IMG/VR virus record: IMGVR_UViG_3300031626_000012
Coordinates: 1-29,615 of that record
DNA length: 29,615 nt
Source: a virus
Strand: one strand, 5' to 3'
Made by a program: the position numbers and the translations under genes. Positions 1 to 29,615 of the stretch are shown here, one piece after another (within the stretch, counting starts at the first letter, position 1; each line of letters opens with the position of its first letter). Below the pieces are notes generated by a model. That model did not search any database. It saw only the letters and a program-made list of their open reading frames with translations, and was not told the DNA's origin.

Positions 1-1
1 G

Positions 2-166
2 GGCCACTCAGTTGATCTAATTAACGCTGGTCAACCAGAGGATATGCCAGATGAAGATTGGGCAGACACAGTGTCTCGCAATGTCGAGCATCTGGAAATC
101 ATGGTAGCTAAAGACTACTGGACTACAGAAGATATGACCGCTGCCAACGCTGCAATCGCAGCTTAA
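2..166 (+). CDS. C-terminal end of an unknown phage protein (truncated by window edge)
   Basis: An open frame enters from the left edge and ends with TAA at 164-166, giving the last 54 residues of a protein. The visible part is acidic and probably helical (EDMPDEDWADTVSRNVEHLE), and ends in an Ala-rich stretch. A ribosome binding site for the next gene begins 10 bases after its stop, so the two are probably co-transcribed. I do not recognise a family with certainty. Its position at the head of a late-gene block suggests a virion or virion-associated protein, but this is inference from location only. Confidence 0.7.
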   Translation, partial: GHSVDLINAGQPEDMPDEDWADTVSRNVEHLEIMVAKDYWTTEDMTAANAAIAA

Positions 167-191
167 CTTTAACCATAAAGGAGACTTAGTG

Positions 192-425
192 ATGGCTAAA
201 AATGACAAAACACCAATCACAGTCAACGACATCGAATACCTTGTTGAAGACATGACCGACGAGCAGAAAGTCCTGCTTAACCACGTCAACGATCTTGGCC
301 GTAAGCTGGACAATGCTCGCTTCAACATGGATCAACTTGCAGTGGGCCGTGATGCCTTCGTTGCACGCTTGGCTACTTCACTTGAAGCGCCAGAGGAAGT
401 CGAAGAAGCGGAAGTTGTAAACTAA
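192..425 (+). CDS. Small DUF6447-like protein
   Basis: A 77-residue acidic protein. The start at 192 (ATG) lies 7 bases after an AAAGGAGA ribosome binding site; an in-frame GTG at 189 is the alternative. The N-terminal part, ITVNDIEYLVEDMTDEQK, followed by a helical segment and an Ala/Leu-rich helix (VGRDAFVARLATSL), matches my memory of small phage proteins of the DUF6447 type (short beta hairpin, then a long helical hairpin). The last 13 residues are mostly Glu, Val and Ala. A second protein of similar plan is at 12572-12781 on the other strand. No function is known. It overlaps the next frame at TAATG (423-427). Confidence 0.7.
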   Translation: MAKNDKTPITVNDIEYLVEDMTDEQKVLLNHVNDLGRKLDNARFNMDQLAVGRDAFVARLATSLEAPEEVEEAEVVN

Positions 426-445
426 TGAAGCAAGAGAGTTGGCAT

Positions 446-694
446 ATGTCTAAGTCTGTACCCGCTACATTCATCCTAGCCATTGCTGTGCAAACAGTAG
501 GGCTGGTTTGGTATATGTCAACTCTCGACGCTACCGTTGAGACTAACGCCCGTGAGATTGCACGGCATGAGATAAGGATCAATGAAGTAGAGAAGACTGC
601 ACAGCTACAGGCAGTAATGCTTGGGCGTATTGATGAGAACATAAAAGCTATTCGAGATGCAGTGGACGCAATGAGAGAAAAGGCTGAAAAGTGA
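446..694 (+). CDS. Single-pass membrane protein with coiled coil (holin- or spanin-like candidate)
   Basis: An 82-residue protein with one N-terminal membrane segment (about residues 6-24, ATFILAIAVQTVGLVWYM) and a charged helix after it (residues 30-80) with heptad-like spacing, rich in Glu, Arg and Ala. This plan (short N-terminal tail, one membrane helix, coiled coil) is seen in small phage proteins placed near lysis genes (DUF7201-type), and would suit a holin accessory or spanin-like role. I chose ATG 446, which has AAGAGAG eight bases upstream; ATG 425 would add seven residues and overlap the previous stop. The next gene starts at GTG 691, overlapping this stop by four bases. Function is inferred from topology only. 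Confidence 0.6.
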   Translation: MSKSVPATFILAIAVQTVGLVWYMSTLDATVETNAREIARHEIRINEVEKTAQLQAVMLGRIDENIKAIRDAVDAMREKAEK

Positions 695-1251
695 TTCGTT
701 ATTTAACACTACTAGTATGTATCTTAATAGGCTCTGAGGTCTATGCACAAGTAGATGATACTATCTATACGGACTCAACCAGTACAGTAACATCAAGTGG
801 TAACATGGATACCACGGTTCGTAGCCCACCACCGTCAGCTATATCACCACAGATTAGTTCTGGTAATGGTGATCTCTGCACCATAGGTGTAGCAGGTGCA
901 GTACAAACTCAGATACTTGGTATCTCAGTAGGTAAAGTATATACAGAAGACAACTGCCTTCGACTAAAGAATGCCAAGACTATGTACGACATGGGCATGA
1001 AGGTAGCTGCAGTATCCGTTATGTGTCAGGATAAAAATGTCTGGCAGGCAATGATGGATGCAGGTACTCCCTGTCCCAAAGATGGTTTGATTGGTCAAGC
1101 AGCCAAGACTGCATGGGAGATGGAAGCTAACGAAGACCCTACACCTAAGATGGATGAAGGAATTATAAAAGGTATACTAAATGCACAAGACAATTCAACA
1201 ATTGGTATTGGTGCTGTCCTTGGTGTCCTTGGCCTCGTACTCTTATTCTGA
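691..1251 (+). CDS. Exported protein with signal peptide and C-terminal membrane segment
   Basis: A 186-residue protein starting at GTG 691 inside the stop of the preceding gene. Residues 1-19 form a clear Sec signal peptide (MIRYLTLLVCILIGSEVYA), then a Ser/Thr/Pro-rich linker (about 20-55), then a compact region with four cysteines (near 62, 94, 112 and 123) that may form disulfides in the periplasm, then a hydrophobic C-terminal helix (last 18 residues, STIGIGAVLGVLGLVLLF) that could anchor it. I recall similar proteins in other marine phages but know no function. It is the first of five consecutive genes for exported proteins. Its last 71 bases are also the start of the next gene in another frame. 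Confidence 0.75.
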   Translation: MIRYLTLLVCILIGSEVYAQVDDTIYTDSTSTVTSSGNMDTTVRSPPPSAISPQISSGNGDLCTIGVAGAVQTQILGISVGKVYTEDNCLRLKNAKTMYDMGMKVAAVSVMCQDKNVWQAMMDAGTPCPKDGLIGQAAKTAWEMEANEDPTPKMDEGIIKGILNAQDNSTIGIGAVLGVLGLVLLF

Positions 1252-2050
1252 GCCATACACCTATAGTACAACAGGCAATGCAGCAGCCAATGGTTTAAAC
1301 TGGTCTATGGGTGCAGTACTACCTTCGGTAACTGGGCTAGACATAAACGGGTTGATATACAGATACACTACCGTAAAGAATACCGAAGACGCCATGAAGG
1401 TACACGTAGGTAATCTTAATGCAAACGGCAGTGGTTACACATTCAGAGAGACAGACGATTGGTCAGGCGTACCAAGCAACACAATCACCAAGTCTTTCTC
1501 AATAGGTAACAGTCCCGCAACTAACTGGGGTAACGGATCAATAGAAGTTGAGGGAACTGGACAAATAACGGACGCTGTGGTAGTATATAGTTATAGAATA
1601 GATGAGTGCTATGACCCACAGATTAGCTCTGCCTGTCCCGGTTACGTAAAACCTGTACCAGTTATAGTAGAAGTAGATGTCTATGACGCTTTAGAAGATG
1701 ACACAGTAGCTGACGCACTAGACAACGACAGTAGTTTTAAATACGATGAAGATGGTAATCGTATAGTAGACGATGAAGAAGAAGAAAAAGAAACTAGACT
1801 TGAGATGGGTTTGACTGCCTCTGCTAATGCACTAACCATGATGAAAACTGCAGGTCAAGCAGACATTATAAACCAGATCAATCTACAAACTAACATAGCT
1901 ATGTATTATAACTCTACCATAAATGGTGGATACTACCAAGACAATAATTCCCTTGCCGATGCGAACTTACCCGACAATAAGAAAGCTCTAAGGAATAATC
2001 TGGCGCAACAATTACTGCACGAGAAGATGGTGCAGATGCAGTATAACTAA
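1181..2050 (+). CDS. Exported protein, unknown function
   Basis: A 289-residue protein with a Sec signal peptide at residues 1-23 (MHKTIQQLVLVLSLVSLASYSYS). The mature part starts with a region rich in Gly, Asn, Ser and Thr (about 24-160, probably beta-structured, with two cysteines in DECYDPQISSACPG), then a strongly acidic stretch (about 175-215, including DDEEEEKE), then a helical domain (about 215-289) ending in Gln/Asn/Met-rich helix. Thus it looks like a beta head joined by an acidic linker to a helical tail. The start overlaps the 3' end of the previous gene by 71 bases, so the signal peptide is encoded by the same DNA as that protein's C-terminal membrane helix. No family recognised. 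Confidence 0.75.
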   Translation: MHKTIQQLVLVLSLVSLASYSYSEPYTYSTTGNAAANGLNWSMGAVLPSVTGLDINGLIYRYTTVKNTEDAMKVHVGNLNANGSGYTFRETDDWSGVPSNTITKSFSIGNSPATNWGNGSIEVEGTGQITDAVVVYSYRIDECYDPQISSACPGYVKPVPVIVEVDVYDALEDDTVADALDNDSSFKYDEDGNRIVDDEEEEKETRLEMGLTASANALTMMKTAGQADIINQINLQTNIAMYYNSTINGGYYQDNNSLADANLPDNKKALRNNLAQQLLHEKMVQMQYN

Positions 2051-2061
2051 TGAGGATACTT

Positions 2062-2550
2062 ATGAAATACCCAATACTAATTCTATCTATGTGTGCTATG
2101 CCTGTACTTGCGGAAGTAAATATTATAGGTAACGTATCTGCCAAGTGTGTAATTCAAACTGACACAAGTGGTGTGTATGGAAACCCTACAGCCGACAAGC
2201 TAAGCACACTTGCAGCAGATGGAGGTATTGAACCTATCATCCGGTACGATGTAGCTATCGCAGACTACTATGAAGCTAAGATCACACACCCTAACTCATT
2301 CTCTTCGTCTCCTACACTGACAGATACAGTGGCATGGACAGGCGGAACCTCTGTGTCGCAAACATCTGACGCAGGTATGGCTGCGTATGACACAGCCAAA
2401 GTAACCTACGATAACGTTACTGTATTTGATCTTACTGTCGCAGGTTCTACTTGGTTTAGTACAGCTTCTACAGCTTCCTATGGCGTAAGTAAACCCTTTA
2501 CAGGTGGTACATATACAGCCATCGTTCAGGCAGAGTGCATTGCTAAGTAA
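2062..2550 (+). CDS. Exported beta-rich protein, possibly pilin-like
   Basis: A 162-residue protein. I chose ATG 2062 because GAGGA lies five bases before it and it gives a compact signal peptide, MKYPILILSMCAMPVLA; ATG 2050 would add four residues and overlap the previous stop. The mature protein is nearly all small and beta-forming residues (Thr, Ser, Val, Gly, Ala). It has one cysteine soon after the signal (C29, VSAKCVIQ) and one four residues from the end (C159, QAECIAK), placed where they could tie the first and last strands. The ending GGTYTAIVQAEC resembles the last strand of fimbrial or spore-coat-U-type subunits. That resemblance is visual and weak; a plain exported structural protein is equally possible. 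Confidence 0.7.
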   Translation: MKYPILILSMCAMPVLAEVNIIGNVSAKCVIQTDTSGVYGNPTADKLSTLAADGGIEPIIRYDVAIADYYEAKITHPNSFSSSPTLTDTVAWTGGTSVSQTSDAGMAAYDTAKVTYDNVTVFDLTVAGSTWFSTASTASYGVSKPFTGGTYTAIVQAECIAK

Positions 2551-2926
2551 AGCTACTCTTGTACTACTTGGCTGGGCATCTGCATTATCTGCACATGACA
2601 TGACACCAGCCTACCCAGAACTAAGACCGTCACATATTGCCGGGGTAGTGAAGACAAAGATGTCTCTGTTCAATGCACGTAGTGACGTTAAGTATTACCA
2701 AATAGAAGTATTCGATAGTGAGTGGGTTAACGTACCATTCTCAACTACATATCGCATACTAAAAATAGAACATAAAGAGCGCAAAGACTTTGATGTTTAT
2801 CTACGTAAAATAGATGTAGGACGTGCTGTATATTTGTGTACAACATCTAAGGTCAAAAAGATAAGTGGTGTTAATACACTAGTCTCTTCTCGTATATGTT
2901 CGAGGCTAGATGGAGGAAAACCATGA
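2540..2926 (+). CDS. Exported protein, possibly a pilus-chaperone-like Ig domain
   Basis: About 128 residues if started at TTG 2540, which gives a good signal peptide (MLSKATLVLLGWASALSA); the frame is open upstream to GTG 2504, so the start is uncertain. The mature part, HDMTPAYPELRPS then alternating strands such as TKMSLFNARSDVKYYQIEVFD, resembles the first Ig-like domain of PapD-type periplasmic chaperones (an N-terminal strand with Pro residues, then a strand holding an N-x-x-x-D pair and a Y-x-I-E-V strand). Usual chaperones have two domains and about 220 residues; only one would fit here. It overlaps the preceding possible pilin-like gene by 11 bases and the next by four (ATGA). Function is a suggestion only. 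Confidence 0.65.
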   Translation: MLSKATLVLLGWASALSAHDMTPAYPELRPSHIAGVVKTKMSLFNARSDVKYYQIEVFDSEWVNVPFSTTYRILKIEHKERKDFDVYLRKIDVGRAVYLCTTSKVKKISGVNTLVSSRICSRLDGGKP

Positions 2927-3357
2927 TCCCCAAGATAATAGTTTTTGGTCTGTGCATCTTCTTTTTGTGTATGAGTTTCTACGGTGTTGTAAAAGCAGAG
3001 AGTAGTTCTCTTGCACTACAACTACCAAGCCCACCTATGAACTATCAATCAGATAGATTCCGTGCAGGTAACTTAGATTGTTCTAATGCGGTAGGTGGTG
3101 CAACTAACTTAGAGTTTGGTGTAACTGGTGTAATGACTAACATCAATGACCGTACCGCAAAAGGTAAAGACATAGGCATATACGCACGTATCGTTATACC
3201 TCTGGATAAACCTAAGACTCGTGTAAACTGTGATGACTTGTTTCAAGTAGAGATGACGCACCGTAGACTAGAAATACAAATGTTACGTGCAGAACTGGAA
3301 CAGTTACGTCAGCTACAGGATGTAGGTAATAATACTGAGATGGAATTTGAGAACTAA
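2923..3357 (+). CDS. Exported protein with C-terminal coiled coil
   Basis: A 144-residue protein. ATG 2923 has GGAGG six bases upstream and overlaps the previous stop as ATGA, so I prefer it to ATG 2896. Residues 1-26 are a signal peptide or anchor (hydrophobic IIVFGLCIFFLCMSFYGVV, then KAES). The middle (about 30-95) has SPPMNYQSDRF, a cysteine in NLDCSN, and likely strands (LEFGVTGVM, DIGIYARIVIPLD). A second cysteine follows in RVNCDDLF. The C-terminal 45 residues (MTHRRLEIQMLRAELEQLRQL) form a coiled coil. Similar proteins occur in other marine phages, from memory, without a known role. A periplasmic or outer-membrane partner in lysis or in virion attachment is possible. Confidence 0.7.
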   Translation: MIPKIIVFGLCIFFLCMSFYGVVKAESSSLALQLPSPPMNYQSDRFRAGNLDCSNAVGGATNLEFGVTGVMTNINDRTAKGKDIGIYARIVIPLDKPKTRVNCDDLFQVEMTHRRLEIQMLRAELEQLRQLQDVGNNTEMEFEN

Positions 3358-3902
3358 TGACTGACCTGACCAAAGTTGCAGATAACATTGATGGTCTTGC
3401 AGATCGTGAGATCAAGGCAGGTGGTTTTAAGTTTACCTTCGCATCTATCTTTGCAATCTTTGCTTTCATATCTACGGTAGTTGGTGGTTTGTACGGTGGC
3501 TTTGTACTGTATCAAAAGATTGAAGAAGTAGCAGGACTAGACCTTGGTGCGTACCAACAACAGATGGATATCATGGACGCTAAGATGTCAGGTATCTCTG
3601 ATAAGGTAGAGGAAAGTGTAGAGTACTCTCGTGATATTAAGAACGGTCTGAAGGATGATATCCTACGTATTGAACAACAGACAGATCGTATTGAAGATAC
3701 AGTAAGAGCTATTGAAGACACTGTTGGCGCAGAGCTACGGGACACGGAAACAAAAGTACGTACAATGATTGATGATGCAGATGTACGCTTTGAGAACCAA
3801 CGTGATAGACTACGGGCTTCACAAGACATAGACATGAAAGACTTAGAAGACAGGCTTATGGCAAAGTTACAACGTGCTTTGGATAACCCACTAGCAGATT
3901 AA
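3357..3902 (+). CDS. Membrane-anchored long coiled-coil protein (holin/spanin-like candidate)
   Basis: A 181-residue protein with a short soluble N-terminus, one membrane segment (about residues 27-53, FTFASIFAIFAFISTVVGGLYGG), and about 120 residues of charged helix (IEQQTDRIEDTVRAIEDTV and similar), rich in Asp, Glu, Arg and Met, ending in a Lys/Arg/Leu helix. This is the plan of a membrane-anchored coiled coil, as in some spanin subunits and virus-encoded tethers. The start ATG overlaps the previous stop (TAATG). It is the last gene before a fresh promoter, so it closes the exported-protein block. No homology to a named family was recognised. Confidence 0.7.
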   Translation: MTDLTKVADNIDGLADREIKAGGFKFTFASIFAIFAFISTVVGGLYGGFVLYQKIEEVAGLDLGAYQQQMDIMDAKMSGISDKVEESVEYSRDIKNGLKDDILRIEQQTDRIEDTVRAIEDTVGAELRDTETKVRTMIDDADVRFENQRDRLRASQDIDMKDLEDRLMAKLQRALDNPLAD

Positions 3903-3910
3903 GTATTTAC

Positions 3911-3939
3911 TTGACACACTTATGGTAAGGCAGTATACT
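3911..3939 (+). promoter_or_regulatory. Near-consensus sigma70 promoter before the virion-protein genes
   Basis: TTGACA at 3911-3916 and TATACT at 3934-3939 are separated by 17 bases, the optimal spacing. They lie in the 69-base gap between the stop at 3902 and the ATG at 3972, and a transcript would start near 3946, with AAGGA (3957-3961) as the ribosome binding site. The match is the best in the window and indicates host RNA polymerase reads this block. Confidence 0.75.
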
Positions 3940-3971
3940 TTGTCTTATGACAACACAAGGAAAAGAAGATA

Positions 3972-6218
3972 ATGCAGTTTAACCCACAGTTTAAAGGATT
4001 CAGACCTGAAGCTATGCAGCGTATTGCTGGTTCTTTAGGGTATCAAGGAGATATGGGTGGGTTCAATAGCTACCTTGAAGATAATCCTGATAAAATGAAT
4101 CAGATGAACACGTACCAAGAGAAGGCTGTTGAGATGGCTAGGGGTGGCATGGTTAAACGTGGTAACTATGCTGTAGGTGGCATTACCATGCCCGAACGAC
4201 AGTATACTAAACAAGAAAATATTGACCAAGGATTTTACGACTCTCCTGAATTTAAAAAGTATCAAGAAGCAGGTAGCGGTGTAGGTACTATGGACATGTA
4301 TTCTAGTCCTTACTTTGGGCAGGTAGGTTCCGGTAGTATTGGTGGTGATCAAGATAAAATTTATGAAGACTATTTAAATAGAACGGGTAACACAGGTGCC
4401 TTACAGGGGGGTGCAAATTTTAATCCCAACGCTGGTTATCAAGCTCCTGTGCCCTATATGAGCATACAGGAAAGCGCAAGTATTGACCCAAGGACAACAG
4501 GAACACCTCAAGCACCTGCTTACGAAGGTGAGTCAATCTCCGAACTGCAAGCTAATCGTGCAATTAATCCTTCCCTTGTAGCTGGTGCAACTGTACAACC
4601 TGTAGGTACTAACGTAACTGCAGATCAGATAGTTGACCCTCGTAGTGGACAAGTAACTGGTGACATTAATACTCCTATAACTACTGCCACTACAGCAACT
4701 GCCGATGAACCTACTAAGACTGACGCTAACCTTATGACTGCTGAAACATCCGCAAGTAAAGTAGGCGAGGTAATAGCACAGACTACTGCGGCACAAGGTG
4801 AAGTAGATACTAAGGCAATCGTTGACGCACAGATAGCTACAGCTACAAGTGTAAGTGAACTTGATGCAGCGCAGGGTCAAGCCATTCTTATGGAGAACCC
4901 TGTACAACGTAAGATTGAAGATGGTGAACTTGTCAGTGGTGTAGCTAACGCACAGACTGCTGCTACATTCACAGAAGAAATTCAGGCAGCTACTGCCACA
5001 CCTACTAAGCAAGCTACCGTAAAGGGCCAGCTTGAAACATTGATGCAAGAGTTTGAGGGTGGTGCTACACCTGCATGGGCTGCTGGTGCAATGCGTACCG
5101 CTACAGCAACGATGGCTGCTCGTGGCTTGGGTGCATCATCTATGGCAGGACAGGCCGTTATACAGGCCGCTATGGAAGCCTCACTACCCATTGCGTCTGC
5201 AGATGCCCAAGTGTTTGCACAGTTCGAGGGTCAGAACCTATCTAACCGTCAGCAACGTGCCATGCTTGCCGCACAACAACGTGCCACATTCATGGGTCAA
5301 GAGTTTGATCAAGCCTTCCAATCTCGTGTAATGAATGCAAGTAAGATTAGTGATGTAGCTAATATGAACTTTACTGCAGAGCAACAAGTAGCTTTAGAGA
5401 ACAGTCGTAACGCTAACACAATGAACATGGCTAACCTATCTAACCGTCAGGCATTGACAATGGCAGAGGCAGCTGCGCTATCCAACATGGATATGGCTAA
5501 CCTTAACAACCGTCAACAAGCTGCCGTTATGAATGCTCAATCATTCTTGCAGATGGACATGGCTAACTTAAATAACCAACAACAGACTAGCATGTTTAAA
5601 TCCCAGCAACAGATACAGTCTTTGTTTACGGATCAAGCTGCAGCCAATGCCGCTGCACAGTTTAATGCATCCAGTCAGAACCAAACAGATCAGTTCTTTG
5701 CTAACCTGTCTACATCTGCATCACAGTTCAATGCGTCACAGACAAATGCCCAGAACCAATTTAATGCAGGGCAGACTAATGCACAGGATAGGTTTGCATC
5801 TGAGATGATGAACCAACGTGATCAGTTTAATGCACAGAACCGATTGGTAATTGACCAGAATAATGCTAACTGGCGTAGACAAGTAGCTACTGCAGATACT
5901 GCATCCATAAATCGTGCTAACGAAATCAATGCCGCATCCGTACTAGGTATATCTAACACTGCCTACAATGACTTGTGGTCCTACTACCAAGACAGTATGG
6001 AGTGGGCATGGAACAGTGCAGAGAATGAACGTGGTCGTATTGTTGGGTTAGCGATGCAGAAACTTTCACTTGACGCTAATGCAGATATTGCCGCTGAAAA
6101 GAATGACTATAATACATCTGCCGCTTGGGGTGGACTTATGGCAAATATGTTTACATCTCCTATTGGTGGTAATACACTACTTGGTAAAGGTCTTGGCGCT
6201 ATTGTCGGACTGTTTTGA
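3972..6218 (+). CDS. Large repeat-containing virion protein (probable internal/ejection or fibre-type protein)
   Basis: A 748-residue protein. The N-terminus has MARGGMVKRGNYAVGG (about residues 55-70), a Gly-rich motif I recall in several structural proteins of marine phages. Residues about 80-350 are low in hydrophobic residues and rich in Thr, Ala, Gln and Asn. Residues 350-420 are an Ala/Met-rich helix. Residues 421-640 consist of about twenty 11-residue repeats (QFNASQTNAQN, QFNAGQTNAQD and others). The last 100 residues include a Trp/Tyr-rich helix (SYYQDSMEWAWNSAEN) and a glycine-rich hydrophobic tail (LLGKGLGAIVGLF) that might insert in a membrane. These traits fit a DNA-ejection or tail-tube-extending protein; a fibre protein is the alternative. 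It is the first gene after the promoter at 3911. Confidence 0.8.
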   Translation: MQFNPQFKGFRPEAMQRIAGSLGYQGDMGGFNSYLEDNPDKMNQMNTYQEKAVEMARGGMVKRGNYAVGGITMPERQYTKQENIDQGFYDSPEFKKYQEAGSGVGTMDMYSSPYFGQVGSGSIGGDQDKIYEDYLNRTGNTGALQGGANFNPNAGYQAPVPYMSIQESASIDPRTTGTPQAPAYEGESISELQANRAINPSLVAGATVQPVGTNVTADQIVDPRSGQVTGDINTPITTATTATADEPTKTDANLMTAETSASKVGEVIAQTTAAQGEVDTKAIVDAQIATATSVSELDAAQGQAILMENPVQRKIEDGELVSGVANAQTAATFTEEIQAATATPTKQATVKGQLETLMQEFEGGATPAWAAGAMRTATATMAARGLGASSMAGQAVIQAAMEASLPIASADAQVFAQFEGQNLSNRQQRAMLAAQQRATFMGQEFDQAFQSRVMNASKISDVANMNFTAEQQVALENSRNANTMNMANLSNRQALTMAEAAALSNMDMANLNNRQQAAVMNAQSFLQMDMANLNNQQQTSMFKSQQQIQSLFTDQAAANAAAQFNASSQNQTDQFFANLSTSASQFNASQTNAQNQFNAGQTNAQDRFASEMMNQRDQFNAQNRLVIDQNNANWRRQVATADTASINRANEINAASVLGISNTAYNDLWSYYQDSMEWAWNSAENERGRIVGLAMQKLSLDANADIAAEKNDYNTSAAWGGLMANMFTSPIGGNTLLGKGLGAIVGLF
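5232..5891 (+). repeat. About twenty tandem 33-base (11-residue) coding repeats
   Basis: Within the 748-residue protein, residues 421-640 can be cut into consecutive 11-residue units. The clearest are ANLSNRQALTM, ANLNNRQQAAV and ANLNNQQQTSM, whose ATGGCTAAC boundaries fall exactly 66 bases apart (5427, 5493, 5559), and then QFNASQTNAQN, QFNAGQTNAQD, RFASEMMNQRD and QFNAQNRLVID. Eleven-residue periodicity is typical of right-handed (hendecad) coiled coils. Confidence 0.85.
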
Positions 6219-6233
6219 TAAGAGGAATATATT

Positions 6234-6443
6234 ATGAATGTTAACCCCGCCGCAAAAGCATATACAAACTTAGGTATTACAGATGAAGTAGAGGCACCTA
6301 AGAAATCCTCTATGAGCATGGGCTTACTGTCTCGTAATAGTAAACCTAAAGCTGCAGAAAATAAACCTAATGAACCAAAGGATAGGGTACGAGGCTACGT
6401 ATCTTCTATCCGTAACGCAAGAAAGCAGATAACCAATGGCTGA
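6234..6443 (+). CDS. Small basic protein, unknown
   Basis: A 69-residue protein rich in Lys, Ser, Asn and Pro, preceded by AGAGGA eight bases before ATG 6234. There is no membrane segment and no recognised motif; the middle (KKSSMSMGLLSRNSKPKAAENK) is likely disordered, and the end (RVRGYVSSIRNARKQITNG) could be a short basic helix. It lies 15 bases after the large repeat protein and overlaps the next gene by eight bases, so it is translated with virion genes. It may be a minor virion or assembly protein; this is inferred from position. Confidence 0.7.
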   Translation: MNVNPAAKAYTNLGITDEVEAPKKSSMSMGLLSRNSKPKAAENKPNEPKDRVRGYVSSIRNARKQITNG

Positions 6444-6951
6444 AACACCTACCCCTTCATTTGACTACCCCATTCCCGGTCAGGGTATGACTGCTGAAGT
6501 TGGTAGTAGGCCGTGGCAAAACCCGCCTCAGTACACTACTGTTGAACAGGCACTAGAGTTTTACATCCCTCGACTTGTTTCTGACGACATATATGATTCA
6601 TTACTTGACAGTATGGAACTAGGTATACCACTAACTACTATGGCTGACTCCATGCAGTCTATGGGGGTTATGCAAGGCTTACATACTATTGACGTAGGTA
6701 TGCTTGCGATACCTGTTATAATTGAGATGCTGGCATTCATTGGAGATGATGCAGGTATTGACTATATACTAGGTACTGAAGAACGTATTGACGAAGATAA
6801 AATTAGTGAGTCAAAGATTGCTCTAGCCATGAAACGTATGCGTGAGAAACTTCCTGAAGCTCTTGAAGAAAGTAAGGAAAATGACATAGAAGAACCAGAA
6901 GAGATGATGGAAGAGGCACAGCCTAGTGGTCTCATGGCGAGGAGAATGTAA
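6436..6951 (+). CDS. Conserved marine-phage virion-type protein, unknown
   Basis: A 171-residue protein. The N-terminal pattern FDYPIPGQGMTAEVGSRPWQ followed by YTTVEQALEFYIPRL is one I recall from structural-region proteins of cyanophages and pelagiphages, where no function is assigned. Residues 50-115 are helical and hydrophobic (MELGIPLTTMADSMQSMGVMQ, VGMLAIPVIIEMLAFIGD), and the C-terminus is strongly acidic (DIEEPEEMMEEAQ). It overlaps its upstream neighbour by eight bases, and its stop overlaps the next start as TAATG. A role in virion assembly or as an accessory of the neighbouring internal proteins is inferred. Confidence 0.75.
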   Translation: MAETPTPSFDYPIPGQGMTAEVGSRPWQNPPQYTTVEQALEFYIPRLVSDDIYDSLLDSMELGIPLTTMADSMQSMGVMQGLHTIDVGMLAIPVIIEMLAFIGDDAGIDYILGTEERIDEDKISESKIALAMKRMREKLPEALEESKENDIEEPEEMMEEAQPSGLMARRM

Positions 6952-8099
6952 TGGCGTTTAGTTTAGCAGGATTTGGTGCAGGATTTGCCAGCAAAGCAAG
7001 TGATCGTATAGATGAAGAGCGTGTACGTTCAGAGAAGTTGCAAGACGAAGCACGTACAGTAGCTACACAACAACGCTTACGTAAACAAGCTAAGCGTGAT
7101 ACAGAAAAAGCTCTTGCGGAAGAGATGATCGGCACTTTAAAAATGTTAGGGTACAGTGATGCTAATGCAGCACAGATTGCCTCTAACGGTAAGGGTGCGG
7201 GTCAAATTGCTATTGATGCAGCCCAGAAAGGTTTGGCTAAAGGTGTTGACGCAAACACTATCTTTAATTTTTCTTCAGTATCCGGTGACGGTAGTGAGGC
7301 AGATCAAGAAGTAGTAAACAGTACGATTGAAGCAGCATCACCTAAAGATATTGGTGACTTAAACGCTACGTCAGACGCAGCTACTGCAAAGACAAATGAT
7401 GACGTGCTAACACGTGAGTTTGGTATTAATTTAGATGTGTGGAAAAACTTGTACGCAGAGCCAGAGAAGATTGAGACATCTTATAGTAGCAGGCTTGCTG
7501 TTATATCACAGAAGATTGCCCGTCCTACAAAAGACACAAATATAGATGCCCTCAAGGCTGAGCAAAAAAGTTTGTTAGCTGACTTGGCGACCATGAAGGA
7601 TGCAGAACGTGCAGAGGAAGGTACTACAACACCTAGCTTTACACTTGGTACTATCAGTGCTAACGTATCTGAAATTCGTAGGGGCGCATTAACTAAGTTT
7701 GGTTTTAAAATTGGCCTTGATGATTCCATTGAAAATCTAAATGATGGCAATCAACACCTTGCTGATGTAGCAAGCATGGAAATTTCATACCAACTTAACC
7801 AACGTAACTTAGGTATACAAGACCCTAACATGGCGAACACTTCTGCCGCTATTCGCAGTACCGCACTGTCCGGTTTAAAGAGTTACGGTTATGACATTGT
7901 AAATGATGAAGTAAAGGCAGCTAACATTATTAAGGTTCCTGAAGAGACTGACTTTGCAGATGCCGTAGCACAAGGTCAGTACAAAGCAGGTCAAGTTGTA
8001 CAAACTACTGGTAAAGATGGTGGGCCTATGTTAGTTGTGTATACAGGTGTAGAAGACTTTACAACAGGTATGCCGTTTATCGTACTTTCAGGTGGGTAA
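6951..8099 (+). CDS. Virion-type protein, probable internal or tail-associated protein
   Basis: A 382-residue protein with AGGAG seven bases before ATG 6951. The N-terminus is a short Gly/Ala/Phe stretch (FSLAGFGAGFASKAS), then a charged helix (about residues 18-65, RVRSEKLQDEARTVATQQRL) with coiled-coil character, an Ala/Gly-rich segment, and an alpha/beta C-terminal half with no motif I recognise. No signal peptide is expected in a cytoplasmically assembled virion, and none is seen. It sits between a conserved small structural-region protein and the 1124-residue protein, nine bases before the latter, like the set of internal virion proteins in T7-like phages. That comparison is of gene order and not of sequence. 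Confidence 0.7.
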   Translation: MAFSLAGFGAGFASKASDRIDEERVRSEKLQDEARTVATQQRLRKQAKRDTEKALAEEMIGTLKMLGYSDANAAQIASNGKGAGQIAIDAAQKGLAKGVDANTIFNFSSVSGDGSEADQEVVNSTIEAASPKDIGDLNATSDAATAKTNDDVLTREFGINLDVWKNLYAEPEKIETSYSSRLAVISQKIARPTKDTNIDALKAEQKSLLADLATMKDAERAEEGTTTPSFTLGTISANVSEIRRGALTKFGFKIGLDDSIENLNDGNQHLADVASMEISYQLNQRNLGIQDPNMANTSAAIRSTALSGLKSYGYDIVNDEVKAANIIKVPEETDFADAVAQGQYKAGQVVQTTGKDGGPMLVVYTGVEDFTTGMPFIVLSGG

Positions 8100-8107
8100 T
8101 ATTATCA

Positions 8108-11100
8108 ATGGCTGACAAAGCAAGTGTACTAGACTTTCTTAGTGGGTATAACCCTGAAGAGGAAGAACAGAAAACGACTGCTCAACCAGAGCAAACAGCA
8201 CCTTCCGCTGATAGTGAGAGTGTGCTTAACTTTTTAAACTCCTACACAGAGGAACCGTCCGTAAAACCAAATGAAGACGCAGACTTAGTTGCCCCACCTC
8301 AAGAGTTAGGTGACACGGATTGGATGGTTCCAGTTGCCGATGATCCTAACGATACCTATGTAGAGCCTGTGTACGAGTATGAAGCAGGTGAGCGTCTAGC
8401 GGATGTCAAGGATGGCATTACCCAGATGGATGAGTACATGGCTACACTAAGCGACACAGAACGTGAAGAGTTTGAGGCTACTATATCTGAATCTATTGCG
8501 TCTGGTAACGGTATGCGTGACGCTAACTTCATGGACGTAGCAATGTCTGCGCTTCCTACAAGTTGGTTGCTTGGCATGGGTAACTTCTTCCAAAAGGCTG
8601 GGGCTATAACAACTGACGGTATGGAATCCGCCTTTTCTAGTTTAAATGATTTAAGTCCATCTGCATTTGAAACACTTGCAAGTGCAGTGACACTTGGTAG
8701 ATACAAAATAGATGATCCATCAGAGCTTGCTAACTTTATTGCCGATGGCGCAGGTGCAGCAGGTGAGTTCCTAGAGACAGTACCTGCCATTGGTAACATC
8801 CAAGGTGCGATTAATACTGCCGTGTCTACAGGTGCTAAAGTTTCCGCTAATGGATTATCCCGTCAAGTAATACGTGAAGCTAAGGCTACAGCACAGGCAC
8901 AACGTAACAATCCCGGTGGTGCAAGACTTGCAACCATGCTTAACATTGATGAGGCACAGGCACGTGCTGCAGATGTAGCGGCAAAGAACCGTGACATTGC
9001 AGATGATCTTATCCTAGAGTTTGAGAATGCTACGGGTAAGACTATATCTGTACAGAAGGGTGACAACCTAGAGATAGACACAGACCTGTCACGTCAGGCT
9101 GGCCTTGATACTGCTGAAGAAATTACAGAACGTGATGGTGCTTTGTTTGACTTGGACTTAGGTGACGACATGATTACGTCACCCATACTAAAGCCTGAAA
9201 AGTTTAATGGTATTGTAGCACTCGCATCTGATTACAAGGCTAGGTTTCCTGACGATTGGGACTCAAGTAAAACTGTAATTGACAACTTGTTTGAGTTGAC
9301 AGTAAACAAAAAGCTTGTGCCAGAGCAAGACTTGTTGGATGAGTTGAATGGCTACGGCCTATCCTTTGAAGACTACGTATTAACTGTAGTAGGTTCTGGG
9401 TCACAGGCTGGTAAGGTTCTTAATAAGCTATCACAAATAAATAGAATAAAACCTAAGAGCGTAGCAGAGGCAGACGCAGCAAAACGTGCAGCAAGAGATG
9501 CTGGTGAGTTCCGTAAGTTTGTCATGCGTATAGAGAATGTACGTAGGGGTGGCCTTGTGTCACAGATTGCTACGGCATCTCGTAACATGATGTCAGGTGG
9601 AATACGTGCTCCTATGGAAAGCTTAGGCAACGTAATGGATGACGCTATATACGTAGCTGCAGAGGCAGGTATCATGGCGGGTACTAAGCGACTATTCTCC
9701 CGTGAGAACTGGTCAGATAGTTTCGCTAACATGCGGTACATGTTCTCTCGTCCTGACTTAGCTGAAGGTTACGGTGATTTAATACTAGAACAACCAGAAA
9801 TGGCTAAACAACTTGACGCAATGTATAACAACATCAATGAGATACAGGCACTCACTGGTAGAGGCGGTGGTGGTGCAGTAGATAAGATACTGTCTGAAGC
9901 AGAGGATGCAGTTAGCTTTCTTAATACGCCTAACCGTTGGCAGGAATACTTGATACGCCGTGGTCAATACTTTGGTGAGCTTGAACGTCTTGTTCGCCGG
10001 GAGTATAAGATAGACTTGATTGATACGCTAAACGCTGGCAAGTTAAAAGACTTAATGAATGATGCATCTTCCGTTAGACCGAAGGGTGCGCCAAGTTTTA
10101 CTGCACTTGTAGATGAGGCTGTCACTAAAGCCCTTGACGTTACATACGCTAAGCAACCTGAGATACCTGTATTCCGCAGTGTGTCCCAGTTTATTGTACG
10201 CAATGGCTTAACTGTAGCGATACCGTTTCCACGGTTTATGTTCAACAGCATGGAGCTTATGGGTCAGTACGCAGGTGGTGCATCTATACCACTCACACGT
10301 AAGATGTCTAGCTTAGTAACTGGTGGACGGGTAGGTGGTGGCCCACTTACCTCCAAGGACAGACAACGTATCACACGTAACATGATGGGTATGGCTGCAG
10401 TAGGTGCAGCTTACTACATTCGTAGTGCAGATGATGCCCCAGCAGACTTTGAACAAATAGCTGTAGGTGAAGATGCACAGATGGATACTACCGCTGTATA
10501 TCCTATGGCTCAATTCTTGTACCTTGGTGAGATGGTTAAACGTATGATTGCTGGTATATTTGAAGAACGGTTTGACATGCAAGAGTTTGTTGAACTGTTC
10601 ACAGGCAGTAACTTCCGTACAGGTGTAGGTAACTCTGTTATAGAAGAGATCGCACAGATGGCAGACGCTACTGACTTGACTTCGGGTGAGGCAGCGGGAC
10701 GTGCCGTAGGCAGAACGCTAGGTAACTGGTTAGGTACATGGGCTGTACCCTTGGGTCAGATCATTGATGCTGAACGTGCAACAGGTGTACGTGGCTCAGA
10801 GTTCAAGGACGTATCCACTGACCCTACCCTTAGCTTCACTGGTACACTAGGTAAAGAAGTTACACGTAGTCTCAAGCAGCGTGGTATTGGTGTGTCACCA
10901 GAAGAAGATGCCGCTGCACCACGTCAGGAGTATCCATTCTACTCTGAAGGTAAGGAACGTTTGTACCCTTGGATGAAGTTTGGTGGTCTTACCATTACGA
11001 ATAAGCCAGACGAAGAAGGTGAGTACCTTAAACGACTAGGCTTTAATTGGAGAGACTTTGGTAGCCGTAGTAAAGTACCAAGTATCAAACGCTTTGAACA

Positions 11101-11482
11101 GAGTATGGTCAATGGTTTCATGCCTACTCTGGTTGATGTTGCACAGGATCAAGAGGTCCGATTGCGTAGTGAGTATCGCAGTGCGTCAGATAAAGTAAAA
11201 GAAACATTTACTGAAGAAGAGTTCGTTACCAATAAGCTACGCCCACTTGTGTCTGCTCAACTACGTAAGTTTAAAACTAAGATACGTGACGGTGCAATTG
11301 CACAAGGTGATGCCTATGCTAGAGCAATGACTAAGTATCGTAGAGTAGCGCCAGACTATCGTAGGTTAGCTACTACAGATTTTGTAGATAGATACGGTAA
11401 ATCACCCGACCCTATGGATGAAGGTGACTTGAACGTTTTAATAAAAATAGCTGAAGGATACAGAGAATCCTTTAGTCAATAA
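8108..11482 (+). CDS. Very large virion-type protein (probable internal/ejection protein)
   Basis: A 1124-residue protein, the largest in the window and the last of the plus-strand block. The acidic N-terminus holds a duplicated short motif, SVLDFLSGY (residues 6-14) and SVLNFLNSY (38-46), 32 residues apart. The body is mostly helical, with Ala/Gly-rich amphipathic stretches (ADGAGAAGEFLETVP), a basic, hydrophobic stretch at about 695-735 (VAIPFPRFMFNSMELMGQYAGG), and a likely membrane-active helix (MMGMAAVGAAYYI). The C-terminal 100 residues are very basic. Size, position and helical character recall the largest ejection protein of T7-like phages (gp16), but no lytic transglycosylase motif was found. 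A terminator follows five bases after its stop. Confidence 0.75.
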   Translation: MADKASVLDFLSGYNPEEEEQKTTAQPEQTAPSADSESVLNFLNSYTEEPSVKPNEDADLVAPPQELGDTDWMVPVADDPNDTYVEPVYEYEAGERLADVKDGITQMDEYMATLSDTEREEFEATISESIASGNGMRDANFMDVAMSALPTSWLLGMGNFFQKAGAITTDGMESAFSSLNDLSPSAFETLASAVTLGRYKIDDPSELANFIADGAGAAGEFLETVPAIGNIQGAINTAVSTGAKVSANGLSRQVIREAKATAQAQRNNPGGARLATMLNIDEAQARAADVAAKNRDIADDLILEFENATGKTISVQKGDNLEIDTDLSRQAGLDTAEEITERDGALFDLDLGDDMITSPILKPEKFNGIVALASDYKARFPDDWDSSKTVIDNLFELTVNKKLVPEQDLLDELNGYGLSFEDYVLTVVGSGSQAGKVLNKLSQINRIKPKSVAEADAAKRAARDAGEFRKFVMRIENVRRGGLVSQIATASRNMMSGGIRAPMESLGNVMDDAIYVAAEAGIMAGTKRLFSRENWSDSFANMRYMFSRPDLAEGYGDLILEQPEMAKQLDAMYNNINEIQALTGRGGGGAVDKILSEAEDAVSFLNTPNRWQEYLIRRGQYFGELERLVRREYKIDLIDTLNAGKLKDLMNDASSVRPKGAPSFTALVDEAVTKALDVTYAKQPEIPVFRSVSQFIVRNGLTVAIPFPRFMFNSMELMGQYAGGASIPLTRKMSSLVTGGRVGGGPLTSKDRQRITRNMMGMAAVGAAYYIRSADDAPADFEQIAVGEDAQMDTTAVYPMAQFLYLGEMVKRMIAGIFEERFDMQEFVELFTGSNFRTGVGNSVIEEIAQMADATDLTSGEAAGRAVGRTLGNWLGTWAVPLGQIIDAERATGVRGSEFKDVSTDPTLSFTGTLGKEVTRSLKQRGIGVSPEEDAAAPRQEYPFYSEGKERLYPWMKFGGLTITNKPDEEGEYLKRLGFNWRDFGSRSKVPSIKRFEQSMVNGFMPTLVDVAQDQEVRLRSEYRSASDKVKETFTEEEFVTNKLRPLVSAQLRKFKTKIRDGAIAQGDAYARAMTKYRRVAPDYRRLATTDFVDRYGKSPDPMDEGDLNVLIKIAEGYRESFSQ

Positions 11483-11486
11483 GAAA

Positions 11487-11514
11487 AGGGGGCCTTAACA
11501 GCCCCCTCTTTTTT
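11487..11514 (+). terminator. Rho-independent terminator between converging gene blocks
   Basis: A 7-base-pair stem, AGGGGGC (11487-11493) with GCCCCCT (11501-11507), encloses a 7-base loop and is followed by C and six Ts (11509-11514). It lies four bases after the stop of the 1124-residue gene. On the minus strand the same stem is followed by four Ts (11484-11487), so it may also stop leftward transcripts, which end with mazG at 11537, though less efficiently. Confidence 0.9.
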
Positions 11515-11536
11515 GTCTATCGTTAACTTCGTTACA

Positions 11537-11866
11537 CTATCGTGTATCCCCTGATCCGCCTATCGTGCCTGCCTTCTTACGCATTGATAACTTCTTCTCA
11601 TTCTGTGAAGCTATCATACCCAGTGTAAGGTTGAGGTCAGTAGCAAGTGCAGCACAGTACCATAGTACATCACCAATCTCACTGGCTATCTGTTCTCGCC
11701 AATCTTCTGGCCTACCTTCAGGTCCATCACGTATAAGCTTCTTGACTTTGTTTGCTACTTCACCTGCCTCACCTGCTAACCCTAGTGCAGGGTACAGGAT
11801 ACGATGTTCGTCAGGGTAGATTGCAGTCTGGGTTGCCATACGCTGGTATGCATTAAAATCTGACAT
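11537..11866 (-). CDS. mazG: MazG-type nucleotide pyrophosphohydrolase
   Basis: A 109-residue all-helical enzyme that hydrolyses nucleoside triphosphates, or related nucleotides, to monophosphate and pyrophosphate. The metal-binding signature ExxE...ExxD is present: E33-A-G-E36 in GLAGEAGEVANK and E63-I-G-D66 in EIGDVLWY. I chose ATG at 11866 (MSDFNAYQRMATQTAIYP), which matches the usual family N-terminus and has AAAGGAG ten bases upstream; a start at 11914 would overlap the upstream gene. In marine phages MazG is often found with nucleotide-metabolism genes and has been proposed to remove damaged or signalling nucleotides. Here it closes the leftward operon that also holds RNR, glutaredoxin and ThyX. 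Confidence 0.9.
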   Translation of the reverse strand: MSDFNAYQRMATQTAIYPDEHRILYPALGLAGEAGEVANKVKKLIRDGPEGRPEDWREQIASEIGDVLWYCAALATDLNLTLGMIASQNEKKLSMRKKAGTIGGSGDTR

Positions 11867-11867
11867 G

Positions 11868-12110
11868 CTATACTTCTCCTTTAGGAACTGTGTTGCTTCT
11901 TGTTCTAAGCTCATGCTCTTTGACTCTCTTTAAATTGTCATAGAAGGCTCTGTCGAACCCCCTATTCCACTCACGATACTGCATTGTATCATCACTGAAC
12001 GGGTTCTCCATACGTCCATGCTTAAAGCAATCGTACCCCATTTGATGTTGTACCCTTAGTGGGGCATCGTACTTGCCCAGCCCACGTTGTGATCTTGACT
12101 TCTTGATCAT
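11868..12110 (-). CDS. Rmf/CrpP-like small protein
   Basis: An 80-residue basic protein with AAGGAG before its ATG. Residues 20-60 read as G25-x-x-x-F-x-x-G, then ENPF, then MQYREWNRGFDRAF. The order Gly, NP, Trp, Gly-Phe resembles the core of ribosome modulation factor and of related small phage and plasmid proteins (CrpP-type). Rmf binds the 30S subunit and promotes inactive 100S ribosome dimers; whether this phage version acts on ribosomes is unknown. It has no membrane segment. It lies two bases upstream of the preferred mazG start, and the mazG ribosome binding site lies within its last codons. The family call is from motif spacing only. Confidence 0.65.
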   Translation of the reverse strand: MIKKSRSQRGLGKYDAPLRVQHQMGYDCFKHGRMENPFSDDTMQYREWNRGFDRAFYDNLKRVKEHELRTRSNTVPKGEV

Positions 12111-12122
12111 TGGATAATCTCC

Positions 12123-12566
12123 TTATGCTACGTTAATGAGTTGCGCTTCTTTGTATGGTACGTGGTAGAACTGTTCCCCTTCATAGATGTTTCGTCCACT
12201 TGCTTCTTTTAGTTTATCGTCTGTAAGCTGCTTGCTGTCAATGCACCATGCCTTAGACATGTCACCACTGAATATGTAGAACTTCAAGTCAGTTCCTGCA
12301 TGTTTATCTAACAAACGTTTCTTACGTTCTGGTATACGTATCTCTGCCCAGTGGGTAGGCCACTCACCTTTCCATGCAGTCTTGACTTCCGCCTCACTGA
12401 AGTAAGTAGTGCTGTCCTTCTGTGTAACTATGTCTGCGTCATACGACTCTGTGCTATCAACAACTTCATGCCCACCCTTTACGAGGTGAGCAATCAGTGT
12501 GTCTTTTGCTACGCCATCATACTTGCCGTATAGATTGCGAGAGAAGGGTTTACGATATGCAGCCAT
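12123..12566 (-). CDS. PD-(D/E)XK nuclease-like protein
   Basis: A 147-residue protein with the layout of a small restriction-fold nuclease: a basic N-terminal helix (TLIAHLVKGGHEVV), then D45 in SYDADIVTQK, then E60-V-K62 in FSEAEVKTAW, giving the D...ExK triad, followed by WPTHWAEIRIPERKKRLLDK and a core strand (LKFYIFSGDMSKAWCID). The region after the ExK motif, with Trp, Ile-Arg and Glu-Arg-Lys, is strongly conserved in similar marine phage proteins as I recall them. The usual role of such proteins is cleavage of DNA, but no substrate can be read from the sequence. It is the second PD-(D/E)XK-type protein of the leftward operon after those at 15667 and 16116. Confidence 0.7.
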   Translation of the reverse strand: MAAYRKPFSRNLYGKYDGVAKDTLIAHLVKGGHEVVDSTESYDADIVTQKDSTTYFSEAEVKTAWKGEWPTHWAEIRIPERKKRLLDKHAGTDLKFYIFSGDMSKAWCIDSKQLTDDKLKEASGRNIYEGEQFYHVPYKEAQLINVA

Positions 12567-12571
12567 GAGTA

Positions 12572-12781
12572 TTACTCCGATTCTGTTGTAAAGGTTTCTG
12601 TTGATAGTTCTTCCTTGAGTTTAGCTACAAGCATGTTGTTCATTACTTCCATGCCTTGCAGTTGATACTTCAACTGTGTTTGCGTATTGTTGTTGTACGT
12701 AATCTCAGTTAAGATTTGTTTTTGTATATCCGTAAAGCTATCTGTCTCGTACTCTACCTCATCAAGTGTAAGTGTTGCCAT
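12572..12781 (-). CDS. Small DUF6447-like protein (second copy)
   Basis: A 69-residue acidic protein, AAGGAG eight bases before ATG. The N-terminus, LTLDEVEYETDSFTDIQKQ, follows the same pattern as ITVNDIEYLVEDMTDEQK of the protein at 192-425: a short strand ending in (V/I)EY, an acidic turn, then a helix starting D-x-Q-K. The remainder is a helical hairpin (MEVMNNMLVAKLKEEL). The two are diverged but probably related. Neither has a known function. It lies between glutaredoxin and the PD-(D/E)XK protein in a tightly packed operon. Confidence 0.7.
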   Translation of the reverse strand: MATLTLDEVEYETDSFTDIQKQILTEITYNNNTQTQLKYQLQGMEVMNNMLVAKLKEELSTETFTTESE

Positions 12782-12782
12782 T

Positions 12783-13013
12783 TTATTTCTCCTTCAAATG
12801 TTCTACTAGATCAGTGTATCCACCGATATGTTTACCCGCACCATCAAAGATTTGAGGGACGGTCTTTATCTGTGCCAGTTTCAGCAAGGATAATACCCAC
12901 TTACTACTGGCACTGTCAACGGAGTACTCAACGTATGAGTACCCCTTATTTTTTAGCACAGCCTTTGCCGTATCGCAGAAGTTACACTGTGACCTGCCTA
13001 TAACAACATACAT
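12783..13013 (-). CDS. Glutaredoxin (NrdH/Grx-like)
   Basis: A 76-residue thioredoxin-fold protein. The redox motif is C-N-F-C (residues 11-14, SQCNFCDTAK), the cis-proline is in TVPQIF, and a glycine pair binds the backbone (HIGGYTDL). It would reduce disulfides, most likely those formed in ribonucleotide reductase during turnover: its ATG overlaps the RNR stop codon as TGATG, so the two are translationally coupled. The CxxC middle residues differ from both CPYC of classical glutaredoxins and CVQC/CMQC of NrdH. Length is normal for the short phage glutaredoxins. Confidence 0.92.
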   Translation of the reverse strand: MYVVIGRSQCNFCDTAKAVLKNKGYSYVEYSVDSASSKWVLSLLKLAQIKTVPQIFDGAGKHIGGYTDLVEHLKEK

Positions 13014-14920
13014 CAGGTTAAGTCCACGATCTCACAAGCATCACCGCTACATGCTAACGTCTGCATAGCATTGGTGTTGTCCTCTATCTCGTAGTCAGAT
13101 AGCTTACCCCAATCAATCTTGCTAGGCATACAGGACAGTAACATATTATAGTCTGACTTACCACACTCTTGATAGGGTGCCTGCTGATATGTATGGTCTG
13201 AGTGTGGCAAGAAAGACACACCTGACATCTCGTCGAAGTGTTCGTATACAAATGCACCTACTGCCATCCACTCACTGTCCAATACAGTGCATGTAATACT
13301 TGGCTTGTGTTCACACCAGTGTCGTTGATACGCAAGCCATGTCTCTAGCTGTTCGATTGCGGATAGGTCATTACGTGTTACCGACTTAGGTGGTGACTTC
13401 ACAGGGAAGCTGAACACTGTAGTAGTGTCACCCTTCATCACACATGGTGAGTTAGGTACGCCTTGATCCTTCATAAACTGTGTCAAGCTATCCTTGTTGT
13501 CACCCCTTACGGTACGTATGTAATAGTCACTGTGTCTGGCGTGTATCCCAGAGGCACTGTCAACCAGTTGTGATACGGTGCCGGAAGGTTTAACGCAAGT
13601 AATAGCAGTACTACGAGGGATGCCAAGCTTGTCAGCCCAGATAGAGTTAGTAGCCACAGCAATTTGACGAAGGTGTTCAAGTGTGCTGTCTAGTCCCTTG
13701 TTCTTAGATGTAGTCAATGGGTTGTCCATGATGCCTGTAAGTGACACACCCAACAACCGTTCTTCCTCTGTGTTCTTTGTCCATATCTTACGTAGGTAAG
13801 GAAACCGGATCATGGTAGATTGTATTGTACCCAAGATCGTAGCCAGCTTAACTTTTTCTGATAGACTTTCCAATGTATCGGTAGAGCGTACAACACACTC
13901 TGTTAAGTTACAGAACTGATATGGACGTAAAATTATTTCGCTGCAAGGATTTGTGCCAAACTCAAAGTTGGGGTCACGCCGACCATACTTAGCTGCCTGT
14001 TTCTTGGATGCCTCACGGTTGAAGATGCCACGTTCACCTGACTTGGACTCAACCAATGATAGCCACTCACGCATGAATGTTTCCATGTCTGGCTTCTCAG
14101 TATACGACACAGAGTTATTTGATAGCGCCCTGTGTGGTGCATTGTCCCACCACTGACCTGACTTAGCGTGACGCATACGATCATCACTAAGATTGCTCAA
14201 TGAAATCATGGCACTACGGCGTACACCACCTACTACAACTACCTGACCAATGAAGCACATAAGATCGTGACACTCAAGTGACGATAGCTTACGCCCTTGT
14301 GCAGCCTTGAATGTAGATACAGCAAAGTTAAACAACTCAATCAATGGTGCAGGACCAGATGCCCTACCACCAAACGTTTTAAGTCTTGCACCTGCAGGAC
14401 GAATACGTGTAACGTCCCACTTAGGAATTTCACCAGCCCATAGGAGTGCAAGAACTTGACGGAACCCTTTAGCCCACCCTTCCTTACTGTCCTTAACGAC
14501 AATGACAGACTCACTCTCGAAGAGTTGAGGCACATCTGGGAGCTTACTGATGAACTGTCGCTCAACACTGAAGCCTACACCAGTGCCGCAGAGAAGGATG
14601 TACATAGCCTCATCGAATGACTTGGGGTCATCGACAGGTAAGTACGAACAGTTGTACCCTGCCGTGTTGTCACGGTCTAGGGCTGGTCCCGCTGTCATCA
14701 TTGCTCTCATAGATGGCATAAGGTTCAGGCTAAGGATAGCGTCCTCAATCTCTTTTGCAATTGCGATTGTGTCAATGTCCAGTGCTCTACGTACTACGTT
14801 ATCCATGTAACGTCCTACTGTCTCAGGCCATGACTCTCTGCGTCCCTCACTCTCAAGCCACCTAGCATAGCGAGAGGTATGAATGAACGCTTGGTAATCG
14901 GTAGGTAAATAATTGTTCAT
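13013..14920 (-). CDS. nrdJ: Class II (adenosylcobalamin-dependent) ribonucleotide reductase, monomeric type
   Basis: A 635-residue enzyme reducing ribonucleoside triphosphates (or diphosphates) to deoxynucleotides with coenzyme B12. The catalytic loop NPCSE is at 324-328, giving thiyl-radical Cys326 and Glu328. Cys91 (NCSYL) and Cys337 (QFCNL) fit the reducible pair; Cys337 lies 11 residues after the catalytic Cys, as in the Lactobacillus leichmannii enzyme (C408/C419). The C-terminus ends ACSGDACEIVDLT, a Cx4C relay pair (624/629) as in the monomeric class. The nucleotide-binding PSGTVSQL motif is also present. It is about 100 residues shorter than the Lactobacillus enzyme. Being B12-dependent and oxygen-tolerant, it relies on host cobalamin. 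It is followed by glutaredoxin and preceded by a 52-residue gene. Confidence 0.95.
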   Translation of the reverse strand: MNNYLPTDYQAFIHTSRYARWLESEGRRESWPETVGRYMDNVVRRALDIDTIAIAKEIEDAILSLNLMPSMRAMMTAGPALDRDNTAGYNCSYLPVDDPKSFDEAMYILLCGTGVGFSVERQFISKLPDVPQLFESESVIVVKDSKEGWAKGFRQVLALLWAGEIPKWDVTRIRPAGARLKTFGGRASGPAPLIELFNFAVSTFKAAQGRKLSSLECHDLMCFIGQVVVVGGVRRSAMISLSNLSDDRMRHAKSGQWWDNAPHRALSNNSVSYTEKPDMETFMREWLSLVESKSGERGIFNREASKKQAAKYGRRDPNFEFGTNPCSEIILRPYQFCNLTECVVRSTDTLESLSEKVKLATILGTIQSTMIRFPYLRKIWTKNTEEERLLGVSLTGIMDNPLTTSKNKGLDSTLEHLRQIAVATNSIWADKLGIPRSTAITCVKPSGTVSQLVDSASGIHARHSDYYIRTVRGDNKDSLTQFMKDQGVPNSPCVMKGDTTTVFSFPVKSPPKSVTRNDLSAIEQLETWLAYQRHWCEHKPSITCTVLDSEWMAVGAFVYEHFDEMSGVSFLPHSDHTYQQAPYQECGKSDYNMLLSCMPSKIDWGKLSDYEIEDNTNAMQTLACSGDACEIVDLT

Positions 14921-14927
14921 GTGTATA

Positions 14928-15086
14928 CTACTCCGTTAATATTTTAATTGATTTGATTGACATACCGTCAATGTCGTATATGTATTCCTGTAATGCATCT
15001 CGTACTTCATCGTCAAGCAATCCATCTACAGGCATTTGATACTCGTCTTCATCTATGTCAAGGGTTAAGAATACTTTAACTATCAT
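14928..15086 (-). CDS. Short acidic protein, unknown (52 residues)
   Basis: An open frame of 52 codons, from ATG at 15086 to TAG at 14928. It fills most of the gap between DUF3310 and RNR, overlapping the DUF3310 stop by 11 bases and ending eight bases before the RNR start. The product is acidic (DIDEDEYQMPVDGLLDDEV), with likely beta-alpha-beta order: a first strand IVKVFLTLDI, a helix DEVRDALQEYIYD, and a last strand MSIKSIKILTE. The last codons hold the RNR ribosome binding site (CGGAG). No family recognised. Overlap and codon pattern support it being real. Confidence 0.7.
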   Translation of the reverse strand: MIVKVFLTLDIDEDEYQMPVDGLLDDEVRDALQEYIYDIDGMSIKSIKILTE

Positions 15087-15306
15087 CTTGTGCCTCAATG
15101 AGTCTGTTAAGATACCAATGTGCTTTCTTCAAGTCCTCTACACCATTCTTATATTTGTATCGCCACAAATACTTTAGGATGTTTCCTTGTAGGTAACTCT
15201 CGAAACCCTCTGAACCTGTTGCTGCACGAATGGCATCTACACATTCAATGCCTGCAAAGTTGTAGTGTGCAGGTGAGTTCACCATGTCTGGCTCAAGCTC
15301 TTTCAT
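15076..15306 (-). CDS. DUF3310 protein
   Basis: A 76-residue protein with the full DUF3310 (SaV-like) signature: VNSPAHY at residues 9-15, then GIECVDAIRAATG, then YLQGNILKYLWRYKYKNG and ALKKAHWYLNRLI-type ending (EDLKKAHWYLNRLI). It is widespread in phages, often near replication or nucleotide-metabolism genes; its function is not established. The preferred start ATG 15306 has GGGAGG upstream. It overlaps the 52-residue gene by 11 bases. Confidence 0.92.
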   Translation of the reverse strand: MKELEPDMVNSPAHYNFAGIECVDAIRAATGSEGFESYLQGNILKYLWRYKYKNGVEDLKKAHWYLNRLIEAQDDS

Positions 15307-15320
15307 ATTACGTACCCTCC

Positions 15321-15659
15321 CTAGTGAAACTTAACATTGATTACGTTGTCATCAACGGTTAAGACTTTCTTTTCTGCCGTTACCTCTACATCTTTTAGTT
15401 CTTCCTGTATATTAGAAACGATGTCAGCCAATACCTGTCTAAAATCATCGTCTTCCTCCATTGCAGGTATAGATGCACACACCATCTCTGTCAAGTGCAT
15501 GAGTTGGAAATGATCATAGTCACTCATGCTATTGTCATCTGTAGTTACAGTGCCTACCATCAACTCTCCTGTCCACTCACCCTTCTTATCTAAGAATGGA
15601 GACAACCGGATGATGTAGTCGTTAGGATCGAAGTCAATATAAACTTTATCTTCTGCCAT
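15321..15659 (-). CDS. Conserved acidic phage protein, unknown
   Basis: A 112-residue acidic protein (VYIDFDPNDYIIRLSPFLD at the start). The pattern FDPNDY...LSPFLD...GEWTGELMV, then a Met/His-rich helix (HFQLMHLTEMVCASIPAME), is one I recall in small marine phage proteins of unknown role. No catalytic motif or membrane segment is seen. GAGGAG lies 11 bases before the ATG. It sits between endonuclease I and DUF3310 in the replication and nucleotide operon. Confidence 0.75.
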   Translation of the reverse strand: MAEDKVYIDFDPNDYIIRLSPFLDKKGEWTGELMVGTVTTDDNSMSDYDHFQLMHLTEMVCASIPAMEEDDDFRQVLADIVSNIQEELKDVEVTAEKKVLTVDDNVINVKFH

Positions 15660-15666
15660 GTGTAAG

Positions 15667-16119
15667 TTATCTCCTCTTTACTTTTTTATATGGGCAGTGG
15701 ATCAATGCAGGATGCATGTCCTTACCCTTCTCGTATAACCAATCCTCTGGAATGATCCGGTCATGGTACTGTATATCATGCTTGTCACACCATTGTCCAT
15801 AGGTACTTTTGGCACCCTTACTTAGTTTTTTTCTGCTGCTGGTGAACACAAACCTTATGTCAAGCTTAGGGTGTTGAGCCTTGACTGCTAAGTGTTTGCG
15901 TCTATCGTCAGCTGAGAATAATCCTTTAGTTTCAATGATGATCCCATTACCTAACACAAAGTCTGGTGTGTAGGTGCGGTACATGAGGTCTTCCCATTCG
16001 ATCTTAACCTCTTCATACTTGAACTTGATACTACGTTCAACGAGGTAATCTTTTGTTCTGACCTCAAGCCCACTCCTAAACCCATGCTTAATGGCGGCAG
16101 AGAACTGCTTGCCATTCAC
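15667..16119 (-). CDS. T7 gp3-type endonuclease I (Holliday junction resolvase)
   Basis: A 150-residue protein that would cleave branched DNA such as four-way junctions. All four active-site residues of T7 endonuclease I align by position: E19 (SGLEVR), D53 (TPDFVL), E63 and K65 (IIETKG), compared with E20, D55, E65 and K67 in T7. A basic C-terminal region follows (SSRKKLSKGAKSTYG, then KKVKRR). The length is that of the family. It probably resolves replication and recombination intermediates and helps degrade host DNA. The start overlaps the upstream exonuclease stop as ATGA. Confidence 0.93.
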   Translation of the reverse strand: MNGKQFSAAIKHGFRSGLEVRTKDYLVERSIKFKYEEVKIEWEDLMYRTYTPDFVLGNGIIIETKGLFSADDRRKHLAVKAQHPKLDIRFVFTSSRKKLSKGAKSTYGQWCDKHDIQYHDRIIPEDWLYEKGKDMHPALIHCPYKKVKRR

Positions 16120-16955
16120 TTTATATACGCCACGATTGGTAGTGTCCTTGCTTGTGACACCTTAGATGGTAGCTCCTCTATGTCGAAGCAAGAGAACCTG
16201 AAGTCACAGAACTTGCAGTTGTCATTGAGTACCACGTTACCTGATGGCTTACCTCTGAATGTCTCAGGTACTGGTGCAAAGCAACGCTCGAACTTATTGT
16301 CATTCACAGTCTCTACTGTCTTCTCAAGCTTAGCTATCTGTTCATCTAACACAAGGCCATCGGCAGGTACATACTTGATGTTACCGTTAGCCTTGTTGAC
16401 TACCCACCAGCCACCTACCTTCTTGCCTGACGCCTTAGCATAACCTGCCAGTTGTCCAACGTAACCGAATGGGTCACTCTTCTGTAGTGTGTCGTATGAC
16501 TCAAACTTATTGCGGTATGACCAATCGGATGCAGACTTAACGTCATCCATTGCACCATCCACAACAATATCATATGACCCCTTGATCGTAGCTCCACCAA
16601 GTTCAAGTGTTACGAAGTTATCTTTGTCTTCATATGGGTATCCAGCCTCCTTAATAATTCCTTTGAATGCAGCCTCTACTATATCACCTAGAAGCATGTT
16701 CATTACAAACGTGGTTGGTTTGGGCAACGCTTCCTCTGGCTTGTTCTTAGCAAACCAAAGCTGACAAGTAGGCTTACCAATGTTAGACATTCGTAAACGA
16801 AACTCGTCACGCCCTTTGCCCCCACCAAACTGGCGTCTCATAGCATCCATTACATCTGTACCAATCTGTGTGATTGTCTCTTCGGACATAGTTGATTTAC
16901 CAGATGTAGCATCTTCAAGATACTGATTGATCGCCAGTTCAGCAGGATGGTTCAT
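16116..16955 (-). CDS. Cas4/RecB-type PD-(D/E)XK exonuclease with probable Fe-S cluster
   Basis: A 279-residue nuclease. Motif I residues are in MLLGDIVEAAF, motif II is D129 (KGSYDIVVDG), and motif III is D138-V-K140 (MDDVKSAS). Four cysteines are placed as in Cas4 and AddB: C64 (PTCQLWF) and C247, C250 and C256 (CKFCDFRFSC), expected to hold a 4Fe-4S cluster that ties the protein ends together. Such enzymes digest DNA from ends; here it likely takes the role of T7 gp6 exonuclease in making single-stranded recombination substrates or breaking down host DNA. It is adjacent to a candidate ssDNA-binding protein and to endonuclease I, like the recombination genes of T7-type phages. Confidence 0.9.
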   Translation of the reverse strand: MNHPAELAINQYLEDATSGKSTMSEETITQIGTDVMDAMRRQFGGGKGRDEFRLRMSNIGKPTCQLWFAKNKPEEALPKPTTFVMNMLLGDIVEAAFKGIIKEAGYPYEDKDNFVTLELGGATIKGSYDIVVDGAMDDVKSASDWSYRNKFESYDTLQKSDPFGYVGQLAGYAKASGKKVGGWWVVNKANGNIKYVPADGLVLDEQIAKLEKTVETVNDNKFERCFAPVPETFRGKPSGNVVLNDNCKFCDFRFSCFDIEELPSKVSQARTLPIVAYIK

Positions 16956-17848
16956 TAGACAAAATCCTCTAGGTCAATGTCTACGAACGCTTCTACCGTG
17001 TCAGTGTCCACATCTTCATTCTTGTGCATGTTCTCACTCCACGTATTGAGAATGTATACATTGTAGTTCTCAATCCATGCCATGAAGTTAGCGAATGTTT
17101 CTTGTGACTCATTGTCCATGTCCAAGGTAGTACCCAAGTCGATGTCAGCTACAGGAATGTAGAAGCTGCTACCGTTTGGTAGTGGTACTTCCTTAGTGGT
17201 AGAAGTAATGTAGTGCTGCGGAGGTAGTCGGCGCATCTTGGTAAGCTTAGTAAACATCTCACCCATAGTCTTGAATGCGTCACGGTTATCAATCTCCCAG
17301 ATGAATGGCGTAGTGTCTACGTCAATAGGATTACCATTCTCATCTGTAGGGTTGACCATCTCTACTGTACCGAACAATGCACGAACACGTTTGATAGACT
17401 TGATAAGGTCTTTCATTGTGTCTGGCAGTGCAGCCCAGTCCTTAATGAACCCCGCAGGCTTACCACAGTTGAAGCCGCCATCGTTATCCTTCATGTCATT
17501 GTTAAGATCGTTAGCCATGACGGACTTTACGAAGCGGTTAGCTGTGTTGTCGTTACCCTTGATAAACTTCTTGTACATAAAACGCTGCAAGAAAGGGCGG
17601 ATGGATACTGATTCGGCATACACTGTAGGCCCATCAGGTATCTCTAGTTTGTACGCACCACCACCAATGACCTCTACGTTCTTCATCTTACCATTGATCT
17701 CCTGTTGACCCATGATAGGAGTGTGATGAATACGTAGACGTGCAAGGGTACTTGCCTTGCTTGATGTCTTAGGTGCATCAGCAGCCATGCCCATTGCTAA
17801 GGACATTGCTGAGAAGTTATTGGTGTCGATTGTTGTAACTTGGTTCAT
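16955..17848 (-). CDS. Replication-block protein, probable ssDNA-binding protein
   Basis: A 297-residue protein with a central alpha/beta region and a strongly acidic C-terminal tail ending in aromatic and hydrophobic residues (DTDTVEAFVDIDLEDFV). Acidic tails with a final aromatic are typical of phage and bacterial ssDNA-binding proteins such as T7 gp2.5, where they contact polymerase and helicase. The N-terminal 30 residues are Ala/Met-rich and probably flexible. The gene lies between DNA polymerase and exonuclease, where an SSB would be expected. No OB-fold motif is identifiable by eye, so the role is inferred. AGGAGA precedes the ATG, and its stop overlaps the exonuclease start. Confidence 0.65.
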   Translation of the reverse strand: MNQVTTIDTNNFSAMSLAMGMAADAPKTSSKASTLARLRIHHTPIMGQQEINGKMKNVEVIGGGAYKLEIPDGPTVYAESVSIRPFLQRFMYKKFIKGNDNTANRFVKSVMANDLNNDMKDNDGGFNCGKPAGFIKDWAALPDTMKDLIKSIKRVRALFGTVEMVNPTDENGNPIDVDTTPFIWEIDNRDAFKTMGEMFTKLTKMRRLPPQHYITSTTKEVPLPNGSSFYIPVADIDLGTTLDMDNESQETFANFMAWIENYNVYILNTWSENMHKNEDVDTDTVEAFVDIDLEDFV

Positions 17849-17889
17849 GTGTAAGTCTCCTGTTTTTGTTTAGTCGAAAGATAGTTATA

Positions 17890-19935
17890 TCATGCTACGT
17901 CTTTTGTGTCAAGCCAGTTAGGACCAATCTTTGCCTCTAATAGTAGGGGGATATTGAAATCTAAACTCCACTTCTTATTGATGATAGGTATGAGCCTGTC
18001 GTTAGCTGCCTTGATAATCTGTAATACTTTATCCTCTTCATCTGGATGTACATCAATCACAAGTGAATCATGTACAGTGTTTACTACACAACTGCGTAGC
18101 TTGTTTGCTGTCAGTAGCTTATCAATGTATATCAGAGATATGGGTACAATGTCAGCCGTTGCGAACGATTGGACAGGATAATTCTTTATCTGTGTGAAAA
18201 ATGTCACACCCCCGAACCTTCGTCTTTGTACATCAGGGAATGAGAACTCACGCCCAGATGGTGTAGTGATCTTGCTGGTACTCAACGCCTCTTTGGCTAG
18301 TTCTGCATGCCACTTGGCAATTCCTGAGTACTTCTTAGTAAACTGTTGGTAGTACGCAGCTTCCGCCTCTGACCTACCAAACCCACTGGCTCCATACAAC
18401 GGGGCGAATGTGTGTGGCTTAGCCTCTTGACGTGACGTGGGCTGACCCGCATCGGATATAACCTTTGCAGTGTACGCATGTACATCAAATCCTGTAGTCA
18501 CCTCGTCAATGGCTGTCATGTCTTGCGATAGAAATGCAGCGACACGAAATTCTAGCTGGGCAAAGTCAGCCTCCATGATTTTACCACCGTGCCAACGAGA
18601 GATGAACACCTTCTTAACAGGGAACGTACCACCACGTGGCATGTTCTGCATGTTGGGGTCGGCACCCGACAAGCGGCCTGTACCAGTGCGGTGTTGCAGT
18701 AACCGTACATGTAGCCTACCGTCAGTCTTAACGTGCGTTGCTATGCCCTCTACGAAGCTGCTAAGGTATGTCTCTACTGCCGACAACCTACGTACATTCT
18801 GTAGGAATGTCTCAGCTACCTTCATACCCTTAGATCGTGCAATGCCTTCAAGGAATACAAGGTTCTCTTTACCTGTACCGAAACCATTGGCACTGATCCA
18901 CTTAGAGTTAGGTGGCATGAATTTTAACCCAGCAGCGTCATTATGAACGTCACTAAAAGTATATCCTGAACCAGTGCAATTATTACATTTATTACTTCTA
19001 GCATATGGTGTCCCATCCTTTTTCTCTTTCCACACCTGACCACTGCCATTACATGTGCGGCATTGGTGTGCCTTCTGCTTGTATAACTTCTCGCTGTACG
19101 CCTTGACGTTACGTCTGTACTCTGTGTCTGGCATACGTTCATCGAACAAGTCTGCCCACAACTTCTTATCGTGGGGCTTACGGCTATAGATAACCCATGA
19201 CAATTGCTCTGGGCTGTTGAGGTTGATAGGTCTGTCACCCATCAGGTCACGTGCCTGTTCTTCTAGTGCAATCATAAGTACGTTACGTTCTTGCTCGAAC
19301 TCAACACGTACCTCCATCAATGCATCCATGTCTACTTGAAACCCACGCTGATAGATACGTGCTAAGTGTATACATAGTTGATTGGTCAACTGTATCGTTG
19401 GTATCAGTGACTTGCATTCCTCGTATGATGTCTGCAAAACATTATACAATTGCTGAGTAGCATGTAAGTCGTGGGATAGATACTCTGCCAATTCAGCATG
19501 AGGAATATCCCGTGTTGAATATCCATTCTTCCAGTACTCCTTCATTGTGTCTTGTTTCTTTGTGTCCAATTCATATCGTTCTGCACATGCCTCAAGAGAC
19601 AGTGGTTGTTTCTGTCCACGTTGTAGTACGTACTCACCAAGCATAGTGTCGAACACCGCACCGTCATAGGTGAAGCCTGACTCCCACAACCATAGTAGGT
19701 CATGCGGTGCGTTGTGTGCTACAAGTAGATGGGCAGCATCAAGTGCGTCTTGTACTATATGCCGCCCATCTGTGGTAGGTTGTTGCTCTGCGTGATCAAA
19801 TGTTACAATTGTTTCATTCATGTGATCATCTAGCATACCTACCATAACCAATGTATTCTCTGGCTCGAATGGATCAAGGTGTAACTTACCATTCCGTTTG
19901 ACCGTTGTGTTTTCTACGTCTAGGGTTAGTATCAT
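17890..19935 (-). CDS. Family A DNA polymerase with inserted DnaJ-type zinc finger
   Basis: A 681-residue replicative polymerase. The 3'-5' exonuclease has D6/E8 (LDVENT), N75/D79 (AHNAPHD) and Y152/D156 (YLSHD). Residues 292-324 hold two CxxCxGxG motifs (C292/C295, C317/C320), a DnaJ-like zinc finger placed between exonuclease and polymerase domains. The polymerase has RTGTGRLSGADPNMQNMP, motif A with D457 (EADFAQLEFR), motif B R502-K506-F510-Y514-G and motif C H622-D623-S624. Position 762 (E. coli Pol I numbering) is Phe (F510), known to favour discrimination against dideoxynucleotides. Motif C has HDS in place of the usual HDE. The zinc finger is characteristic of HMO-2011-type phages. Confidence 0.96.
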   Translation of the reverse strand: MILTLDVENTTVKRNGKLHLDPFEPENTLVMVGMLDDHMNETIVTFDHAEQQPTTDGRHIVQDALDAAHLLVAHNAPHDLLWLWESGFTYDGAVFDTMLGEYVLQRGQKQPLSLEACAERYELDTKKQDTMKEYWKNGYSTRDIPHAELAEYLSHDLHATQQLYNVLQTSYEECKSLIPTIQLTNQLCIHLARIYQRGFQVDMDALMEVRVEFEQERNVLMIALEEQARDLMGDRPINLNSPEQLSWVIYSRKPHDKKLWADLFDERMPDTEYRRNVKAYSEKLYKQKAHQCRTCNGSGQVWKEKKDGTPYARSNKCNNCTGSGYTFSDVHNDAAGLKFMPPNSKWISANGFGTGKENLVFLEGIARSKGMKVAETFLQNVRRLSAVETYLSSFVEGIATHVKTDGRLHVRLLQHRTGTGRLSGADPNMQNMPRGGTFPVKKVFISRWHGGKIMEADFAQLEFRVAAFLSQDMTAIDEVTTGFDVHAYTAKVISDAGQPTSRQEAKPHTFAPLYGASGFGRSEAEAAYYQQFTKKYSGIAKWHAELAKEALSTSKITTPSGREFSFPDVQRRRFGGVTFFTQIKNYPVQSFATADIVPISLIYIDKLLTANKLRSCVVNTVHDSLVIDVHPDEEDKVLQIIKAANDRLIPIINKKWSLDFNIPLLLEAKIGPNWLDTKDVA

Positions 19936-19943
19936 TGTGTCTC

Positions 19944-20138
19944 CTATACTGCTATGTCATCCTGCCAGTGGTTCCAATCATCGAATATATCAACATTGTA
20001 CGTTTCGTCAAGGTCTTTCTGAAACTTTTTATCATTACCTACCATAGCGATTGCATCTAGTGCCTCTCTGAATGAGACATCATGTTCCTTCATGGCATCT
20101 ATTAACATGCCTACACCTCTGTTGTTTTGATCAGTCAT
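19944..20138 (-). CDS. Small acidic protein, unknown
   Basis: A 64-residue protein starting at ATG 20138, four bases after AGGAGG; ATG 20141 and a longer upstream frame are alternatives, but the latter runs through the zinc-ribbon gene. The product is acidic with a likely helical core (VGMLIDAMKEHDVSFREALDAIAMV) and an Asp/Trp-rich end (IFDDWNHWQDD). The spacing and the H-D-V-S-F-R-E-A pattern suggest a helical hairpin. No family recognised. It lies eight bases upstream of the polymerase start, so the two are probably translated together. Confidence 0.7.
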   Translation of the reverse strand: MTDQNNRGVGMLIDAMKEHDVSFREALDAIAMVGNDKKFQKDLDETYNVDIFDDWNHWQDDIAV

Positions 20139-20305
20139 CATTCCTCCTCTAAACAAAAGCCACAGAAGATACTCTTCGATGGTCCACCACAACTAACACA
20201 TGTGGCTATGAAGTTGTTAGCCTTCTCACGTTCAATAGAACTCCTACGTTCCTCCGGTGTCATAGGTCTAATGCCTACAGCTAAGGGCTTATCGTTGTCC
20301 GTCAT
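20138..20305 (-). CDS. Short zinc-ribbon protein (55 residues)
   Basis: A 55-codon frame from ATG 20305 to TGA at 20138. The C-terminal half reads CVSCGGPSKSIFCGFC, two CxxC knuckles (C36/C39 and C47/C50) 7 residues apart, enough to bind one zinc ion. The N-terminal half is charged (MTPEERRSSIEREKANN). It overlaps the upstream 53-residue gene by 17 bases and the next start by one base (TGATG), and its last codons (GAG GAG GAA) are the ribosome binding site of that gene. Such small zinc ribbons often bind nucleic acid or an RNA polymerase, but here the partner is unknown. Confidence 0.72.
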   Translation of the reverse strand: MTDNDKPLAVGIRPMTPEERRSSIEREKANNFIATCVSCGGPSKSIFCGFCLEEE

Positions 20306-20450
20306 CTACCTCAATACCTTTCTCAATAAGCTTTATGAAACCATACTCAAAGATCTTGTGGTATGTCTCTGCGTCCATGTCTAGCGTAACACGGGCTGAT
20401 CCATCCTCGTTATCCTCTATTTCAGTGATCTTAATATTACCTGCAATCAT
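20289..20450 (-). CDS. Small protein, unknown (53 residues)
   Basis: I chose ATG 20450 because AAGGAG lies seven bases upstream; a start at 20495 would run through the neighbouring basic gene. The 53-residue product begins with alternating residues that look like two strands (IAGNIKITEIEDNEDGSARVTLDMD) followed by a helix (TYHKIFEYGFIKLIEKGIE). No known family was identified, though a strand-strand-helix plan of this kind is common among phage early proteins. It overlaps both its neighbours, by 14 bases upstream and 17 downstream. Confidence 0.72.
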   Translation of the reverse strand: MIAGNIKITEIEDNEDGSARVTLDMDAETYHKIFEYGFIKLIEKGIEVDDGQR

Positions 20451-20598
20451 TAGTCTTCTCCTTGCTATGTTTACGGAACCGTTTGTTATAGGCACGTTTG
20501 ATCTTCTTTAACTGCCCTGCTTTCCACAGATAAAACCTGCGTGCCTTAGTGAGGCCATCGTATTCATCTCCACCCTTCATGGGTATCCTCTTGGGCAT
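20437..20598 (-). CDS. Short very basic protein (53 residues)
   Basis: A 53-codon frame from ATG 20598 to TAA at 20437, with AGGAG seven bases before the ATG. The product is highly basic: it begins MPKRIPMKGGDEYDGLTKARR, followed by YLWKAGQLKKIKRAYNKRFRK. Small basic proteins with the PKRIPMKGGDEYD beginning occur in other marine phages as I recall, with no function known; nucleic acid binding is plausible from charge. It overlaps the start of the 53-residue gene downstream by 14 bases. The region between its start and the ThyX stop (20599-20669) holds only a ribosome binding site and a short GGCAA/TTGCC dyad. Confidence 0.75.
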   Translation of the reverse strand: MPKRIPMKGGDEYDGLTKARRFYLWKAGQLKKIKRAYNKRFRKHSKEKTNDCR

Positions 20599-20669
20599 TC
20601 ATCATCTCCTACTACTACTGGGGTGTTAGTACTGGCAAGTATTGCCTCTTAACTAATACAGTGGTGTCA

Positions 20670-21383
20670 TTAAGCATGGCATCCTTCAAGTGCCTCCCAT
20701 GATACAGGGAATAGTTTTAACATTTCTTTATCTACACCAAGGGCTACCTGCTTGCTTTCGTATTGGGTATCTGGTGTAATCCTTAGCCTACACATGTCAG
20801 CGAAGGCATCAAGGCTACCTGACCAGTACCACTCAGTCATGGTGCTTTGTGGCAATACCATACGTGCTTGCTCTGGGCATACGCCAGACTTTATCATATC
20901 TGTATATGCCTGTTCGATCTCAATTATATGATGATCGTAGTGTCGCCATGCCTTTGTGCGGGATGGGCCTCCAACAGGATCAAGGTAACTGACATGCTCT
21001 ACTTCTTGGTCTGATGAACCCTGCTTCTTGTCAGTAGACTTACCACGCCATATATCTGGGCGATAAAACTCTGGGTTATCGCTTACATACCTACGGCTGA
21101 TCTCATTCCAACGTAGGAACTTATGCTTGACTAGCTGCCGTGCTACAAACACAGGTGCCTTGACGTGGAAGGATGCAAAGGCATGACCGAATGGTGAGGT
21201 ATGCTTGTGCTTGGCTAGGTAGTTGATTAGCTTGACGTCCTTGTTATCTATCGCAAGCCTGACGGTGTAGTCACCTACAGTTACATTATCAAGTACCTCT
21301 TTATGCTTACCAAAGCTAACACGTGCCGCATTAACTACCGACAGGTCACTACCCATGTGGTCTATGTATGTTACTTCAATCAA
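20670..21383 (-). CDS. thyX: Flavin-dependent thymidylate synthase ThyX
   Basis: A 237-residue enzyme making dTMP from dUMP with FAD, NADPH and methylene-tetrahydrofolate. The body matches the family: HTSPFGHAFASFHVKAPVFVARQL at 61-84, then the ThyX motif at 86-99, KHKFLRWNEISRRY, where the usual RHR is replaced by KHK (86-88); N93, E94, S96, R98 and Y99 are retained. The first codon is TTG at 21383, five bases after a strong GGAGGT, overlapping the end of the GIY-YIG gene by eight bases. With RNR it supplies dNTPs. Length fits the family. The change from RHR to KHK is conservative, and an active enzyme is expected. Confidence 0.95.
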   Translation of the reverse strand: MIEVTYIDHMGSDLSVVNAARVSFGKHKEVLDNVTVGDYTVRLAIDNKDVKLINYLAKHKHTSPFGHAFASFHVKAPVFVARQLVKHKFLRWNEISRRYVSDNPEFYRPDIWRGKSTDKKQGSSDQEVEHVSYLDPVGGPSRTKAWRHYDHHIIEIEQAYTDMIKSGVCPEQARMVLPQSTMTEWYWSGSLDAFADMCRLRITPDTQYESKQVALGVDKEMLKLFPVSWEALEGCHA

Positions 21384-21723
21384 GTGTCACCTCCCTCAGT
21401 ACTTCCATTGCCTGTTCTTCTGTTAGCTTGAACCACTCACCGTTGTCTGGTTTATTCCAAGGGTGGGCGGTCATTCGTGCTGCAACTAAGTGTGCCTTAC
21501 GTTCCGCTGCATTCACATCGTCAAAGGGTACGTAGTGTATCAGCTTGTAGTCACGCATAGGTGAGCTTGTCTGGTAACTACGCAGCCTGTCTTCAGCATT
21601 GATTGCCTTACCTATCTTGACCCAACCATCCCAAGCATTGTTGGTCATAGCATATACGTACCCTGCTTGCACTCCTTCTTCCGCCATCTCAGCGAAGGCA
21701 GCTATGTCTTCATATGTAATCAT
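21376..21723 (-). CDS. GIY-YIG nuclease-fold protein (T5orf172-like)
   Basis: A 115-residue protein. Residues 21-48 hold the two GIY-YIG strands (GYVYAMTN and WVKIGKA) with R46 following (EDRLRSYQT), then a strand LIHYVPFDD, then a helix with E74 (NAAERKAHLV), and finally NGEWFKL. This arrangement (xVY...VKIGKA...R...E...N-G-E-W-F) matches the T5orf172 branch of the GIY-YIG superfamily. These proteins are found in phages as free-standing nucleases or DNA-binding domains. The gene overlaps the ThyX start by eight bases. It could be a homing-type or host-DNA-degrading nuclease; its compact fit into the operon favours a regular phage role. Confidence 0.85.
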   Translation of the reverse strand: MITYEDIAAFAEMAEEGVQAGYVYAMTNNAWDGWVKIGKAINAEDRLRSYQTSSPMRDYKLIHYVPFDDVNAAERKAHLVAARMTAHPWNKPDNGEWFKLTEEQAMEVLREVTLD

Positions 21724-21923
21724 TGCATTGCTCCTTCAATCTCGCATACGTCTTCTTCCAATTCAGCGAAGGCATCCGATAACTCATTGTGTTTGTCTAT
21801 TAACTCAATCATCCCAGCACCAAACCTTTCAATAGTTTTTCTCTGAACGTGCTGCTCCCAAAGTAGGACACCTACAGATATAAGTAACCCTAACTGTATT
21901 AAGTCATCTACAGATATTAACAT
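21720..21923 (-). CDS. Small single-pass membrane protein with coiled coil
   Basis: A 67-residue protein with a short N-terminus, one membrane segment (about residues 8-23, IQLGLLISVGVLLWEQ), and then a charged helix (RKTIERFGAGMIELIDKHNELSDAFAELEEDV) with heptad spacing. It overlaps the helicase stop by seven bases and the GIY-YIG start by four. It might be a holin-type or a membrane anchor for the replication apparatus; the latter fits its position between helicase and ThyX, but neither is shown by the sequence. Confidence 0.75.
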   Translation of the reverse strand: MLISVDDLIQLGLLISVGVLLWEQHVQRKTIERFGAGMIELIDKHNELSDAFAELEEDVCEIEGAMQ

Positions 21924-23140
21924 ACGTACCTCGCAATCTTGTACTCAAGGTCGGTGTGTACAATACCGTGCCAGCCTGACAGTTTGTTCTTGACCACGTT
22001 GATGTGGCGTTGGTTGTCTTCTTCCTCCTGCCCCTCTACCGTAGGGTTCTTAGAGATCATAATCATAAGGTCAGCTTCAGCAGCCTTACCTGTACGTGAT
22101 CCCTCCATCATGGCTTGGTTGAGTACAACCTTACCCTCTGCTTCCGCAGATAACTGTGACATATAGAACACAGCACAATCTTGTTGCTTAGCAATCTGTC
22201 GTGCATGTATAGCGTTAGCCTTCAGTGATTCATCAGGTCGTGAGAAGCCAGCCATACGTGAGAACTTGTCACCCATGTCAAGGATAACAATGTCAGGTTT
22301 GTATGACTTGCATACTGACTCAACCCAATTCATGTCACGTCCTGTTGCATCCTTGAACATGATGTTAGGTCTGATCTTAGCGAAGACTTCCATAGCCTTC
22401 TGACGATGCTTAACAATCTCGTGCTTATCCATCCCAGTTGCGGCAGTTATGTACCTGTGAGCGACACGGTGGTAGCCTTCCTCGTTACATAGTACAACTA
22501 CCTTAGCACCTTGCCATGCAAACCCACCCGGCCCAGCCACAAGTGAGGCATGGAAGGATGTCTTGCCAGTGTTAGGCCGTGCGCCTACCTCAATCAAGTG
22601 ACCAGCGTTGATGCCCTCAACCTTACGTGTCAACGTAGGGATGTTGAATGTCCACTGTGACTCAAGGTCAGTCATTGCAATGATGGTATCAAGGTCAATG
22701 TCTTCCCACTCAATACGTAGGTTAGGTGTGAAGTCATCTCCGTATTGCTCAAGCATCTGACGCAGTGGCTCAAGGCTAGTCTTGTCACCATTTACATAGT
22801 CGAAACCAAGGTTGGCAATGTCTTCACCTACTACCTGTTGGAACAGCTTAGACAGTACCTCCTGTGCAATGTCACTGCCCATTGGTGCTTCTTTACTTAC
22901 TTGCAGGAACAGGTGGCTGTATGCCTGACGCTGTGCCGTAGTGAGGGTTGGGTTGTTAGCCATGAACAACGCCTCAATCTCCGCTGGTGTTACGGTACGT
23001 TCGTAACGATCCATAGCTGAGTCGATAGACTGCTTGATCTTACGTACATCCTTACTGAACAAACGATCAGGGCAACGTGAGCCACGATGTTCGTCATAGA
23101 ATTCTTTGTCCATCAAGCTACGAATGAGTGATAGTTCCAT
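21917..23140 (-). CDS. DnaB-type replicative helicase
   Basis: A 407-residue RecA-fold helicase that would unwind DNA at the fork. Walker A is at 186-195 (GARPNTGKTS, K193), Walker B ends in D288 (PDIVILDMGD), the catalytic Glu region is at CNEEGYHR (219-225), and the DnaB motif MEGSRTGKAAEADLMIMI is at 345-362. The N-terminal 140 residues are helical and lack a primase domain, which is encoded separately by the preceding gene. This contrasts with the fused primase-helicase gp4 of T7. It is translated from an AGGAGA site shortly after the primase gene, as expected for partner proteins. Confidence 0.93.
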   Translation of the reverse strand: MELSLIRSLMDKEFYDEHRGSRCPDRLFSKDVRKIKQSIDSAMDRYERTVTPAEIEALFMANNPTLTTAQRQAYSHLFLQVSKEAPMGSDIAQEVLSKLFQQVVGEDIANLGFDYVNGDKTSLEPLRQMLEQYGDDFTPNLRIEWEDIDLDTIIAMTDLESQWTFNIPTLTRKVEGINAGHLIEVGARPNTGKTSFHASLVAGPGGFAWQGAKVVVLCNEEGYHRVAHRYITAATGMDKHEIVKHRQKAMEVFAKIRPNIMFKDATGRDMNWVESVCKSYKPDIVILDMGDKFSRMAGFSRPDESLKANAIHARQIAKQQDCAVFYMSQLSAEAEGKVVLNQAMMEGSRTGKAAEADLMIMISKNPTVEGQEEEDNQRHINVVKNKLSGWHGIVHTDLEYKIARYVC

Positions 23141-23143
23141 GTG

Positions 23144-23905
23144 TTAGTCTCCTAGTGTTGAAAGGTTTGCCATGTCGGATGGCTGTCGGTATTTGAGGTC
23201 ATCGTTTAGTCGTAGCACCTTAACGTTGTCAACGTACATACGTAATTCCTTAGCAAATTGCAGTGTCTTGGGTAAGGCATCGGGGTCTAGTGCAATTATA
23301 GCTGATGAGAACTGCGACAAGTACTGTTTGTGTCCATTAGATAGGGAAGTACCCAACACTGCTACCCCGACATATACATCACTACCTACAACGGCAGCAC
23401 TCACGCAATCCTCAACAACTACAGCAGTTTTACCACGTCCAGATACGTATGGCAATACACTCTTACCATATCTTTTCCACTTAGGTATACGATTACCTAG
23501 TGATCTACCCGTGGCATCTACTGTAACTCCACCGTGTACAACAGGGAACACCACACGATGTTCTCTTACGTCATACAACAGCCCTAAGTCTTGTGCATCT
23601 AACTGCCATTGGTCAGAGAAGGATGCAATCTTTTTGTAGTCTCGTACAAACCATTCAGGTCTGTCGAATGTTATGGCATGTGTCTCTTCTGCAACACGTC
23701 CCAATGTCTTACGTATGTCATTGGCAGTCAGTGATGTACGTGTGCCACCACCTGCCGTGCAGCTTGCCTTGTAACAATTCCATACGATAGAACCCATGTT
23801 ATTTGTAACAGTAAAAGTGTTCTTAGTATTACATACAGGACAAGCCATACGCTTTGTCTCACCATTAACAAGTGATAGATCATGTATAATACTAAGTATA
23901 TTCAT
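23144..23905 (-). CDS. DNA primase (zinc finger plus TOPRIM)
   Basis: A 253-residue primase. The N-terminal zinc finger uses C22, C25, C44 and C49 (CPVC, then CYKASC). The TOPRIM domain has the catalytic Glu165 (AVVVEDCVS) and D207-P-D209 (IIALDPDALPKT), the usual E and DxD metal-binding residues, with a linker strand region between (RVVFPVVHGGVTVDATGRSLG). The arrangement is like the primase half of T7 gp4 but separate from the helicase, which follows three bases downstream. It would make short RNA primers for the family A polymerase. It overlaps the recombinase stop by one base. Confidence 0.93.
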   Translation of the reverse strand: MNILSIIHDLSLVNGETKRMACPVCNTKNTFTVTNNMGSIVWNCYKASCTAGGGTRTSLTANDIRKTLGRVAEETHAITFDRPEWFVRDYKKIASFSDQWQLDAQDLGLLYDVREHRVVFPVVHGGVTVDATGRSLGNRIPKWKRYGKSVLPYVSGRGKTAVVVEDCVSAAVVGSDVYVGVAVLGTSLSNGHKQYLSQFSSAIIALDPDALPKTLQFAKELRMYVDNVKVLRLNDDLKYRQPSDMANLSTLGD

Positions 23906-25026
23906 TACATATTACTTTCTTTGTTACTCATTACATTCGATTGTACACTGACATTTCTTTGTGTCAAGGCATTATTTGCAGAATCATATGTATGCTTCAT
24001 GTATGGTTTCACAGAAGACACATGATTGTGTCCTGTCACTGACATTAGTTGCCCAATTGGCACACCTTTGTCAATCATCTGTGTCACTCCTGTCCTACGT
24101 AAGTCCATCAATCGTAGTTCCTCTGGCAATGCAGCCAGTCTCATTACCCTACGGCCTACCTTTGATAAGCGTTCCATTGCATACGGTTCATACTTACCCA
24201 TCACAGGGCGTGGGTGAGGTGCTACGTAGTCTTGGAACCCAAAGTCAGTGTGCTGTTCCTTCAACATGTGCAGTAAGGTAGCAGAGATAGGCAGGCTAAC
24301 GTCAGTCCTACGTTTGCTTTGTTCTAACTCTAACTTACCATAGGTCAGGTCAATGTTATCCCACCTGAGGTTACGCATGTCACCTAGCCTTTGACACCAC
24401 TCATATGCCATCTGTACTATGAGGCCCACGTTTCTGTATTCAAAGTCAGAGTATGCAGTATCAAGGAACTTGATCACCTCACCATGTGACCACACTACCT
24501 TACGATGCGGCAATGCCTTACGCTTGATGTTAGCCCAAGGATTTTGTGTAACGTGTTCCATTTGTATGGCATAGTTGTATACCCTACTGGCACAGGTAGC
24601 TGCATGGTTAGCAAAGCTAATGCCACGCTTAACCCAATCCTCGTATGCCTGCTTGGCAACCTTAGATGTTACACTGTCATACTTCTTACCACCCATTGTC
24701 TGGTGGAGAATGGTAAGGAAGTATCTGTAATCCACTTTAGTTGTATCACGCAACATACTGAAATCATTAGATTGATAGTAGTAGTTTATCAAATCAGTCA
24801 CCTTGCTGCTAGGCTTTACTTGTATAACAAGAGACTGTTCGTAACGCCATACATCTATTGCAACGTTGTGTTCCTTCACAATCTTACGCACTTCCTTGAG
24901 GTCAGTGCCATACTCTTCACGTTGCACCACACCCTCATCTACAAGAGGCTGCGGCGGATTGAAGCGGTACGAGATCACCCCAGAGGGTGACACTCGCTCT
25001 TGTACATAGCGTGGTAAGTTAGGCAT
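23905..25026 (-). CDS. int: Tyrosine recombinase (integrase)
   Basis: A 373-residue site-specific recombinase with an N-terminal DNA-binding half (1-180) and a catalytic domain. Active-site residues: R213 (CQRLGDMRNLRW), K238 (EQSKRRTDVSLPI), R310 in MDLRRTG, H333 (VTGHNH) and the nucleophile Y342 (VKPYMKHT). The position usually held by the first His of the HxxR motif is Met307 (LMDLRRT). The protein would integrate or excise phage DNA at an attachment site. No attP or tRNA sequence was recognised nearby. It directly precedes primase and is expressed in the same leftward transcript, which is unusual for a temperate-phage integrase and may mean another recombination role. Confidence 0.93.
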   Translation of the reverse strand: MPNLPRYVQERVSPSGVISYRFNPPQPLVDEGVVQREEYGTDLKEVRKIVKEHNVAIDVWRYEQSLVIQVKPSSKVTDLINYYYQSNDFSMLRDTTKVDYRYFLTILHQTMGGKKYDSVTSKVAKQAYEDWVKRGISFANHAATCASRVYNYAIQMEHVTQNPWANIKRKALPHRKVVWSHGEVIKFLDTAYSDFEYRNVGLIVQMAYEWCQRLGDMRNLRWDNIDLTYGKLELEQSKRRTDVSLPISATLLHMLKEQHTDFGFQDYVAPHPRPVMGKYEPYAMERLSKVGRRVMRLAALPEELRLMDLRRTGVTQMIDKGVPIGQLMSVTGHNHVSSVKPYMKHTYDSANNALTQRNVSVQSNVMSNKESNM

Positions 25027-25159
25027 ACACCCTCCTCAATTCTACTATAAAATAGTCCTTCAATATTTGAGTGACATGATCCTTTGAGTAGGCATACAAG
25101 TAAACTTCCTGTGTATCGTCACTCAATCCTTTACGTACTTCTGCTACATACCTATCCAT
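25019..25159 (-). CDS. Short protein, unknown (46 residues)
   Basis: A 46-codon frame from ATG 25159 to TAA at 25019, overlapping the upstream gene by eight bases and the recombinase by eight. GGAGAAG lies a few bases before its ATG, and its own last codons (GAG GAG region TTGAGGAGGGTGT) supply the ribosome binding site for the recombinase. The product is DRYVAEVRKGLSDDTQEVYLY followed by a helix VTQILKDYFIVELRRVY. A strand-turn-strand-helix plan is likely. No family was recognised; it might modulate the recombinase next to it, like an excisionase, but that is only an inference from position. Confidence 0.65.
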   Translation of the reverse strand: MDRYVAEVRKGLSDDTQEVYLYAYSKDHVTQILKDYFIVELRRVYA

Positions 25160-25406
25160 TAAGCTTCTCCTTCACCAGTTGATACGTGCTTTCAGCAAGC
25201 ACATGTATGTCATCAAAAATATCATCTCTATCCCGATACTCATTACGTTCTATGACATGGCGGTCTATCCATTTCAAACGTTCTTCATGCATTTCATACT
25301 CATCAGTTTTTGATTCAGATAAAATATCATCGGGGAATGTTTCCGTAAGGTGGTGGGAAGAAGCCCACTTGATGTACTCCCACCAGTCTTTTCCTGACAT
25401 GCCCAT
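25152..25406 (-). CDS. Small protein, unknown
   Basis: An 84-residue charged protein rich in Asp, Glu, Trp and His (GKDWWEYIKWASSHHLTETFP; DRHVIERNEYRDRDDIFDDI). It looks helical throughout, with no membrane segment or known motif. The ATG at 25406 overlaps the stop of the DUF932 gene (TAATG); a start two codons later is also possible. It is in a tightly overlapping run from DUF932 to the recombinase. Confidence 0.7.
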   Translation of the reverse strand: MGMSGKDWWEYIKWASSHHLTETFPDDILSESKTDEYEMHEERLKWIDRHVIERNEYRDRDDIFDDIHVLAESTYQLVKEKLNG

Positions 25407-26236
25407 TACGCTGCCTCCAACAAACGGAACCTGTCATCACTGACCCACTTACTTACCTCTTGCTCACGTGACCACATGCTGATTGCCTGTGTGTCATTGC
25501 CTGTTGACTTGAGGTTGAACCCATTGCGTTCATCAGCATAGGTGGCATAGTTAGTCATGGCGCTATACAGTGCGAACTTATTGTGACCACGGGTTGATGC
25601 CTCAGACATGTACAAACCGTACATCTTCTCAGCCTTACGCTTAGACCCTAGCATGTCATCAAGCAGGGTGCCTACGTCTACATACTTGAGGCTAGTCTGC
25701 GCCCATACCTGCATCTGTTCTGCCTGTTGGTAGAAGTCTGTACGAGCACGGTTCAATTCATAGATGAAACTATTCATTGAGAAGTTGGCAGTGTTTTTCT
25801 TACGCACCTTATCGTGATCGCCAGTGATCATGCCATTGGTACAGAAGAAATCAATAGCACCAAAGAATACTTGGTTGCTACATGACCCATCAATACCATG
25901 TAGGCTGATGATACGATTGCCAATGGATGTCTCGAACTGATCAGTCTGGATGGTTGACGTTACGTTAGGCAGGGTGATGTCCAGCATAGCCCATGCACCA
26001 TTACGTGCAGTACGGAAGCTGAAGTCTGCATCTTCTAAGTCATGTGCAGTTAGTGTCTCTGTTGCAGTGTCAACTACACCACGAAAGAAATCTCCATGTG
26101 ATGCACACTGGAAAGATTTACCAACGATACCAAGTGGTTGGCCTGTTGTCTCATTGATGACGTACTTCTTGTCAGCCATACGTGTGTCCTCAAACGATAC
26201 GTCAAAGTCTAAGTGAAGTGGAATATCAAACGGCAT
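25406..26236 (-). CDS. DUF932 family protein
   Basis: A 276-residue protein with the features of DUF932 (phage/plasmid-like family TIGR03299): YVINETTGQPLGIVGKSF near the start, ISLHGIDGSCSNQVFFG, FCTNGMITGDHDKVRKKNT (C-T-N-G motif), and the late helical region YSAMTNYATYADE. It is common in phages and plasmids, often near replication or recombination genes; its function is unknown. It has a strong AAGGAG before ATG 26236. The 83-base gap upstream of it holds a hairpin and a TATACT sequence, so it may have its own regulation. Confidence 0.88.
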   Translation of the reverse strand: MPFDIPLHLDFDVSFEDTRMADKKYVINETTGQPLGIVGKSFQCASHGDFFRGVVDTATETLTAHDLEDADFSFRTARNGAWAMLDITLPNVTSTIQTDQFETSIGNRIISLHGIDGSCSNQVFFGAIDFFCTNGMITGDHDKVRKKNTANFSMNSFIYELNRARTDFYQQAEQMQVWAQTSLKYVDVGTLLDDMLGSKRKAEKMYGLYMSEASTRGHNKFALYSAMTNYATYADERNGFNLKSTGNDTQAISMWSREQEVSKWVSDDRFRLLEAA

Positions 26237-26261
26237 ACTGTGTTCTCCTTATGATTGTATG

Positions 26262-26279
26262 TATGGCAACTGTGCCATA
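26262..26279 (-). promoter_or_regulatory. Perfect 7-bp dyad in the leader of the DUF932 gene
   Basis: TATGGCA, a 4-base loop and TGCCATA form a perfect inverted repeat within the gap between the cell wall hydrolase stop (26320) and the DUF932 ATG (26236). On the minus strand a TATACT sequence (near 26286-26291) lies just upstream of it and the AAGGAG ribosome binding site lies downstream. No clear -35 box was found. It could be an operator over a weak promoter or an RNA processing hairpin. Confidence 0.5.
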
Positions 26280-26319
26280 GTTGTATAGTATATGTCTACC
26301 CTGTACTGGTAACGGTAAG

Positions 26320-26712
26320 CTATTCATAAAACTTATGTGATCCATATGTCACACGATACTTGAGTGACTTAGCCCAATAGGGCTTGACATACAGGGCATG
26401 ATAGTGTGTCGAGCCATCGGTCATGTCAGGTACACGCCCCGACAACACATCGTCAGCTATAATCATGGCCCTTGCCCATGCTACTTTTTCACGGGGTGTG
26501 TCGGATTTACCGTCACAGTGCCAGCTAAATTGACAGCGGTGCTTACCCTTATGATACCCCTGATGTACTACAGAACATACATCGTCAGGCCAACTGTCAT
26601 GCTGCACCCTGTTGATGACAACTTGGGCTACTGCATACTGCCCAACGATAGGGTCACTACGTGCTTCGTGGTATACGTTAAGTGCTAGACACACCAATGC
26701 TGTTGCAATCAT
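26320..26712 (-). CDS. SleB/CwlJ-type cell wall hydrolase (endolysin candidate)
   Basis: A 130-residue hydrolase of the Hydrolase_2 family that would cut peptidoglycan. The catalytic Glu is E16 in LNVYHEARSDPIVGQYAVAQVVINRV, followed by CQFSWHCDG and ARAMIIADDVLSG, then THYHALYVKPYWAKSL, all family features. The first residues (MIATALVCLALNVY) are hydrophobic, but the catalytic motif follows so closely that a removable signal peptide is unlikely. It is unusual that it is in the early/middle block and not beside the late genes; lysis timing might depend on a holin encoded elsewhere. ATGA overlaps the stop of the 37-residue gene upstream. Confidence 0.92.
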   Translation of the reverse strand: MIATALVCLALNVYHEARSDPIVGQYAVAQVVINRVQHDSWPDDVCSVVHQGYHKGKHRCQFSWHCDGKSDTPREKVAWARAMIIADDVLSGRVPDMTDGSTHYHALYVKPYWAKSLKYRVTYGSHKFYE

Positions 26713-26822
26713 TTCTTATCTTCCTTCTGTGGCTTAGGTAATGGATGACCCGACCAATCGTCACACGGATCATCCTCTGTACCGTTACTGCACGGCAATG
26801 GGGGTTTGATGTATGTATCCAT
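26709..26822 (-). CDS. Short Cys/Pro-rich protein (37 residues)
   Basis: A 37-codon frame from ATG 26822 to TGA at 26709, with GGAG ten bases before its start. Its stop overlaps the hydrolase ATG as ATGA. The product is MDTYIKPPLPCSNGTEDDPC then DDWSGHPLPKPQKEDKK. Its two cysteines might form a disulfide. It overlaps the preceding gene's end by 38 bases, in another frame, which is long for this genome, so the annotation is moderate. The ATGA coupling and ribosome binding site are the main support. Confidence 0.5.
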   Translation of the reverse strand: MDTYIKPPLPCSNGTEDDPCDDWSGHPLPKPQKEDKK

Positions 26823-27021
26823 AGCTTGTGTACTCCTCATGTACATACTCAGCACAGTCTATGAAATCAATACGACAACCGGGGTAGTCATGCATAGCCA
26901 TGTGAATGGCAAACTCTGTCGCTGACTTCCAATCATTTACCGCAGGGTATGTACCGTCTAACTTAACGACAGATTTTACGTTGTTGATCTCAAGTGTTAT
27001 ATCGTATGCCATTACAGCCAT
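26785..27021 (-). CDS. Small protein, unknown
   Basis: A 78-residue protein with AAAGGAG nine bases before ATG 27021; an ATG three codons later also exists. The product begins with a beta hairpin (DITLEINNVKSVVKLDG) then a helix (DWKSATEFAIHMAMHDYP), then a strand (CRIDFIDCAEYV) and a Tyr-rich end. That beta-beta-alpha-beta order may be a compact fold, but no family was recognised. Two cysteines are close together near residue 52-59. It shares a small leader gap with the 89-residue gene upstream. Confidence 0.72.
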   Translation of the reverse strand: MAVMAYDITLEINNVKSVVKLDGTYPAVNDWKSATEFAIHMAMHDYPGCRIDFIDCAEYVHEEYTSYGYIHQTPIAVQ

Positions 27022-27027
27022 GTGTGT

Positions 27028-27297
27028 TTACTCCTTTGGCTCATAGTACCATGCGTTGTCAGCGTCAGGTAATACCTTAGACTTCCAATGCTTTGGGTGT
27101 CCATCTTCGTCTACAACTGCACGAAAGTTAAACAACTCCTGCAAGTCGTATGCCTTCTGCCGCAATTCACGCAGTGTAGAGATGTCTACGTCCAGACATT
27201 CCACTATGTTGTCTAGCGCATTGTCAAGTGTGTTGTACAAGTCAAGCATTTGTACGACTTCATCACGTGTGAGTTTTGTTTTTAATTTCTTATCCAT
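27028..27297 (-). CDS. Small helical protein, unknown
   Basis: An 89-residue protein. The N-terminal 60 residues form helices with hydrophobic spacing (TRDEVVQMLDLYNTLDNALDN, TLRELRQKAYDLQELF), suggesting a helical bundle or coiled-coil dimer, and the C-terminal 25 residues are polar with Asp, Lys, Pro and Trp (DEDGHPKHWKSKVLPD). No motif tied to a function was seen. It is separated by six bases from the next gene and by 11 from the basic gene before it. Confidence 0.7.
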   Translation of the reverse strand: MDKKLKTKLTRDEVVQMLDLYNTLDNALDNIVECLDVDISTLRELRQKAYDLQELFNFRAVVDEDGHPKHWKSKVLPDADNAWYYEPKE

Positions 27298-27308
27298 GTG
27301 GTATTCTC

Positions 27309-27533
27309 CTACCCTGCAAAATGTGACAGCTTACGTGCTGCATTACGGTTACGTTCAATGTACAAGCTTACCTTACCCATGTGGTGGGCAGTCATACACT
27401 TGTTACGTTGGAAGAACTTGAGGCCACGAGATTTGATGCGCCGCTTACGCACCAATCCCTTTGTACCCAAGATGTTAAAACGAAAGCCCTTGCTGCCATC
27501 GCCTAGTGATTTGGTTGCAAAGATTACAAACAT
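27309..27533 (-). CDS. Small very basic protein, unknown
   Basis: A 74-residue protein with 21 Lys/Arg residues (GLVRKRRIKSRGLKFFQRNK and ERNRNAARK), no membrane segment and no clear fold. The ATG overlaps the previous stop region as TAATG, with AAGGGAG eight bases upstream. The charge suggests binding to DNA or RNA, or to an acidic host protein; the sequence shows no more than that. Confidence 0.7.
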   Translation of the reverse strand: MFVIFATKSLGDGSKGFRFNILGTKGLVRKRRIKSRGLKFFQRNKCMTAHHMGKVSLYIERNRNAARKLSHFAG

Positions 27534-27534
27534 A

Positions 27535-27888
27535 TTATACTACTCCCTTTAGTTTTTTATCAATTGCTGTTAGCCAAGTCGTAATCATTTTACGCTCAGT
27601 CATCAAGCGAACAAGCTGTTTCTTTCCGATGCGTGGTTTCTTGTGTCCAATCAACTCAAGTTTCCGCAAGATAGCCCACCGATACTGAACACGAGTCATA
27701 AGCTCATTGGTGTCATACGAAATGGCACGTTGAGTTTTGTCCTGCCAATTTTGTAGGATGTAGTCATCCAAAGATGAGTAGTTATATGTGTAACTAATAG
27801 CCCTCTGCATGTGGAATGTATGTTGTACATACAACTCAGGCTTCATGGATTTAACTACTGGGCGGGTTGTTGGTGTTGTGTTTGTCAT
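27535..27888 (-). CDS. Small basic protein, unknown
   Basis: A 117-residue protein, polar and rich in Thr, Arg, Lys and Tyr. The central region contains a repeated motif, QRAISYTYN (about 28-36) and QRAISYDTN (about 53-61), 25 residues apart, followed by a helical, basic C-terminal half (RWAILRKLELIGHKKPRIGKKQ; ERKMITTWLTAIDKKLKG). It could be a nucleic-acid-binding helical protein, but no family was recognised. The start is well supported by AAGGAG about seven bases upstream. Confidence 0.72.
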   Translation of the reverse strand: MTNTTPTTRPVVKSMKPELYVQHTFHMQRAISYTYNYSSLDDYILQNWQDKTQRAISYDTNELMTRVQYRWAILRKLELIGHKKPRIGKKQLVRLMTERKMITTWLTAIDKKLKGVV

Positions 27889-27900
27889 GGTGATAGCTCC

Positions 27901-28320
27901 TTATGCTACTGTTGTGATGTTGTTAAGTGGGTTGTAATCTAGTTGTACGTTGACGTTTACATCGTGCCAACCTGTCGGCATACATACATGAGTCTGCTTT
28001 CGTGTCAAGTCTACTAACACATCGCCTACTGACATACTGGGATGTTTGCAAATATCATGGCTAGATATAGTACCATTGCCATAGCCGTTGCCCTCATCAA
28101 AGATGGCCTCAAATGGGGTACGCAATCCATCTGTAGCATCGTGCATAATCATCGTGGGTTCATACATCTCGTGATATATGGCATCTGACACTGCGTCTTC
28201 TACAGTGTCATGTGTCGGCATACCTAATGCAAAGTACGCTTTGGCATAGACGCCATTGGGTTTGGCATTGATGTGGTCAATGTTTACGTTGTTACGTTGG
28301 TATATCATATAAGTAGCCAT
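27901..28320 (-). CDS. Protein with YodL-like region, unknown function
   Basis: A 139-residue protein. I chose ATG 28320, nine bases after AGAGGA; an upstream start at 28359 would run over the basic gene before it. The C-terminal third has HPSMSVGDVLVDLTRKQTHV then CMPTGWHDV, resembling the S-x-S-V-G-D-V strand and G-(F/W) turn of the YodL-type domain seen in phage and plasmid proteins. The N-terminal two thirds are alpha/beta with His and Met. No catalytic motif is evident. Confidence 0.7.
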   Translation of the reverse strand: MATYMIYQRNNVNIDHINAKPNGVYAKAYFALGMPTHDTVEDAVSDAIYHEMYEPTMIMHDATDGLRTPFEAIFDEGNGYGNGTISSHDICKHPSMSVGDVLVDLTRKQTHVCMPTGWHDVNVNVQLDYNPLNNITTVA

Positions 28321-28321
28321 G

Positions 28322-28486
28322 TTAAGCTGTCCTCTTGCTTTTAAAATTGGTGATGCCACGTTGCATCTTTACTTTGGTCTTACGTGCCGTATCTCTGTCA
28401 CGCTTCCAATCATCTCGCTTTGGTTTAGGTCCGACATCGGACTTAGCCTTGGTCATCTTGATGAAGTTTTGCATCTCGTATTGCAT
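28322..28486 (-). CDS. Short basic protein (54 residues)
   Basis: A 54-codon frame from ATG 28486 to TAA at 28322, with AAGGA eight bases before its ATG. The product is highly basic (KPKRDDWKRDRDTARKTKVK) with an acidic patch at the N-terminus. It overlaps the upstream gene by 44 bases in another frame, and ends immediately before the next ribosome binding site. A later in-frame ATG (MTKAKSD) would reduce the overlap but lacks a binding site. The 19-base palindromic repeat at 28425-28443 lies inside its coding sequence. Confidence 0.6.
   Translation of the reverse strand: MQYEMQNFIKMTKAKSDVGPKPKRDDWKRDRDTARKTKVKMQRGITNFKSKRTA
28425..28443. repeat. Palindromic repeat copy 1 (19 bases)
   Basis: ttaggtccgacatcggact contains the near-perfect dyad GTCCGA-CA-TCGGAC (28429-28442). 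It is identical to the copy at 29304-29322. On the minus strand it follows directly the TAA stop of the 58-residue gene (28443-28445) and lies within the coding sequence of the next small gene. Confidence 0.85.
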
Positions 28487-28619
28487 TGATCTTGTCCTTA
28501 CTTCTGTTACGTTTAGCCTTGCTACCCTTCTTAGGCAGCACTACCTGTGGAGACTTGCGCTCTTGCAGCATAGCCTTAGCCACAGGATTTACAACCCCCA
28601 CAGATATCTTTTTAGCCAT
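28443..28619 (-). CDS. Small basic protein, unknown
   Basis: A 58-residue basic protein. I chose the ATG at 28619 (MAKKISVGVVNPVAKAML), which matches small phage proteins I recall beginning with NPVAKAMLQERKSPQVV, over ATG 28631. It overlaps the upstream gene by eight bases. The C-terminal half is rich in Lys, Arg, Ser and Asp (KGSKAKRNRSKDKINAIRD), so nucleic-acid or ribosome contact is possible. Its stop codon TAA (28443-28445) is immediately followed by one copy of the palindromic repeat. Confidence 0.7.
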   Translation of the reverse strand: MAKKISVGVVNPVAKAMLQERKSPQVVLPKKGSKAKRNRSKDKINAIRDAKLHQDDQG

Positions 28620-29271
28620 GTTCAAATCCATATGTTACACATTCAACGTGGAACCTAGACACTACGTCACCAGTATCTAAGGCACGGTTGGCACGATTGC
28701 CAGCTACATGACTGCACCAACTGTCCCACCAATATTCAGCGGAAGTTATATGGTCAGGTGCAGTAGTTTTACTACGTAAGTCATAGCATAGCTGTACATA
28801 CTCTGCTATCTTGCGGCGTATGGTTGGCTCCTTAGCTTTGAGGTTAAGCTTAACTGCACTGTCAGGTATGTCAAACCTCTTGAGATTGTGACTGTCCAAA
28901 CAGGCTGTATTGAAGCCTAAGCACTGTGCAAAGAATGCAGCTTTGACCATACCTAAGTTAGGTACATCAGCAAACAATCGTATGATCTCTTGGCAACCCA
29001 TAGGTGTATTGTATCCATAGGTGTCAGCTATGTGGTACACTTTGCCATACAAATAATCCTTGTTCTCTACGAGATACTGATAGCCTTCCGCCTTCTTACC
29101 CCATAGGCAATCGGCGTCATAGCCATCACGTTCTACCTTGACCATGCTACCACGGACAGTGGACAGGCCAGCTTGTATCGTTAGCAGAACGAATAGGCCA
29201 TTGTTTACCAAAGCATCTGGGCCACGCCATTTCACAAAGCCTTTGATTTCATTTACATCACGTTGATACAT
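28612..29271 (-). CDS. Helix-hairpin-helix DNA-glycosylase-like protein
   Basis: A 219-residue protein with a likely HhH-GPD core. Residues 94-130 read QEIIRLFADVPNLGMVKAAFF, then CLGFNTACLDSHN: an HhH hairpin VPNLGMVKAA, a helix, and an Asp (D126, LDSHN) where endonuclease III has D138 in VDTH. K110 falls close to the catalytic Lys of EndoIII (the spacing K to D is 16 here and 18 in EndoIII). No iron-sulfur cysteine cluster is present. The N-terminal part (1-90) is a helical region with Trp and Tyr. Such enzymes excise damaged or modified bases; a role against host modified DNA or in repair is open. The call rests on motif layout. Confidence 0.65.
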   Translation of the reverse strand: MYQRDVNEIKGFVKWRGPDALVNNGLFVLLTIQAGLSTVRGSMVKVERDGYDADCLWGKKAEGYQYLVENKDYLYGKVYHIADTYGYNTPMGCQEIIRLFADVPNLGMVKAAFFAQCLGFNTACLDSHNLKRFDIPDSAVKLNLKAKEPTIRRKIAEYVQLCYDLRSKTTAPDHITSAEYWWDSWCSHVAGNRANRALDTGDVVSRFHVECVTYGFEHG

Positions 29272-29303
29272 ATCGTATGTTCCTCATAAGTTAGGGTTAT
29301 AAA

Positions 29304-29322
29304 TTAGGTCCGACATCGGACT
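29304..29322. repeat. Palindromic repeat copy 2 (19 bases)
   Basis: The same 19 bases as at 28425-28443, 879 bases away. Here it lies in the gap between the 72-residue gene and the glycosylase-like gene, and overlaps the TAG stop (29321-29323) of the former. The hairpin has a 5-6 bp stem and a 4-base loop in RNA, with no T tract after it. Confidence 0.85.
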
Positions 29323-29539
29323 AAGCAAACATCTCATTCCATTCAGCAGGTGTAATACCTGTCATAAGGAACTCACGTCCATCGGCATCCAATTGTGGGA
29401 ATGCATCCTGTGCCATTGCTCCACCTTTCCAAGCCATGTACTGTGGCATAGTAAAGTCCAACACCATAGTGTTAGATTTGCCAGACAGGCTAGACTTCTT
29501 AGTCACTTCCATGCCACTATTCAATTCTAAAATCATCAT
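29321..29539 (-). CDS. Small protein, unknown
   Basis: A 72-residue protein at the head of the minus-strand block, with GGAG eight bases before ATG 29539. The product has a beta-like N-terminus (MILELNSGMEV), a Ser/Lys stretch (KKSSLSGKSNTM), a strand VLDFTM, and helical ends with Met and Trp (QYMAWKGGAMAQDAF, TPAEWNEMFA). No family recognised with certainty. As the first gene after the leftward promoter it is probably among the earliest phage proteins made, and host takeover proteins often occur here; that is inference. Confidence 0.7.
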   Translation of the reverse strand: MMILELNSGMEVTKKSSLSGKSNTMVLDFTMPQYMAWKGGAMAQDAFPQLDADGREFLMTGITPAEWNEMFA

Positions 29540-29570
29540 TTCGTATTCTCCATTGTTACTGTCTATACAT

Positions 29571-29600
29571 GTTATATAAACACTTTCACTAAAGTATCAA
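29571..29600 (-). promoter_or_regulatory. Probable sigma70 promoter of the leftward gene block
   Basis: On the minus strand, TTGATA (29595-29600) is followed 18 bases later by TATAAC (29571-29576); TATATA two bases earlier is an alternative with 16-base spacing. This lies 32 bases upstream of the first gene's ATG (29539). The -35 box matches consensus in five of six bases. Transcription from here could supply the early block. Confidence 0.6.
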
Positions 29601-29615
29601 GTGTTAATATAACTG

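Follow-up and report, generated by a model that had tools for sequence, protein, structure and literature searches.

The closest described systems are the chaperone-usher pathways (FimC/FimA, Caf1M/Caf1, CsuC/CsuA-B), whose chaperones carry two Ig domains with an interdomain cleft and an R8/K112-type anchor (PMC4133393), and the curli (T8SS) cassettes carried by pelagiphages (PMC7029224, PMC9599517, PMC9004378). Two further points of comparison are the Rz/Rz1 spanins and the gene trios pVp-1_0077-0079 and Ceto_145-147 of Vibrio phages (PHROG 25895, 25455 and 37374), which are annotated only as hypothetical or of unknown function.

The window analysed here is the whole stretch of 29,615 nucleotides of IMG/VR record IMGVR_UViG_3300031626_000012. 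It corresponds to an HMO-2011-type podophage, and the initial annotation was correct in placing the genes of interest in the late-gene region of a phage. The features discussed below are as follows:

425..694, + strand: small coiled-coil protein with an N-terminal TM segment, directly upstream of P1; PHROG 739 (lysis), E 4e-4
691..1251, + strand: P1, signal peptide, 4-Cys domain and tail anchor; GTG start; family alignment
1181..2050, + strand: P2, signal peptide, beta-rich N-terminal domain and acidic spacer; family alignment
2062..2550, + strand: P3, pilin-like subunit; sequence motifs, weak fold matches and the homologue pVp-1_0077
2540..2926, + strand: P4, predicted one-domain PapD-like periplasmic chaperone; TTG start; AlphaFold pLDDT 85
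2923..3357, + strand: P5, signal peptide and donor-strand-like N-terminus; family alignment and motif conservation
3357..3902, + strand: P6, N-terminal membrane anchor and long coiled coil; family alignment
3911..3939, + strand: promoter-like sequence, TTGACA-17-TATACT, 11 of 12, past the end of P6 and ahead of the following structural gene; consensus scan only

Gene order, conservation and export signals

P1 to P5 are five consecutive late genes (window 691-3357, starts at 691, 1181, 2062, 2540 and 2923, all open) and are tightly coupled, with overlaps of 71, 11 and 4 bp and a gap of 11 bp preceding P3. The complete P1-P6 set was found in the same order at 123 loci from IMG/VR or genomes; 47 further loci were incomplete by contig ends only, no exception to the order was observed, and the inter-protein distances across the six members were correlated (r 0.73-0.89). 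The five-gene block proposed in the initial annotation was a real run that had been closed one gene too early, at P5, as the conserved unit extends to P6. The fixed order in more than 100 other marine phage fragments, together with the presence of half of the genes in cultured Vibrio phages, makes the cassette look real, and P1-P6 looks like a genuine but undescribed kit that reworks the host cell envelope around lysis. Two modules are separable within it: P3-P4-P5, and P1 and P6 with a P2-like gene. The promoter-like site after P6 suggests a unit boundary, the total of consensus matches in the region being not above that of shuffles. At the other end, the product of 425..694 gave a weak Rz-like spanin match, and its tie to the cassette is uncertain. 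Megablast returned no match among phages, nor did tblastn of the window P2, P3 and P4, and PDB sequence profiles gave none for the cassette proteins. No usable Pfam or NCBIfam match was obtained for P1-P6, which separates the cassette from the chaperone-usher systems.

Signal peptides were scored with one uniformly applied rule, which asks for charge in the n-region, a hydrophobic core of 8 residues and a site of the A-x-A type. It was satisfied by 150/152 P1, 152/158 P2, 142/142 P3, 140/143 P4 and 138/140 P5 family members, compared with 170/1583 (10.7%) of the other ORFs on the same contigs, and some membrane anchors at the N-terminus trigger it as well, as in 90/136 P6 members. These family-wide rates reject a chance run, and no run of five or more signal-peptide genes occurred outside the cassette on the same contigs. 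The five Sec signal peptides noticed from the sequence alone are thus a family property (96-100% of members), with sites of the signal peptidase I type and no lipobox seen in P1-P5 of the window. Targeting to the envelope is supported by these signal peptides, by AlphaFold and Foldseek, and by the conserved motifs.

The P3-P4-P5 trio

In its AlphaFold model, P4 has the fold of the N-terminal Ig domain (D1) of a PapD-type chaperone. Among the 30 Foldseek matches to the PDB at E <= 1e-3, 29 were chaperone-usher chaperones (probability 1.0), including FaeE, FimC, Caf1M, SafB, DraB and SfaE at E of about 1e-4. The second Ig domain (D2) is absent, mature P4 having about 110 residues and ending just past strand G1, with Cys100 and Cys120 in the final two strands. 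The last strand, 118-122 (RICSR), and the preceding loop keep V115-/I119-type residues as well as Ser117/Ser121; the strand has few alternating hydrophobic residues, compared with three to five in the G1 donor strand of chaperones. Residues 98-104 had been considered as G1 and were dropped, since DSSP assigns them to the penultimate strand.

The mature N-terminus of P3 reads V-x-I-x-G-x-V-x-x-K-C and is of the donor-strand type: V19, I21, G23 (100%) and V25 alternate with polar residues across 102 sequences, and Cys29 and Cys159 are invariant. Archaic pilins have an N-terminus with the same kind of alternation (PMC4654587). At the C-terminus, the last strand alternates and Gly -14 and Tyr -12 occur in 100% of the sequences, while the penultimate residue is Ala in 95% and not Tyr, so that half of the pilin beta-zipper motif is present. 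The P3 model is beta-rich (pLDDT 86), with low values for residues 1-28 and an unplaced N-terminus. Its Foldseek matches were weak and included the PapG pilin domain, CfaB, FimG and FimF; the best pilin folds (E 4e-3 to 3e-2) were intermixed with Sdr/Clf adhesins, nothing in the PDB reached E <= 1e-3, and a BFVD fold search was uninformative. The early suggestion of a pilin followed by a one-domain PapD-like chaperone is hence borne out for P4 by its predicted fold and for P3 by sequence motifs and, weakly, by fold. P5 combines a mature N-terminus S-L-x-L-x-L-P (L30, L32, L34 and P35 conserved at 95-100%) with two invariant Cys and a C-terminal amphipathic helix.

Some 180 cultured Vibrio phages carry the trio without the rest of the cassette (179 records for P3, 179 for P4 and 181 for P5). 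This broad link was found only via a divergent P5 (locus L173), whose family has Vibrio phage homologues at E of about 1e-22; viral contigs scanned with the Vibrio P3 yielded no relatives. The pVp-1 and Ceto trios are homologous to P3-P4-P5, in the same order and with signal peptides, but no P1 was found there, and a small lipoprotein-like gene followed by one for a 69-aa protein lies downstream.

The cassette thus resembles chaperone-usher systems in its PapD-type domain 1, signal peptides and adjacent genes, and in a P3 donor strand with Gly together with Gly -14. It differs from them in having no usher, a one-domain chaperone and a P3 ending in Ala rather than Tyr at the penultimate position, and in being phage-borne, with P1, P2, P5 and P6 as partners lacking any characterised relative. 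The usher (PF00577) was found in 0/27 phage records, with a positive E. coli control, and in 7/150 genomes of a candidate host family, chosen on the basis of one MAG. MAG matches to the cassette (L103-L105) are possibly misbinned phage contigs and so do not fix the host. With no usher in the phages and few in the candidate host family, there is no known route for surface display, and hijacking of a host usher seems unlikely as the main reading at 7/150 genomes of that candidate family. Of the envelope system first proposed, the targeting, the pilin-like subunit and the PapD-like chaperone are supported, whereas the usual outer-membrane pore for pilins is missing from all 27 records. The accompanying link to csgF/csgG export genes did not hold: the CsgG pore (PF03783) was found in 0/29 records, with four control genomes positive, and the CsgF, CsgG and curlin Pfam models gave nothing at E <= 1 in P1-P6. 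A curli reading was rejected on these grounds. Like the phage curli cassettes, P1-P6 is an exported multi-gene envelope cassette with conserved order that has moved between phage types; unlike them, it lacks CsgG, CsgF and CsgA-B, has a pilin and chaperone in place of an amyloid, and follows another gene set and order.

The P1, P2 and P6 proteins

P1 is composed of a signal peptide, an S/T-rich linker, a conserved 4-Cys domain at about residues 61-150 (containing ...MGMKVAAVSVMCQD...AGTPCP...) and a hydrophobic C-terminal tail anchor, and has relatives in pelagiphages and roseophages as well as in at least 590 IMG/VR stretches. P2 begins within P1 in a different frame; the 71 bp overlap recurs in 84/156 loci and the relative frame is identical in 154/156. 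Its conserved C-terminus, NNLAQQLLHEKMVxxQY, resembles HTVC115P gp53 (hhalign E 1e-4, prob 57). P6 has an invariant C-terminus (KLQRALDNPLAD in the window), and NPL occurs within the last 10 residues of 130/130 P6 proteins vs 3/1631 products of other genes. P1 and P6 with this motif, and a P2-like gene between them, are present in pelagiphages and roseophages. The layout of P6 fits that of an inner-membrane spanin, with an N-terminal TM segment, a coiled coil predicted to be periplasmic by the charge rule only, and a conserved C-terminal tail; the cassette differs from Rz/Rz1 in lacking an Rz1-like lipoprotein partner and a convincing sequence match. A relation of P6 to ZorA was discarded, the similarity being below the cut-off and driven by the coiled coil. 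CRP-810 gp51 and CRP-207 gp73 seem to be mislabelled as 'lysozyme', since each shows the layout of P6 together with its NPL tail.

Function of the cassette

The reading we favour, which we regard as about evenly poised between right and wrong, is that P1-P6 is a late, Sec-exported, usher-less envelope-assembly cassette based on donor strands, which would remodel the host envelope not long before lysis. In the periplasm, P4 would keep P3 in a folded state; the subunits would then join one another through their N-terminal strands, and P5, with a donor strand and no recognisable pilin acceptor domain, may cap or anchor the chain. Assembly would proceed without an usher, much as CsuA/B can polymerise with only its chaperone present (PMC4654587). 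P1, P2 and P6 may form a second, separable complex in which P6 would span the periplasm from the inner membrane, the NPL tail would serve as a docking motif and P2 would be the exposed part. The most likely benefit of the assembly is surface masking or superinfection exclusion, followed by help in opening the outer membrane. Besides the fixed order, the signal peptides, the P4 fold and the P3 and P5 motifs, the holin and endolysin genes found near the cassette and the trio speak for this reading. Points against it are the missing usher, the weak and mixed fold matches of P3, the lack of D2 and the few alternating hydrophobic residues in the last strand of P4, the position of the trio among head and neck genes in pVco-14 and K251, and, in the window, a cell-wall hydrolase that is not adjacent to the cassette.

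A rather unlikely alternative is that the cassette is a lysis accessory that breaches or weakens the outer membrane, in which P6 would play the part of an inner-membrane spanin and its exported partners would sit at the outer membrane. The topology of P6 fits, and holin or endolysin genes lie directly downstream in most loci (3TM holin-type genes in 57/105, GH19 endolysin in 54/105); M15 peptidase and lysozyme are among the pelagiphage P1/P6 neighbours, and a holin and M15 endolysin adjoin the trio in pVp-1 and Ceto. A spanin, however, needs neither pilin nor chaperone, P1-P5 carry no lipobox in the window, and VF16, which is related to the trio carriers but lost its own P3 and P4, encodes a coiled-coil TM protein along with a lipoprotein under the annotation Rz-like spanin. 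The donor strand of P3 and the existence of pelagiphage curli cassettes (PMC7029224, PMC9599517) would also suit a surface fibre or adhesin aggregating host cells, like the 'sibling capture' proposed for phage curli; this is improbable, given that the searched records hold no usher or CsgG and hence no known route to the surface. Still more doubtful is a role as virion proteins, in which P3-P5 (or P2) would attach to particles or tail fibres once the cell has lysed. Tail fibre genes are often upstream of the cassette, the Vibrio trio follows a large fibre-like gene that T5-like phages have in common with K251-like ones (31% over 780 aa), and in pVco-14 and K251 it lies among head and neck genes, between capsid and neck and not with lysis genes. 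Against this, the signal peptides are cleavable Sec signals across the family, and tailed virions assemble in the cytoplasm.

Within the envelope-assembly reading, we tentatively consider a more specific proposal, possible though short of probable: that marine phages in their hundreds, and some 180 cultured Vibrio phages, assemble a donor-strand filament or lattice within the host envelope just before lysis and independently of an usher, with P3 as pilin, P4 as one-domain PapD chaperone and P5 as terminator or anchor, often together with a P1-P2-P6 NPL trans-envelope complex. Such a structure would be of a kind not described before. If true, phages have taken up the chaperone and subunit chemistry of pili in a form that works without an usher, and this chemistry sits in one of the widespread uncharacterised cassettes of marine phages. 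Three unknown PHROG families, carried by about 180 cultured Vibrio phages, gain a concrete hypothesis of function, and as these phages have laboratory hosts, the question is directly testable.

Layout and distribution of the cassette

The 29,615-base viral record encodes a structural protein (8108-11482) whose identity is 59% with Roseobacter phage CRP-345 and 50% with Puniceispirillum phage HMO-2011, and the window was therefore classified as an HMO-2011-type podophage, whose host is probably an alphaproteobacterium. Its cassette comprises six adjoining genes; neighbours overlap by 71, 11, 4, or 1 bp, except for one pair that is 11 bp apart.

Cassette genes of the window
691-1251, late strand, P1
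1181-2050, late strand, P2
2062-2550, late strand, P3 (putative pilin-like subunit)
2540-2926, late strand, P4 (PapD-type chaperone fold)
2923-3357, late strand, P5
3357-3902, late strand, P6

At the matching position, CRP-345 carries small genes only, and no relative of P1 or P5 was found anywhere in its genome. Directly past P6, at 3911-3939, lies the top promoter-like match within the first 6.5 kb of the window (TTGACA-17-TATACT).

Scans gathered 66 loci with P3, 24 with P2, and 80 with P1, the P1 scan yielding at least 590 confirmed stretches. When these loci were considered together with three bacterial-genome contigs, P1-P6 were complete and in a single order in 123 and cut by contig ends in 47, and no departure from this order occurred among the loci collected. 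Mean pairwise identities of the six proteins ranged from 46 to 62% (minima 18-42%), and their distance matrices correlated at 0.73-0.89. The structural genes flanking the window cassette were not common to other carriers, which had a different major head protein or a lambda-J-like tail protein, or lay on contigs of 101, 173, and 219 kb; the cassette therefore moves from one phage type to another. P1 and P2 mostly overlap by 71 bp, and of 156 loci, 154 have them in an identical relative frame. At 1181-1251 of the window and at the P1/P2 junctions of 154 related loci, 62-83 bp are read in two frames, one for the P1 tail and the other for the P2 signal peptide, both of them hydrophobic.

Exported products and their folds

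The run of five signal-peptide products described in the initial annotation was recovered across the family. A single rule of our own (not SignalP), applied to every gene of the fetched contigs, was passed by 96-100% of P1-P5 members versus 10.7% of 1583 other ORFs, some N-terminal anchors also passing, and no second run of five such genes was found outside the cassette in these contigs. Divergent members retained typical A-x-A cleavage sites, for example SLYA|QDE in P1, PALA|NVD in P3, and SALSA|HDM in P4. In all window-type P4 proteins, the first residue past the predicted signal peptide is a His (window ~2594; AHEMTP), resembling the N-terminal His of some copper-binding proteins.

The one-domain PapD-like protein proposed earlier was confirmed at the level of the predicted fold. 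The P4 model, built from an alignment of 35 members (pLDDT 85), gave 30 PDB matches in Foldseek at E <= 1e-3, 29 of them chaperone-usher chaperones (FaeE, FimC, Caf1M, SafB, DraB, and SfaE among them; probability 1.0, TM ~0.5-0.6) and the thirtieth the MSP domain of human VAP-A, a member of the same fold class. P4 stops past the last strand and thus covers domain 1 alone. Its last two strands hold Cys100 and Cys120, a placement like that of the F1-G1 disulphide of FGL chaperones (PMC4133393). Alternating hydrophobic residues are few in the last strand, and a clear match to the classic donor motif is therefore lacking.

As for the 162-residue protein previously suggested to be pilin-like, the sequence motifs agreed with that proposal, while the fold matches were weak. 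Mature P3 begins with V-x-I-x-G-x-V-x-[AS]-K-C, positions 19, 21, and 25 being hydrophobic in 87-100% of members and Gly23 present in all 102 sequences, and its C-terminal invariants are Gly -14, Tyr -12, Ala -6, and Cys -4. A conserved N-terminal Gly and Gly -14 are established hallmarks of pilins. The donor strands of pilins are alternating N-termini of this kind (PMC4654587). The penultimate Tyr is missing from P3. In the P3 model (pLDDT 86), residues 1-28 are poorly placed; it matched the PapG pilin domain, CfaB, FimG, FimF, and CsuA/B at just E 4e-3 to 3e-2, intermixed with Sdr/Clf adhesins, and the pilin-like character of P3 is thus suggested chiefly by its sequence.

The start of P5 reads S-L-x-L-x-L-P, with Leu in 95-97% and Pro in 100% of members, and its C-terminus forms an amphipathic helix; judging from its sequence, P5 may have a strand to donate, with no recognisable pilin domain for accepting one. 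The four-Cys domain of P1 is otherwise known solely as a PHROG family with no assigned function. In P2, an acidic spacer joins a beta-rich head to a conserved C-terminus, which HTVC115P gp53 also seems to have (hhalign E 1e-4, probability 57). P6 begins with its membrane anchor, continues as a coiled coil, and closes with KLQRALDNPLAD, with NPL within the final ten residues in 130 of 130 P6 proteins versus 3 of 1631 other genes.

Separable modules and gene neighbourhoods

The cassette is composed of two separable modules, the P3-P4-P5 trio and the P1/P6 side. Window P3, P4, and P5 match PHROG 25895, 25455 (weakly), and 37374, which are exactly genes 0077, 0078, and 0079 of Vibrio phage pVp-1; the Vibrio homologues were reached at E 1e-7 for P3 and 7.5e-6 for P4 by profile comparison, and at ~1e-22 for P5. 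With a divergent P5 as query, 181 Vibrio phage records were matched; the pVp-1 homologues of P3 and P4 matched 179 each, all Vibrio. In the T5-like phages pVp-1 and Ceto, the genes after the trio are a small lipoprotein-like one, one for 69 aa, a holin, and an M15 endolysin; in pVco-14 and K251, capsid and neck genes flank it. The small gene after P5 (L188:6287-6445 and L185:7242-7445, two Vibrio phage loci) has a lipoprotein look (xISGC), and its predicted mature start, C-T-F-N-F-T-I, alternates in donor-strand style. VF16 (L187:5812-6372) has naturally lost P3 and P4, a pair therefore dispensable there, and its P5 is joined in one gene with the C-terminal portion of a different protein. P1 was absent from all five Vibrio phages checked, and P5 from all P1-carrying pelagiphages and roseophages checked. 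In every one of ten distant loci carrying a P1 relative, exactly one ORF had the NPL ending, and it encoded a small TM coiled-coil protein shortly past P1. The P6-like proteins listed below come from pelagiphages, pelagimyophage Mosig, and roseophages, and two of them are probably mis-annotated as lysozyme.

P6-like small TM coiled-coil proteins with an NPL end near P1 relatives (contig:coordinates)
L002:8700-9128
L003:2844-3170
L005:7990-8349
L101:3915-4313
L006:7369-7791
L007:3292-3873

Among 105 loci with sequence past P6, genes within 4 kb included an EF-hand/two-TM gene (79), a 3TM holin-type gene (57, two clusters summed, a few loci possibly counted twice), and a GH19 endolysin (54); upstream were chiefly tail-fibre and small TM genes. 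The EF-hand gene (105-110 aa; e.g., L044:7803-8129 and L089:8160-8486 in related contigs) combines an EF-hand with a two-helix membrane hairpin and is possibly a calcium-linked holin. It is missing beside P6 in the window, where structural genes come next and a cell-wall hydrolase lies elsewhere (26320-26712).

Proposed assembly and role

What the analysis shows is which genes are present and in what order, their export signals and motifs, and the fold of P4; every assembly step, the location, and the benefit are what we infer. In our best reading, P3 and P5, with P4 as chaperone, would form a donor-strand assembly located either within the periplasm or at the outer membrane. A complex of P6, P1, and P2, anchored in the inner membrane, would join it, the whole being made late. 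No usher was detected in 27 phage records, with a positive control included; in the family to which the MAG with the L103 match belongs, 7 of 150 genomes had an usher. The archaic pilin CsuA/B self-assembles with its chaperone alone (PMC4654587), which in principle would allow linkage without an usher. The csgF/csgG link raised in the initial annotation found no support, CsgG being absent from all 29 records searched and detected in the positive controls.

With regard to function, a role in lysis appears slightly less likely than surface masking or superinfection exclusion, because VF16 retains annotated spanins near its remnant trio. The literature searched contained no mention of a phage-encoded pilin, which is weak evidence of novelty since most subscription journals lay outside its reach. 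P3 and P4 represent variants of protein kinds already known; taken together, the six genes form a cassette that is, as far as can be told, undescribed, its nearest described parallel being phage curli.
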